Shown: piece by piece, positions 1-47,952 of the stretch
Numbering within the stretch: position 1 is the first letter of the stretch
How the letters are laid out: each line of letters opens with the position of its first letter
Assembly: GCA_012523575.1 (NCBI GenBank)
Contig: JAAYIF010000050.1
Coordinates: 1-47,952, forward strand
DNA from: Clostridia bacterium
Lineage (GTDB): Bacteria; Bacillota; DTU086
DNA length: 47,952 nt
Reading direction: 5' to 3'
Notes under the pieces: generated by a model
Told to the model about the DNA's origin: nothing
Databases searched by the model: none
Seen by the model: the letters and a program-made list of their open reading frames with translations, nothing else
Position numbers and translations under genes: made by a program

Positions 1-296
1 ATATCGGCCCAGGGAAGGGCTTTGGTTTTTTCAAATAATTCCTCAAAAGTTCTTGCCTCAAATTCTCCCATCAATAAACGCACCCTATCGGCGGTGCGAA
101 GCCAAAGGTTTAATCGGCATAGGGCTTCCATTCCCGCGGATAGCGTTACCTTTCCATTATCAACTTTTATGTTTTCGTACCCCAGATTTCGCACTTCCTG
201 GGCCACCAGGGCCTCCATCCCGAATGTTGAAGTGGCAATTAATTGGACCTTTTCCAAAGCCGTCACCCCAAACTTGTTAATAAACAAATTTTCCAT
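1..296 (-). CDS. THUMP-domain class I SAM-dependent rRNA methyltransferase (RlmL/YpsC family), N-terminal part
   Basis: Only the first about 98 codons are inside the window; the gene runs off the left edge. The translated start reads MENLFINKFGVTALEKVQLI, followed by ATSTFGMEALVAQEV and later NLWLRTADRVRLLMGEFEA, the typical opening of the YpsC/RlmL family: a ferredoxin-like plus THUMP RNA-binding module before the methyltransferase domain. Family members methylate guanine N2 in 23S rRNA. The start is uncertain: ATG at 296 has a weak GGAATGGG upstream, while TTG at 257, preceded by GGGGTGA, would give the more usual family start MEKVQLIATS. It is divergent from the ketopantoate reductase gene. 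Function of the family is well established; the exact modified base is inferred. Confidence 0.85.
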   Translation of the reverse strand, partial: MENLFINKFGVTALEKVQLIATSTFGMEALVAQEVRNLGYENIKVDNGKVTLSAGMEALCRLNLWLRTADRVRLLMGEFEARTFEELFEKTKALPWAD

Positions 297-410
297 ATTG
301 ATTATTCCCATTCCTTTTTTTGTTCAGCGGTTGAAGGGGAAAAGGGTCTATTATTGAGAATTATAAAAATACAAAAAACTTATGAGAAACAGATAAGGGA
401 GAGATGGGTT

Positions 411-1367
411 TTGCGCATAGCGGTATTGGGTGCTGGGGCTAATGGTTCTGTCTTTGGTGGATTTTTGGCTAAGGCAGGGCACGAAGTTTCCCTTTTAGGA
501 AGAAAGAAGCATATGGATGCAGTAAAGAAAGGGGGTTTAAGAATTGAAGGAATATGGGGTGAACACTTAATTTCCCATATAAAAACGGCAGATGATGAAA
601 GCTTGCTACAGCCCGGATATGATCTCATATTAATTACTGTGAAGTCCTATGACACAGAATCAATGGCTCCCCTTGCTGCAAAGCTTTTAGGAAAACAGGG
701 GCTTGTGGTTTCTCTGCAGAACGGACTGGGAAACGAGGAAATACTGGCAAGGGAAATAGGCGGAGAAAAATGTGCCCTGGGGAGGGTCATTTTTGGTGCT
801 GAAGTTACTGCTCCCGGGAGGGTTAAGGTAACGGTCTGTGCCGATGATGTGGTTTTGGGACCCATAAAGGGGGATTATCCCGGGGAATGTCTTAAAAGAA
901 TTGAAAAGGCTGCTTCCCTTATAAATGAAGCAGGAATTCCCTGCCGCTACAGCGGGGAGGTTCACAAGTACATATGGGCGAAAGTCTTGTACAATTGTGC
1001 CCTCAATCCCCTTGGGGCCCTTTTGGGGGTTAATTATGGTACCCTGGGGGACAGCCCTTATGCTAGGAAAATTATGGACCAAATGGTAAGGGAAATTTTT
1101 GCCGTAGCTGAGGCCCTGGGGGTGGAGCTTTTCTGGTCCAGGGCTGAAGATTACCTAAGGGAATTTTATGGTAATCTTCTTCCCCCTACAAAGGATCACA
1201 GGCCTTCCATGCTTCAGGATATAGAAAGGGGACGGAGGACTGAAATTGATTATTTAAACGGAAAAATAGTGGAGTATGGAAGGGGAGCAGGTGTGGATAC
1301 CCCTGTGAACTGCTGTATTGCCGATCTGGTTAGATTCCTTGAAGAAAAGAATCTCAAAAACAGATAA
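411..1367 (+). CDS. panE: 2-dehydropantoate 2-reductase (ketopantoate reductase, PanE/ApbA family)
   Basis: Reduces ketopantoate to pantoate with NADPH in pantothenate/CoA synthesis. The 318-residue length is normal for the family. The Rossmann nucleotide motif GAGANGS is at residues 7-13, followed by the VKSYDT and NGLGNEE blocks. The WAKVLYNCALNPL segment near residue 185 carries the catalytic lysine, and RTEIDYLNG near 274 is the C-terminal substrate block. I chose TTG at 411 because it gives LRIAVLGAG directly at the dinucleotide fold and AAGGGAGAGA lies 6 nt upstream. The open frame extends to 243, but that extra sequence is unlike the family. Several PanE paralogues in Firmicutes act on other 2-oxo acids, so the substrate is inferred. 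There is no pan operon beside it. Confidence 0.85.
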   Translation: MRIAVLGAGANGSVFGGFLAKAGHEVSLLGRKKHMDAVKKGGLRIEGIWGEHLISHIKTADDESLLQPGYDLILITVKSYDTESMAPLAAKLLGKQGLVVSLQNGLGNEEILAREIGGEKCALGRVIFGAEVTAPGRVKVTVCADDVVLGPIKGDYPGECLKRIEKAASLINEAGIPCRYSGEVHKYIWAKVLYNCALNPLGALLGVNYGTLGDSPYARKIMDQMVREIFAVAEALGVELFWSRAEDYLREFYGNLLPPTKDHRPSMLQDIERGRRTEIDYLNGKIVEYGRGAGVDTPVNCCIADLVRFLEEKNLKNR

Positions 1368-1474
1368 ACTTTACTGTTCATTTTACATGCGTCATCCCTG
1401 CGCATAAAACCAAGGCGTCATGCTTAACGAAACTTCTCCTGCAGCCGAAATCCTTAGTAGGAAGAAAAACTGGG

Positions 1475-2863
1475 GTGAATCCCGTGGTGGATAAAATTTC
1501 GCAATTTTTACATGCTTTTATGGGAAAAAGCCCACAAACTGAAAAAATGGCCATTATTTTAAGGCCGGGGCAGATTCTTCAGGGAAAGCTTTTTGAAATA
1601 CATGGCAACAGGGCAATACTTCTGGTTAACGGTGTAAATATAACCGCTGATTTAAAAACCTCTGCCGCTGCCGGAGAAAAGCTGCTGCTTTATGTTGAGG
1701 GGCAGAAGCCCGACGGTACGGTGATTCTTAAAAAAATTGATGTTGAAATGGGCAGAGGAATAATGGAGGGGGTAAAGGAGGAAGCCCTTTTAAATCATTT
1801 TGGAATTAAAGTCAGCAGGCTGAACACGGCGCTTATTGAGAATATGATACAGAGGAACATTTCCTTTTCCGCTTTCGATGTATCAATGCTGGAAGCCTTT
1901 ATGTTCAAAAATTCCCTTACGGAGGAGCATGTTCCTGCGGTTTTGTGGCTTTGGAGTAGAAATTTTCCCCTTTCCAAAGAAGCGGTGGAAGCGGTGCATA
2001 GTTTCCTGAAAGGGGAAGGATTTACCAATGCTGAAATTGCTAAACAGCTCTTTAAAGAAAGCAGCCTGCCTTCCGGCATAAAACAGGATCCGGGTTCTCT
2101 CATAAACCTTCTTAGAAGCATTTTCTTTAAAGAAGACGAAAGCAGCGAGCAGATTGCCCAAAAATTAAGCAATCTTGCAAAAAATATGGGACTGAAGCAT
2201 GAGCGGGAGATTTTTGAGCGTGCTGTTTTAGATAAAAGGGGAGAATTCCAGGCTGGAGATTATTCAAACATTAAAAATACGAGTGCCAAAGACCCTTTAA
2301 ACAGCCTTTCCGTAAAGGGGGAGATCCTGCGCCTTCTTCATTTTTCTCTGTCCGGAAAAGAAGCTGAAGATATAACAATGCCCAGGGAAGCCTTAAAGGA
2401 GCTTCTCAATGATATTACAGCCCTTCAGCTCCTTAATCTTTCGGGGCAGCAGGAGAGCGGTGATGCTTTTAATCTTTTTCTTCAGGGGTGGTTTTTAAAT
2501 TTTGAAGGGGAATTGTCTCCCTTTTTTCTCAAACTAAAGGAGTTCCAGGCAAAAAAGGGAGGAGAAGGGGACCTTTCCTGCCAGGTGCTGTTTTTTATTA
2601 CCACGAAGCATCTGGGGAGGTTAATGTGCCGCTTGATTTTGGAAAGGGATCATTTGACCTGTGCCTTTACGGTGGAAAAGGAAGCATATAAAGAAATCAT
2701 CGATGATAATATTGCTTTACTGGAAAATAGGCTTAACCTTCTGCCCTGGAAATTAATATTTTTGTCTACCAGGGTTAGTTCCAATGAAGTAAAGGAGAGC
2801 TTTGAGAAGGAGATATTGGAGGTAGGAACTGTAAAAACAAGCAGCCTTGATCTTCGGGTATAG
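1475..2863 (+). CDS. FliK-like (YlqG-type) hypothetical protein paired with an FlhB-like switch protein
   Basis: A 462-residue soluble protein without signal peptide or transmembrane segments. It has no sharp catalytic motif. An N-terminal beta-rich part (LRPGQILQGKL, then VNGVNITADL) is followed by a helical middle and a C-terminal block, resembling hook-length-control (FliK-like) proteins. The assignment rests mostly on context: it sits 12 nt before an FlhB C-terminal-like gene, the same order as ylqG-ylqH of Bacillus subtilis. Start choice is open. GTG 1475 has TAGGAAG 10 nt upstream; GTG 1484 has GGGGTG at 1472-1477 with a 6-nt spacer. No flagellar genes are nearby, so a role in secretion is inference only. 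Confidence 0.55.
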   Translation: MNPVVDKISQFLHAFMGKSPQTEKMAIILRPGQILQGKLFEIHGNRAILLVNGVNITADLKTSAAAGEKLLLYVEGQKPDGTVILKKIDVEMGRGIMEGVKEEALLNHFGIKVSRLNTALIENMIQRNISFSAFDVSMLEAFMFKNSLTEEHVPAVLWLWSRNFPLSKEAVEAVHSFLKGEGFTNAEIAKQLFKESSLPSGIKQDPGSLINLLRSIFFKEDESSEQIAQKLSNLAKNMGLKHEREIFERAVLDKRGEFQAGDYSNIKNTSAKDPLNSLSVKGEILRLLHFSLSGKEAEDITMPREALKELLNDITALQLLNLSGQQESGDAFNLFLQGWFLNFEGELSPFFLKLKEFQAKKGGEGDLSCQVLFFITTKHLGRLMCRLILERDHLTCAFTVEKEAYKEIIDDNIALLENRLNLLPWKLIFLSTRVSSNEVKESFEKEILEVGTVKTSSLDLRV

Positions 2864-2875
2864 GGGTGAGGGATA

Positions 2876-3172
2876 TTGTCCGAAAAAGAAAAAAAGCCCA
2901 GTATAAAATATGCAGCTGCCCTGAAATATAAGCAGGGGGAAGACGATGTCCCCAGGGTAGTGGCTTTGGGCAAGGGTGCCGCTGCTAAAAAAATTATTGA
3001 GACTGCTAAAAAGCACAATATACCCATTCACGAGGACCCCGATTTAGTGTATGCTTTAAGTACCCTTGAGATTGGGCAGGAAATACCCCCGGAACTGTAT
3101 CGGGCGGTGGCGGAAGTTCTGGCCTTTATCATGGTTATTGATAAAAAAACTTCTGAAAGAATGGGAATCTAG
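2876..3172 (+). CDS. FlhB C-terminal-like protein (EscU/YscU/HrcU family, YlqH-type)
   Basis: A 98-residue protein matching only the cytoplasmic C-terminal domain of the FlhB/YscU export-switch family, with none of its membrane segments. The helix-strand pattern is family-like: [20 protein letters not shown], then [20 protein letters not shown] and [12 protein letters not shown]. The autocleavage motif NPTH is not present; GEDDVPR occupies its place, so self-cleavage is not expected. The TTG start is preceded by GGGGTGAGGGA. It is probably cotranscribed with the FliK-like gene upstream and ends 12 nt before the convergent CDF transporter gene. Such stand-alone FlhB-like genes are common in Firmicutes and have no settled function. 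Confidence 0.8.
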
Positions 3173-3184
3173 TCATCAGGGGAG

Positions 3185-4060
3185 TTATTCTTTTTTAGGT
3201 TCAAGGTTTATGTGAACGTGAACATTGGGGATGTGGTTTTCAATTTCCTTTACTACATGCTTTGTCATCTCATCTGCTTCTTTAACCGAAATATCAGGGT
3301 CCGTAATAACGTGAAAATCCACAAAACGATAGGGTCCTGATTTTCGCGTTCTCAACTTTTCAAACTGAAGATCCCTATGGGTATGCTCCTTTAATATCTG
3401 CTCTATTATTCTTTTTTCCTTTTCAGGTAGGCTGGAATCCAGAAGGGGATTAAAGGCTTTGCGACACAAATTCCAGGCTTCCTTTAATATAAGAAGGGCA
3501 ACCAGTATTGCGGCAATGGGGTCGATGATGGTAAGACCTGTTATTTTTATTAAAACAAGCCCTATTCCAACTCCTGCTGAGGTATAAACGTCGGTTTTAA
3601 GATGCAGGGCATCGGCCTCCAGGGCTATGGAATCCTCCTCCTTGGCAACTTTATAAAGTATGGAGGAAACCCACAGGTTGATTAAAGCTGAAACAAACAT
3701 TACTCCCACAGCGGCTGCTGTGATGTTCAGCTCATGATGAGTGGACAATTTTTTTAATGATTCCCATATTATCATAAAGGCCGCTGCAAAAATGAGGAGC
3801 CCTTCTGCTAAACCAGAAATGTTTTCTATTTTTCCGTGCCCGTATGGATGATTTTTGTCCGCGGGTTTTGAGGACATCCTCACTGAGAAAACTGCGATTA
3901 TGGAAGCTATGAGATCCATTGTGGAGTGCAGTGCTTCGGATAATATACTTACCGAACCGCTGTATATTCCCACAATTAACTTTATTACTATGAGAAAGCC
4001 GTTGGAGGCCACGGAAAGGGCAGCGGTTTTTGTTTTTCTATCAAGCTTTATGGGCTTCAC
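3185..4060 (-). CDS. cation diffusion facilitator (CDF) family metal transporter
   Basis: Proton-coupled efflux of divalent metals (Zn, Mn, Fe or Co type) across the membrane. There are about six hydrophobic helices. The metal-site motifs are visible: SEALHSTMD in helix 2 (His and Asp ligands) and LEADALHLKTDVYTS in helix 5. HPYGHGKIE lies in the loop between helices 2 and 3, and a cytoplasmic C-terminal ferredoxin-like domain ends in NVHVHINLEPKKE. I prefer GTG at 4060 because GGAGGGTGA lies 7 nt upstream; ATG at 4081 would add seven residues but has a poor ribosome site. The metal cannot be read from sequence. Its leader has a perfect promoter and a terminator just before the ribosome site (see that entry), so transcription attenuation is likely. 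Confidence 0.9.
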   Translation of the reverse strand: MKPIKLDRKTKTAALSVASNGFLIVIKLIVGIYSGSVSILSEALHSTMDLIASIIAVFSVRMSSKPADKNHPYGHGKIENISGLAEGLLIFAAAFMIIWESLKKLSTHHELNITAAAVGVMFVSALINLWVSSILYKVAKEEDSIALEADALHLKTDVYTSAGVGIGLVLIKITGLTIIDPIAAILVALLILKEAWNLCRKAFNPLLDSSLPEKEKRIIEQILKEHTHRDLQFEKLRTRKSGPYRFVDFHVITDPDISVKEADEMTKHVVKEIENHIPNVHVHINLEPKKE

Positions 4061-4208
4061 GGTGCATTCACCCTCCACCATCCGTTAAAAAAACCTGCGG
4101 GTAAGGTCCCACAGGTTTTATCTCTGCTTTATATACTATGCCCGGTCCTTTATCAAAAGTCCCTGACCGCATTAATTGCATTATATTTATTAATTTTTAA
4201 TATGTCAA
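4061..4208 (-). promoter_or_regulatory. Promoter and attenuator-like leader of the CDF transporter gene
   Basis: On the minus strand TTGACA (4208-4203), 17 nt, then TATAAT (4185-4180) form a consensus sigma-A promoter. The transcript would carry a leader of about 110 nt that ends in an intrinsic terminator (4117-4087) immediately before the GGAGGGTGA ribosome site. A GGTCAGG segment (about 4169-4163) can pair locally with GGACC about 20 nt on, or with CCT..GACC of the terminator 5' arm, so mutually exclusive folds are possible. This suggests a cis-acting, perhaps metal-sensing, switch. I do not recognise a known riboswitch consensus. Confidence 0.6.
4087..4117 (-). terminator. Intrinsic terminator inside the CDF leader (attenuator)
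   Basis: Read on the minus strand, AACCTGTGGG pairs with CCCGCAGGTT (10 bp, one G-U) around a 6-nt loop and is followed by seven T. It lies between the promoter and the ribosome site of the CDF gene, with no gene ending just before it, so it looks like a conditional attenuator rather than an end-of-operon terminator. Confidence 0.75.
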
Positions 4209-4255
4209 TCACGTACTGTCTTTTGTCTTAGAATAGGTTTAAATTTAATTAGGTT

Positions 4256-4403
4256 TCTGCTACGGTTTGCGAAAAGACTTAACGAACGCCATTAAAACCG
4301 GGAGGCGCGAGCAGAAGATGAGCGCCAGCCTCAACCTGGGGCACATACACCGAATTTAGAGATGTCCGGCGTGAGTTCGTAAGTAAAGAAAACTGCAGTA
4401 TGA
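4256..4403 (+). repeat. Dispersed inverted-repeat element, copy A
   Basis: Shortest (148 bp) and most diverged of four copies. It shares the blocks CTTAACGAACG, ATTAAAACCGGGAGG, GAGCAGAAGATGAGCGCCAG and GATGTCCGGCGTGAGTTCG with the others. Terminal repeats are TCTGCTACGGTTT at the left and AAACTGCAGTATGA at the right, only partly complementary. The internal CTCGCATGG block of the other copies is missing. It lies between the CDF promoter and the terminator downstream of the feo operon. Confidence 0.8.
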
Positions 4404-4421
4404 ACCCTTTGTCAATAAATT

Positions 4422-4457
4422 AAGCCGTTTTCACCCTTGGGAGAAAACGGCTTTTTT
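4422..4457. terminator. Strong hairpin terminator between repeat copy A and the feo operon
   Basis: AAGCCGTTTTC pairs with GAAAACGGCTT (11 bp) with a 10-nt loop. The plus side is followed by six T. The minus side is followed by TTAATTTATT, so it can also end the minus-strand feo transcript, which is the only gene set that runs into it. Confidence 0.8.
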
Positions 4458-4485
4458 AAGAACTTGAGGTTTTGCCTGCCTTTAA

Positions 4486-4641
4486 TCAGCGGCCTCTTTT
4501 TAAATTGCAGTTTTTGCAGCTTCCCTGACAGGGTGTTATTTCAACAATGGGGGTGTTGCACCTTGGGCAGCGCAGGCTTTCCTTGACATTGCTAACACCG
4601 TAACCGCACTGGGGACATGTAATCTTTGTATTACTTTTCAT
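4486..4641 (-). CDS. Small zinc-ribbon protein at the end of the feo operon
   Basis: A 51-codon gene, MKSNTKITCPQCGYGVSNVK and onward, whose ATG overlaps the feoB stop (ATGA), implying translational coupling. It has seven cysteines in CPQC (9-12), CPRC (25-28) and CQGSCKNC (38-45), enough for a zinc ribbon plus one further Cys cluster. It has no membrane segment, so it is not the usual FeoB-associated Cys-rich membrane protein. It could be a FeoC-like accessory or iron/redox sensor for FeoB, but that is inference from position only. Confidence 0.75.
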   Translation of the reverse strand: MKSNTKITCPQCGYGVSNVKESLRCPRCNTPIVEITPCQGSCKNCNLKRGR

Positions 4642-6620
4642 TTACCTACCCCTTCCAAGTTTTCCTTATATTGATCCAGCTTATTTTTAAAATAGCTTAT
4701 AGCCCAGGAAAATAGTATTAATGCTATGAAGAAAGCCGCTATGGGATAGTATATGGGCAAATACTCGTTGGCAAGTTTTGAAAGTTTCGAGACAATTCCT
4801 CCTACCAGAAATGCTATAACCAGTGAGCTGAGCCACATAATAAGACCTTCTTTATTGCTTCTTTCTTTAAACAGCATCATGATGGAGGCTATGCAGGGAA
4901 CAAAAAGGGTAATGGTTACCAGAGCTACCAGGGTCTGAATTTTGTTAAGCGGGAGGCTCATAAGTCCGGCAGCCCCAAAATCCCGCCTTACAATACCCAT
5001 GATCAAGGCTGTTGCCGCTTCCTTGGGAAGTCCCAGCCACCCAACGGTAATGGGCTTAATCAAATCCTGTATCAGAACCAGAAATCCCGTTACCTGGGAA
5101 ACGCTTATGATAAGTGCTCCCAAAGCAAACAACGGAGCTGCTTCTACAAGAAAGTGCAAGGACTTGGTGGCTGTTTTTTTCAAAACATTATCCACACGGG
5201 GAAGCCTTAAGGGTGGAACATCGATAAAAAGATCCGTAGACTTCCCTGGAAGGGCTGCGTTTAGCAGAGTCCCCACCGATGCCAGTATGGAAAAGATTAT
5301 TATTACATACAGAATGACATATTGTGGGCCGAGGCCTGCCAGCATTCCCGCTATAACACCCAGCTGGGCAGAGCAGGGTATGGTAAGACCCAGTAGGAAA
5401 ATTGCTATGCGCCTTTCCCTGTCAGAACCTAAAATCCTTGTGACGATGGTTGCCATGGTGACGCAGCCGAAACCCAGTATAATGGGTATAACGGCCCGTC
5501 CGTTTAGCCCTATGTTTGTCAATACCCTATCTGCCAGCACTGCAACTCGCGGGAGATAACCCGAATCCTCAAAGATGGAAAGCAACAGGTAAAATCCCAC
5601 TACCAAAGGCATCAAGAGACCTAAAAGATAAATCACAGGCATGGTAAAGAGACCAAACTCCCCTGCCAGTATGTGCCATGTTGCAGAATCCACCGTAATC
5701 CATTTACTCAATAGACCTGTTATAAACGGCTCGTAGTATCCCTGCATAATGGTTTCCTCGGTAATTTCCACCACGGTTTGGGCTATGAAGACGCCTATGA
5801 CTTCGTACATAATCCACATGGCCAGTAAAAAAATAGGGATCCCTGTGAGGGGACGGATCATCAAGCTGCTCAGCCGTTCTTTAAAATCTGATTTTTCTTT
5901 GGTGAATTTTACTACCTTGTCTACAATGGCGTTTACCCGCTGGCGTCTTTTTAAATAAATTTCCTCCTGCATATCCCCCGGGGGCACTTGGTTGCGCTGG
6001 GCCACTATGGGATCCCCTTCGAGGATTAGAAGGGTTTCTCCCCGGGAAGCGGTTTGCAGTTCCATTTCCTTAATTTTTTCTTCAATCCCCGGAGTGGGTT
6101 TGCCCGGGGTTGCATTGAATATGTTATTTTTTAGTTCTTCCAATCCCTTTTTCTCCACGGCTACCGTGGGAATTACCTTAACCCCCAGCATACTGCTCAA
6201 AAGCTCGACATCTATTTTTAATCCCTGTCTTTCAGCTTCATCCATCATATTCAGGGCAACCACCACAGGAAGCCCCGTGTCTATTATCTGCTGGGTTAAG
6301 AAGAGATCCCTTTCCAGATGTAGGGCATTTACAATGTTAATGACTATATCAGCGTCGAGAATAATATCCCTTGCAATACGTTCCTCATCATTGAAAGAGG
6401 AGATGCCGTATACTCCAGGGGTATCAATTATCACTGTGTCGTCCGAATATTTTCCGTAGGATATTTCCAGAGTTGTACCCGGATAGTTTGATACATCAAC
6501 GTACATGCCTGTTAGGGCGTTGAACAGTACTGATTTTCCGCTGTTTGGATTACCGGCTAGAACTATTTTTTTAGATTCAGGAGGTATATCTAAATCTACG
6601 GAGTGGCAGCATTTTGACAT
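4638..6620 (-). CDS. feoB: Ferrous iron transport protein B (FeoB)
   Basis: Main permease of the Feo system, importing Fe2+ across the inner membrane. The N-terminal G-protein domain shows G1 GNPNSGKS (23-30), G2 YPGTT, G3 DTPGVY and G4 NMMDEA. It is followed by the helical GDI-like region and a membrane domain with two Gate repeats containing the conserved GFGCVTMA-type and VPCIASI-type segments. At 660 residues it is at the short end for FeoB. It is preceded by feoA and followed by an overlapping zinc-ribbon gene. The N-terminal MSKCCHS contains a Cys pair and His that could bind metal. The operon probably runs from the promoter upstream of feoA, with an iron-type operator there. Confidence 0.95.
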   Translation of the reverse strand: MSKCCHSVDLDIPPESKKIVLAGNPNSGKSVLFNALTGMYVDVSNYPGTTLEISYGKYSDDTVIIDTPGVYGISSFNDEERIARDIILDADIVINIVNALHLERDLFLTQQIIDTGLPVVVALNMMDEAERQGLKIDVELLSSMLGVKVIPTVAVEKKGLEELKNNIFNATPGKPTPGIEEKIKEMELQTASRGETLLILEGDPIVAQRNQVPPGDMQEEIYLKRRQRVNAIVDKVVKFTKEKSDFKERLSSLMIRPLTGIPIFLLAMWIMYEVIGVFIAQTVVEITEETIMQGYYEPFITGLLSKWITVDSATWHILAGEFGLFTMPVIYLLGLLMPLVVGFYLLLSIFEDSGYLPRVAVLADRVLTNIGLNGRAVIPIILGFGCVTMATIVTRILGSDRERRIAIFLLGLTIPCSAQLGVIAGMLAGLGPQYVILYVIIIFSILASVGTLLNAALPGKSTDLFIDVPPLRLPRVDNVLKKTATKSLHFLVEAAPLFALGALIISVSQVTGFLVLIQDLIKPITVGWLGLPKEAATALIMGIVRRDFGAAGLMSLPLNKIQTLVALVTITLFVPCIASIMMLFKERSNKEGLIMWLSSLVIAFLVGGIVSKLSKLANEYLPIYYPIAAFFIALILFSWAISYFKNKLDQYKENLEGVGK

Positions 6621-6752
6621 ATTTCCGTTACTCCTTTCCCAGGGTTTGGTTTATGGAACCGGTCTTGCTGGGTGCAAAGCCGTAAAAATGTTCATTTTAA
6701 AAAATTAAAAAAATAAAACGGCAGAAAAGGAATTATTAATATACCGGGGTTT

Positions 6753-6971
6753 TTAATTAGAAATCACCGTAATCTGTTTGGCAAGATTTCTCCCCAGTGC
6801 AATTTCCTGATTGTTTTTTCTAATGATAATTGGCCCAAGGGGAATGACTTCGGAGCATACTACCATTTCCCCTTCGGAAATACCGAAACGGATGGCCTGT
6901 GCCTTTATTTTTGCATCGGGAATATTTAATATTTTTAGAATTTGCCCCCTTTTAGCTTTGTCAAGGGTCAT
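6753..6971 (-). CDS. feoA: Ferrous iron transport protein A (FeoA)
   Basis: A 72-residue SH3-like cytoplasmic partner of FeoB. Family features are LGPIIIRKNNQEIALGRNLAKQI at the C terminus and an alpha-beta start, TLDKAKRGQILKI. The ATG is preceded by AGGGAGGAG with a good spacer. It is the first gene of the minus-strand feoA-feoB-zinc-ribbon operon; 132 bp separate it from feoB, with no gene in that gap. Transcription should start near 7026. Confidence 0.9.
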   Translation of the reverse strand: MTLDKAKRGQILKILNIPDAKIKAQAIRFGISEGEMVVCSEVIPLGPIIIRKNNQEIALGRNLAKQITVISN

Positions 6972-7008
6972 TTACTTCTCCTCCCTTATATGTAAATTAT
7001 ATGAATGC

Positions 7009-7061
7009 AAATGAAAACCGATTTCATTTAATATCATATTAATAACTGTTTGCTTCGTCAA
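7009..7061 (-). promoter_or_regulatory. feo promoter with overlapping palindromic operator
   Basis: On the minus strand TTGACG (7061-7056), 17 nt, TATGAT (7038-7033). Just downstream, covering the expected start point, AAATGAAA-N5-TTTCATTT (7009-7029) is a perfect inverted repeat. Its position suits repression by a Fur or DtxR-type iron regulator. The sequence is not a textbook Fur or DtxR box, so the regulator is unknown. The rest of the 260-bp gap to 7230 is AT-rich; it probably also holds the promoter of the plus-strand radical SAM gene (TATAAT at about 7091 is one candidate). Confidence 0.6.
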
Positions 7062-7230
7062 TAGGTTTTTTAAAAATTTAATAAAAATGTATAATATATT
7101 TAAAAGTTTTAATTTGCAGCTGTGGACCAGTCCTTTTTAGAGAACGCAAATCTTCTTTTATATACTAGAAGCGAAATGACATCAATCCTGATAAACATAT
7201 TAAACGGGATTATTATCGGGGGGATGGGAT

Positions 7231-8133
7231 ATGGCCTTTGTTCCCGCTTATCTCAAATTAACGGAAGGGGAGTTGAAGGAAAAAGTAAAACAGGCCTTTG
7301 AGCTACAGGAAAAATGCATGTTGTGTCCCAGGGAATGTGGAGCCGAGAGGGGAAAGGGGCAGAAAGGAGCCTGCAGAGCTTTAAATACGGCGAAAATAGC
7401 AAGCTACGGTCCCCATTTTGGAGAAGAAAGGCCTTTGGTGGGTACCCACGGCTCGGGGACCATATTCTTTTCGTACTGCAATTTAGAATGCATTTTTTGC
7501 CAGAACTGTGACATCAGCTGGGCGGGTTATGGACAGGAGGTTTCCACCCAGGAGCTTGCTGAAATAATGCTTAAATTGCAGAAAAGGGGCTGTCATAATA
7601 TAAATCTGGTAACCCCTACGCACTATGTGCCCCAGATCCTTGAAGCCCTATTCACTGCCAGAAAAAGGGGGCTCAGCCTTCCTTTGGTTTATAACTGCGG
7701 AGGGTATGAATCCGTTGAAACTTTGAAAATACTTGATGGAGTTATTGATATCTACATGCCTGATGTTAAATACGATGATCCTGAAATTGCCCAAAGGTTG
7801 TCAGGGGTTAAGGATTACCCCCAAAGGGTAAAGGAAGCTTTAAAGGAAATGCATCGACAAGTGGGAGATCTTCAGGTAGATGAAGAAGGGATTGCAAAAA
7901 GGGGACTTATTATACGCCATCTAGTGCTTCCGGAGGATTTTGCGGGAACTGAAAAAATTATGAGATTCATTGCTGAAGAACTGTCACCCCAAAGCTTTGT
8001 AAATATTATGAGGCAGTACCATCCCGTTCACAAGGCCTGGGATTATCCTCCCCTCAACAGATCCGTTACCAGGCATGAATATGAAAGAGCCCTTGAGGTT
8101 GCTGAAAAAGTGGGAATCACTCCCCGCTCATAA
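7231..8133 (+). CDS. Radical SAM protein, PflX type (COG1313; pyruvate-formate-lyase-activase-like)
   Basis: A 300-residue radical SAM protein. The cluster motif is CNLECIFCQNC, about residues 87-97; an upstream CMLCPRECG with a further Cys (KGACRA) may bind a second Fe-S cluster. The following GCHNINLVTPTHYVPQ, YNCGGYES and DVIDIYMPDVKYD-like blocks match the PflX group, close to glycyl-radical activases but without a known substrate. Start ATG has GGGGGGATGGG upstream. No glycyl-radical enzyme is nearby, so an activase role is unsupported; it stands alone before the polyamine cluster. Confidence 0.85.
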   Translation: MAFVPAYLKLTEGELKEKVKQAFELQEKCMLCPRECGAERGKGQKGACRALNTAKIASYGPHFGEERPLVGTHGSGTIFFSYCNLECIFCQNCDISWAGYGQEVSTQELAEIMLKLQKRGCHNINLVTPTHYVPQILEALFTARKRGLSLPLVYNCGGYESVETLKILDGVIDIYMPDVKYDDPEIAQRLSGVKDYPQRVKEALKEMHRQVGDLQVDEEGIAKRGLIIRHLVLPEDFAGTEKIMRFIAEELSPQSFVNIMRQYHPVHKAWDYPPLNRSVTRHEYERALEVAEKVGITPRS

Positions 8134-8352
8134 TTTTTTAGAAATTATCTTGAAATAAAGAGTCAAAGTGTAGTTTTGCGAAATATGACCAATATGTCCT
8201 TTTTTTAATTCGTAATGCCATAATTCTTTTTAATTTGTTTCATTACGGAACATTCCTTTGTTTCCAAACAAAAAACTTTAATATACAACGTTATACTTTT
8301 TTATTGACAATTTTTCACCCTGTGTGTTTTTGTTTTTTACAGACAATCAGCG

Positions 8353-8476
8353 CAGTGCTCCGTTTTAAAGCTGCTCGTTTCCAGCATCGGGCTTAAAAAA
8401 GCTCGGTGCTTAGTTGAAGCGGAGTGCTGAACAACTGGTCGCTTCTCTGGGCGGCGGGAGCGAGCGGTTTTTTTTT
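8353..8476 (+). promoter_or_regulatory. Structured attenuator leader upstream of bpsA (candidate riboswitch)
   Basis: Stem P1, CAGTGCTCCG (8353-8362) with CGGAGTGCTG (8420-8429), encloses a 12-bp hairpin, AGCATCGGGCTT (8383-8394) with AAGCTCGGTGCT (8399-8410). A terminator follows (8435-8476). GAAGCG (8416-8421), sharing bases with P1, can pair with CGCTTC (8440-8445) of the terminator arm, giving a competing antiterminator. P1 formation would favour termination. A TTGACA lies at about 8304 but without a convincing -10 box. The remainder of the 408-bp gap (8134-8352) is AT-rich and shows no gene. Confidence 0.6.
8435..8476 (+). terminator. Intrinsic terminator in the bpsA leader
   Basis: CTGGTCGCTTCT (8435-8446) pairs with GGGAGCGAGCGG (8456-8467), with one G-G mismatch, followed by nine T (8468-8476). 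It is 65 bp before the bpsA start and over 300 bp after the preceding gene, so it is better read as an attenuator than as the end of the radical SAM transcript. Confidence 0.75.
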
Positions 8477-8541
8477 GCAAAATATCTTGTGGAAAAAGAT
8501 TAAAAGCGGCAATTAAACGCTGCCAAAGGAGGGGACATAGC

Positions 8542-9618
8542 ATGAAACGTATGGAAGCGGAAAAGCTGTTTGCTGACCTGGTTGAAGGGACTAGACAGCA
8601 GACGCCGGTGCCGTTTATAGAGCGGGATGCGGAACGGGTGCTGGCGGCTATCCAGACAGCTGCTGTTTTTTGGGAAGTTGTGCGGCTGAGTAATGTTCCG
8701 ATGCGCTTTTTATGCGATTTCTGCAACCAGCTTATTAACGGGGATTTGGTAGTTGCTTCCGATGGGAAGCTTAGCTTAACGGATAAAGGCAAAGAGCTGG
8801 TTGAAGCCCTTGAAATAGCTCCCGTTCAAGAGGGGATCTGTAATGCCTGCGAAGGGCGGGGTATTGATATTTCAAAATTCTACGGCAGTCTAATTGAAAA
8901 ATATTCAGAAATATGCAAAGACCGTCCGGAAGCCATACAGGATTATGACCAGGGATATGTTACAGAGGCAACGTCCCTTGCTAGTGTTTCCTATGCCTGG
9001 CAGCGGGGAGATCTTGAGAATAAAGAGATTATTATCCTGGGGGATGATGATTTAAAAAGCATTGCCGCTGCACTGACCGGAGCTCCCAAAAGGGTACTGG
9101 CATTGGATATTGACACAAGACTAATTGAATTTATCAATAAAGTTGCTGAAAGGGAAGGATTAAAAAACCTTAAAGCAGTTTGGCATGATTTAAGAGAACC
9201 CCTTCGTGAAGAATGGTTAAAATCCTTTGACACCTTTATGTGCGATCCCCCGGAGAGCATTGTGGGACTTAAGGCTTTTGTGGAGCGGGGTATCATGTGT
9301 CTTAAAGGGCGGGGATGCGCCGGTTATTTTGGGCTTACCCATGTGGAAGCCAGTTTGAGCAAATGGGCAAAGGTCCAAAAGTTTTTACTGGAAAAAGGGG
9401 CGGTTATCACAGATCTGAGGGAAGATTTCAGCAGTTATGTTAATTGGGATTATATAAAAGAAATGCGCTCCTGGTCATGGTTGCCCACTAAAGCCCTTCC
9501 GGAACATCTGTGGTATTGTTCAGCCTTCCACCGTATAGAGCTGTTGAAGGATGTGGAAGTGGAAAATCCTCGCCTGGGAGAAAACATTTTCGATGATGAG
9601 GAAGTGGCGACCAATTAG
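8542..9618 (+). CDS. bpsA: N4-bis(aminopropyl)spermidine synthase (branched-chain polyamine synthase, DUF43)
   Basis: Transfers aminopropyl groups from decarboxylated SAM to the secondary amine of spermidine, giving branched polyamines that stabilise nucleic acids at high temperature. At 358 residues it matches the archaeal/thermophile family length. An N-terminal winged-helix-like part (FWEVVRLSNVPMRFLCDFCN) contains Cys residues, with a further CNAC about residue 97. It is followed by a Rossmann domain with IILGDDD (164-170), the acidic ALDIDTRLI block, and the family signature CDPPES (234-239). ATG is preceded by AAAGGAGGGG. It heads the polyamine cluster and has a terminator-containing leader. 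Identification is strong; activity at N4 is inferred from the family. Confidence 0.92.
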   Translation: MKRMEAEKLFADLVEGTRQQTPVPFIERDAERVLAAIQTAAVFWEVVRLSNVPMRFLCDFCNQLINGDLVVASDGKLSLTDKGKELVEALEIAPVQEGICNACEGRGIDISKFYGSLIEKYSEICKDRPEAIQDYDQGYVTEATSLASVSYAWQRGDLENKEIIILGDDDLKSIAAALTGAPKRVLALDIDTRLIEFINKVAEREGLKNLKAVWHDLREPLREEWLKSFDTFMCDPPESIVGLKAFVERGIMCLKGRGCAGYFGLTHVEASLSKWAKVQKFLLEKGAVITDLREDFSSYVNWDYIKEMRSWSWLPTKALPEHLWYCSAFHRIELLKDVEVENPRLGENIFDDEEVATN

Positions 9619-9706
9619 GGGGAAGCATACCAAATATAAAGAACAAAATTTTTATAATGGTGAATATAACAATTCTGTTAAATATTAGAAGCATTCCGGA
9701 AATGGG

Positions 9707-10171
9707 GTGAATAAATTGTTTGATGTAAAAAGGCTATACCTTGTGACAGGAAAGGCCGAAGGGGAAACCCCTTTAAATGCCTTTGATAACGCCCTTATTG
9801 ATGCCGGTATCGGGGATGTGAACCTAATAAAGGTTTCAAGCATTGTGCCCCCCGAGGCCGAAGTGATTTTGGCTAAACCTGATCTTCCCCGGGGCGCCCT
9901 GGTACCCTGTGTATATTCTGCAAACACCAGTACCGTGCCGGGCCAACGTATAGCAGCTGCTCTGGCGGTGGGCCTGGCGGAGGATGGTTTCGGTGTAATA
10001 ATGGAAAGTTCAGGAGAAACGGCAGAGGAAGCGGCTGCCAAAGCCGTTTCTATGGTGGAAGAGGCTTTTAAAATTAGGGGATTGAAATTGGTTAGGACTC
10101 TTCAGGCAGCTGTGGAGCATGAAACGGTTAAGTGTGGTGGAATTGTTGCTGCTTGTGCATACTGGCGCTAG
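9707..10171 (+). CDS. pdaD: Pyruvoyl-dependent arginine decarboxylase proenzyme
   Basis: Converts arginine to agmatine, the first step of the agmatine route. It self-cleaves at a Ser-Ser bond to make the pyruvoyl group; here KVSSIVPP places the site at Ser44-Ser45. Also present are the substrate-loop glycines GIGDVNLI and the C-terminal LQAAVEHETVKCGGIVAAC block. At 154 residues it is typical of the bacterial form. Two starts are possible: GTG 9707, or TTG 9716 preceded by GGGGTGA with a 5-nt spacer, which has the better ribosome site. It lies 88 bp after bpsA and 52 bp before speD, probably one transcript. Confidence 0.92.
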   Translation: MNKLFDVKRLYLVTGKAEGETPLNAFDNALIDAGIGDVNLIKVSSIVPPEAEVILAKPDLPRGALVPCVYSANTSTVPGQRIAAALAVGLAEDGFGVIMESSGETAEEAAAKAVSMVEEAFKIRGLKLVRTLQAAVEHETVKCGGIVAACAYWR

Positions 10172-10223
10172 AGTTGCCATTTGTTAAATCCTAAAATAAT
10201 GGATAATAAACGGGAGGTGGCCT

Positions 10224-10619
10224 ATGGAAAACTTAAATTTGCAAAGGGAAATAAAAACTGAATTGGTACCCCTTGCTCCTCACCGTGCAGTGGGCAAGCA
10301 TTTAATAGCTGAATGCTGGGAATGCAACGAGCAGATTTTTTCGGTAACCGTTGTTCGCGAAGCTTTAAAAGAAGCTGTACAGCGTACGGGAGCAAACCTT
10401 TTAAAGCTCGTTGTTCACAGTTTTGAGCCCTACGGTGTAAGTGCCATTGCCATAGTATCCGAAAGCCATCTGTTCATTCATACCTGGCCTGAAATGAGGT
10501 ACCTTGCACTGGATGTTTTTACCTGCGGGGATACTTTTCCCGAAAAGGCTTTGGAGGTAATCCGTAACTACTTTGAACCCCGCAGCTGTAAAATTATTAA
10601 GCTGGAACGGGGAGTGTGA
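10224..10619 (+). CDS. speD: S-adenosylmethionine decarboxylase proenzyme
   Basis: Makes decarboxylated SAM, the aminopropyl donor for SpeE and BpsA. It is the bacterial class-1B type. The autocleavage motif SESHLFIHTWPE places the scissile bond at Glu80-Ser81, with the essential His82 following and a conserved Cys in DVFTCGDTFPEKA. At 131 residues it is slightly long because of a short N-terminal extension. ATG is preceded by GGGAGGTGG. It is 9 nt before speE, indicating cotranscription. Confidence 0.95.
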   Translation: MENLNLQREIKTELVPLAPHRAVGKHLIAECWECNEQIFSVTVVREALKEAVQRTGANLLKLVVHSFEPYGVSAIAIVSESHLFIHTWPEMRYLALDVFTCGDTFPEKALEVIRNYFEPRSCKIIKLERGV

Positions 10620-10628
10620 AAATAAGGC

Positions 10629-11489
10629 GTGGCAAAAAAAGGAGACTCTTTTTTCATTGAAGAACAGGTCGAAGGAGTTCATTTTCATTTAAAAATAAAG
10701 CAGTGGCTGCTGCGGCAGAAAACCCGTTATCAGGAATTAATTGTTGCTGAAACCGAGGATCTGGGGCGAATGATGGCATTGGACGGCAAGGTAATGCTTA
10801 CAGAGGCAGACGAAGCTTATTATCATGAAATGCTTGTACACCCACTGATGGTGATGCTGGATAATCCCCAAACTGTTGCAGTTATTGGGGGAGGAGATGG
10901 GGGTTCAGTGCGGGAAGTATTGCGCCACCCATCTGTTAAGAAGGTATATTGGGTTGAGATAGATGAGGCTGTGGTTGAGGCATCCCGCAGTTTTTTATCT
11001 TCCGTTTGCATGGGAATCTTCGAAGACCCAAGGGTTGATTTAATTATTGCACCGGGAGAAGAATGGCTCGCGGATAAAGAAGATGCCTTTGACGCCCTTA
11101 TTGTGGACGGGACCGATCCCATTGGACCGGCATTACCCCTTTTTGAGCAGCCATTTTTTGAAATGTGCCGTCGTGTGCTTAAAGCCCACGGTTTGTTTTC
11201 CATGCAGTGCGGGACTCCCTTTTATTTTCATAATGAAGTTCGGATGGTAAATAGAAATTTGGGCAGTGTCTTTCCTCAGGTGAAGCTTTATTTAGGATAT
11301 GTCCCCACATATCCTTCGGGTTTATGGGCCTATGCCGTGGCGGGAGAAAGGCTTAATGAACTTAACTTGTCTGAAATTAGAAAACGTTGTGAACAACGGG
11401 GTTTAACCAACTTGCGTTACTATTCCCCTGAAATTCACCTTTCAAGCTTTGTCCTGCCTCCCTTTGTGCAGGAGCTTTTGGAGTTTTAA
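10629..11489 (+). CDS. speE: Spermidine synthase (polyamine aminopropyltransferase)
   Basis: Transfers the aminopropyl group of decarboxylated SAM to putrescine, or to agmatine in some thermophiles. Signature blocks are LDGKVMLTEADEAYYHEML near the N terminus, the nucleotide site VIGGGDGGSVREVLRH, the acidic VEIDEAVVEAS, and the catalytic-Asp block DALIVDGTDPIGPA. The 286-residue length is usual. The GTG start has only a weak ribosome site, consistent with coupling to speD 9 nt upstream. Sequence does not decide between putrescine and agmatine as acceptor; speB downstream, an agmatinase, supports putrescine. Confidence 0.93.
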   Translation: MAKKGDSFFIEEQVEGVHFHLKIKQWLLRQKTRYQELIVAETEDLGRMMALDGKVMLTEADEAYYHEMLVHPLMVMLDNPQTVAVIGGGDGGSVREVLRHPSVKKVYWVEIDEAVVEASRSFLSSVCMGIFEDPRVDLIIAPGEEWLADKEDAFDALIVDGTDPIGPALPLFEQPFFEMCRRVLKAHGLFSMQCGTPFYFHNEVRMVNRNLGSVFPQVKLYLGYVPTYPSGLWAYAVAGERLNELNLSEIRKRCEQRGLTNLRYYSPEIHLSSFVLPPFVQELLEF

Positions 11490-11530
11490 AAAAGTACACT
11501 CATTTATTTTAGATAAAAATGTTTTCATGT

Positions 11531-11550
11531 GCAGCTTAGGCTGTACATCC
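11531..11550 (+). repeat. Left direct repeat flanking element copy B
   Basis: GCAGCTTAGG followed by CTGTACATCC; 18 of 20 bases recur at 11796-11815. Together with the preceding ATGT it can form a 9-bp hairpin with TTAG loop. See the finding on duplicated flanks. Confidence 0.6.
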
Positions 11551-11590
11551 CATACTATAAACAAATTATCTTGGTGAATTTCGTGGAGTA

Positions 11591-11769
11591 TCTGCTGCAG
11601 TTTGCCAAACAACTTGATGAACGCCGATTAAAACCGGGAGGTGCGAGCAGAAGATGAGCGCCAGCCAGTCCCTCGCATGGAAGCCGAATTGGGGCGGCCC
11701 GGCTTCGTCCATAACCCTGCGCATAGAGATGTCCGGCGTGAGTTCGCAAGTCAAGAAAACTGCAGCAGA
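11591..11769 (+). repeat. Dispersed inverted-repeat element, copy B
   Basis: A 179-bp full-length copy with perfect 13-bp terminal inverted repeats, TCTGCTGCAGTTT and AAACTGCAGCAGA. Compared with copy C the G:C in the middle of the repeat is replaced by A:T on both arms, so pairing is kept. It lies between speE and speB. An open frame across it (MRAEDERQPV...) also appears in copy D, but this reflects repeat conservation and is not called as a gene. Confidence 0.88.
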
Positions 11770-11795
11770 TACCCTTTGTCAAAAAGTTGTAGTAT

Positions 11796-11815
11796 GCAGC
11801 TTAGGCCGTACATTC
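11796..11815 (+). repeat. Right direct repeat flanking element copy B
   Basis: GCAGCTTAGG followed by CCGTACATTC, the partner of 11531-11550, 26 bp outside the right end of copy B and just upstream of speB. Confidence 0.6.
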
Positions 11816-11834
11816 TGTTAACGGGGGTTTTTTT

Positions 11835-12641
11835 ATGCGCTTTTTAGAAGCCAGGATAAAAGGCAGAGAAAGCGGAGGTAAAGTGGTCATTTTGGGAGCA
11901 CCCTTTGAAAATATGTCCAGCTATAGAAAAGGAAGTGCCCTCGGCCCTTCTGCTATCAGAAAAGCTTCCCAAAGTATTGAAAGCTACAGCAAAATTTTTA
12001 GAAAGGACCTTCGGGATATAGATCTAAGGGATGGGGGCAATCTGATCTTAAAAGAGGATCCTGAAGAGGCAATGGAACAGATATCCCAGGCAGTGGAAAA
12101 GCATCTCCGGGAGAATCTTGGTATTGTTGTTCTGGGAGGGGACCACAGCATAACGGTGGGAGCCGTAAAGGGTGCCCTCAAAGTTTATCCCAATCTGCAG
12201 GGAGTAGTTCTTGATGCCCATTCCGATTGGAGAGAAAGCTATGAAGGCAGCTCTTTATCCCATGCCTGCACGGTGAGACGCCTTTGGGATATTCTTGAAG
12301 GCAGGGTCTGGGTTGTGGGTGCCCGGTCTTTTTATGGAGAAGAAAGGGAGGAAGTATACGTTTCCGAGGGTGAGTTGTTTAAGAAGCTTGACCCCCGAAG
12401 ACCTGTATATCTAAGCATAGATCTGGATGTTTTTGATCCCGGCATCTGCCCCGGTGTTGGAAATCCCGAGCCTGGGGGAATGAATTATTGGCAGGTAATT
12501 GAGATATTTAAGAAACTTCTTTCCTTTGTAGTTATAGGTATGGATGTGGTGGAACTTCATCCCGCCTATGACCCTGCGGAAATATCCACAATAACGGCCG
12601 CGAAACTGGTACAGGAGGGTATTGCCGCATTTTGGGGTTAA
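11835..12641 (+). CDS. speB: Agmatinase (arginase/ureohydrolase family)
   Basis: Hydrolyses agmatine to putrescine and urea, linking the arginine decarboxylase to spermidine synthesis. The binuclear-manganese motifs are all present: GGDHSIT (101-107), LDAHSDWR, and SIDLDVFDPGICPGVGNPEPGG. A final DVVELHPAYDP block carries the conserved Glu and His. The 268 residues fit bacterial SpeB. The ATG follows GGGGG with an 8-nt T spacer. It is separated from speE by repeat copy B and followed by copy C, so the gene is bracketed by two copies in the same direction. A guanidine-type or other ureohydrolase activity is possible but less likely in this cluster. Confidence 0.92.
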   Translation: MRFLEARIKGRESGGKVVILGAPFENMSSYRKGSALGPSAIRKASQSIESYSKIFRKDLRDIDLRDGGNLILKEDPEEAMEQISQAVEKHLRENLGIVVLGGDHSITVGAVKGALKVYPNLQGVVLDAHSDWRESYEGSSLSHACTVRRLWDILEGRVWVVGARSFYGEEREEVYVSEGELFKKLDPRRPVYLSIDLDVFDPGICPGVGNPEPGGMNYWQVIEIFKKLLSFVVIGMDVVELHPAYDPAEISTITAAKLVQEGIAAFWG

Positions 12642-12642
12642 A

Positions 12643-12655
12643 AAATCGGCTTAAA
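12643..12655 (+). repeat. Left 13-bp direct repeat flanking element copy C
   Basis: AAATCGGCTTAAA, identical to 12882-12894, where it forms the 5' arm of a terminator. This left copy has no 3' arm and lies right after the speB stop codon. Confidence 0.7.
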
Positions 12656-12707
12656 TGAGACATTTCAGTATTTAGACAAATATCATCTTATTAAATTCCA
12701 TATGGTT

Positions 12708-12862
12708 TCTGCTGCGGTTTGCCAAACGACTTAACGAACGTCGATTAAAACCGGGAGGCACGAGCAGAAGATGAGCGCCAGCCATTCTCTCGCATGGACG
12801 CCGAATAGAGGCGGCCTGGTTTTAACCGGCGTGAGTTCGCAATTAAAGAAAACCGCAGCAGA
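12708..12862 (+). repeat. Dispersed inverted-repeat element, copy C
   Basis: A 155-bp copy with perfect 13-bp terminal inverted repeats, TCTGCTGCGGTTT and AAACCGCAGCAGA. It shares the internal blocks with copies A, B and D but lacks the CATAACCCTGC segment. It is in the same orientation as copy B, on the other side of speB. Confidence 0.88.
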
Positions 12863-12881
12863 CACCTTTGGCAAACAATCT

Positions 12882-12909
12882 AAATCGGCTTAAACTAGCC
12901 GATTTTTTT
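12882..12909 (+). terminator. Intrinsic terminator after speB and repeat copy C
   Basis: AAATCGGCT pairs with AGCCGATTT around a 6-nt loop, followed by seven T on the plus strand. It overlaps the last codons of the convergent pgsA gene, whose TAG stop is in the loop region. It shares 13 bp with a sequence just after speB, on the other side of repeat copy C. Confidence 0.8.
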
Positions 12910-13434
12910 GCATCTATGTAATGCTGAAAACTCAAAATGCCGGCTATAGGTTTTAAAATACATAAAAAGGGAGAAAAGTGCTGCCAGAACTGCTATGAAA
13001 AGCAAATATTTACCTAATTCCGGGGCGAAAAAGGACAATATTACGGCGGCATAAATAATGACTGTGGCAACCTTACCATACCAATGGGCATAAACCACGA
13101 TTCCCTTTCTTAAGAGAATTACACTGCCCAAAAACATTAATATTTCTTTTGCTCCAAGTATAATTAAGAAGGGAAATATGTTTTTAATCAATCCCGTAAA
13201 ACCTAGCATTATTAATCCCGAAATCTGCAGGAGTTTATCTGCCAGGGGATCCATAAGTTTTCCCCATTTTGTTACCATTTTATATTTCCTTGCCAGATAT
13301 CCGTCAATAAAATCGCTGAAAATGGCCAACAGAAAAACTCCCACAGCCCAGTTGAATTGCCTTATGTACATAAAAAAAATAAATACGGGTATTAAAATGA
13401 ACCTGATTGCAGTAATAATATTAGGTATATTCAA
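12895..13434 (-). CDS. pgsA: CDP-diacylglycerol-glycerol-3-phosphate 3-phosphatidyltransferase family protein
   Basis: Integral membrane enzyme forming phosphatidylglycerol phosphate from CDP-diacylglycerol. The CDP-alcohol phosphotransferase motif D-G-x2-A-R-x8-G-x3-D-x3-D is intact in SDFIDGYLARKYKM followed by GKLMDPLADK. There are about five to six hydrophobic helices. I chose TTG at 13434 because it gives the family start MNIPNIITAIRF and has GGTGGTG 6 nt upstream; ATG at 13449 adds five residues. Cardiolipin-synthase-like members share the motif, so the acceptor is inferred. It is a lone minus-strand gene, convergent with speB. Confidence 0.87.
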   Translation of the reverse strand: MNIPNIITAIRFILIPVFIFFMYIRQFNWAVGVFLLAIFSDFIDGYLARKYKMVTKWGKLMDPLADKLLQISGLIMLGFTGLIKNIFPFLIILGAKEILMFLGSVILLRKGIVVYAHWYGKVATVIIYAAVILSFFAPELGKYLLFIAVLAALFSLFMYFKTYSRHFEFSALHRCKKIG

Positions 13435-13580
13435 AAATAACACCACCATGTTCTATTTTGCTCTTTATTTACCAATTAAACATCATTCTTTCATGTGCCT
13501 GCTTTTAAAGAGTCCCATTGATAGTATATACCACTGATTGCAAACTGCTTATAAACAAAATTTGGAACTTCCTTCGTTTT

Positions 13581-14966
13581 TTAATAAATTTTTTTTCCAA
13601 GGACGGTGTTTTGCTCAGAAATATCTTCGGGAAGAAGACTGAGTTCCCTTATAATAAAGACTGCAGTTAACAGGACGGATATGGCATCCGCAATGGGGGC
13701 CGTTCTCCATACACCTTTGATACCCCAAAAACGGGGCAGAATCAATAGTAACGGAATGAACAGCAAAAACTGCCTTGACAAGCTGAGCAGTGCGGCCTGT
13801 AAGGCTTTGCCCACGGCTTGAAAATATTGGGAACATACTATTTGAAAACCGATGACAAAGGTCATCCCGAAAAATACCTGCAGAGCATCAGCGGTCATTT
13901 TAGTAAGGGTAAAATTATCCTTTGTAAAAATACCCGCTATTTGCTGGGGCCATAAGTGTATGGCGGTAAATGCCGCAACGGCAATGATGCTGCTGGCAAA
14001 AATTGCTTTCTTTAATGTTTCTTTAACCCGTTTAAACTGTCGAGCACCGTAATTATACCCAATTATGGGCTGGGCTCCCTGGCTGATGCCTAAAATGGGC
14101 ATGAACATTAGCGTACCTATGCTCATGATGATTCCCACCGTGGACAGCCCTAAATCTCCGCTGTATTTCAAAACGGCTCTGTTTAAAATCAGCTGCTGAA
14201 TACAGGAAGCCAGCTGCATGGAAAAAGGAGCAAAGCCTATGGACATTATTTTTAATACAATGGGAAGCTTGGGAAGGAAATTTTTTAATTTAAGTTTTAC
14301 AAGGCTTCTGCCTGTTAAATAATAGCTCATGACCCATATGGTTGCAAAGAGTTGTCCCAGCACCGTTGCAAGGGCTGAACCCTTAATGCCGATTCCCAAT
14401 TTAAAAATGAAAAAGTAATTTAAAATTATGTTTATTATAGCACCCAGAACCTGGGTGGACATTGCCCTAATGGGGTTGCCTTCGGCACGGATAAAATTGT
14501 TTACCCCCATACCGACGCTTCCCAAGACCGAACCCAGTATTACAATGGTGGTAAAATCGTAGGCATAGGGCATCACTTCAGCACTTGCTCCGAAAAACTT
14601 TAATATGGGTTCAGCAAACATTAGGTAAATAATTGATAAAATAAGGGGCAGTAGAACCAATAATGTTATGGCATTGGCGGCTACCAGCTCTGCTTCTTCT
14701 TTTTTCTGTTCACCCAAACGAATGGAAATTAAAGCGGTAGCCCCTACTCCTATTAAAAGGGATATACCCATAAATAATATCATTATGGGGAAGGCAACGG
14801 TTGTGGCGGCAATGGCAAGGGGACCTACACCCCGTCCCACAAATGCTCGATCTACTATATTATAAAGGGAGTTGCACAACATTGCCAAAATTGACGGCCA
14901 AGAAAATTTCCACAACAATTGCCCGGTGGGAGCTAACCCAAGCTCTTGAGAGCTTTTGTTTGCCAT
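13581..14966 (-). CDS. MATE family efflux transporter
   Basis: A 461-residue multidrug and toxic compound extrusion-type antiporter with about twelve hydrophobic helices in two similar halves. The opening LLWKFSWPSILAMLCNSLYN followed by IVDRAFVGRGVGPLAIAA and the repeated second-half block around FMPILGISQGAQPIIGYNYGA are typical of the MATE group. ATG at 14966 is preferred, with GGGAAGGTG upstream; GTG 14972 would add two residues. The substrate is not predictable. No regulator adjoins it. Confidence 0.92.
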   Translation of the reverse strand: MANKSSQELGLAPTGQLLWKFSWPSILAMLCNSLYNIVDRAFVGRGVGPLAIAATTVAFPIMILFMGISLLIGVGATALISIRLGEQKKEEAELVAANAITLLVLLPLILSIIYLMFAEPILKFFGASAEVMPYAYDFTTIVILGSVLGSVGMGVNNFIRAEGNPIRAMSTQVLGAIINIILNYFFIFKLGIGIKGSALATVLGQLFATIWVMSYYLTGRSLVKLKLKNFLPKLPIVLKIMSIGFAPFSMQLASCIQQLILNRAVLKYSGDLGLSTVGIIMSIGTLMFMPILGISQGAQPIIGYNYGARQFKRVKETLKKAIFASSIIAVAAFTAIHLWPQQIAGIFTKDNFTLTKMTADALQVFFGMTFVIGFQIVCSQYFQAVGKALQAALLSLSRQFLLFIPLLLILPRFWGIKGVWRTAPIADAISVLLTAVFIIRELSLLPEDISEQNTVLGKKIY

Positions 14967-15262
14967 GAACACCTTCCCTTCCTTCGTTTAAATGAAAAGA
15001 TTATAGTTTGAGTGTAGGGTTTGTATAAATTTTAGAACTTTATACTATCACAATATAAGTAATCTATCTCTATTAAGAAACCAATTCAATCCCCTCATTG
15101 CAGTTTATTATAATCCGGGAAAGCTCAGGTCAGCCATTGTAAAACAGCCGGTATCTTTGGTTTTGGTGTCTTAATATTCAGATTATATAAAATAATTTTT
15201 TCGCCTATGTTTAAATAAAGTCAAATTTAAAATTGGCCTTGCTTTGACTTCTTAGGGGGTAT

Positions 15263-15290
15263 TTGTAAAAAAAACTGTTATCTTTATAAT
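15263..15290 (+). promoter_or_regulatory. Candidate promoter of the kinase-nuclease gene
   Basis: TTGTAA, 16 nt, TATAAT, 43 bp before the start codon. The 367-bp gap it lies in (14967-15333) is AT-rich between two divergent genes and shows no open frame, structured RNA or repeat that I can support; it should also hold the minus-strand MATE promoter. Confidence 0.4.
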
Positions 15291-15333
15291 TAATATTAAC
15301 CGGGAGAAAAAATTTTTAGCTTGGGGGATAATT

Positions 15334-16341
15334 ATGGCTGTTATTACCGTATCAAGGCTGTTTGGAAGCGGCGGTGAATTTGTGGCTGAGATACTTTCTC
15401 AGGCTACGGGATTTTTGCTGCTTAATAAGAAAACCCTTCATAAATATATTGGGGAGCATGATCTGCCCCAAATGCGCCTTGACTGGATAAATGAAATTTC
15501 CCCCAGGAGTGTTGATGGTTTGGAAAAGGAACGGGTTGAATACGTTAATACGTTAAGGGATACAATAACTGACCTTTCGCGAAATAGGCATGTTATCCTG
15601 CTGGGACGCGGAGGTCAGTTTCTTTTTATGGGAAGCAAGGAAGCCGTTCATATTAAAATTGTTGCTTCCCTTGAGGCAAGATCCGCCAATATTCAAAAAA
15701 GATTTAACGTGGATAAGGCTACGGCCCTAAGGCTGATAAATGAGAAGGACGCGGAGAGGGAAGCTTATACCTACTATTTTCATCGGGGAGATTGGAATAA
15801 CCCTGAAATCTACGATCTGACCATAAATACCACAAGGATATCTTTGGGAGAGGCGGCGGAGCTGATACTTAATTTTTTAAAGCAGAGGAAAATTATTTCC
15901 CGTAAAAAATTTGAAAAAATCCTTGATAAACTGGAGGAAGCTGCTAAGGAGAAGGAAAAGATTGCTGTTAGTTTTGAAAGGGCGGCGGATAGTAGCCTTA
16001 GGGGAAAACCAAAGAAATTTGCCAATAAAAGCGAAGAAGAATTTGCCCGAATCTTGGATTATTATCAAATTAAATATCTATATGAGCCCACTACCTTCCC
16101 CCTTAAATGGGACAGTGAGGGTAATATAGAAAGCGCCTTTACTCCCGATTTTTATTTTCCCGATTTTGATCTTTATATAGAGCTCACCACTATGAAACAG
16201 GAATTGGTTACCAAGAAAAACCGAAAGGTTAGGGAGTTGAAGAGGATTTATCCCGATGTTAACATTAAACTTTTTTACCGAAAGGATTATAAAAAGCTTT
16301 TGGAGAAGTTCGGTATTGATCCTGAGGAGAATATAGATTAG
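15334..16341 (+). CDS. Cytidylate-kinase-like domain fused to a PD-(D/E)XK nuclease-like domain
   Basis: The 335 residues split into two parts. Residues 1 to about 195 form a cytidylate-kinase-like P-loop protein: ITVSRLFGSGGEFVAE (P-loop near 11-14), then HVILLGRGGQFLF, RSANIQKRFNVDKATA and DLTINTTRISLGEAAELIL. A charged helical linker (about 197-225) leads to a C-terminal domain with SEEEFARILDYY and TPDFYFPDFDLYIELTT, then KVRELKRIYPDVNIKLFYR. This fits a PD-(D/E)XK or Vsr-like fold with Asp and Glu as candidate metal ligands. The GTG-free ATG start has GGGGGAT upstream. It lies directly upstream of the RNA/hpt locus. Whether it phosphorylates nucleotides or cuts nucleic acid is unknown. 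Confidence 0.75.
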   Translation: MAVITVSRLFGSGGEFVAEILSQATGFLLLNKKTLHKYIGEHDLPQMRLDWINEISPRSVDGLEKERVEYVNTLRDTITDLSRNRHVILLGRGGQFLFMGSKEAVHIKIVASLEARSANIQKRFNVDKATALRLINEKDAEREAYTYYFHRGDWNNPEIYDLTINTTRISLGEAAELILNFLKQRKIISRKKFEKILDKLEEAAKEKEKIAVSFERAADSSLRGKPKKFANKSEEEFARILDYYQIKYLYEPTTFPLKWDSEGNIESAFTPDFYFPDFDLYIELTTMKQELVTKKNRKVRELKRIYPDVNIKLFYRKDYKKLLEKFGIDPEENID

Positions 16342-16359
16342 TTATTTTTTCTGTCTGTA

Positions 16360-16376
16360 AAGTATACGGTATACTT
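16360..16376. promoter_or_regulatory. Palindrome upstream of RNA copy 1 promoter
   Basis: AAGTATAC-G-GTATACTT, a perfect inverted repeat of 8-bp halves. Its right end is 12 bp before the -35 box, exactly as for the palindrome of RNA copy 2. It may be an operator or activator site. Confidence 0.6.
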
Positions 16377-16388
16377 GTTTGATATTGC

Positions 16389-16417
16389 TTTACAAATTAA
16401 TACTTACTTGCTATACT
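16389..16417 (+). promoter_or_regulatory. Promoter of structured RNA copy 1
   Basis: TTTACA (16389-16394), 17 nt, TATACT (16412-16417). The predicted start, 7 nt downstream, coincides with the first base of the closing stem of the RNA. Confidence 0.75.
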
Positions 16418-16423
16418 TAAATT

Positions 16424-16566
16424 AGCCCCGAGAGGTCGGAAAGGAAATTATCACGAAGGGCTGGGTCTTCCGGAAAATTGCTTCTATCCAGTGGTGTGAG
16501 CTGGGGGAAGTGGGAACCCGAGAAGATCTAGAGTAGTGATAAGGACCGGGAAGATCACTCGGGGCT
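16424..16566 (+). ncRNA. Unassigned structured RNA, copy 1 (upstream of hpt)
   Basis: A 143-nt element aligned along its whole length with copy 2 at 17187. Closing stem P1 is AGCCCCGAG (16424-16432) with CTCGGGGCT (16558-16566). P2 is TTATCAC (16448-16454) with GTGATAA (16536-16542), flanked by GGTC/GACC. P3 is GGGTCTTC (16463-16470) with GAAGATCT (16522-16529). P4 is a hairpin, 16480-16491 with 16501-16511. Conserved unpaired segments include GGAAAGG, CGGAAAA, GGGAACC and CCGGGAAGATCA. A GATTTTTT tract follows P1. It could be a riboswitch leader of hpt (28 nt downstream) or a separate small RNA. I could not match it to a known family. Confidence 0.8.
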
Positions 16567-16593
16567 GATTTTTTAGCCATAAGAGGGAATGTC

Positions 16594-17118
16594 ATGGGTA
16601 TGGAGCAAAAAGGGAAGATCATTATAAGTGAAGAGGAAATCCAGGGAAAGGTTAGGGAGCTTGCTGGGCAGATTTCCAAAGATTATGAGGGATTAAATCC
16701 CATTATAATTACCGTACTTCGGGGTGCGGTTTATTTTATGGTGGATTTGACCAGGTACCTTACCATTCCCCACCGCATTGATTTTTTAGCCATTTCCAGT
16801 TATGGACCTGCTGCCCAGACCGGGGGTGTTAGAATAACCAAGGATCTGGATTTGGATATCCACGATGAACATGTATTGATTTTAGAAGATATTGTTGATA
16901 CCGGTCTTACTCTTCATTATCTTCTTAGAATATTAAAGGAAAGGGGTCCCGCCAGCATTAAAATCTGTACCTTTCTTGACAGGGCGGCCCAAAGAATCGC
17001 CGATCTTCATATTGATTACCGGGGTTTTGAGGTGGGCGAAGCTTTTGTTGTGGGTTATGGGCTTGACAGGGATGAAAAATTTAGAAATCTGCAATACATA
17101 ATGGCTGTGGAGGAATAA
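16594..17118 (+). CDS. hpt: Hypoxanthine (guanine) phosphoribosyltransferase
   Basis: Purine salvage: hypoxanthine or guanine plus PRPP to IMP or GMP. At 174 residues it is typical. The PRPP-binding motif is VLILEDIVDTGLTLHYLL; also visible are ITVLRGAVYFMVDLTR (the pyrophosphate loop), the flexible loop around DFLAISSYG, and the GYGLDRDEKFRNL purine-site block. ATG at 16594 follows GAGGGAATGTC; ATG at 16600 is also possible. It sits alone between two copies of a structured RNA, each with its own promoter, so its expression is probably set by RNA copy 1. It is commonly next to tilS and ftsH in Firmicutes, which is not so here. Confidence 0.93.
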   Translation: MGMEQKGKIIISEEEIQGKVRELAGQISKDYEGLNPIIITVLRGAVYFMVDLTRYLTIPHRIDFLAISSYGPAAQTGGVRITKDLDLDIHDEHVLILEDIVDTGLTLHYLLRILKERGPASIKICTFLDRAAQRIADLHIDYRGFEVGEAFVVGYGLDRDEKFRNLQYIMAVEE

Positions 17119-17140
17119 AAAAGTATACCGGTATACTTTT
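17119..17140. promoter_or_regulatory. Palindrome upstream of RNA copy 2 promoter
   Basis: The core AAGTATACC-GGTATACTT (17121-17138) extends with two A and two T to a perfect 22-bp palindrome, starting 1 bp after the hpt stop codon. The core ends 12 bp before the -35 box, the same spacing as at copy 1. It could double as a weak terminator hairpin for hpt. Confidence 0.6.
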
Positions 17141-17150
17141 ATAAAAGTGC

Positions 17151-17179
17151 TTTACAAAGGTTTTTTTCAATGCTATTAT
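17151..17179 (+). promoter_or_regulatory. Promoter of structured RNA copy 2
   Basis: TTTACA (17151-17156), 17 nt, TATTAT (17174-17179), with the expected start at the first base of P1 of RNA copy 2. The -35 box and spacer length are identical to those of copy 1. Confidence 0.75.
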
Positions 17180-17186
17180 AAAAGCA

Positions 17187-17327
17187 AGCTCCGAGAGGTC
17201 GGAAAGGGAATTATCATGAAGGTAATGGGTTTTCCGGAAAAATCGTTTCTGTCCAGCCCGGCTGGAGGAAGCGGGAACCTGGAAAATCCCAGAGTAGTGA
17301 TAAGGACCGGGAAGATCACTCGGAGCT
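17187..17327 (+). ncRNA. Unassigned structured RNA, copy 2 (downstream of hpt, upstream of metF)
   Basis: A 141-nt homologue of copy 1. P1 is AGCTCCGAG (17187-17195) with CTCGGAGCT (17319-17327). P2 is TTATCAT (17211-17217) with GTGATAA (17297-17303). P3 is GGGTTTTC (17227-17234) with GAAAATCCC (17282-17290). P4 is 17244-17256 with 17262-17273. Base changes between the copies keep pairing in P1, P3 and P4. P1 is followed by TTTATTTTTCGTTTTTT, so it may terminate its own transcript. A possible second hairpin (GCCGGTAC near 17354 with TTACCGGGC near 17398, then seven T) lies before metF, 184 bp downstream; it may be the expression platform. No gene is seen in 17119-17510. Confidence 0.8.
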
Positions 17328-17510
17328 TTTATTTTTCGTTTTTTGCTTTATTGCCGGTACCCATGTCCAAAATATTAAAGAAAGGAATACGGCCTTATTA
17401 CCGGGCCTTTTTTTATTAGTGTAAAACCGGTGGAGGCGGTGGAGGGATATTCTGATTTACTGGAGAAAAGATAAACTTAATTTATAAATTAGAACTGCAA
17501 CTTGGAATAG

Positions 17511-18449
17511 ATGGGGGGCGTGAAAATTGTGTCTTTAAATACAGGCAGCACCTTGGAAAGGCTCCTTAAGGAAGGGCATTTTCTGGTAACAGCGGAGATC
17601 GGACCGCCGAAGAATGCCGATGCTTCTGTATTGGAAGAAAAGGCAAGAATGCTCAGGGGCTTTATTGATGCTGCCAATATTACGGATAACCAAACGGCAG
17701 TGGTACGCTTATCCAGTATTGCTTCGGCGGTGCATATTTTAAAAGCGGGGATCGAACCGGTTATCCAGATGACGGTGCGGGACCGTAACAGAATTGCTTT
17801 GCAAAGTGATCTCTTAGGGGCTTATAGCCTCGGAATTAGAAATGTTGTATGCATGAGCGGAGATCATCAAGTGATTGGCAATCACCCTGACACCAAAGGG
17901 GTATATGATTTAGATTCCATACAGCTTATTAAAGCAGTGAGAAACATGAGGGATAAAAAAGAATTCCTTAACGGAGAAATAATTAAAGGCACCGCTCCCT
18001 GCTTTTTTGTTGGTGCTGTGGCAAGTCCTTTTCTGCAGCCCGAAGAAATGAATTTAATACGCCTTGAAAAGAAGATTAGGGCAGGGGCGGATTTTATCCA
18101 GACCCAGTGTATCTACGACATGAGAAAATTTGAATGCTGGATGGCTCAGGTCAGGGAGCTGGGACTTAGCCACCGGGCGTATTTTCTTGCGGGACTTATG
18201 CCGTTAAAGTCCCCAAGGGTAGCCCGCTATATGCAGGATAATATCCCTGGAATTGAAATACCGGAAACCATAATCAGGAGGATGGAGCGGGCAGGGGATC
18301 CGGCTAAGGAAGGGATAAAACTGGCTGTGGAGCAAATCCACTGGCTCAAAACCATTGAGGGACTGCATGGGGTTCATATTATGGCTGTGGGCTGGGAAGA
18401 AGTGATACCCGAGATAGTGGACAGGGCCGGCTTAACACCCAGGCCATAG
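17511..18449 (+). CDS. metF: Methylenetetrahydrofolate reductase (MetF-type)
   Basis: Reduces 5,10-methylene-THF to 5-methyl-THF in the methyl branch of the Wood-Ljungdahl pathway or in methionine synthesis. The TIM-barrel family blocks are seen: LVTAEIGPPK near the N terminus, ANITDNQTAVVRLSS, IQMTVRDRNRIALQSDLLGA, a flavin-region GIRNVVCMSGDH, and GADFIQTQCIYDM. At 312 residues it is like the short acetogen-type MetF. Start choice is uncertain: ATG 17511 follows GGAATAG, while GTG 17529 has GGGGGG upstream. It is 32 bp before fhs, likely one operon; no metV or acs genes are in the window. Confidence 0.88.
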   Translation: MGGVKIVSLNTGSTLERLLKEGHFLVTAEIGPPKNADASVLEEKARMLRGFIDAANITDNQTAVVRLSSIASAVHILKAGIEPVIQMTVRDRNRIALQSDLLGAYSLGIRNVVCMSGDHQVIGNHPDTKGVYDLDSIQLIKAVRNMRDKKEFLNGEIIKGTAPCFFVGAVASPFLQPEEMNLIRLEKKIRAGADFIQTQCIYDMRKFECWMAQVRELGLSHRAYFLAGLMPLKSPRVARYMQDNIPGIEIPETIIRRMERAGDPAKEGIKLAVEQIHWLKTIEGLHGVHIMAVGWEEVIPEIVDRAGLTPRP

Positions 18450-18481
18450 GGAAAAATAGTATAGAATAGGAGGAAAAGAAG

Positions 18482-20164
18482 ATGGGAAGACCCATTCCCA
18501 GTGATATAGAAATAGCTGTTAAGGCTAAGAAAAAGCCTATTATGGAAATTGCGGAGAGGCTGGGCATAAATGGGGATGAAGTGGAGCTTTTCGGGAAATA
18601 TAAGGCAAAGATATCCCTGGACCTTATGAAGCGTTTGGAAAAGGCCCCCGATGGTAAACTGATCCTGGTAACCGCCGTTACTCCTACACCCGCCGGTGAA
18701 GGCAAAACTACAAACAGCATAGGATTGGCTGATGCTTTAAGCCGATTGGGCAAGAAAGCAATGGTTGCCCTAAGGGAGCCTTCTTTGGGCCCTAACTTTG
18801 GCATTAAAGGAGGAGCAGCGGGAGGGGGCTATTCCCAGGTTGTTCCCATGGAGGATATAAATCTCCACTTTACCGGTGATATTCATGCAGTAACCTATGC
18901 CCACAACCTCCTGGCAGCAATGTTAGATAACCATATTCATCAGGGAAATGAATTGAATATTGATCCCAGAAAAATAATGTTCCGCAGGGTTATAGATTTA
19001 AATGACAGAGCCCTTAGGTTTGTGGTCTGCGGATTAGGGGGCCCTAAAAACGGAGTACCTCGGGAAACGGGATTTGACATTTCAGTGGCTTCCGAAATCA
19101 TGGCCATTTTATGCCTTGCTCTGGATCTTATGGACCTAAAGGAGCGGCTGGGAAGGATAGTGGTGGGATATACCTATGATGACAGACCCGTTACCGCGGC
19201 TGATCTCGAAGCCCAGGGAGCCATGGCGGTGCTTATGAAGGACGCCCTGAAGCCCAATTTGGTTCAAACCCTGGAAAACAACCCGGCATTTATTCATGGC
19301 GGCCCCTTTGCTAATATTGCCCACGGCTGCAACAGCATTGTTGCCACTAAAATGGCTTTAAAGCTTGCGGATTATGTTGTTACGGAAGCAGGCTTCGGTG
19401 CGGATCTCGGAGCGGAAAAATTCTTTAATCTCAAATGCCGTTACGGAGGACTTAAGCCAGACGGGGTTGTTATTGTGGCTTCCATAAGGGCTTTAAAGTT
19501 TCACGGTGGGGTAAGCAGGGAAAACCTTACCCAGGAGAATCTTTCCGCGCTCAAGAAAGGATTTGAGAATCTTCAAAAGCATCTGGAAAACATTCAAAAG
19601 TTTGGGCTTCCTGCGGTGGTTGCCATAAATCGCTTCCCGGAGGACACTAAAAAGGAAATGGACTGCCTTTATGAATTGTGTTCTCAGGCGGAAGTGCCTG
19701 CTGCGGTATCTGAGGTTTGGGAAAAGGGAGGGGAAGGAGGTCTTGAACTGGCAGAAAAGCTGCTGGGGATATTAGATAAGGAAAAAGAAGATTTTAAACC
19801 GCTGTATCCCTTGGAGCTTCCCATAAAGGAAAAAATTGAAATCATAGCAAGGGAAATTTATGGAGCTGACGAAGTGGAATACAGTCCAGGGGCACTAAAT
19901 CAAATAGAAAAATTTGAAAAACTGGGATACGGCAACCTTCCCGTGTGCATGGCAAAAACCCAGTATTCCCTTTCCGACGATCCGGGGAAAATTGGCCGTC
20001 CCAGAGGCTTCTCCATAAACGTTAGGGAAGTTAGATTATCTGCCGGCGCTGGTTTTATAGTTCCCGTAACGGGGGATATTATGACCATGCCTGGCCTTCC
20101 TAAAAAGCCTGCAGCCTGCAGAATAGATATAGATGAGAATGGAATAATAAAAGGACTGTTTTGA
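18482..20164 (+). CDS. fhs: Formate-tetrahydrofolate ligase
   Basis: ATP-dependent formation of 10-formyl-THF from formate, an entry point of C1 units for acetogenesis and purine synthesis. The 560-residue length is standard. The P-loop [18 protein letters not shown] is near residues 72-85, followed by [24 protein letters not shown], the formate/THF-site block [31 protein letters not shown] and the C-terminal [19 protein letters not shown] is preceded by TAGGAGGAAAAG. It follows metF and ends in an intrinsic terminator. Both genes lie downstream of the second structured RNA copy. Confidence 0.97.
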
Positions 20165-20175
20165 ATTTTTTAGAA

Positions 20176-20208
20176 GAATCCCCTAAATATAAGGGGGGTT
20201 CTTTCTTT
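20176..20208 (+). terminator. Intrinsic terminator after fhs
   Basis: GAATCCCCT pairs with AGGGGGGTTC (one bulged G) across a 7-nt loop and is followed by TTTCTTT. It closes the metF-fhs unit. Confidence 0.75.
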
Positions 20209-20353
20209 AACGGGGAATATGTACGGAAGAGGCCTTTCATACCGTTTTTGCTCTCAAAGCTTCATAAGTTTGTTAAACCAGGAAAAATATATCTAAAAGA
20301 AATATTCAATCAATGTGAAAGATAAAAGTTTTATTTAGGAAGAGGTGTTGTGA

Positions 20354-21133
20354 TTGAGTGAAATGGAACCCAAGGAAATTAGTGAAATAGCGCGGATGAT
20401 CGCCCAGGCCCAAAGAATAATTGTTTTTACCGGAGCCGGGGTAAGTACGGAATCGGGAATTCCTGATTTTCGAAGTCCCGGAGGAATTTGGAGCAGTTAT
20501 GATCCTGAATTGTTTTCTTATCAGTATTTTATGAGTTCTCAACTGGCGAGGAAAAAGGTTTGGGAGATGTTGAGGAATACTTTTTTTACATTTCAGGCAA
20601 AACCCAATCTCGCTCACATGGCCATTGAAGAGCTTTTTGCCCATGGATGTCTTTACGGCGTTATAACCCAAAATATTGACGGTCTTCATCAAGATGCGGG
20701 CGTCCCCGATGATATGGTATTTGAACTTCACGGGAATATGCGCAGAGTGATTTGTTTGGACTGTGGTCGGTTGTACGAAACGGAGCATATAAAAGATAAA
20801 CTTTTTAAAGAAGAAATACCCCAGTGTGACCACTGCAGGGGTATTTTAAAACCCTATATAGTGTTTTTTGGGGAATTGCTCCCCTCAAATGTTCTGGAAG
20901 AGGCTTGTTTTAGGGCTCAAAACTGTGATCTATTAATCGTGGTGGGTTCAAGCCTGAGTGTTTATCCTGCTGCCAACATCCCAAGATATGCTTTAGATGC
21001 ACAAGTACCCTTAATTATTATAAATATGACGCCCACTTATTTGGATGCCTATGCTGATGTGGTGATTAGGGGTAAGGCAGGGGAAATAATGGATAGGGCA
21101 GTTAAACTTGCCTTTCAAAAAAAATTGTCATAG
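20354..21133 (+). CDS. cobB: NAD-dependent protein deacylase (Sir2 family)
   Basis: Removes acyl groups from lysines, producing O-acyl-ADP-ribose and nicotinamide. NAD-binding blocks are GAGVSTESGIPDFRSPGGIW, TQNIDGLH, and the catalytic-His block ELHGN. A zinc module CLDCGRLYET with CDHC is intact, as is VVGSSLSVYPAANIP. At 259 residues it is close to class U bacterial sirtuins. The TTG start follows GAGGTGTTGTGA. The next genes are yjbQ and a macrodomain protein. A macrodomain could process the sirtuin product, so a functional link is plausible. Confidence 0.93.
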   Translation: MSEMEPKEISEIARMIAQAQRIIVFTGAGVSTESGIPDFRSPGGIWSSYDPELFSYQYFMSSQLARKKVWEMLRNTFFTFQAKPNLAHMAIEELFAHGCLYGVITQNIDGLHQDAGVPDDMVFELHGNMRRVICLDCGRLYETEHIKDKLFKEEIPQCDHCRGILKPYIVFFGELLPSNVLEEACFRAQNCDLLIVVGSSLSVYPAANIPRYALDAQVPLIIINMTPTYLDAYADVVIRGKAGEIMDRAVKLAFQKKLS

Positions 21134-21173
21134 GACTGCAAAATCGTAAATTAGAGCAAAGGTGGTGATACAC

Positions 21174-21569
21174 GTGTATGAGCTTGAAATAAAAACGTCT
21201 AAAAAGGAAGAATTCATTGATATTACCGGAAAAGTTCAGGAAGTGGTATATAAAAGCGGAATTAAAAATGGGCTGTGTGGGGTTTTTGTCCCCCATACAA
21301 CCTGTGCTTTAATGGTAAACGAAAATGCTGATCCCGATGTGGCCAGAGATATCAGCTACATGTTAAAAAAACTTGTACCCGACCATATGGAATATCAGCA
21401 CAGGGAGGGCAACAGTCCTGCCCATATAAAATCCACATTGGTTGGGTCCAGTAAGCATTTTATCGTCAGCGGTGGGAGTATTGTCCTCGGCACGTGGCAG
21501 GGGATTTTTTTGGTTGAATTTGACGGTCCCAGAACCCGCAGGGTTTGGGTTGAGATTGTGGGAAATTGA
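21174..21569 (+). CDS. YjbQ family protein (UPF0047; secondary thiamine-phosphate synthase-type)
   Basis: A 131-residue beta-rich protein of the widespread YjbQ family, some members of which have weak thiamine-phosphate synthase activity in vitro. The family signature is visible in VFVPHTTCALMVNENADPDV and, near the end, HIKSTLVGSS, then GTWQGIFLVEFDGPR, with conserved His residues. GTG at 21174 is chosen because AAGGTGGTGA lies 6 nt upstream and it gives the usual MYELEIKTS start; GTG 21162 is the longer alternative inside that ribosome site. It sits between Sir2 and macrodomain genes. The true function of the family is unsettled. Confidence 0.9.
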   Translation: MYELEIKTSKKEEFIDITGKVQEVVYKSGIKNGLCGVFVPHTTCALMVNENADPDVARDISYMLKKLVPDHMEYQHREGNSPAHIKSTLVGSSKHFIVSGGSIVLGTWQGIFLVEFDGPRTRRVWVEIVGN

Positions 21570-21594
21570 TGATGTATTGGGTAGGGGAGGTTTT

Positions 21595-22077
21595 ATGGGA
21601 CAGATATGTTATTTGATAGGCGATGCTACGGAACCCCAGGGAGAGGGTAAAAAAATCATTGCTCATATATGCAATGATGTGGGTGAATGGGGAGCAGGGT
21701 TTGTGCTGGCTTTGTCCAAAAAGTGGAAAGAACCCGAAGAGGATTATATTAATTGGTACAGTGGTGGAAGGGAATCAGGTTTTGAACTGGGGAGAACCCG
21801 ATTTGTGAGGGTGGAGGATGACATCTGGGTAGCCAACATGATTGCCCAAAGGGATATTAAACCCGTTGGAGGTATTCCCCCTATCAGGTACGAGGCACTG
21901 AAATCCTGCTTAAAAGGGGTTGCTGAAAAAGCTTTGGAGCTTAGTGCATCGGTACATATGCCCCGAATAGGCTGCGGTCTAGCGGGGGGAACATGGGACA
22001 AGGTAGAGCCTATTATAATTAACGTACTTGCAAAGAAAGGTGTTCCCGTTTATGTTTATGATTTAAAAAAAATATGA
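21595..22077 (+). CDS. Macrodomain (ADP-ribose-binding) protein
   Basis: A 160-residue stand-alone macrodomain of the ALC1/TARG1/Poa1p-like group. The ligand-site sequences are IAHICNDVGEWGAGFVLALS near the N terminus and MPRIGCGLAGGTWDKVEPII near the C terminus. Members bind or hydrolyse ADP-ribose adducts, including O-acetyl-ADP-ribose and ADP-ribosylated nucleobases or glutamate. ATG at 21595 has GGGGAGG upstream; the open frame extends further but overlaps yjbQ. Position after cobB suggests it handles the sirtuin product. No DarT-like toxin is visible nearby. Confidence 0.87.
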   Translation: MGQICYLIGDATEPQGEGKKIIAHICNDVGEWGAGFVLALSKKWKEPEEDYINWYSGGRESGFELGRTRFVRVEDDIWVANMIAQRDIKPVGGIPPIRYEALKSCLKGVAEKALELSASVHMPRIGCGLAGGTWDKVEPIIINVLAKKGVPVYVYDLKKI

Positions 22078-22149
22078 AAAATGTGGAGGTAAATGGTAAA
22101 TGATGGGTGTAATTTTTAATTAAAGGATGTTTGCCGGAGGAGGGGTATA

Positions 22150-24636
22150 ATGGAGAGGGTGAAAAAGGTAGAAGAACAGAAAATTGAGGAAAGGAAATTA
22201 TCCTCTGGGAATTTATCTGCAAAGTGCGATCCCAATATTTTTGGTTTCAGCAATACCTCGGAAATATCTCCTTTGCCAGGGGGCGTAATCGGCCAGGAAC
22301 GTGCCGTTAAAGCTATGGATTTCGGATTAAGGGTAAAGCAGGCAGGGTACAACCTTTTTCTTACGGGTCCATCGGGAACCGGAAAGACCACTTATGCTGA
22401 GGCAAAGGTCAAGGAAATCGCAGAAAAAGAAGAGACCCCGGGGGATTTATGTTACGTATATAATTTTGAGCAGCCTGACCGTCCCCTATCACTGGAACTT
22501 AAAAGCGGGCAGGGCCCCATTTTTAAAAGTGACATGGAGGAACTGATCCAGGACTTAAAAAGCGAGATAAAGAGCAGATTTGACAGCGATGATTATGAAG
22601 AAAGGCGCAACCAGATAGTAAGAAAATATGACGCCCAGATGTCCGATTTGTGGTACAGCATGGAAAACATGGCTAAAGAAAGGGGCTTTTCCGTACAAAA
22701 AACCACAACGGGTATTTATACCGTTCCTACCGATGAAGATGGGAAGCCCATGCCCAAGGAAGAATTTTTGAAGCTTCCCGAGGAGATGCAGAAGAGGATT
22801 AATGCCATAGCCCAGGAAGTACAGGCTGAGGTTAACGATAGTTTAAGAAAGCTTCGCCATTTGGAAAAATTAATGCGTTCTGAATTAAGAGAGCTGGATC
22901 GGGAAACAGGGCTTTTTGCTGCGGGTTATTTAGTCAACCTTATGAAAGATAAATATAAGAAATTCCCAAAAGTTGTGGACTATCTGGATCAGGTTTTGGG
23001 AGATGTTATTGAAAATCTTGATGATTTTAGAATGGATAGCGATGAAGTAGGACAGAGGGGGCCTGATCCTTTACAAAGGGATCAGAGGGAACAAAAATTT
23101 AAGAGGTATGAAGTAAACGTATTGGTGGATAACGGAAGGACCAGGGGAGCTCCGGTGATCATTGAAAGAAATCCCACTTATTATAACCTCATGGGTAGGT
23201 TGGAGCATAAAAGTTCTTTTGGAACAATGGTTACGGATTTTACACTTATAAAACCCGGGGCGGTTCATCTGGCCAATGGTGGTTATCTTATAATCCAGGC
23301 AGCGGATTTGCTGGCTAATCCCAATGCATGGCAGGCGTTGAAGAGAACGTTAAAGACTCAAAAAGCCTGGATAGAAAATTTAGGGGAACAGTACAGTGCG
23401 GTGGCCCTTGCCACTTTAAAACCGGAGCCCATTGATGTAAATTTAAAAGTTATTTTGATTGGAAGTGCCCAATTATATCATCTTCTGTATACCTACGATG
23501 AAGATTTTAAAAAGCTATTTAAAGTTAGGGTTGACTTTGATTATGAGATGAACAGGGAAGATAGCAAACTTATGGATTACGCGGCTTTTGTCTGCCGCTA
23601 TTGTTCAGAAAATAATTTGCGGCATCTGGATGCTTCAGCAATGGCGAAAATTATAGAATACAGTTCAAGGCTTGCTTCAAACCAGGAAAAGCTGTCAACC
23701 CGCTTCCATAAAATAGCGGAACTTTTGGTTGAAGCCAATTATTGGGCAGAACAGAGTGGCAATGAATATATTTCAAAGGCCGTTGTGGAAAAGGCCCTTG
23801 AGGAAAAGGTTTTCCGTTCCAACATGGTGGAAGAAAAGCTCCAGGAGCAAATTGCCCGGGGCAGTATTCTTTTAAATGTGGATGGGGAAGCAGTGGGGCA
23901 GGTTAATGGTCTTGCGGTGCTTCAGATGGGAGAATATGCCTTTGGAAAGCCAAGCAGAATAACGGCAAGGGTCCACTTAGGACAGCAGGGTATTATCAAT
24001 ATCGAGCGGGAAACGGAGATGAGCGGGCCCATTCATTCTAAAGGAGTACTTATATTGAGTGGATTTCTTGCCGGAAGATACGCAAAGGATAAGCCCCTAT
24101 CCTTGACAGCAAGTATAACCTTTGAACAGCTGTATGACGGCGTTGAAGGGGACAGTGCTTCTTCCGCTGAGCTGTATGCACTGCTGTCGGAACTGTCAGG
24201 AGTTCCCATAAATCAAAGTATTGCCGTTACAGGCTCAGTCAACCAGTTTGGGGAGATACAGCCCATTGGCGGTGTTAATGAAAAAATTGAAGGTTTTTAT
24301 CTCACATGCAAACTGAAAGGACTTACGGGCAGGCAGGGTGTAATAATACCCAAGCGCAATGTTAAAAATCTTATGCTCAAGGATGACGTAATTGAAGCCG
24401 TTGAACATGGTAAGTTCCATATATGGGCCATTGATACCATCGATGAGGGAATGGAAATTTTAACGGGTGTGGAGGCCGGAGAAAGGGGTACCGACGGATC
24501 CTATCCCGAAGGAACAATAAATTGGCTGGTGGATAAAAAGCTTAAGCAGATGGCTGAAGACTTGCGCAAGTTTGGCGATAAAAAAGAAGAAAAAGGGAAA
24601 AAAGAAGCTGCAGCGGCAAAAGAAAGCTCTGATTAA
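22150..24636 (+). CDS. Lon-like ATP-dependent protease (COG1067 family, membrane-less)
   Basis: An 828-residue AAA+ protease. Walker A GPSGTGKT is at 73-80. A long helical insertion (about 120-300) precedes the second ATPase segment AVHLANGGYLIIQAADLL. The C-terminal S16 peptidase domain has the catalytic Ser in EGDSASSAE (Ser669) and Lys in GGVNEKIEGF (Lys712). The family, sometimes called LonB-like or archaeal-Lon-like, is distinct from LonA: it has no LonA N-domain and the Walker A site lies very near the N terminus. It ends in a Lys/Glu/Ala-rich tail. ATG is preceded by GGAGGAGGGG. It is probably a quality-control protease; its partner is unknown. Confidence 0.9.
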   Translation: MERVKKVEEQKIEERKLSSGNLSAKCDPNIFGFSNTSEISPLPGGVIGQERAVKAMDFGLRVKQAGYNLFLTGPSGTGKTTYAEAKVKEIAEKEETPGDLCYVYNFEQPDRPLSLELKSGQGPIFKSDMEELIQDLKSEIKSRFDSDDYEERRNQIVRKYDAQMSDLWYSMENMAKERGFSVQKTTTGIYTVPTDEDGKPMPKEEFLKLPEEMQKRINAIAQEVQAEVNDSLRKLRHLEKLMRSELRELDRETGLFAAGYLVNLMKDKYKKFPKVVDYLDQVLGDVIENLDDFRMDSDEVGQRGPDPLQRDQREQKFKRYEVNVLVDNGRTRGAPVIIERNPTYYNLMGRLEHKSSFGTMVTDFTLIKPGAVHLANGGYLIIQAADLLANPNAWQALKRTLKTQKAWIENLGEQYSAVALATLKPEPIDVNLKVILIGSAQLYHLLYTYDEDFKKLFKVRVDFDYEMNREDSKLMDYAAFVCRYCSENNLRHLDASAMAKIIEYSSRLASNQEKLSTRFHKIAELLVEANYWAEQSGNEYISKAVVEKALEEKVFRSNMVEEKLQEQIARGSILLNVDGEAVGQVNGLAVLQMGEYAFGKPSRITARVHLGQQGIINIERETEMSGPIHSKGVLILSGFLAGRYAKDKPLSLTASITFEQLYDGVEGDSASSAELYALLSELSGVPINQSIAVTGSVNQFGEIQPIGGVNEKIEGFYLTCKLKGLTGRQGVIIPKRNVKNLMLKDDVIEAVEHGKFHIWAIDTIDEGMEILTGVEAGERGTDGSYPEGTINWLVDKKLKQMAEDLRKFGDKKEEKGKKEAAAAKESSD

Positions 24637-24760
24637 ACGGAGCTTTAGGGTTTAGTTTCCATTTCCATTTTGTATTGGGGGAAATCCGTATTCCAAAGCC
24701 GTTGATTGTTGTGTTAGTATTATTAGTAAATAAATTAAAATAGGCATGGAGGGATAGTAT

Positions 24761-25849
24761 ATGCAGCAGCGGGTATATAACTTTAATCCAGGCCCTGCTA
24801 CCTTACCTTTACCGGTTTTGGAACAGGTCCAAAGGGAGCTTCTTAATTATAAGGATAAGGGCATGTCTGTAATGGAAATAAGCCACCGTTCCAAAGATTT
24901 TGAAGAAATTATTTTTGAAGCGGAGAGTTTAGTTAAGGAACTTTTGGGATTGGGGGAAGATTATCAGGTTCTTTTTCTCCAGGGCGGAGCAAGTTTGCAA
25001 TTTGCCATGGTTCCCCTTAATTTTCTTTCCGAAGGAACCATCGCAGACTACATATTAACAGGGCATTTTGCTGAAAAAGCCTATAAAGAAGCGGCAAAAA
25101 TCGGAAAGGCTAATATAGCGGCTTCCTCAAAGGACACAAATTACGACCGCATTGTTAACATGGATGAAATTAGGTTAAGCTGTTCCCCTGCATATGTGCA
25201 TATTACTTCCAATAACACCGTTTACGGTACCCAGTGGAAAGTTTTCCCCGATTTTGGGGATATCCCCCTGGTAGCTGATATGTCTAGCGATATCATGTCT
25301 CGACCCTTTGACGTGTCCAAGTTTGACCTTATTTATGCAGGGGCACAAAAGAATCTCGGTCCTGCAGGGGTTACGCTGGTAATCATCCGTAAAAATATGC
25401 TGGAAAAGGTTCCGGAAAATATGCCGTCCATGCTCCGCTATGACGTCCTTGCTGAAAAAAGATCCCTTTATAACACTCCTCCATGTTTCAATATCTATGT
25501 TGTAAATCTTGTGCTTAAATGGGTTAAGGAAAATGGTGGCCTTGAAGCCATGAAGGAACGAAATGAAGAAAAGGCTTCCCACATTTATGAAGCCATTGAT
25601 AACAGCGGTGGTTTTTATAAAGGGCATGCACAAAAGGAATATCGTTCCGTTATGAATGTAACCTTCAGGCTTCCCAATGAGGATCTGGAAAAATTGTTTG
25701 TTAAAGAAGCAGCTGAAAATGGTCTTGTGGGCCTTAAGGGACACCGCTCCGTTGGCGGGATAAGGGCATCCATATATAATGCCATGAGTAAAGAAGGCTG
25801 TCTGGCCTTAGCGGAATTTATGAATGATTTTGTTAAGAAACATGGGTAA
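24761..25849 (+). CDS. serC: Phosphoserine aminotransferase
   Basis: PLP enzyme converting 3-phosphohydroxypyruvate to phosphoserine in serine synthesis. The family opening YNFNPGPATLPLPVLEQV, the cofactor Lys in YAGAQKNLGPAGVT, and the C-terminal GLVGLKGHRSVGGIRASIYNA are all present at 362 residues. ATG follows GGAGGGATAGT. It is monocistronic here: preceded by a 124-bp gap and followed by a bidirectional terminator. It provides serine, which feeds one-carbon metabolism via SHMT, in line with the fhs/metF neighbourhood. Confidence 0.96.
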   Translation: MQQRVYNFNPGPATLPLPVLEQVQRELLNYKDKGMSVMEISHRSKDFEEIIFEAESLVKELLGLGEDYQVLFLQGGASLQFAMVPLNFLSEGTIADYILTGHFAEKAYKEAAKIGKANIAASSKDTNYDRIVNMDEIRLSCSPAYVHITSNNTVYGTQWKVFPDFGDIPLVADMSSDIMSRPFDVSKFDLIYAGAQKNLGPAGVTLVIIRKNMLEKVPENMPSMLRYDVLAEKRSLYNTPPCFNIYVVNLVLKWVKENGGLEAMKERNEEKASHIYEAIDNSGGFYKGHAQKEYRSVMNVTFRLPNEDLEKLFVKEAAENGLVGLKGHRSVGGIRASIYNAMSKEGCLALAEFMNDFVKKHG

Positions 25850-25857
25850 AAATAAAT

Positions 25858-25887
25858 AGCACCGGCCCTTCAAAGCCGGTGCTTTTT
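25858..25887. terminator. Bidirectional terminator between serC and the sensor kinase gene
   Basis: AGCACCGGC pairs with GCCGGTGCT around an 8-nt loop, followed by TTTT on the plus side and by TATTTATTTTT when read on the minus strand. It serves both convergent genes. Confidence 0.88.
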
Positions 25888-25890
25888 CAT

Positions 25891-27231
25891 TCAGCTAAAG
25901 GAAGAAGCTTTTTGAATTTCTTTTTCCTTTAATGGAATGTACATATGAATGGCCGTTCCCTTTCCTTCAGAACTTACTATTTTCAATCCCCGGTCTTCCC
26001 CGTACAAACTTTGGAGCCGCAGATGTACATTGCTGAGACCAACCCCGTTTCCGGAACCATATCCCGGCTGCAGAACTTTATCCAATTTGTTTGGAGGTAT
26101 GCCCACCCCTGTATCAATAATGCTTAAATGAAGATCATTGCCCTTTTGTTTTGCTCTGATGGTAATGGTGCCGTTTCCGTTTTTGGGAGTTATGCCATGC
26201 TTAATGGCATTTTCAACTAGGGGCTGAATGCTGAAAACAGGAATGGGATACTCCAGAAGTTCCGGATTAATATCTTCTATTAGTCTAATTTTGTCTCCAA
26301 ACCTGGCCTTTTCCAGGGCAAAGTAAGTTCTTACACAGTCCAGCTCTTCTTTTAGAGTTATAAAATGCCCTCGACGGTTTAAGGTTTTTCTAAAGAAATC
26401 CGCTAAACGAATGAGCAGTTCCCGGGATTTGTCCGGATCTTTACGGATGTACATTATTATGGTATTCAGGGTATTGAATAGGAAATGGGGATTGATTTGG
26501 GCATGTAATGCATCCAACCTTGCTTCCGTAACCAGCTGACGCTGTCTGTCAAGCTCTGCCAGCTCCATCTGCATGCTTAAAAGCTGAGCTATTCCGATGG
26601 TCAGGCGTACAATATTTGGCGCCAGCTGTCCGTCTTTCGTTTGATAAAGTTTTAAACTTCCCACGACTTCCTCTCTTAGCTTGAGGGGTGCAATAACACC
26701 CGCTGACAGGGGGCAGTCGCAGTCGGTTTTTGTGCAGTTTAATTCCTCCGTTGAATTAACGATTTTATGCTCCCCTGTAGCTATGACATATTTGGTGGCT
26801 TCGGTCAGTATGCGGTCCCCGGGTTTATGATTTTCACAACCTGCACCCAGGTAAGCCAGCACCTTTTCCCTATCGGTAATGGCAATGGCGGGTATTTCAC
26901 AGATTTTTTGAATAATTTCCGCCGTTTTTCTTGCCGTAACTTCGTTCAATCCCAGGCGCATGTATTGCAGAGTTTCATGGGCAACCCGTACAGTGGGATC
27001 CGCTGAAAGGAATATATCCTCTTCACTGTCATCGTAGGTGGTTTCCTGCTCCTTTTCTTTCCTTTTATCGAAAAGATCCGAGGACAGCCAGCCGGTGAAA
27101 AGGGATATAATGGTAAAGTTGATAAATAGGAATCCCAGGAAAAATTTTATATCGGTAAAACCTGCTAGTTTATTTATCATTAGCATTTGAAGTATGGAAA
27201 GAAGTAATGCCAGGCTTAGGGTTTTTATCAT
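25891..27231 (-). CDS. LytS/YehU-type sensor histidine kinase with GAF domain
   Basis: Two N-terminal hydrophobic helices (about 1-60) replace the 5TM sensor of classical LytS. Next comes a GAF-like region, about 90-230, with a cysteine group (LNCTKTDCDCPLSAGV). The His_kinase domain has the phosphoacceptor His in LHAQINPHFLFNTLNTI, and the HATPase domain has VENAIKHGI, IDTGVGIPP and GNGVGLSNVHLRL. ATG 27231 is preferred, with AGGAG 9 nt upstream; ATG 27237 would be too close. A LytTR response regulator is the expected partner but none is adjacent, so its target is unknown. It is downstream of the HtrA-type gene on the same strand. Confidence 0.9.
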   Translation of the reverse strand: MIKTLSLALLLSILQMLMINKLAGFTDIKFFLGFLFINFTIISLFTGWLSSDLFDKRKEKEQETTYDDSEEDIFLSADPTVRVAHETLQYMRLGLNEVTARKTAEIIQKICEIPAIAITDREKVLAYLGAGCENHKPGDRILTEATKYVIATGEHKIVNSTEELNCTKTDCDCPLSAGVIAPLKLREEVVGSLKLYQTKDGQLAPNIVRLTIGIAQLLSMQMELAELDRQRQLVTEARLDALHAQINPHFLFNTLNTIIMYIRKDPDKSRELLIRLADFFRKTLNRRGHFITLKEELDCVRTYFALEKARFGDKIRLIEDINPELLEYPIPVFSIQPLVENAIKHGITPKNGNGTITIRAKQKGNDLHLSIIDTGVGIPPNKLDKVLQPGYGSGNGVGLSNVHLRLQSLYGEDRGLKIVSSEGKGTAIHMYIPLKEKEIQKASSFS

Positions 27232-27315
27232 AGGCATTCACTCCTGAAAAAAGTATAAAAAAGTTTAAAAACCTTGCTATATAATTATACTATTTTTTGA
27301 TATATAATGGGTGCC

Positions 27316-28209
27316 CTAAGTTTCTTTGTTATTTTCTAAAAATTCGTTAATGTGGGACAGTGGAACGGCAAGGCCCAATGGTTTATTTTCTGTTTTTTCT
27401 TTCATGTTCGACAAAGAGGCGTATACAATACCCACTATACGGCCGCTGGTGTCGAAGACAGGGCTGCCGCTGCTCCCCGGTTCAACGGCAGCTGCTATGA
27501 CCATTACGGTTTGATCTGAACCGGAGAGCTTAAAGTAACCTACTACCTCGCCCGTTTCCGTAACCCTATCCAGTCTGTGAGGATTCCCAATTATAAATAT
27601 TTTTTCTCCCGGAGGTGGGTTTTTTTCGGCAAATTTTAAATAGGGCAGTTTATGGGAAAGTACTTTAGGATTGATTTTTATGACGGCTAAATCTGCAGTT
27701 TTGCTGGTTTTGCAGTGAAGGGAATTGTAAGTTTTTCCCCCTGGAAACCGGATTCTAACATGGGAGGCACCGTTCACCACGTGTTTGTTTGTTAGAACAA
27801 GCCCATGGGGAGAAATATTAAAGCCCGTTCCCGCTTTTGAAATATCGGGAATTCCTGAACTGCTCCAGCTTTCCACTGCTACCACGGCTTGTTTAAGCTC
27901 TTTTAGTTCCAGATTATTTATCCCCAGCTCTTTTAACGCCTGCTGTTCCTGCCGGGGTAGCGGCCACGTAAAGAACTCAAGCCAGCTTCCCAAAAGAAAA
28001 AGGATGAAAACCAGTGATGTGATCAAAGCCGTTATTTTAACAGCTTTTGGGGCTTTCTCTTGGGGAGAAGGGTCGGAGATTACTTCATTATCACCATATA
28101 TGGCATTTAAATGCTCAATCAATTCTAGATCAAGGTCTTCATCCAGTTCACTAAAGAATTCCGGAGAAGGGGGAATTAAATCATCACTATTATTATGGTT
28201 CAAGGACAT
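27316..28209 (-). CDS. Membrane-anchored trypsin-like serine protease (HtrA/DegP type, no PDZ)
   Basis: A 297-residue protein with an acidic cytoplasmic N terminus (about 1-55), one transmembrane helix (VKITALITSLVFILFLLGSW, about 57-76), and an extracytoplasmic S1C protease domain. The triad is visible: His in TNKHVV, Asp in TADLAVIKI, Ser in EPGSSGSPVF. No PDZ domain follows the protease domain. The start may be TTG at 28203, which has GAGGG 6 nt upstream, since ATG 28209 directly abuts it. It is about 80 bp upstream of the sensor kinase gene. The role could be envelope quality control; substrate unknown. Confidence 0.88.
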   Translation of the reverse strand: MSLNHNNSDDLIPPSPEFFSELDEDLDLELIEHLNAIYGDNEVISDPSPQEKAPKAVKITALITSLVFILFLLGSWLEFFTWPLPRQEQQALKELGINNLELKELKQAVVAVESWSSSGIPDISKAGTGFNISPHGLVLTNKHVVNGASHVRIRFPGGKTYNSLHCKTSKTADLAVIKINPKVLSHKLPYLKFAEKNPPPGEKIFIIGNPHRLDRVTETGEVVGYFKLSGSDQTVMVIAAAVEPGSSGSPVFDTSGRIVGIVYASLSNMKEKTENKPLGLAVPLSHINEFLENNKET

Positions 28210-28271
28210 CCCTCTTATTATTCATTTTTTTTATATAATTTGAGCCGGACTTTTTTATATCCTTTATTTTT

Positions 28272-29963
28272 TTAAAGATTATTTGCCCTTTTTAAGCTGT
28301 TGTTCTCATCCCAAGCTGCCAAAATATGACGCAGTATTTTTCCGCTTCGGGTCATGGGCAGTTTATCCCTTAATTCTATTGCTACTTTGGGTTTATTTTC
28401 CTTTATCCCCTGAAGTAAGTAATTAATAAGCTCCCTTTCCAGTTCGGCACCCCACTGATTTTTATCCTTAAGGGAAATAAATGCTTTAATTATTTTTTCT
28501 TCATTATATTTTCCACCTTTTATAATAACCCCGGCTTCTTCCACTGCGGGATGCTTTAGAAGGCGGGCTTCCCATTGGGATTCATAAAAAGCTCCTGCCC
28601 CTGCTGCGGATCTTTTAAGATTATCCGCTTTTCCTTCGTACCAGAAATAGCCTTCGTTATCAATGTATACCAGGTCCTCTGTCAAAAACCATGGTGCTTC
28701 TTTATGTTCACTGTCTTCCTTTTTACTCAATCCTTCAACGGAAAACCTTACCCCTAATTTTCCCACCTGATAAGGGTTAAGTCGGTTTCCCTTGCTGTCG
28801 AAAACAGCTGCTTCTATTCCTGGTAACGGCCTGCCCATTGCTCCCAATTTTGAGGGGGAAGGAGGATGATTGCTTATGGCCGGTACTCCTATTTCCGTGG
28901 CGAACCAGCTACTGTTAACGGAAAGCCCAAGATTTAGAGCCCATTTGGTAATTTCAGCGCTGATAGGTTCCCCGGTGCAGCATATGTGCCTTAAATGTTT
29001 AAACCCAGTATTTTTTTTGTTGTTTTTTGCCATTATTTTTCTTATCATTCCCGGTGTAGTATAAAGGACATTTATTTCATATTTTTCAGTGATTTCTTCC
29101 CATTTGGTTAGGGTTGTTCCCATGTCTGCAGACACAACGGTAGCTCCCATAAGCCAGGGGGCGAAGATACCATATAAGGTTCCTGCGGCCCAACCCATAT
29201 CAACGGTGCTCCAAAGGGTGTCACTTTCCTTTAAACTTAAAACCCATTCACCATACTGGCGTATCAAAAGCATCAGATCCTGCTTGTAGAACGTAAGCTT
29301 TGGTTTTGGTTTGCTCAAACAGCCTAAGGAGTAATGGGCGGTAAGGCCGTCAGAAAAATCAACCCACCTAATGGTGGTTTCTGCATCCTTAAGAGAATCT
29401 TTCATATGGAATTCCCAAGGACTGCCGCCGGAGAAATCATCATTTTCATTTATAATAATGGTTTTAAGTTTTGGGGGTATAGGTTGTAACGTGTTGAGAA
29501 AAAGCGGGGTGGTAACCATATAAGTTGTCCCCTGAGTGTTTTCAAGAATATCCATAATCAGTTTGCTGCTTGAAAATTCTGATAATGGTACGGGTATCCC
29601 CCCTGCTTTTATGACTCCCATAAGGGAAATATAAAACTCCGGTATGCGGGGCAGCCAAATAAGTACCTTATCTCCCTTTGAAAGGCCATTTTTAAGAAGT
29701 AGACGGGAAAATTGATCCGTATAATTCTTTAAATCATTGAAGGTTAATTCAATATCTTTGCTGCCGTCCCTTAAACAAACAAGTGCCCTTTTATCTTTTA
29801 ATTTTCCCTCTGTATGCTTATCGATGCATTCATAGGCCAGGTTTATTCTACCGGTTTTATACCAGGAAAAAGACTTTTTTATTGTTTCAAGGGAAAAGGA
29901 CCCGCCGGCTGTATTTTGATTTGCGGTATTTAGTTCTTTTTCGTTGAACTGCATAAAGTCCAC
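28272..29963 (-). CDS. AMP-forming acyl-CoA synthetase-like protein with degenerate P-loop
   Basis: 563 residues of the ANL superfamily, nearest to acetyl/acyl-CoA synthetases. Recognisable blocks are DTLWSTVDMGWAAGTLYG, WFATEIGVPAIS (A5-like), WFLTEDLVYIDNEGYFWYEG (A7-like), and LPMTRSGKILRHIL with the C-terminal catalytic Lys (A10). The phosphate-loop A3 motif, normally YTSGTTGKPKG, reads YSLGCLSKPKP (about 211-221), losing the Thr/Ser/Gly residues that hold ATP phosphates while keeping the alignment. The GTG start has AGGAGG 7 nt upstream. The intact frame argues against simple decay, but adenylation activity is doubtful. Substrate unknown. Confidence 0.85.
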   Translation of the reverse strand: MDFMQFNEKELNTANQNTAGGSFSLETIKKSFSWYKTGRINLAYECIDKHTEGKLKDKRALVCLRDGSKDIELTFNDLKNYTDQFSRLLLKNGLSKGDKVLIWLPRIPEFYISLMGVIKAGGIPVPLSEFSSSKLIMDILENTQGTTYMVTTPLFLNTLQPIPPKLKTIIINENDDFSGGSPWEFHMKDSLKDAETTIRWVDFSDGLTAHYSLGCLSKPKPKLTFYKQDLMLLIRQYGEWVLSLKESDTLWSTVDMGWAAGTLYGIFAPWLMGATVVSADMGTTLTKWEEITEKYEINVLYTTPGMIRKIMAKNNKKNTGFKHLRHICCTGEPISAEITKWALNLGLSVNSSWFATEIGVPAISNHPPSPSKLGAMGRPLPGIEAAVFDSKGNRLNPYQVGKLGVRFSVEGLSKKEDSEHKEAPWFLTEDLVYIDNEGYFWYEGKADNLKRSAAGAGAFYESQWEARLLKHPAVEEAGVIIKGGKYNEEKIIKAFISLKDKNQWGAELERELINYLLQGIKENKPKVAIELRDKLPMTRSGKILRHILAAWDENNSLKRANNL

Positions 29964-30237
29964 CCTAAAACCTCCTCTTTAAAAACCAAGAATATTACCG
30001 ATACTCTTCCTTATTCTATATTAATTCAGCTGTACGTATAATTAATAGCTTTTTTCGGTGACCGGGGGGAATTTAGGGTTTCACTGCTGAAAATGAAAGT
30101 GGAATGGCGGTAAACAAGATGTTTGGGATTTTTTCAAAAGGTTTTTATTATCAGGACAAAAGGAAAAGGTATATAATTTTTTAAGAAAGACAAACAATGG
30201 GATAGGATTTAAATTGTTTTATAGGGAGAAGAAAGAT

Positions 30238-30630
30238 ATGGCGCTGAAGGGTATTGGGGTGGACATTATTGAAATCCGCAGGGTTGTCCATGTTATTGAG
30301 CGTTATGGAGAAAGATTTTTGACAAGAATTTTTCATCCCGGGGAAATAGAATATGCCGGCGGGAAAGGAAAGGGCTTTAATGCTTCCTTAGCTGTGCGTT
30401 TTGCTGCCAAGGAGGCTGTTTTTAAAGCCCTGGGAACGGGTTTGGGCGAAAACCGGTGGCTTGATGTGGAAATAGCTGAGGGGGAGCATGGGCAGCCTCA
30501 GGTTAGGCTTAGGGGTAAGGCTAAAAAAACTGCGGAAGCCCAGGGTGTGTCCCGAATACATTTGAGCCTTTCCCACTGCCGTGAATATGCCGTTGCAGTG
30601 GCGGCTGCAGAAAGGGGAGAGGAAATTTGA
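30238..30630 (+). CDS. acpS: Holo-[acyl-carrier-protein] synthase
   Basis: Transfers 4'-phosphopantetheine from CoA to acyl carrier protein. The 130 residues carry GIGVDIIEIRR with the metal-binding Asp, RFAAKEAVFKALG with the metal Glu, and SLSHCREYAVAVA. ATG 30238 follows GGGAGAAGAAAG; the frame is open upstream but that part is not family-like. A TATAAT at about 30175 with TTATCA 18 nt before is a possible promoter in the 250-bp divergent gap (29964-30237), which has no gene. The stop overlaps the nnr start by 4 nt, the usual acpS-nnr-alr order in Firmicutes. Confidence 0.95.
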   Translation: MALKGIGVDIIEIRRVVHVIERYGERFLTRIFHPGEIEYAGGKGKGFNASLAVRFAAKEAVFKALGTGLGENRWLDVEIAEGEHGQPQVRLRGKAKKTAEAQGVSRIHLSLSHCREYAVAVAAAERGEEI

Positions 30631-32195
30631 AATTGGTGACGGCTTCGGAAATGAAAAGGCTGGATGAGCTTGCGTCGAGCAGATTTGGCATTTCCCCCCT
30701 TATATTAATGGAAAATGCAGGAAGGGGAATAGCTGAAGGTATTATTAATGAATTTTTTAAGGGAAATCCCTTTAATAAAAGGGTGCTGATTTTTTCCGGC
30801 AAGGGCAACAACGGCGGGGACGGTTTTGTTGTTGCAAGGCATTTGGCCAATAAAGGTGCCGATGTAAGGGTTTTTCTTTTGAAGGCCAAAGGGGAAATAA
30901 CCGGTGACGCCCTGGTAAATTTAAACATTCTGGAATCCATGGAGATTACGATAAGTGTCATTTCGGAACCTAAAGACCTGAAACGGATTGATATTTCCCT
31001 GCTGTATGCAGATCTGGTGGTGGATGCAATTTTTGGTACAGGTTTTAAAGGAAAGGCTGCGGGCTTGGCGGCCCAGGTTATTGACAGGCTGAACAGATCC
31101 GGAAAACCCATTGTGTCCGTGGACCTCCCATCGGGGCTGGAAGCGGATACGGGAAAGGCAAAGGGCCCATGTATTCAAGCTGCAAAGACATATACTTTAG
31201 GGCTTCCTAAACTGGGCCTTTATCTCTTCCCCGGGCGAAAAAATGCAGGGGAAATTTCATTGGTGGATATTTCTTTTCCCGAAGCCTTGCTGAAAAAAAT
31301 GGACCTTCACCATAATTTGATTACCAGGGGAATGTGTGAGGGTTTTTTTGAGAAGAGGGACCCCGAAAGTCATAAAGGAACCTTTGGCCGGGTTATTGTA
31401 ATAGGAGGCTCCGAAGGAATGTCCGGAGCTGCCGCCATGGCGGCGGAAGCCGCTTTGAGAAGCGGTGCCGGATTGGTAACGGCGGCGGTCCCTAGATCCA
31501 TTAATCCAATTTTAGAGAATAAGTTGACAGAGGTTATGACTTATCCTCTGCCTGAAACAGAGGAAAGGGTTTTAGGAGTAGAGGCGGTGGATGTGCTGCT
31601 GGATATTTGCAGCGAGGCTGATGTTGTTGCTGTGGGACCGGGACTGTCCTCCAGCCGCTCCATTTTTACCATGCTCAAGGAGTTTCTTCCCCGGGTTGAG
31701 GCGCCTTTGGTCCTTGATGCCGATGCATTAAATGCTTTAAGTCAGGATGTATCTTTATTTTCAAAGATTAATGTGCCGGTTATTATAACCCCCCATCCCG
31801 GGGAAATGGCCCGACTGACCGGCAGCAGTGTTTCAGAAATTCAGGAAGACAGGCTTAACGCTGCTTTAAAGGCTGCCCGGGAGTGGAATGTCGTTGCGGT
31901 TTTAAAGGGTGCCGGAACCATTGTGGCAACTCCTAAAGGGGAAGTTTATATTAATGAAACAGGTAATCCTGGTATGGCGACAGGCGGTACAGGGGATGTT
32001 CTAACAGGGATCATTGCCGGATTTTTGGCCCAGGGTATGACTCCTGAAGCTGCTGCAGCTGCAGGGGTTTTTGTGCACGGTTTTGCTGGAGATATGCTCC
32101 TTGGGAAAAAGGGATTTCGAGGTATGACTGCAGGGGATATTATAGAAATGCTGCCCGCTGCCATTTTACAATTGGAAAACGGATTTAATAATTAA
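30627..32195 (+). CDS. nnr: Bifunctional NAD(P)H-hydrate epimerase / ADP-dependent NAD(P)H-hydrate dehydratase
   Basis: Repairs hydrated NAD(P)H. The N-terminal YjeF_N domain (1 to about 215) is an epimerase with SGKGNNGGDGFVVARHL and DAIFGTGFKG. The C-terminal YjeF_C ribokinase-like domain (about 230-510) has VVIGGSEGMSGAAAMAAE-like glycine loops, VLDADALNAL, PHPGEMARL and the NPGMATGGTGDVLTGI nucleotide/catalytic block. At 522 residues it is the full fusion. The TTG start overlaps the acpS stop (TTGA), giving translational coupling. alr follows 24 bp downstream. Confidence 0.94.
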   Translation: MKLVTASEMKRLDELASSRFGISPLILMENAGRGIAEGIINEFFKGNPFNKRVLIFSGKGNNGGDGFVVARHLANKGADVRVFLLKAKGEITGDALVNLNILESMEITISVISEPKDLKRIDISLLYADLVVDAIFGTGFKGKAAGLAAQVIDRLNRSGKPIVSVDLPSGLEADTGKAKGPCIQAAKTYTLGLPKLGLYLFPGRKNAGEISLVDISFPEALLKKMDLHHNLITRGMCEGFFEKRDPESHKGTFGRVIVIGGSEGMSGAAAMAAEAALRSGAGLVTAAVPRSINPILENKLTEVMTYPLPETEERVLGVEAVDVLLDICSEADVVAVGPGLSSSRSIFTMLKEFLPRVEAPLVLDADALNALSQDVSLFSKINVPVIITPHPGEMARLTGSSVSEIQEDRLNAALKAAREWNVVAVLKGAGTIVATPKGEVYINETGNPGMATGGTGDVLTGIIAGFLAQGMTPEAAAAAGVFVHGFAGDMLLGKKGFRGMTAGDIIEMLPAAILQLENGFNN

Positions 32196-32219
32196 TAAAG
32201 GAACAGGGGTGGTTGTATT

Positions 32220-33365
32220 TTGATAGCTCGACCTGCTTGGGCTGAGATTAATCTTGACAATTTGGCGCACAATATACGAGAAGTTAGACGTATTGTGAGC
32301 AGTGATTCTAAGATTATGGCTGTGGTTAAGGCCAATGCTTACGGACATGGGGTTTATGAGGCGGGCAGGGTTTTTTTGGAAAATGGAGCCCGGTATCTTG
32401 GGGTTGCAATACTTGATGAAGCGGTTAAGCTGCGGACTAAGGGTTTTGATGTTCCCATTGTGATTCTTGGGTATACTCCTGTTTCAGATCTTGGAGTTGT
32501 TGTGGAGTATGATCTAATCCAAACAATATTTGATCTGGATCATGCGAAATTTCTATCCGAAGCGGCCCTGAGGCAGGGAAAAAGGGCTAAAATCCACCTA
32601 AAAATTGATACGGGTATGGGAAGACTTGGCTTTTCCGTAGATGATAAAAGCATTGAAAAGGTAAAGAAAATTGCGGAGCTGCCGGGTATTTTTATCGAAG
32701 GTATATATACCCATTTTGCCAGTGCGGATAAAAGGTATAAAACTTATACCATGGAGCAGTTTAAGAAGTTTAGATGGTTTTTAGAAAGGCTCCGGGATTA
32801 TGGAATTGATATTCCCATAAAACATACTGCCAACAGTGCAGCCCTTATGGACATTCCTGAAACCCATTTGGATATGGTTCGTCCGGGGATAATTTTATAT
32901 GGTCTGTATCCCTCCGATGAGGTTGATAAATCAAAAATTTCCCTGAAGCCGGCCTTAAGCTTAAAGGCTCAGGTGGCTTCGGTTAAGAAAATCAAAGCCG
33001 GAAATAGTATTAGCTACGGCTGCACCTATACCCTTAAAAAGGACAGTTTGGTGGCGGTTTTGCCCATTGGATATGCTGACGGTTACAGCTGGCTTTTGTC
33101 CAACAAAGGGTTTGTTTTAATTGGCGGAAAGCGTGTGCCCATTATAGGAAGGGTTTGTATGGACCAGCTGATGGTGGATGTGAGCTCCGTTCCCCATGTA
33201 AAAATTGGTGATGAAGCGGTGTTTATTGGTAGGCAGGGATCTGAAGAAATAACGGCAGAGGATATTGCCCGCTGGATAGGAACAATAAATTATGAAATCA
33301 TCTGCATGATCAGTGAAAGGGTGCCCAGGAGATATCTTACTCAGCAGCAGGAGATCACTTTTTAA
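32220..33365 (+). CDS. alr: Alanine racemase
   Basis: PLP enzyme making D-alanine for peptidoglycan. The cofactor Lys is in VVKANAYGHG near residue 40, followed by HLKIDTGMGRLGF, THFASAD, the catalytic Tyr block SISYGCTY, GYADGY and VCMDQLMVDVS. At 381 residues it is normal. The TTG start has GGGGTGG 7 nt upstream. It ends the acpS-nnr-alr run and is followed by a separate promoter for the toxin-antitoxin pair, the same arrangement as alr-ndoAI-ndoA in Bacillus. Confidence 0.95.
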   Translation: MIARPAWAEINLDNLAHNIREVRRIVSSDSKIMAVVKANAYGHGVYEAGRVFLENGARYLGVAILDEAVKLRTKGFDVPIVILGYTPVSDLGVVVEYDLIQTIFDLDHAKFLSEAALRQGKRAKIHLKIDTGMGRLGFSVDDKSIEKVKKIAELPGIFIEGIYTHFASADKRYKTYTMEQFKKFRWFLERLRDYGIDIPIKHTANSAALMDIPETHLDMVRPGIILYGLYPSDEVDKSKISLKPALSLKAQVASVKKIKAGNSISYGCTYTLKKDSLVAVLPIGYADGYSWLLSNKGFVLIGGKRVPIIGRVCMDQLMVDVSSVPHVKIGDEAVFIGRQGSEEITAEDIARWIGTINYEIICMISERVPRRYLTQQQEITF

Positions 33366-33482
33366 AATCTTAAATATTTGATTGAGTGTGGTGATGTGCT
33401 GCATTTTAATATAAAAAATGTATTTATATTTTATGTTTGTTTTCAGCAGCTGCCGTTCAACTTTTTGATAAGTATACTGAGC

Positions 33483-33512
33483 TTGCATTTTTGAAGAAAA
33501 TTAAGCTATAAT
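33483..33512 (+). promoter_or_regulatory. Promoter of the ndoAI-ndoA pair
   Basis: TTGCAT, 18 nt, TATAAT, with the expected start near 33519 and a leader of about 45 nt before the GTG of ndoAI. It lies in the 199-bp gap after alr. Confidence 0.65.
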
Positions 33513-33564
33513 GGCATATAACTATGTTTCTTTACCAAGGGTCTGCAATTCGGGGGGTGCTGTT

Positions 33565-33837
33565 GTGCCGGGTGTGAAAAGAATTATGATCAGTTTGCCC
33601 GAAAGTCTCCTTGAGGAGGTGGATGGGCTGGCTTCCCTTGAAAAAAGGAATAGGAGTGAGTTTATCCGGGAGGCCATGAAGCTTTACATTAATGAAAGGA
33701 AAAAGCGTATTATGCGGGAACAAATGAAAAAGGGATACCAGGAAATGGCGGAGATTAATTTATCCCTGGCTAAGGAAAACTATGAAGCAGAGGAAGAAGT
33801 TCAAGAATATTATGAAAAGAAATTAGCGGAGTGTTAG
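33565..33837 (+). CDS. ndoAI: Ribbon-helix-helix antitoxin (EndoAI/MazE type, CopG family)
   Basis: A 90-residue antitoxin. The DNA-binding ribbon-helix-helix is [20 protein letters not shown] then [17 protein letters not shown], and the acidic C-terminal tail ([19 protein letters not shown]) would wrap the toxin. GTG 33565 is chosen because GGGGGGTG lies 5 nt upstream; the frame is open to 33511 but that segment contains the promoter. Four bp separate it from the toxin gene. It likely represses its own promoter together with the toxin. Confidence 0.9.
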
Positions 33838-33841
33838 TAGT

Positions 33842-34192
33842 ATGAATGTTCGACGGGGAGAAATATATTATGCAGAATTAAATCCTGTAATAGGTTCGGA
33901 ACAGGGAGGAATCAGACCGGTTCTCATTGTACAAAATGATATTGGTAACCAATACAGTCCCACCACCATAGTGGCGGCCATAACTTCCCAGATTCAAAAA
34001 GCCAAGCTTCCTACCCATGTGGAAATAGATGAAAAAAAAGGAGGTCTGGAAAAAGACTCCGTTATTCTTTTGGAACAAATTAGAACCATTGATAAAAGCA
34101 GGCTTAAGAAAAAACTTGCTCTCCTGGATGATGAAACTATGAAGAAGGTGGATAGTGCTCTGGAAATCAGTTTAGGGCTGGTAGATATTTAA
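33842..34192 (+). CDS. ndoA: mRNA interferase EndoA (MazF family toxin)
   Basis: Sequence-specific ribosome-independent endoribonuclease; the Bacillus homologue cuts at UACAU. The 116-residue MazF fold is clear from [52 protein letters not shown], and the final [16 protein letters not shown]. The catalytic Arg and Thr in RPVLIVQ and ITSQ are kept. It follows ndoAI directly. Its cut site here is not predictable from sequence alone. Confidence 0.95.
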
Positions 34193-34258
34193 GCACATAT
34201 TCTTTTTTTTTAAACATATGATTTTTTAGGAAGAAAACTTATTTTTGGTGAGGGCTTT

Positions 34259-34963
34259 ATGCCGTTAATAGGAATTACCTGCCACACGGATTATTCGGCA
34301 GGTAAGTTTGTTTTAGCCCATTATTATGTGAAGATTATAGAACGCTGTGCCGGTATTCCCTTTATCTTGCCTCCGGTGCACCAAAATGCTGTAATAGAAA
34401 AGTACTGTGAAATCCTTGACGGCCTTCTTCTAACGGGGGGAGTTGATGTGGACCCCCTTTTATTTGGTGAACAGCCGATGGGGACAAGGGAAATAACCCC
34501 TGAACGGGACACATTCGAAATAAAACTGGTACGCAAATTTATGCTTTTAAATAAACCAATTCTTGGCATCTGCAGGGGCATACAGGTCTTAAATATTGCT
34601 GCCGGGGGAAGCATTTTTCAGGATATTGAAAGTCAGGTACCCGGAGCAATTAAGCACATGCAGGAAGCTCCTAGGTGGCATCCAACCCATACCGTTGAGA
34701 TTGTATCGGGTACAAAGCTTGGTAAGATATACCAGGCACCGAAAGCCGTGGTCAATACCTTTCATCATCAAGCGGTTAAAGTTGCAGCTCCGGGCTTTTG
34801 TGTATCAGCTGTGGCGGCGGACGGGATTATTGAAGCCATAGAGTCCTTAAAACATAAATTCATTATAGGTGTTCAATGGCATCCGGAGCATATGGTTTTT
34901 CGGGACAAAGCATCTTTAAAGCTTTTTAAAGCCTTTGTGGATACCTCATCAAGCAGGGATTAG
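34259..34963 (+). CDS. Class-I glutamine-amidotransferase-like hydrolase (peptidase C26, PuuD-like)
   Basis: 234 residues of the gamma-glutamyl-gamma-aminobutyrate hydrolase family. Catalytic Cys in ILGICRGIQVLNIAAGG (nucleophile elbow), His and Glu in GVQWHPEH, and the opening IGITCHTDYSAGKF are typical. Family members cleave gamma-glutamyl amides such as gamma-Glu-GABA in putrescine breakdown, but others act on different gamma-glutamyl compounds. No other Puu genes are present, so the substrate is open. ATG follows GGTGAGGGC. It is 8 bp before the amidohydrolase gene. Confidence 0.88.
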   Translation: MPLIGITCHTDYSAGKFVLAHYYVKIIERCAGIPFILPPVHQNAVIEKYCEILDGLLLTGGVDVDPLLFGEQPMGTREITPERDTFEIKLVRKFMLLNKPILGICRGIQVLNIAAGGSIFQDIESQVPGAIKHMQEAPRWHPTHTVEIVSGTKLGKIYQAPKAVVNTFHHQAVKVAAPGFCVSAVAADGIIEAIESLKHKFIIGVQWHPEHMVFRDKASLKLFKAFVDTSSSRD

Positions 34964-34971
34964 GGGGAATA

Positions 34972-36201
34972 ATGATTATGCTTGCATTGGTTAACGGAAG
35001 GATATTAACGGTTCACTGCCAGGAACAAAAACCGGATTCAGAGGGAAGCTTTCCTGTTTACGATCCCGGATGGATTGTGATTTCGGATTCAAAAATTTTT
35101 GCTGTTGGAGCGGGAACAAAACCCCCTGTGGAATGCGAAAAGGTAATAGATTTAGAGGGAAAAGTTGTAACCCCTGGATTGATAGATGCCCATACCCATT
35201 TGGGCATTTTTGAGGAAGGCAGGCCCAAGGAAGGGGATGACACCAATGAAATCAGCAGTCCTGTAATGCCCCATCTCAGGGCTGTTGATGGAATAAATCC
35301 CAGGGATATGGGTTTTCGCTTTGCTAGGGAGAACGGAGTTACCTGTGTTTGCTGTTTGCCGGGCAGTGCCAATGTGGTGGGAGGATTGGGTGCGGCATTG
35401 AAAACCGACGGGGATGTTGTGGATTCCATGGTGGTTAGCGAAAATGTAGGTTTAAAAGTGGCCTTTGGGGAAAATCCCAAGAGGGTATACGGCAGCAGAA
35501 AAAAAACTCCCACTACCAGAATGGCCATTGCTGCTTTGTTGCGGGAAAACTTCGTCCAAGCCCTGCATTGGGAAAAGGAGAAGGAAAAGGAAAACTACAG
35601 CGGAGGAGATATAAAGAAAGATATTTTTGTGAAAGTTTTAAAGGGACAAATTCCCCTAAGGGTTCATGCCCATAGGGCAGATGATATTATGACCGCTGTG
35701 AGAATTGCAGAGGAGTTCAATGTCTCCATAATACTTGATCACTGTACCGAGGGGCATTTTGTGGCGGAAGAGATTGCTAAGCGCAACATACCTGTGGTTT
35801 ACGGTCCCATGCTCCTCGGAAAGGTGAAACAGGAGCTGGGTGAGCTAACGGAAAAAACCCCAGCTGTTTTATTTAAAGCGGGGGTGAAGTTTGCCCTGAC
35901 CACAGACCATCCCGAAATTTCCGTAAAGCATTTGATGCTTTGTGCCGCTCTGTCCACAAAGGAAGGTCTTCCTAAGGAGGAAGCCTTAAAAGCCGTTACC
36001 TTCAATGCCGCAGAAATTTTGGGTTTATCCCACCGTATTGGAAGTTTGTGGCCGGGTAAAGACGCAGACATTGTTGTCTGGAGCAGAGATCCCTTTGATA
36101 TAATGAGCAGAGTTGAAATGGTTTGGATAAACGGCAGAATGGTTTACAATGCCAGTGAGGACAGGTTACAATTAGTACGAGGAAACTTTTTGGGGGTGTG
36201 A
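34972..36201 (+). CDS. Amidohydrolase family protein (imidazolonepropionase-like, COG1228)
   Basis: 409 residues of the metal-dependent amidohydrolase superfamily. The first metal motif HTH is in PGLIDAHTHLG, further ligands are in LRVHAHRADD and LDHCTEGHF, and the final Asp is in ALTTDHPEISV. The C-terminal beta-sandwich GSLWPGKDADIVVW is typical. The substrate is unknown; related proteins act on cyclic ureides and dipeptides. ATG 34972 or 34978 are both possible after AGGGGGAA. It is 4 bp before thiE, so it could be a new member of the thiamine salvage unit or part of a read-through operon from 34259. Confidence 0.85.
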   Translation: MIMLALVNGRILTVHCQEQKPDSEGSFPVYDPGWIVISDSKIFAVGAGTKPPVECEKVIDLEGKVVTPGLIDAHTHLGIFEEGRPKEGDDTNEISSPVMPHLRAVDGINPRDMGFRFARENGVTCVCCLPGSANVVGGLGAALKTDGDVVDSMVVSENVGLKVAFGENPKRVYGSRKKTPTTRMAIAALLRENFVQALHWEKEKEKENYSGGDIKKDIFVKVLKGQIPLRVHAHRADDIMTAVRIAEEFNVSIILDHCTEGHFVAEEIAKRNIPVVYGPMLLGKVKQELGELTEKTPAVLFKAGVKFALTTDHPEISVKHLMLCAALSTKEGLPKEEALKAVTFNAAEILGLSHRIGSLWPGKDADIVVWSRDPFDIMSRVEMVWINGRMVYNASEDRLQLVRGNFLGV

Positions 36202-36205
36202 GGAT

Positions 36206-36841
36206 TTGGCAGTAAGGGACCTAGGATTATATCTTGTAACTGGCCAAGAGCTTTCGGCGGGAAGAACAACTCTGGAAGTGGTAGCAAGGGCCGTTGAGGG
36301 AGGAGTAAATACTGTTCAGTTGCGGGAAAAGGAAATGTCTGCCCGGGATCTTGTGGCGCTAGGAAAAGAAGTGCGCAAAATTACAAAGAAACATGGGGTT
36401 ATCCTTATTATTAACGATCGGGTGGATGTGGCCATGGCCGTTGAGGCGGATGGTGTCCATTTAGGGCAGGACGATTTTCCCGTTGAAGATGCCAGGCGTC
36501 TTTTAGGGGAAGATGCCATAATAGGGCTTTCCGTAGACAATGCAGAAGAAGCGGTTGCTGCTGAGAAAGTTGGGGCGGACTATGTTGGTTTTGGCCCCAT
36601 ATTTAAGACTTCCACTAAGGTTGATACCGGCCCTGTAGTGGGACCGGAAGGCATAACTGAAGTAAGAGAAAAGGTTAATATTCCAGTGGTTGCCATTGGA
36701 GGAATAAATAAAAATAATGCACCGGAAGTTTTAAAAGCCGGTGCTCATAGCATCGCCCTGGTTACGGCCATTACAAAGGCCGAAGATATAACCAAAGAGA
36801 CAAGGGAACTGGTTGAACTTTTTAAACTTTACAGGAGATGA
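36206..36841 (+). CDS. thiE: Thiamine-phosphate synthase
   Basis: Joins HMP diphosphate and hydroxyethylthiazole phosphate to thiamine phosphate. The 211-residue TIM barrel shows LYLVTGQEL, VNTVQLREKEMSARDLVALG, IINDRVDVAMAVEADGVHLGQDDF, the FGPIFKTSTK loop and VAIGGINKNN. The TTG start has GGGGGTGTGAGG upstream. Its stop overlaps the thiM start (ATGA). No TPP riboswitch is seen before this group, so control may come from upstream. Confidence 0.94.
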   Translation: MAVRDLGLYLVTGQELSAGRTTLEVVARAVEGGVNTVQLREKEMSARDLVALGKEVRKITKKHGVILIINDRVDVAMAVEADGVHLGQDDFPVEDARRLLGEDAIIGLSVDNAEEAVAAEKVGADYVGFGPIFKTSTKVDTGPVVGPEGITEVREKVNIPVVAIGGINKNNAPEVLKAGAHSIALVTAITKAEDITKETRELVELFKLYRR

Positions 36842-37665
36842 AAATCTTGGAACGGCTGTTGAACAAACTGGGAAATCTTCTTTTGCTCATTAAAAAAAAG
36901 AGACCTTTAGTGCATAGCATTACCAATACTGTTGCTGCCAATCCCTCGGCAAATGTTCTATTGAGTATTGGAGCCCTTCCCATTATGTCCTCTGATGTCC
37001 ATGAGGTTTCAGACGTTGTTCAAAGGAGTCAGGCCTTGGTTTTGAACACAGGTACTTTAAGCCAGGACAGAATAGATTCAATGCTTGCTGCGGGTAAAGC
37101 AGCGGAGATGAAAGGAATTCCGGTGGTTTTCGATCCCGTTGGAGCCGGAGCAAGCAGAGCCAGGGGAAAGGGCATTTTCAGGCTGCTGGAAGAAATTAAG
37201 GTGGATATTATAAGGGGAAACCTTTCGGAAGTAGCATTTTTAGTTGGAGAACAGGTAGAGATAAGAGGAGTTGAGGCTTTGGATGAGGGGTATTCCGAAG
37301 CAGAAAAAAGGGAACTTGTCCTAAAGGTTGCTGAAAGGTTTTCATGCACAGCCTGCATAACGGGACAGAGGGATTTTATTTCCGACGGGGAAAATGTATT
37401 CGTTGTGGATAATGGGCATCCTCTTATGTCAAGGGTTACTGCCATGGGATGTATGCTTAGTGCGGTAATTGGTGCCTTTGCTTCTGTAACGGATAATTAT
37501 TTGGATGCTGCATTGGGGGCTGTTGTTAGCTATGGTGTTGCAGGGGAATTGGCGGCAGAAGCCAGCAGGGGACCTGGAACTTTTTTTCCTGCCATGTACG
37601 ATTCCCTTTATATGCTAGAAAGCAATGATATTGTCCTAAGGGGAAAGATAAAAAGATTAAAATGA
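36838..37665 (+). CDS. thiM: Hydroxyethylthiazole kinase
   Basis: ATP-dependent phosphorylation of the thiazole alcohol in thiamine salvage. The ribokinase-like family blocks are RPLVHSITNTVAANPSANVL, GALPIMSSDVHEVSDVV, PVVFDPVGAGASRARG, the IIRGNLSEVAFL acidic/Asn block and the catalytic VTAMGCMLSAVIGAF. At 275 residues it is normal. The start overlaps thiE and the stop is 17 bp before the thiW start. Confidence 0.94.
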   Translation: MKILERLLNKLGNLLLLIKKKRPLVHSITNTVAANPSANVLLSIGALPIMSSDVHEVSDVVQRSQALVLNTGTLSQDRIDSMLAAGKAAEMKGIPVVFDPVGAGASRARGKGIFRLLEEIKVDIIRGNLSEVAFLVGEQVEIRGVEALDEGYSEAEKRELVLKVAERFSCTACITGQRDFISDGENVFVVDNGHPLMSRVTAMGCMLSAVIGAFASVTDNYLDAALGAVVSYGVAGELAAEASRGPGTFFPAMYDSLYMLESNDIVLRGKIKRLK

Positions 37666-37682
37666 GAAAGGAAGGACGAAAA

Positions 37683-38180
37683 ATGGGTTCAAGAATGTTT
37701 ACCACAAGAAAGCTGGCTTTAATGGCGCTTTTCGTTGCCATTGGGACGGTCACAGCCCATGTTATTTGGTTTCCGGCTGGTCCTGCCAAAGCATACCCTA
37801 TGCAGCATGCTATAAATGTATTGTCCGCTGTTTTGCTTGGGCCATGGGAAGCGGGACTTGTAGCTTTGGTTATTGGTATACTCAGGAATTTGTTTGGCCT
37901 GGGGACAATTTTTGCGTTTCCCGGGGGAATAGTAGGAGCGCTCCTGGCGGGATTTATGTACTATATTTTTAAAAGGGATATCGCCGCTGTTATAGGTGAA
38001 GTTGTGGGAACGGGAATTATTGGAGCTCTTTTATCCTTTCCCCTTGCCAAGTTTGTTTTAGGCCAGGAGGCAGCTGCCTTTGCCTTTGTGGTTCCATTTA
38101 TGGTAAGCAGTATCGCAGGTGCCGTTCTGGCTTTCATTCTGCTGCGTTTTATACCCCGGCGAAGAAATCCCTGGAGATAA
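37683..38180 (+). CDS. thiW: Energy-coupling factor (ECF) S component ThiW, thiazole uptake
   Basis: A 165-residue membrane protein of the ThiW family, with about five helices. The family start RKLALMALFVAIGTVTAHVIW with FPAGPAKAYPMQHAINVLSAVLLG is clear; it would bind the thiazole precursor and use a shared ECF ATPase module encoded elsewhere. ATG 37683 follows AAGGAAGGACG; the earlier in-frame ATG 37662 overlaps the thiM stop. With thiE and thiM it forms a thiazole salvage unit without de novo genes. The C terminus, RRRNPWR, is basic. Confidence 0.9.
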   Translation: MGSRMFTTRKLALMALFVAIGTVTAHVIWFPAGPAKAYPMQHAINVLSAVLLGPWEAGLVALVIGILRNLFGLGTIFAFPGGIVGALLAGFMYYIFKRDIAAVIGEVVGTGIIGALLSFPLAKFVLGQEAAAFAFVVPFMVSSIAGAVLAFILLRFIPRRRNPWR

Positions 38181-38209
38181 ATTGAATTTTTTGGAGGTTG
38201 TTAGTTGTA

Positions 38210-38815
38210 ATGTGGGATAAAATGGATTTATTGGAATACGAAAATTTTGAACAGCTAAAGGAAGTCTGTCTTAAATGCAATAAATGCCCTTTGAGGGCAG
38301 GGGCGAAAAATGTAGTATTTGGGGAAGGAAATCCTGGGGCTAAACTCATGTTTGTTGGAGAAGGTCCGGGGAAGCAGGAAGATGAAATGGGAAGACCCTT
38401 TGTGGGAGCGGCAGGCCAGTTGTTGGATAAGATATTGGCCGCTGCGGGGATAAACCGCCAGGATGTGTACATAGGCAACGTGGTTAAATGCAGGCCTCCA
38501 AATAATAGACTTCCCAGACCCAACGAAGTGGAAGCCTGTAGTGAATATTTGGCTGCGCAGATAAAATTTATTAAACCGGCCATAATTGTGTGTTTGGGTG
38601 CCCTTGCCACCCAAACTTTAATAAATCCCCAGGCAAGGATTACCAGTGTAAGGGGTAAATGGTTTGAGCGAAATGGCATAAAAATTCTTCCCACCTTTCA
38701 TCCGGCGGCACTGTTAAGGGATCCTGCCAAAAAAAGGCCTGTCTGGGAAGATTTTAAAAGCTTAATGAAGGTTTATCGAGAAGTAAACATTGAACAGCTA
38801 ACCTTAGGTTTTTAG
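38210..38815 (+). CDS. udg: Uracil-DNA glycosylase, family 4 (Fe-S, thermophile type)
   Basis: Excises uracil from DNA. Four cysteines expected to bind the 4Fe-4S cluster are in CLKCNKC (the first two), VVKCRPP and VEACSEYL. The active-site block is GEGPGKQEDEMGRPFVGAAG, and the second motif is LPTFHPAALLRDP. The 201-residue form fits the family first described in thermophiles. ATG 38210 lies 12 nt after GGAGG, rather far; TTG 38198 directly abuts it and is less likely. It is separate in function from the tsaE operon that follows 71 bp on. Confidence 0.92.
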   Translation: MWDKMDLLEYENFEQLKEVCLKCNKCPLRAGAKNVVFGEGNPGAKLMFVGEGPGKQEDEMGRPFVGAAGQLLDKILAAAGINRQDVYIGNVVKCRPPNNRLPRPNEVEACSEYLAAQIKFIKPAIIVCLGALATQTLINPQARITSVRGKWFERNGIKILPTFHPAALLRDPAKKRPVWEDFKSLMKVYREVNIEQLTLGF

Positions 38816-38886
38816 TATGTTTGTTAATCTTTGTTCTAGGTAATACTATTGCTGCCAAAAAAAGAATTTATTTTGGAGGAATGCCC

Positions 38887-39360
38887 TTGCTGTCCTTGCT
38901 AGTAACAAGTGCGGAAAAAATGAGACAGTTGGGAGAGCTCATAGGAGGTCTTCTTAAGGAAGGCAGTATTGTTTGCTTAGCGGGAGATTTGGGTTCAGGT
39001 AAAACTGTTTTGGCCGGGGGAATTGCCAAAGGGCTTGGGATTAATGAGCATGTTACCAGCCCAACCTTTACCCTTATAAAAGAATATACGGGTAGAATCC
39101 CCCTTTACCATGTTGATGTCTACCGTCTTTATGACCCTGCCGAGATTTTTGAACTGGGCCTTGATGAATATCTCTACGGACAGGGAGTTACTGTAATTGA
39201 ATGGGCGGACAGAATAAAAGAATACATAGACGGTGATTACCTGGACATTATGATTGAAAAGCTTGATGACGATAAACGCGGGGTAATAATAAGCTCTGAA
39301 AGCAGTTGGTACACAGATATTATTAGGGAGCTGGATAAAAAATGCACGTTCTTGCAGTAA
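38887..39360 (+). CDS. tsaE: tRNA t6A biosynthesis ATPase TsaE
   Basis: ATPase of the TsaBDE complex making threonylcarbamoyladenosine at tRNA position 37. P-loop GDLGSGKT, SPTFTLIKEY, the HVDVYRL block and VIEWADRI are present. The TTG at 38887 is preferred because GGAGG ends 7 nt upstream; ATG 38881 has the ribosome site directly against it, and an in-frame extension to 38821 is not family-like. At 157 residues it is typical. tsaB overlaps its end by 19 bp, suggesting coupling. Confidence 0.92.
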   Translation: MLSLLVTSAEKMRQLGELIGGLLKEGSIVCLAGDLGSGKTVLAGGIAKGLGINEHVTSPTFTLIKEYTGRIPLYHVDVYRLYDPAEIFELGLDEYLYGQGVTVIEWADRIKEYIDGDYLDIMIEKLDDDKRGVIISSESSWYTDIIRELDKKCTFLQ

Positions 39361-40046
39361 ACAGTGCCACTGGCGTTGCCAGTGTTGCGGTGGTAAATGA
39401 AGAGAAGGTTGTTTCGGAATTTTTTTTAAATACTTCCAAAACCCACTCAGAGCGTTTAATGCCCCTTATACATGAACTCTTAAAATATTCGGATCTTGAG
39501 CTTTCAAATCTTGATGCCTTTGCGGTGGCCATAGGGCCTGGATCCTTTACGGGTTTGAGAATAGGCCTTGCAACGGTTAAGGGACTGGCTTTTTTTACTC
39601 AAAAGCCAGTGGTTGGGGTTTCTACTTTGGATGGGCTAGCGGCTAATTTGCCCTATGCCGGCGGGCTTATATGTCCAGTTATATACTCAAAAAACAATGA
39701 AGTATATTCTGCCATATATATCAATTCTGCCGGCGGCCTTGAAAGAATTTCCCCATATTTGGCCCTAAGTCCCAAGGAGCTGGTTTTACTCCTGGAACAG
39801 TTTGACGGAAGAAAAATTACTTTTTTGGGCGATGCCATATACATGTTTTCCGAGGATTTGCTTGAAAAATTGGGTTCGGGCTTAAGGATTGCTCCCAAGG
39901 AGCACAGGATGCCCAAAGCTTCCACAATTGGATGCCTTGGGATTGAAAAATTAAAAAAAGGTCAGGTTGACAAACTGGAAACGCTGGTTCCCTTTTACAT
40001 TAGAGCTTCGGCGGCTGAAGAAAAAAGGAAAAAGGGAAGGGTTTAA
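39342..40046 (+). CDS. tsaB: tRNA threonylcarbamoyladenosine biosynthesis protein TsaB
   Basis: A 234-residue ASKHA-fold, catalytically inactive TsaD paralogue that bridges the t6A complex. HVLAVNSATGVASVAVV opens the protein, the IGPGSFTGLRIGLATVKGLA block is diagnostic, and VSTLDGLAANLPY follows. Its start lies inside tsaE. rimI follows 5 bp later. The order tsaE-tsaB-rimI-tsaD is the standard Firmicute arrangement. Confidence 0.95.
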   Translation: MHVLAVNSATGVASVAVVNEEKVVSEFFLNTSKTHSERLMPLIHELLKYSDLELSNLDAFAVAIGPGSFTGLRIGLATVKGLAFFTQKPVVGVSTLDGLAANLPYAGGLICPVIYSKNNEVYSAIYINSAGGLERISPYLALSPKELVLLLEQFDGRKITFLGDAIYMFSEDLLEKLGSGLRIAPKEHRMPKASTIGCLGIEKLKKGQVDKLETLVPFYIRASAAEEKRKKGRV

Positions 40047-40051
40047 ATTAA

Positions 40052-40546
40052 ATGCATTTAAATGGGGATAAGAAAGTTTTAGATAGTTTGATAATCCAAC
40101 CCATGTTGCCTGAGCACCTCGATGAAGTGTTAAAAATTGAGGAAGTATCTTTTCCTTCCCCGTGGAAAAAGCAGACCTATTTAAATGAACTGCTTTTTAA
40201 TAATTTTGCCCATTATTTTGTCTGCATGTTAAAGGGCAGTGTAATTGGTTATATGGGCATGTGGATTGTCATTGATGAAGGACATATAACAACCATAGCT
40301 GTGGCTCCGGAATATAGGGGTAAAAGAATAGCGGAAAAAATGCTTAATTTTGCTGCTGATTATGCAAAAAAATGGGGAGCCGTAAAACTAGTTTTGGAAG
40401 TTAGGGTATCAAATTTGTCTGCCCAGAAGCTTTATAGAAGGATGGGTTTCAAAAATATAGGAATAAGAAAAGAATACTACAGCGATTCCCGGGAAGACGC
40501 TATTGTTATGTTAAAGCCCATTGGTAATATAGATGAAGAAAATTAA
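40052..40546 (+). CDS. rimI: Ribosomal-protein-alanine N-acetyltransferase (RimI, GNAT family)
   Basis: GNAT acetyltransferase with the acetyl-CoA motif VAPEYRGKRIAEKMLNFA and the C-terminal LEVRVSNLSAQKLYRRMGFK, then IGIRKEYYSDSREDAIVML. In E. coli RimI acetylates the N terminus of S18; the YYS..DA signature supports this type. At 164 residues it has about 15 extra N-terminal residues; the ribosome site of ATG 40052 is weak and a later TTG near 40088 (LIIQPMLPEHL) is possible. It lies inside the t6A operon. Confidence 0.93.
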   Translation: MHLNGDKKVLDSLIIQPMLPEHLDEVLKIEEVSFPSPWKKQTYLNELLFNNFAHYFVCMLKGSVIGYMGMWIVIDEGHITTIAVAPEYRGKRIAEKMLNFAADYAKKWGAVKLVLEVRVSNLSAQKLYRRMGFKNIGIRKEYYSDSREDAIVMLKPIGNIDEEN

Positions 40547-40790
40547 AAGCCATGGGAAATCTTCTTCTTTTTGTAACTACCACTGGTGGAGTGCGGTGCA
40601 ATAAGTGCCCATTGCTATAAGCAACCATGTTTGCTTAGGTAAAAACTTCTATGCTGTCAAAGCGCTGTACAATGGATACCGTTTGTTTTAACGGTAGATA
40701 TTTGCTAGGGCTGGAATGGTGAGTTATAATATTTTTAATTGTTTAAAATGGTATACCAAGTGTTTTTTTATATTTCCGGTGGTGTTAGCA

Positions 40791-41801
40791 TTGAATATAA
40801 CAAAGATACTGGCAATAGAGACTTCCTGTGACGAAACTTCCGCTGCCGTAGTGGCAGACGGGAAATATATCCTGTCCAATGTGATATCTTCCCAAATTAA
40901 GTTTCACAGGGAGTTTGGGGGCGTTGTTCCTGAGATAGCCTCGCGAAAACATATTGAAAACATTGTGCCTGTGGTCAGAAGGGCTTTAATGGAGGCCCGC
41001 TGTGATTTTGAGGATATCGATGCTGTTGCCGTTACCCAGGGTCCCGGACTTGTGGGGGCGCTCCTGGTGGGGCTTTCCTTTGGAAAGGCAGCTGCCTATG
41101 CCCTTAATGTTCCCCTTATTGGTGTTAACCATCTGGTGGGGCATATTTATGCCGGCTTTCTCACAGGAGAAGAAGTGAATTTCCCCCTTATAAGTCTTGT
41201 GGTTTCAGGGGGGCATACCAGTATTATTTATATCAAAAATCACGGCGATTTTGAAATACTTGGGCAGACAAGGGATGATGCCGCTGGGGAGGTTTTTGAT
41301 AAAGTTGCCCGGGCTATGGGGTTGGGGTATCCCGGAGGTCCTGAAATAGAGAAACTGGCAAGAAAAGGAGATGCTCAAAGAATTAAATTCCCCAGGGCTT
41401 GGTTGGAGGAAGGAAGCTATGATTTCAGTTTTAGCGGCCTTAAATCTGCCGTGCTGAATTATCTGCATAATGCAAAACAGAGGAAAGAAGAAGTTTCCTT
41501 TGAAGATACTGCGGCGGCCTTTCAGGAAGCTGTTGTGGATGTGCTTGTGGAAAAAACCATTAGAGCAGCTTCAGAAAAGGAAGTGGACACCATATTGCTT
41601 GTGGGAGGCGTTGCAGCAAACCAAAGATTAAGGGAAGAGATGGCATCCTCAGCAGATAAAAAAGGGCTAAAACTCATTGTTCCTCCTCCCATTCTATGTA
41701 CAGACAATGCGGCAATGATTGCATGTGCCGCATATTATCAGCTGAAAATGGGCAACTGTTCTGATCTATTTCTTAATGCTGAAGCTGATCTTCAGCTGTA
41801 A
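40791..41801 (+). CDS. tsaD: tRNA N6-adenosine threonylcarbamoyltransferase TsaD (Kae1/YgjD)
   Basis: Catalytic subunit transferring threonylcarbamoyl to A37 of tRNA. The opening KILAIETSCDETSAAVVADG, the metal HLVGH block, VVSGGHTSIIYI, DDAAGEVFDKVARAMGLGYPGGP and LVGGVAANQRLR are all present. TTG 40791 is used because GGTGGTG is 6 nt upstream and it gives the standard MNITKILAIETS start; the frame is open to 40716. The 336-residue length is right. A 244-bp gap separates it from rimI; it contains small hairpins (GCAAT/ATTGC near 40600, TAAGCAA/TTGCTTA near 40625) but no gene. Confidence 0.95.
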   Translation: MNITKILAIETSCDETSAAVVADGKYILSNVISSQIKFHREFGGVVPEIASRKHIENIVPVVRRALMEARCDFEDIDAVAVTQGPGLVGALLVGLSFGKAAAYALNVPLIGVNHLVGHIYAGFLTGEEVNFPLISLVVSGGHTSIIYIKNHGDFEILGQTRDDAAGEVFDKVARAMGLGYPGGPEIEKLARKGDAQRIKFPRAWLEEGSYDFSFSGLKSAVLNYLHNAKQRKEEVSFEDTAAAFQEAVVDVLVEKTIRAASEKEVDTILLVGGVAANQRLREEMASSADKKGLKLIVPPPILCTDNAAMIACAAYYQLKMGNCSDLFLNAEADLQL

Positions 41802-41837
41802 AATAAAAAATAAACATAATTCTATAGTTGTGTTATC

Positions 41838-41867
41838 TGTGGATAATGTGGATAACTCTGTTGATAA
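41838..41867 (-). promoter_or_regulatory. Cluster of three DnaA boxes
   Basis: On the minus strand TTATCAACA (41867-41859), TTATCCACA (41855-41847) and TTATCCACA (41846-41838), the last two directly adjacent and consensus-perfect. It is located between tsaD and the radical SAM/PDZ gene. It is likely a DnaA binding site for titration or gene control; no dnaA, dnaN or AT-rich unwinding element is adjacent, so it is not called oriC. Confidence 0.75.
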
Positions 41868-41935
41868 CTTGTATGTCCTGTGTCTGTAATGTGTTTTTAA
41901 TTTCGGCTGCATTGTGAATATCTGGTGAGCAGACT

Positions 41936-43261
41936 ATGGAAGAGATTGAGGAAATTATTATAAGCAGTGTTGGTTTACATAATATCATTCCCCTTACTTC
42001 CCGTTGTAATTTGAGCTGTATATATTGCAGCCACCGAGGCAATCCTCCGGGATTAAAAGTTTACAGAATACCGGATCTTACGGCTGATGACGTTTTCTTT
42101 TTGCTGGATTTTGTGGATCCTAAAAGAAAAATAATAATTGGCGAATCCGCTACCCGTATTATTGAGGGAGAACCCCTATTAAACCCACAGTTTAGGGATA
42201 TCCTAAAGATTATTCGCAGAAGAATGCCTGAAACGGAAATTCAGATAACCACTAATGGAACTTTAATAGACAGAGATACTGCTTCGTTTTTGAAGACGAT
42301 AGAGCCGGTGGAATTAATTGTTTCTGTAAACAGCCGGGGAGCTTTTGAGCCGCATAAGCAGAAAATGTGCTGTAAAACCATCAGGGCTCTGGAGCATTTA
42401 AGTACAGCTGAAATACCCTTCGGCTGCAGTTTGGTTCCATTACCTTTCATTACTGGCTGGGAAGAACTGGATAGTACTCTAAAATTGATTTCTGAAACCA
42501 ATGCCCTTTATATAAGGGTTATTCTTCCGGGGATAACGAAATATTCGCTTCCGGAAATGCAGTACGATTTTGATGAACTAACGGAAAAATTTAAAAGCTT
42601 AATAAAAGAAAAATACAGCAGCTTGAGAGTTCCCATAGTGCTGGAGCCCGGTGAAGTTGATGATTTAAGAGCTGTTGCTGAAGGTATTATACTTCGGAGC
42701 CCTGCCTTTGAAGCGGGGTTAAAGGCAGGGGATGAAATATGCAGAATAAATGGATTTAAGCCTTGGTCTAGGGTAGATGCCTTTCAGAAATTATATGCAT
42801 GGGAGAATCCAGAACTTGAATATAAACGAGGAAGCAGTTTATTAAAGTGTGTGCTGCATAAGGGAAAGAATTCACCGCCGGGGGTAATAATGTATTATGA
42901 TTTTGATCCCCAGCGGGCCTTTAGAATGAAGGAGCAGCTTCTGGTTTGCGGTGGTACGGCTTTGGTTCTGACTTCTCAAGCTGGTTTTCAGAGGGTAAAA
43001 TTGGCTTTACATAAATTGGGACTTTTGGGGCCGGTTGAGGTTAGAGCTGTGAAGTCGCGGTTTTTTGGAGGAAATATAAGCTGCTCAGGTCTTTTAACCG
43101 TCAGGGATATAATTAGTGAGCTCAGAAATTTGAAAGAGCCTTTAAATTATAAACTTATAATGCTGCCCGATGAAATCTTTGATGCCCGAGGAAGGGATCT
43201 TGGGGGCCGGCACTTTTCAGAGATTAGAAATTCCATTGATATACCTGTAATGCTCATGTAA
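41936..43261 (+). CDS. Radical SAM protein with internal PDZ-like and C-terminal DUF512-like regions
   Basis: 441 residues. An N-terminal radical SAM domain has the cluster motif CNLSCIYC (about 24-31) and ITTNGTLIDRD. A PDZ-like region (about 255-300) reads RSPAFEAGLKAGDEICRINGF. The C-terminal part (about 320-441) contains FFGGNISCSGLLTVRDIISEL and ends in DARGRDLGG, like DUF512 proteins. In known DUF512 proteins the PDZ comes first, so this order is different. ATG follows TGGTGAG. It is a stand-alone gene after the DnaA boxes and 17 bp before the 5-FCL gene. Substrate unknown. Confidence 0.75.
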   Translation: MEEIEEIIISSVGLHNIIPLTSRCNLSCIYCSHRGNPPGLKVYRIPDLTADDVFFLLDFVDPKRKIIIGESATRIIEGEPLLNPQFRDILKIIRRRMPETEIQITTNGTLIDRDTASFLKTIEPVELIVSVNSRGAFEPHKQKMCCKTIRALEHLSTAEIPFGCSLVPLPFITGWEELDSTLKLISETNALYIRVILPGITKYSLPEMQYDFDELTEKFKSLIKEKYSSLRVPIVLEPGEVDDLRAVAEGIILRSPAFEAGLKAGDEICRINGFKPWSRVDAFQKLYAWENPELEYKRGSSLLKCVLHKGKNSPPGVIMYYDFDPQRAFRMKEQLLVCGGTALVLTSQAGFQRVKLALHKLGLLGPVEVRAVKSRFFGGNISCSGLLTVRDIISELRNLKEPLNYKLIMLPDEIFDARGRDLGGRHFSEIRNSIDIPVMLM

Positions 43262-43278
43262 TTTGGGGGGATACTTTG

Positions 43279-43839
43279 ATGAAAAATGTTATAAGGCAGA
43301 AGGTTTTAAATATACGGGGGAGTATGTCCAGTGAAGAGGTTATGGAAAAAAGCGCTAAAATCCACCAAAAATTATATGAAACCCAGCATTATCAAAGTGC
43401 CACTACTATAATGACCTATGTGGATTTCCAAAATGAAGTAGAAACTAGAAGTATAATTGCTAGAGCTTTTCAAGAGGGAAAAAATGTTGCTGTACCCATA
43501 TGCGGTTCCAATTACACTCTTCTACCCATAAAAATTGAAAGTTTTGAAGATTTGGAACCCGGAACCATGGGCATTTTGGAACCTAAAAAAACTAAAAACA
43601 TAATAGACGTTAAGAAACTCGATTTGGTTCTTGTCCCCGGAATAGCTTTTGACAGGAAAGGAAACAGATTGGGCTACGGTTTGGCCTATTATGATCGTTT
43701 TTTAAACAGCCTTTCTCCGGCAACCGTAACCATAGCCCTGGCTTATGGTTTTCAAATATTTCCCACCATTCCCCAGGAAGAGCATGATCATAGAGTAAAT
43801 ATAATTATCACGGAAAACGAGCTTATTAAGTGCAATTAA
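43279..43839 (+). CDS. 5-formyltetrahydrofolate cyclo-ligase
   Basis: ATP-dependent conversion of 5-formyl-THF to 5,10-methenyl-THF, returning folate to the active C1 pool. The family blocks are IRQKVLNIRGSMSSEEV near the start, VAVPICGSNYTLLPIKI, LDLVLVPGIAFDRKGNRLGYG and YYDRFL. At 186 residues it is typical. ATG 43279 has GGGGGG 8 nt upstream; TTG 43276 just before it is also possible. It belongs functionally with fhs and metF although 23 kb away. Confidence 0.92.
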   Translation: MKNVIRQKVLNIRGSMSSEEVMEKSAKIHQKLYETQHYQSATTIMTYVDFQNEVETRSIIARAFQEGKNVAVPICGSNYTLLPIKIESFEDLEPGTMGILEPKKTKNIIDVKKLDLVLVPGIAFDRKGNRLGYGLAYYDRFLNSLSPATVTIALAYGFQIFPTIPQEEHDHRVNIIITENELIKCN

Positions 43840-43843
43840 AATT

Positions 43844-44695
43844 TTAGATATGGCTGATAATTTTTTTTATCATTTTGAGATTTTTTACTGCTGCCTGTTC
43901 CCCTGCTGCAATGAGCTGGGGAATTTTATCTATATCTAATAATCCTGCTTTGGGCATATGGGGTTTAACGGTTAAATCAGCTTTATAGGGCTTTGATTGG
44001 GAAACATAAAAGGCCATTATATCTATTGTTTTAAAAATTACCCCAAAAAGATTTTCCGGAGATCTTCCGCTTATATCTAAATCCACCGCAATAACTTTTT
44101 GGGCGCCCATATCCATTACTATATCCACAGGAACACTGTTTGTAACACCTCCGTCTATCAGCATTCTTCCGTAAATTTCTTTGGGTTCAAAGAGCACCGG
44201 TATGCCCATGCTGGCCCTTACTGCTTCGGCTACTTTGGTCCTATCAATGTAGACGGTATTTTGACTTCTGGGAGCATATTTTTTATTGGAAAAAACTACG
44301 GTTTCTCCGCTGTTCAAATCCGTAGCCACTATGGAGCAGGGAATGGAGAGCCGGGAGAAGTCTTTATTTTTCAAAAGATTCTTCAAAATAAATTCCGCTG
44401 TGATTCCCGATAAAAATCCCATGGGAAGTTTTTCCATTCTTGCTTTTGTTAGTTTTGAAGCTGAGGTAAACTTTTCCAGCATTGAACCCATAGACAGGGT
44501 TTTGTAAATCATCGAGATCTGCTGCTCTATTTTAGAAGGTGAAAGGCCTGAGGCATAAAGGGCAGCAACCACGGCACCGGCACTGGTCCCTGCAATCAAA
44601 GGGGGACGAATATTGTTTTCTTCCAGCACTTTTAAGAAACCCACATGGGCTGCTCCCCTGAGCCCTCCGCTTCCAAGAACTAAACCCCAGGACAT
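43844..44695 (-). CDS. Patatin-like phospholipase family protein
   Basis: A 283-residue acyl hydrolase. The oxyanion loop GSGGLRGAAHVG, nucleophile GTSAGAV (Ser near 41) and dyad DGGVTNSVP with the Asp are all intact. ATG 44695 is chosen because GGAGAGGTG lies 5 nt upstream; the frame is open to 44734. A cytoplasmic lipid hydrolase role is inferred; no partner gene. Convergent with the 5-FCL gene with only 4 bp between stops and no clear terminator. Confidence 0.92.
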   Translation of the reverse strand: MSWGLVLGSGGLRGAAHVGFLKVLEENNIRPPLIAGTSAGAVVAALYASGLSPSKIEQQISMIYKTLSMGSMLEKFTSASKLTKARMEKLPMGFLSGITAEFILKNLLKNKDFSRLSIPCSIVATDLNSGETVVFSNKKYAPRSQNTVYIDRTKVAEAVRASMGIPVLFEPKEIYGRMLIDGGVTNSVPVDIVMDMGAQKVIAVDLDISGRSPENLFGVIFKTIDIMAFYVSQSKPYKADLTVKPHMPKAGLLDIDKIPQLIAAGEQAAVKNLKMIKKIISHI

Positions 44696-44958
44696 TTCTA
44701 CACCTCTCCGCCATATATTAGTTGATATATTCATATTTATTTTGTACGTCTGAAAAAAGTGACAGGAATAGAAGAAGGCAAATTTGCCTTTTTGGGACTA
44801 AAATTATCCTTTTAAGGGTATATTTATTCAAAAATTTGGAGATTATTTTTAAAGGATTTTTCGTTGTAAAAAGTTTGTTTAACCAAGTAATAAGAAGATA
44901 TTTGCGTAAATTTATGATTTTTTAGCATATACTTCTACTATTAAAGTACATGGGAGAG

Positions 44959-45026
44959 TTGCAAATGTTAATTTTGCTTAATAATATTATACATGAGTGT
45001 TAGCACTCGCGGATGAGGAGTGCTAA
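44959..45026 (+). promoter_or_regulatory. groESL promoter with CIRCE operator
   Basis: TTGCAA, 17 nt, TAATAT (44982-44987), followed by a perfect CIRCE element, TTAGCACTC-N9-GAGTGCTAA (45000-45026), covering the start region. This is the binding site of the heat-shock repressor HrcA. The rest of the 378-bp gap (44696-45073) is AT-rich; a short palindrome AAGGCA-AATT-TGCCTT with TTT at 44775-44793 could be a small terminator. Confidence 0.95.
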
Positions 45027-45073
45027 TAACAACGGTGACAATAGTAATTAAAAAGCAAAAGGAGGTAGTAAGT

Positions 45074-45352
45074 ATGAATATCAAACCCCTAGCTGACCGT
45101 GTAGTGGTAAAGGTTCTTGAGGTAGAAGAAAGAACCGAAAGCGGTATTGTGCTGCCGGATACTGCTAAGGAAAGGCCCCAGCAGGGTGAAGTTGTAGCCG
45201 TGGGCCCGGATGTGGCTGATGAGGCCGGTTTTGAAATTAAGGTAGGAGATAAAGTTATCTACTCCAAGTACGGCGGTACAGAAATAAAATATAAAGGAGA
45301 AGAATACTTAATCCTAAGCTGCGAGAACGATATCCTAGCGGTGATTGAATAA
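45074..45352 (+). CDS. groES: Co-chaperonin GroES
   Basis: Seven-subunit lid of the chaperonin. 92 residues with [18 protein letters not shown], the mobile-loop region [20 protein letters not shown], and [22 protein letters not shown] has AAAAGGAGGTAGT upstream; the frame is open upstream only because no stop precedes it. 32 bp before groEL; both are controlled by CIRCE. Confidence 0.97.
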
Positions 45353-45384
45353 TTATATAACGATATTTAGAGGAGGGGATACAT

Positions 45385-47004
45385 ATGCCAAAGGAACTGC
45401 TTTATAGTGAAGAAGCTCGTCGGGCAATGGAACGGGGAGTGGATAAGCTGGTTGATGCTGTATGTGTAACCCTGGGACCCAAGGGTAGAAACGTTGTGCT
45501 GGAGAAAAAATTTGGATCCCCCGTGATTACCAACGACGGAGTAACCATAGCCCGTGAAATTGATGTTGAGGATAAATTTGAAAATATGGGCGTAGAATTG
45601 GTTAAAGAAGTTGCCACAAAAACCAACGATGTTGCAGGGGACGGAACCACAACCGCGTGTGTTCTTGCCCGGGCTATGATAAAGGAAGGCCTTAAGAACG
45701 TTGCTGCAGGCGCAAACCCCATGAGCCTGAAACGGGGAATAGAAAAGACCGTTAAAGTTGCAGTGGAAGAGCTACATAAATTTTCAAATCCCATTGAAAG
45801 CAAAGAAGCTATTAGTCAGGTTGCTTCCATTTCTGCCAATGATCCTGAAATTGGAGCTTTAATTGCCGATGCCATGGAAAAAGTGGGCAAGGATGGAGTA
45901 ATTACTGTGGAAGAATCCCAGACCATAGGGACAACCCTTGAAGTGGTTGAAGGTATGCAGTTTGATCGCGGTTATATTTCCCCATACATGATTACCAATC
46001 AGGAAAAAATGGAAGCTGAGCTGGATGAGCCCTACATTTTAATTACAGATAGAAAGATTTCCAGTGTTCAAGAAATGCTCCCTGTCCTAGAAAAAATTGC
46101 CCAGGCAGGTAAGCCTTTGCTAGTGGTTGCCGAAGATGTGGAAGGAGAAGCTCTGGCAACTCTGGTTGTAAACAAACTAAGGGGAACCCTTGAATGTGTG
46201 GCCGTGAAAGCTCCAGGATTTGGAGACAGAAGAAAGGCCATGCTGGAAGATATTGCAATTCTAACGGGTGGACAGGTTATCAGCGAAGAAAAAGGACTTA
46301 AACTGGAAAATGCCACACTGGATATGCTTGGTAGAGCTAAGAAGGTGCGTGTAGGTAAAGAAGAGACAACAATTGTTGAGGGTTATGGTACCCAGGAAGA
46401 TATTGAAGCAAGAATTGGTCAAATTAAAAAGCAGCTGGAGGAAGCTGACAGCGAATACGAAAGGGAAAAGCTGCAGGAAAGAATGGCTAAACTGGCCGGT
46501 GGAGTGGCAGTTATTGGTGTAGGTGCAGCTACGGAAACAGAAATGAAAGAAAAGAAATTACGCATCGAGGATGCTTTGTCTGCTACCCGTGCAGCAGTGG
46601 AAGAAGGTATTGTAGCAGGTGGTGGTACCGCATTAATTAATATACTGCCTGCACTGGAAGCTCTGACCTTTGAAGATGAAGATGAAATGACCGGACGTAA
46701 CATTGTTATAAAAGCCCTGGAAGAGCCACTGCGTCAGATTGCCAATAATGCCGGTATTGAGGGTTCAGTGGTTGTTGAAAAGGTTAAGTCCAATGAGCCC
46801 AATATTGGTTTCAACGCTGCAACGGGCGAATATGAAGATATGATAGAAGCAGGTATTATCGACCCGGCAATGGTAACAAGGTCTGCTCTTCAAAATGCTG
46901 CAAGTATTGCTGCTATGTTGCTCACCACAGAAGTGCTGGTGGCTGAAAAGCCTGAAGAATACAAAAAACATGATGCCGGTGTAGGTCCGGGACCCGACTT
47001 TTAA
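45385..47004 (+). CDS. groEL: Chaperonin GroEL
   Basis: ATP-driven protein-folding chaperonin, 539 residues. Diagnostic segments include [50 protein letters not shown] and [11 protein letters not shown]. The usual C-terminal glycine-methionine tail is absent; the protein ends [11 protein letters not shown], as in several Clostridia. ATG is preceded by GAGGAGGGG. It is cotranscribed with groES and ends in a strong terminator. Confidence 0.98.
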
Positions 47005-47033
47005 TAAATAAAAGAGTAAAAGAACATTAATAA

Positions 47034-47060
47034 CCCCGCCTTTATAAGGCGGGGCTTTTT
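47034..47060 (+). terminator. Intrinsic terminator after groESL
   Basis: CCCCGCCTT pairs with AAGGCGGGG around a 3-nt loop, followed by CTTTTT. A degraded likeness occurs on the other side of repeat copy D (47289-47321). Confidence 0.9.
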
Positions 47061-47074
47061 GTTGGCAAAGAGTT

Positions 47075-47253
47075 TCTGCTGTAGTTTTCTTGACTTGCGA
47101 ACTCACGCCGGACATCTTTAAGTGCAGGGTTATGGGCAAAACCGGGCCGCCCCAATTTGGCGTCCATGCGAGAGGCTGGCTGGCGCGAGTGTCCTGCTCG
47201 CGCCTTCCTGTTTTTACCGTCGTTAGTTAAGTGGTTTTGCAAGCTGCAGCAGA
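47075..47253 (-). repeat. Dispersed inverted-repeat element, copy D (opposite orientation)
   Basis: A 179-bp copy on the minus strand. Plus-strand ends are TCTGCTGTAGTTT and AAGCTGCAGCAGA, near-perfect inverted repeats. It contains an 8-bp internal hairpin (GGCGCGAG/CTCGCGCC when read on the minus strand) that is shorter in the other copies, with the same CTCGCATGG and GATGTCCGGCGTGAGTTCG blocks. It lies between the groESL terminator and the isocitrate dehydrogenase gene. Confidence 0.87.
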
Positions 47254-47288
47254 GACTTAATAAATTATTTTGCAGGTCTGTTGAAAGT

Positions 47289-47321
47289 AGTCCGCCTGTC
47301 CTATAATGGTGGGGCTTTTTT
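47289..47321 (+). terminator. Second terminator-like hairpin upstream of the isocitrate dehydrogenase gene
   Basis: AGTCCGCC pairs imperfectly with GGTGGGGCT (one bulged G), followed by six T. It resembles the groESL terminator (GCC...GGTGGGGC versus GCC...GGCGGGGC) and may be a duplicated, decayed copy. Confidence 0.55.
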
Positions 47322-47403
47322 AAAGGAATTCTTAACATTTTGTAGAATCACTTACAGATGTTTATAAGATTTCTGCAGGATTTAAAAGAAGGAGGTTAAA
47401 CGG

Positions 47404-47952
47404 ATGCATCGCATTACCCTTATCCCCGGGGACGGTATAGGGCCCGAAATTACTGAAGCAACGGTAAAAGTGGTTGAAGCTGCTGGGGTTGATATCGAAT
47501 GGGAAGAAGTAAAAGCTGGTGAGGCTGCTTTGGAAAGTGAGGGTACGCCTCTTCCGGGTAATGTTATTGAATCAATTAAGAAAAATAAGGTGGCCCTTAA
47601 AGGTCCCCTTACAACACCTGTGGGTTCCGGATACAGAAGCATTAATGTGGCTCTACGGAAAGAGCTGGATTTGTATGCTAATTTAAGACCTGCTCGTTCC
47701 TATGAAGGAATTAAGTCGAGATATCAAAATATTGATTTGGTTGTGGTGAGGGAAAATACGGAAGATCTTTATGCCGGAGTGGAACATATGGTTGGGGAAG
47801 ACGCTGCAGAAAGTATAAAAATAATTACCCGTAAGGGCAGTGAGAGAATTGTAAGATTTGCTTTTGAATATGCTAGAAAGGAAGGGCGTAAAAAGGTTAC
47901 TGTTGTGCACAAAGCCAACATTATGAAATATACCGATGGACTTTTTTTAGAA
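47404..47952 (+). CDS. NAD-type isocitrate/isopropylmalate dehydrogenase family protein, N-terminal part
   Basis: The first 183 codons of a beta-decarboxylating dehydrogenase; the gene leaves the window at the right. [20 protein letters not shown] is the family start, followed by [20 protein letters not shown], with [14 protein letters not shown] and [16 protein letters not shown]. The phosphate-type loop with [20 protein letters not shown] is nearest to NAD-dependent isocitrate dehydrogenases of Clostridia and archaea, though homoisocitrate or isopropylmalate dehydrogenase cannot be excluded. ATG has AAGGAGG upstream. Confidence 0.85.

Follow-up and report, generated by a model that had tools for sequence, protein, structure and literature searches.

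The window analysed here is a stretch of 47,952 nucleotides from contig C49 of the 1.64-Mb draft genome of a Clostridia bacterium. It carries an operon for branched-polyamine synthesis, bpsA-argDC-speD-speE, which is followed by an agmatinase/arginase family gene and preceded on the same strand by a further gene at 7231-8133 (Table 1). The gene order of the operon is identical in the sister species, Clostridia bacterium 41_269, which serves as the comparison throughout.

Table 1. Features of the bpsA leader and its operon, in coordinates of the window
Feature	Start	End	Strand	Basis or remark
Conserved upstream block, probable promoter/operator	8251	8339	+	85/89 identical to sister species; promoter role presumed
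P1 5' arm, 15 nt	8353	8367	+	Predicted folds
Unpaired P1/P2 joining strand, holds GCTGCTC (8370-8376)	8368	8382	+	Pairing option: terminator loop or terminator 3' arm
P2 hairpin, 12 bp, loop AAAA (8383-8394/8399-8410)	8383	8410	+	Predicted folds
P1 3' arm, contains GAAGCG 8416-8421 (alternative antiterminator strand)	8415	8429	+	15/15 identical in sister species
Intrinsic terminator stem-loop, 13 pairs, one G/G mismatch, 9-nt loop	8433	8469	+	Scan and shuffles; one sister-species change, in loop
T9 run	8468	8476	+	Sequence; identical in sister species
bpsA, branched-chain polyamine synthase	8542	9618	+	PF01861, E 4.3e-95
argDC, pyruvoyl-dependent arginine decarboxylase	9707	10171	+	PF01862
speD, S-adenosylmethionine decarboxylase	10224	10619	+	PF02675
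speE, spermidine synthase	10629	11489	+	PF01564
Agmatinase/arginase family gene (speB-like)	11835	12641	+	PF00491

A match to bpsA was found in 8 of 61 genomes, that of the window included. The nearest BpsA proteins outside the genus (L013-L022) share 49-51% identity with it and belong to records of Bipolaricaulota/Acetothermia, Caldisericota, Chloroflexi and Neomarinimicrobiota, and elsewhere in the window's phylum the identity is 41% at best. Neither of the family's two other genera has argDC, speD or bpsA. Since the closest BpsA relatives thus lie outside the phylum and the genes are missing from the remaining family, the protein comparison suggests that the polyamine genes may have been gained horizontally. 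A 16S rRNA gene, sought to judge the growth temperature, was absent from the assembly.

The stretch between speE and the agmatinase gene contains an intergenic repeat of about 190 nt (11584-11772), further copies of which lie at 12682-12875 and 47059-47257. It has long terminal inverted repeats (TCTGCTGCAGTTT...AAACTGCAGCAGA), a folding z of -3.5 and flanks that are a near-duplicate of TGCAGCTTAGGC.GTACAT. The repeat gave 47 matches in its own genome (some of them pieces; 72-100% identity), 21 in the sister genome, where the site between speE and agmatinase is empty, and 1 in another genus; the Rfam scan of the window returned no match for it. It has the appearance of a MITE-like mobile element.

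The earlier note had described the bpsA leader as a 10-bp stem, P1, enclosing a 12-bp hairpin and followed by an intrinsic terminator with nine T. Both helices are present where it had placed them, with the P1 strands CAGTGCTCCG (8353-8362) and CGGAGTGCTG (8420-8429), but the predicted folds lengthen P1 from 10 to 15 bp by pairing TTTTA (8363-8367) with TGAAG (8415-8419). As a result, the entire GAAGCG strand lies inside P1. The folding energy of this 77-nt domain (8353-8429) is predicted at -39.2 kcal/mol compared with a shuffle mean of -20.3 kcal/mol (z -6.7), and none of 500 shuffles was as stable. The corresponding domain of the sister species, at -33.7 kcal/mol (z -4.9), was likewise equalled by 0 of 500 shuffles.

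The terminator is located as claimed, with its nine T at 8468-8476 and a stem that is longer than described (13 pairs). Its G+C-rich stem directly abuts the T run, an arrangement also found in the sister species, and its score was reached by none of 300 shuffles of 8340-8541. A simple terminator scanner with a loop limit of 8 missed it because the loop measures 9 nt.

Comparison with the sister species places the strongest constraint in two parts of the leader. In bpsA itself, 59 of 126 four-fold sites (47%) and 58% of third codon positions are identical. Against this background, the conserved upstream block is nearly unchanged, and 62 of 63 positions are identical across 8415-8477, a span that covers the P1 3' arm, the terminator and the T run. 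The P1 5' arm retains 12 of 14 compared positions with one gap, its two changes (A to G and G to A) keeping the pairing, and the P1 interior (8368-8414) retains 35 of 47. Set against the four-fold sites, these identities mark the leader as a real and selected element with a putative premature terminator, selection being strongest on the promoter-like block and on 8415-8477. A 3' arm that is frozen opposite a changing 5' arm would fit a second pairing partner for the 3' arm. The helices gain no significant covariation support from these two sequences: the 7 substitutions across all helices cost 2 pairs, a result that 30% of random placements equal or better (P 0.30).

Within the upstream block, TTGACA (8304-8309) is followed by a weak extended -10 element consisting of TGT (8325-8327) and TTTTGT (8328-8333; TATTGT in the sister species), from which transcription is predicted to start near 8339-8341. 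A sigma-70 promoter scan passed no site at its threshold. The same block holds a 22-nt direct repeat within 8290-8347, its two units (GTTATACTTTTTTATTGACAAT / GTTTTTGTTTTTTACAGACAAT, 77%) lying 36 nt apart, which is a possible tandem operator. Further downstream, a small hairpin (GCGGC...GCUGC, 8505-8523) is situated just 5' of the bpsA ribosome-binding site, and by eye its pairing is kept in the sister species.

The position of this block bears on two rival explanations. The terminator could simply insulate the operon, whose promoter would then lie downstream of it, from read-through of the upstream gene, which is indeed on the same strand. However, the terminator stands 300 nt beyond that gene and after the promoter-like block with its 85 of 89 identical positions, and a simple terminator has no need of a P1 domain, which makes insulation a rather improbable account. 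Alternatively, promoter, 8340-8476 and terminator may form a stand-alone non-coding RNA of about 137 nt, with bpsA expressed by read-through or from another promoter. A promoter-like block, a compact fold and a strong terminator would together form a full unit, and conservation peaks in its terminator part. Both explanations are confronted with the stretch between the terminator and bpsA (8478-8541), which is poorly conserved (46/62 identical, 74%) and has no promoter-like match. Moreover, among the four genomes of the class, argDC and speD are present in two, the leader is found in the same two, and the other two have neither, as expected of a cis element. We therefore regard an independent small RNA as unlikely, although it deserves some weight.

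The speF type represents leader-peptide attenuation, in which case a short translated frame would be required. Such frames exist, for example one of 12 codons starting with TTG at 8330 that is similar in the sister species, but no ATG frame of at least 4 codons occurs in 8291-8480, no ribosome-binding site is seen by eye before the short frames, and the peptide is not rich in Arg/Orn codons. This type of control is thus highly improbable here.

An antiterminator exclusive with both P1 and the terminator had also been proposed. The underlying pairing, between GAAGCG in the P1 3' arm and CGCTTC (8440-8445) in the 5' arm of the terminator, is encoded in both species. Folding with the antiterminator enforced revealed a companion helix, in which GCTGCTC (8370-8376) pairs with GGGCGGC (8449-8455) in the terminator loop. 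GCTGCTC is identical in both species and the loop of the sister species reads GAGCGGC, so that the helix has 7 pairs in both and the sole loop change converts U-G to U-A. Together with P2, the two antiterminator helices are predicted to fold into a three-way junction. A 6-bp match to the terminator arm turns up in 13.8% of domain shuffles, so that the 6-bp complement by itself is weak evidence; the nested combination of both matches is reproduced by 3.2% of them and is suggestive only.

Although the pairing stands, it is not predicted as a populated state: the antiterminator probability does not rise above 0.004 at 37 °C, or above roughly 0.07 at 70 °C. At transcript lengths of 115-130 and 37 °C, the P1 state is ahead of the antiterminator by 7.6-11.3 kcal/mol in the window and by 2.3-5.7 kcal/mol in the sister species. 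In ligand-free predictions for both species, the P1 pair probability at 37 °C is 0.93-1.0 up to a transcript length of 132, and P1 is predicted closed at 37, 60 and 70 °C before the 3' side of the terminator is made. Furthermore, the P1 3' arm can find its partner once it is made, with the antiterminator partner emerging about 20 nt later, and from this order P1 should also win kinetically. At the end of transcription, the terminator of the sister species has a probability of 0.99 at 37 °C.

In the window species, a 16-bp long-range pairing of 8367-8382 with the 3' side of the terminator has an equilibrium probability of about 0.69 at 37 °C and about 0.42 at 60 °C. It was considered as a functional antiterminator and rejected: it dominates the leader fold of the window species but does not persist in the sister species (<0.001 at 37 °C). 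Given this competing pairing, the predicted default state of the window species is less clear than that of the sister species.

These predictions do not support the logic of an OFF riboswitch that the earlier note had read from the leader. In such a switch, a ligand (spermidine, a branched polyamine, SAM or decarboxylated SAM, an identity that we purely infer) would stabilise P1 and block the antiterminator, so that the terminator forms. The gene context fits such end-product feedback, the alternative pairing is encoded in both species, and the same logic is known from the established spermidine riboswitch, which is described in the accessible text of its report as a variant of the SAM-I aptamer with a terminator, an alternative antiterminator and a ligand-stabilised P1 (Salvail et al. 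2023, PMC10853860). However, a 15-bp P1 that is predicted to close on its own and to meet its partner early implies that termination would need no ligand. In addition, the terminator part is more conserved than the P1 interior, the reverse of what is expected for a ligand-binding core, and no Rfam class matches. Consequently, we consider an OFF riboswitch improbable.

The distribution of the leader is narrow. A covariance model (R1) detected it in 2 of 398 genomes of the phylum, and among 17 sources (L008 was left out) only in the window and L012. Additional homologue searches covered the own genome, bpsA relatives in genome contigs (11 loci) and plasmids; neither these nor the searches of the class (4 genomes) and the phylum (398) returned a leader beyond the sister species. 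For the leaders of bpsA orthologues, in which the earlier note had looked to conserved P1 and terminator as a check, both elements are kept in one sister species, but no terminator was found in 14 other bpsA leaders (L013-L022 and L003-L006; the partial matches L007 and L008 were left out), while the detector recognised both positives. On this evidence, the leader appears to be restricted to the genus.

Combined, the best reading is an attenuator-like leader of an ordinary kind, confined to the genus; the observation itself is confirmed and its interpretation as a riboswitch/attenuator is partly supported, with the OFF logic disfavoured. With moderate confidence, we take 8340-8476 to be the 5' leader of the bpsA-argDC-speD-speE operon and an attenuator with termination as its default. 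From the features above we infer a promoter position, a functioning terminator, an antiterminator and a regulator, which would work together as follows. Once RNA polymerase has left the promoter (near 8304-8339), the P1/P2 domain would close immediately and lock away GAAGCG, the strand able to open the terminator, whereupon the terminator (8433-8476) would form and most transcripts would stop. For read-through, something would have to open P1 or sequester its 5' strand, which could leave the 3' arm available to CGCTTC and let GCTGCTC pair with the terminator loop, yielding the three-way-junction antiterminator. Since P1 is predicted to be favoured both energetically and kinetically, termination is the predicted default and any regulator would have to open P1; the putative regulator might be a protein, a small molecule or a physical condition.

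A bolder interpretation, to which we assign a low probability, is that the leader represents a new class of RNA switch controlling branched-polyamine synthesis in an isolated clostridial genus. Termination would be its default, and the 15-bp P1 would be opened by a shortage of branched polyamine, by heat or by an RNA-binding protein; the resulting three-way-junction antiterminator would hold the loop of the terminator as well. A working leader would offer a concrete and testable point of control over compounds that aid thermophiles in living at high temperature, and would reveal whether RNA, to which polyamines widely bind, can serve as a specific polyamine sensor.

With respect to known systems, the leader matches no Rfam class, in agreement with the earlier note, which did not recognise a known class. 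Rfam returned no gathering hits in the whole window, and a permissive scan of 8200-8600 gave only two chance hits with E up to 5; a match to MIR4359 was dismissed as chance (20.3 bits against a cut-off of 75). No T-box model was among the Rfam hits for the window or for 8200-8600. A whole-genome search for SAM-I (RF00162) gave two places, neither of them in this leader; these matches, L029 and L030 (contigs C17 and C51), score 98.1 and 97.1 bits.

As far as titles and the beginnings of abstracts in the searched literature indicate, RNA-level control of branched-polyamine synthesis has not been described, and the accessible text of a 2026 review of branched polyamines does not describe RNA control of bpsA. 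Like the odc1 and potE motifs (PMC8632094), the leader is a structured RNA candidate tied to polyamine genes; in the accessible text of that report, odc1 is alpha-proteobacterial, with one extended stem and a pseudoknot, and potE comes from Veillonella, and neither has an architecture in common with the leader. It also resembles the unclassified 5' premature terminators and attenuators of an earlier survey (PMC2965389), which include a potABCD leader, in that a 5' UTR terminator is syntenic with its gene, whereas the present leader occurs in two genomes of one genus and the main text of the survey contains the terms 'speD' and 'polyamine' 0 times. A further comparison is with the spermidine riboswitch, on the accessible text of its report (PMC10853860). 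The aptamer there is a SAM-I four-stem junction, whereas the leader here consists of one long stem and one hairpin without an RF00162 match; yet both precede polyamine genes (speB, speD and speE in the riboswitch) and both combine a terminator with an antiterminator that uses the 3' shoulder of P1.

Follow-up and report, generated by a model that had tools for sequence, protein, structure and literature searches.

Several described bacterial systems resemble parts of the locus analysed here. The small RNAs RsmX, RsmY and RsmZ as well as CsrB and CsrC are free-standing paralogues, which carry repeated GGA motifs, possess an upstream palindrome and occur in genomes containing csrA. In the rsmX, rsmY and rsmZ genes, a palindromic upstream activating sequence is present, which is a potential GacA site (PMC2375449). 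Purine riboswitches include, for example, the xanthine-sensing NMT1 motif and the guanine class. 6S RNA forms a long rod with one large open bubble, and B. subtilis and similar Firmicutes possess two copies of it. Furthermore, rare candidate motifs of narrow distribution have been described, orphan structured RNAs that covary and are restricted to single lineages (PMC11109978, PMC8632094).

We studied two copies of an element residing on either side of hpt in a stretch of 47,952 nucleotides (the window). Like the Rsm and CsrB/CsrC RNAs, the element is paralogous and preceded by a palindrome, but its fold is a single long rod rather than a set of hairpins. With the purine riboswitches it shares hpt as a neighbour and, in copy 1, a helix P1 followed by a U-tract; however, it is a rod and not a junction, it gave no Rfam match and a stand-alone copy exists. 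6S RNA is similar in length and likewise a long rod, but the loops of the hpt-flanking RNA are closed purine mismatches. Its identity with 6S RNA was rejected, as all four genomes studied contain one 6S RNA each at another locus (4/4 above the cut-off), while the element did not match RF00013. From the rare motifs, compared by means of Rfam only, it is distinguished by its promoter, operator and stand-alone context, which point to a trans-acting RNA. We favour, with a probability of about 0.55, the reading that the element represents a family of regulated, trans-acting and probably protein-binding small RNAs, whose expression, activator site and protein partner we infer.

Copy 1 covers positions 16424..16566 (143 nt) and copy 2 positions 17187..17327 (141 nt), both on the forward strand, as judged by fold, alignment and covariation. 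The earlier note had reported that the two elements align from end to end and fold alike, and this was reproduced: they are 82% identical over their whole length (E = 1.4e-30), and minimum free energy folding yielded the same unbranched rod of -67.8 kcal/mol for copy 1 and -64.8 kcal/mol for copy 2. Shuffled sequences averaged -42.9 and -40.7 kcal/mol (z = -6.77 and -7.33), and none of 200 shuffles equalled the respective copy. Thus, the stability goes far beyond an effect of composition.

The rod opens with P1 (9 bp, AGCYCCGAG/CTCGGRGCT), an A-A mismatch and P2 (GGUC/GAUC). A purine loop of 5x5 nt (GGAAA/GGGAA) is separated by two G-C pairs from a 3x3 loop (RAA/GGA). Next come P3 (UUAUCAC/GUGAUAA, 7 bp) and a GAAGG/AGAGUA loop, and distally a longer helix with a second loop of the GGAAA(A)/GGGAA type and a variable end loop, which differs among the copies in both sequence and length. 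In copy 1, the fold places GGAAA (16438..16442, + strand) opposite GGGAA (16548-16552), an internal loop in which five consecutive G-A/A-G pairs could form. Beside UUAUCAC/GUGAUAA, the strand GAA (16455..16457, +) faces AGUA (16532-16535); this module is invariant in all seven copies known to us and is loop-E/sarcin-ricin-like, the likeness being one of sequence only. The 3′ strand of P1 and P2 is formed by the 17-nt block CCGGGAAGATCACTCGG (16546..16562, +; 17307-17323 in copy 2), which is identical in 7/7 copies and could alternatively fold on itself into a hairpin of 5 bp that competes with P1. The partner strand of P1 and P2 varies slightly across the copies.

The window belongs to genome G000. 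G001 was the only other genome of the same genus searched, and together with G002 and G003 these were all genomes of the class that were searched (n = 4). The earlier note had suggested looking for further homologues with covariation. Five additional copies were found, giving a total of seven in all four genomes, usually two per genome and 141-204 nt in length. A BLAST search with copy 2 yielded the pair in G001, one full copy in G002 and portions of two copies in G003, which turned out to be full-length elements when the loci were read. The homology in G002 and G003 is therefore independent of the covariance model, and each of the copies in these genomes folds alone into the rod.

A covariance model of the seven copies was run against 399 phylum genomes, among them the four of the class, and did not disclose any more copies (0 of the 395 others). 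With lax filters, nothing convincing was detected in 39 relatives, the single match spanning 34 nt (E = 0.13). Scanning 84,980 species genomes for a 19-base pattern returned three of the four known assemblies (Clostridia bacterium 41_269, Clostridiales bacterium DTU086 and Clostridia bacterium AS23ysBPME_144), together with chance matches which were rejected by the model. The viral contigs, plasmids and phages searched contained no convincing homologue, and in the sequences searched there were no relatives outside the class. The RNA family appears to be confined to one clostridial lineage. In agreement with the opinion that the element belongs to no known family, a search of the window against Rfam 15 (4227 families) gave no match at the gathering score and only chance matches at E values up to 10. 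The homologous loci did not match any family either, and the c-di-GMP-I riboswitch in L050 was recovered as a positive control. This known riboswitch (c-di-GMP-I-GGC, L050:3588-3670, 70 bits) lies on a contig that also carries a stand-alone copy of the RNA. The element is thus a new RNA family, set apart by means of Rfam 15 only, of a known general kind, the structured bacterial small RNA. Protein coding was rejected, because the lengths of 141-204 nt are out of frame with each other and conservation tracks pairing.

Compensatory changes had been claimed for P1 (C:G to U:A) and the inner helices, and they proved to be real. Two-sided changes affected 16 of 45 base pairs and 28 cells of the alignment (shuffles: 9.0 pairs and 10.7 cells), which comprises seven RNA copies from four species, so that sequence counts do not equal independent events. 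Paired cells amounted to 94.6% compared to 88.2% in the shuffles, and the covariation score was 0.380 versus 0.246, a value as high being reached by none of 500 shuffles. When the partner strand was slid by 1-3 columns, pairing fell to 34-52%. On the + strand 296/313 cells were paired, on the complement 247/313, the difference being due to G-U pairs; this better pairing indicates that the RNA corresponds to the + strand. Within the outer rod, 21/28 unpaired and 30/44 paired columns were invariant, although a set of four species may overstate how conserved single positions are. The unpaired columns are as conserved as the helices, which points to selection acting on the loops as such. That a conserved structured RNA exists is highly probable.

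That each element has its own promoter starting at P1 had already been proposed, and both promoters were found to end 6-7 nt before P1. The control region, i.e. an operator and its spacing, was missing from the earlier note. Copy 1 is preceded by the 17-bp palindrome AAGTATACGGTATACTT (16360..16376, centre at -56) and, 12 bp past this operator, by the promoter TTTACA-17-TATACT with TG before the -10 region (16389..16417, +). The corresponding elements of copy 2 are the 18-bp palindrome AAGTATACCGGTATACTT (17121..17138, centre at -57.5) and the promoter TTTACA-17-TATTAT, again with TG before the -10 region (17151..17179, +). All seven copies exhibited a palindrome of 17 or 18 bp, AAGTATAC(C)GGTATACTT or more generally AAGTATAC(N1-2)GTATACTT, centred at -55.5 to -57.5. 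It is followed in every case by 11-12 bp, TTTAC(A/T), 17 bp and a -10 region with TG before it, as in extended -10 promoters of sigma-A, and then by 6-7 nt to P1. Pattern searches of the four genomes revealed perfect operator palindromes only upstream of the RNA copies, and no paper containing the exact operator strings was found in the literature. The position of the centre near -56 and the constant gap to the -35 region suggest that the palindrome is the site of an activator.

The four genomes were searched for patterns consisting of the right operator half-site and TTKAC at the spacing of the RNA copies. Beyond the RNA copies, matches were obtained at a zinc-ribbon gene, two Nramp genes, a membrane protein gene and one site which is probably a chance match. 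The zinc-ribbon gene encodes a CxxC protein of 55 aa without a curated family and has the operator upstream in both G000 and G001; in G000 the site lies between proA and nadD (L081:1501-1518, G000:C11), while the homologue in G001, situated before nadD, has a tandem operator (L107:~598-640, G001:C23). Tandem sites, partly masked, were also seen in the proA-nadD gap of G002 (L079:1501-1538, G002:C204). G003 contains tandem genes for Nramp-family transporters (L108 and L086; G003:C221:275 and 2259), each with a half-site 12 bp upstream of a TTGAC -35 box. The membrane protein of G003 (415 aa, L106, G003:C141:8086) adjoins an HPP-like gene and gave no Pfam match; its gene shows the half-site and the promoter spacing. 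Since the zinc-ribbon and Nramp genes share the block of operator and promoter, the RNA seems to be part of a small regulon. There is a hint that this regulon concerns metals, given by a few promoters and, for Nramp, by sites in one genome. Two candidate regulators were rejected: a PadR gene located beside one operator occurs in G001 only, apart from one weak match in G003, and an Rrf2 gene lies beside a site with two mismatches in G000, which has no counterpart at an orthologue and is thus attributed to chance.

The gene context reported previously (hpt, an MTHFR-like metF, fhs) was confirmed. The purine-salvage gene hpt for hypoxanthine phosphoribosyltransferase (16594..17118, +; TIGR01203, 195 bits, cut-off 150 bits) lies between the RNA copies. 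It is flanked upstream by a gene for a cytidylate-kinase-like protein with a conserved C-terminal region (15334..16341, +) and downstream by metF (17511..18449, +; start codon provisional). The kinase gene neighbours hpt in G001 and G002 as well. In its product, the domain (residues 3-167) is followed by approximately 170 conserved residues without a Pfam match, including a TPDF...YIELTT stretch which is reminiscent of PD-(D/E)xK nucleases.

Six of the seven copies reside near the kinase gene, hpt or metF, and the module occupies four different positions. The only copies found directly before hpt are G000a and G001a, copy 1 in either genome of the genus, at a distance of approximately 30 nt and with U6-U7 right after P1. 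In the window, this tract, GATTTTTT (16567..16574, +), ends 20 nt before hpt and resembles, together with P1, a terminator, at which transcription may end. For these two copies, P1 and the U-tract could attenuate hpt in cis. A reading extending this to a riboswitch or attenuator, in which P1 and the U-tract terminate transcription and the state of P1, stabilised or opened by a purine or one-carbon ligand, controls hpt and metF, draws further on the other copies upstream of metF or the kinase gene, on the highly conserved loops and on the invariant 3′ block with its ability to form a competing hairpin. We consider it rather unlikely. A 5′-leader placement is true for copy 1 of G000 and G001 but untrue for a copy of G003 (L050:708-911), which has no same-strand gene downstream, the next gene being convergent. 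Moreover, intrinsic terminators separate the RNA from the next gene at three of the seven copies (G000b, G002 and G003a). Between copy 2 and metF there is the terminator-like hairpin GGCCTTATTACCGGGCC followed by TTTTTTT (17391..17414, +; -7.4 kcal/mol), between the RNA and metF of G003a the strong terminator GCCGCCGATTCGGCGG-TTTTT, and between the RNA and the kinase gene of G002 GGGCAT...ATGCCC-TTTT. In G002 the RNA lies before the kinase gene and not before hpt, and the kinase-hpt gap of 12 nt holds no RNA, which indicates that the RNA block has shifted relative to the genes. A dedicated operator common to genes of other functions does not fit the riboswitch either, and the alternative hairpins are far weaker than the rod (-3.6 and -4.4 kcal/mol) and show no covariation, although the columns of the second alternative helix are invariant and hence uninformative in this respect. 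The earlier note had left the choice between a riboswitch and a pair of small RNAs. Of these, the small RNA pair gained support from the stand-alone copy, the terminators and the operator, while the riboswitch lost ground, and the suggested purine, PRPP or folate ligand found no support in view of the same stand-alone copy, the intervening terminators, the placement in G002 and an operator that also serves genes for metal transporters and a zinc-ribbon protein.

A PyrR-like switch (RF00515) was also tried and rejected. The enzymes encoded by hpt and PyrR are related phosphoribosyltransferases, and the 5′ segment CCGAGAGGU resembles the GAGAGG loop recognised by PyrR. The short segment did not give a match even at E values up to 10, the alternative hairpins lack covariation, and the local hairpin of this reading is broken in one copy.

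The trans-acting small RNA, on the other hand, explains all copies, whereas a riboswitch would explain at most some, in view of the stand-alone copy, the terminators and the changed positions. At the sequence level, the traits of a small RNA gene are present: an own promoter in 7/7 copies, terminator-like sites and a copy standing alone. We propose a rod of 140-200 nt, closed by the 9-bp P1, for which a separate sigma-A promoter would set the transcription start at P1, termination occurring either at P1 plus the U-tract or at a terminator close by. One regulator shared by the copies, probably an activator, would bind the palindrome at about -56 and switch on both RNAs along with a few protein genes (zinc-ribbon and Nramp transporters). 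The RNA would then act in trans through the invariant purine-rich internal loops and the loop-E-like module, most likely by binding a protein, which it would titrate or scaffold, and less likely by base-pairing. Conserved purine loops point to a protein or another kind of receptor. Some observations speak against an action in trans. A pure trans-acting RNA does not need the proximity of most copies to the kinase gene, hpt or metF, which vertical synteny could explain; copy 1 of both G000 and G001 stands, with its terminator, directly before hpt; and four species only are represented.

A base-pairing regulator of mRNAs that responds to stress or metals, in outline like RyhB or FsrA, would agree with the operator common to the Nramp genes of G003 and the CxxC zinc-ribbon gene of the genus and with the layout of a free-standing transcript. 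This is unlikely, however, because the rod is almost fully paired and the variable terminal loop offers no conserved seed for antisense pairing. In addition, the conserved unpaired bases are purines and unable to pair with Shine-Dalgarno sequences, and the link to metals stems from a few promoters, the Nramp sites coming from one genome.

Decidedly unlikely is an operator-controlled, protein-titrating pair of RNAs in a Firmicute that would be an independent counterpart of Gac/Rsm, in which one activator would govern the RNAs jointly with genes for metal transport and a zinc-ribbon protein, and stacks of purine mismatches would sequester CsrA or another protein. Very unlikely is a Firmicutes counterpart of RsmY/RsmZ, whose GGA motifs bind CsrA and whose palindrome is a GacA-type upstream activating sequence. 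The presence of csrA in 4/4 genomes, the 6-10 GGA motifs per copy and the arrangement of paired small RNAs with an upstream palindromic site, which recalls the rsmX, rsmY and rsmZ genes, fit such a sponge. However, the GGA number is barely above that of composition shuffles in most copies (p = 0.001-0.38), the motifs are located outside hairpin loops, namely in stems or internal loops, and ANGGA occurs only 1-3 times per copy. The palindrome also differs from the GacA site. Furthermore, in both loci read (G000 and G001) csrA adjoins fliW, the product of which is the CsrA antagonist in B. subtilis (PMC4894983). A mobile or structural DNA repeat without RNA function, suggested by the module turning up in several places, with as many as two copies in a genome, is barely credible, as base pairs and G-U pairs are kept on one strand only, promoter and operator are conserved, the copy number is low (1-2) and neither flanking repeats nor a transposase were seen.

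Rfam 15 lacks this well-supported structured RNA family. An exceptionally clean control region, together with a first outline of a regulon, opens the function of the RNA to direct testing. Should a protein be titrated by it, the RNA would provide a Gram-positive example of a design familiar mainly from proteobacteria.
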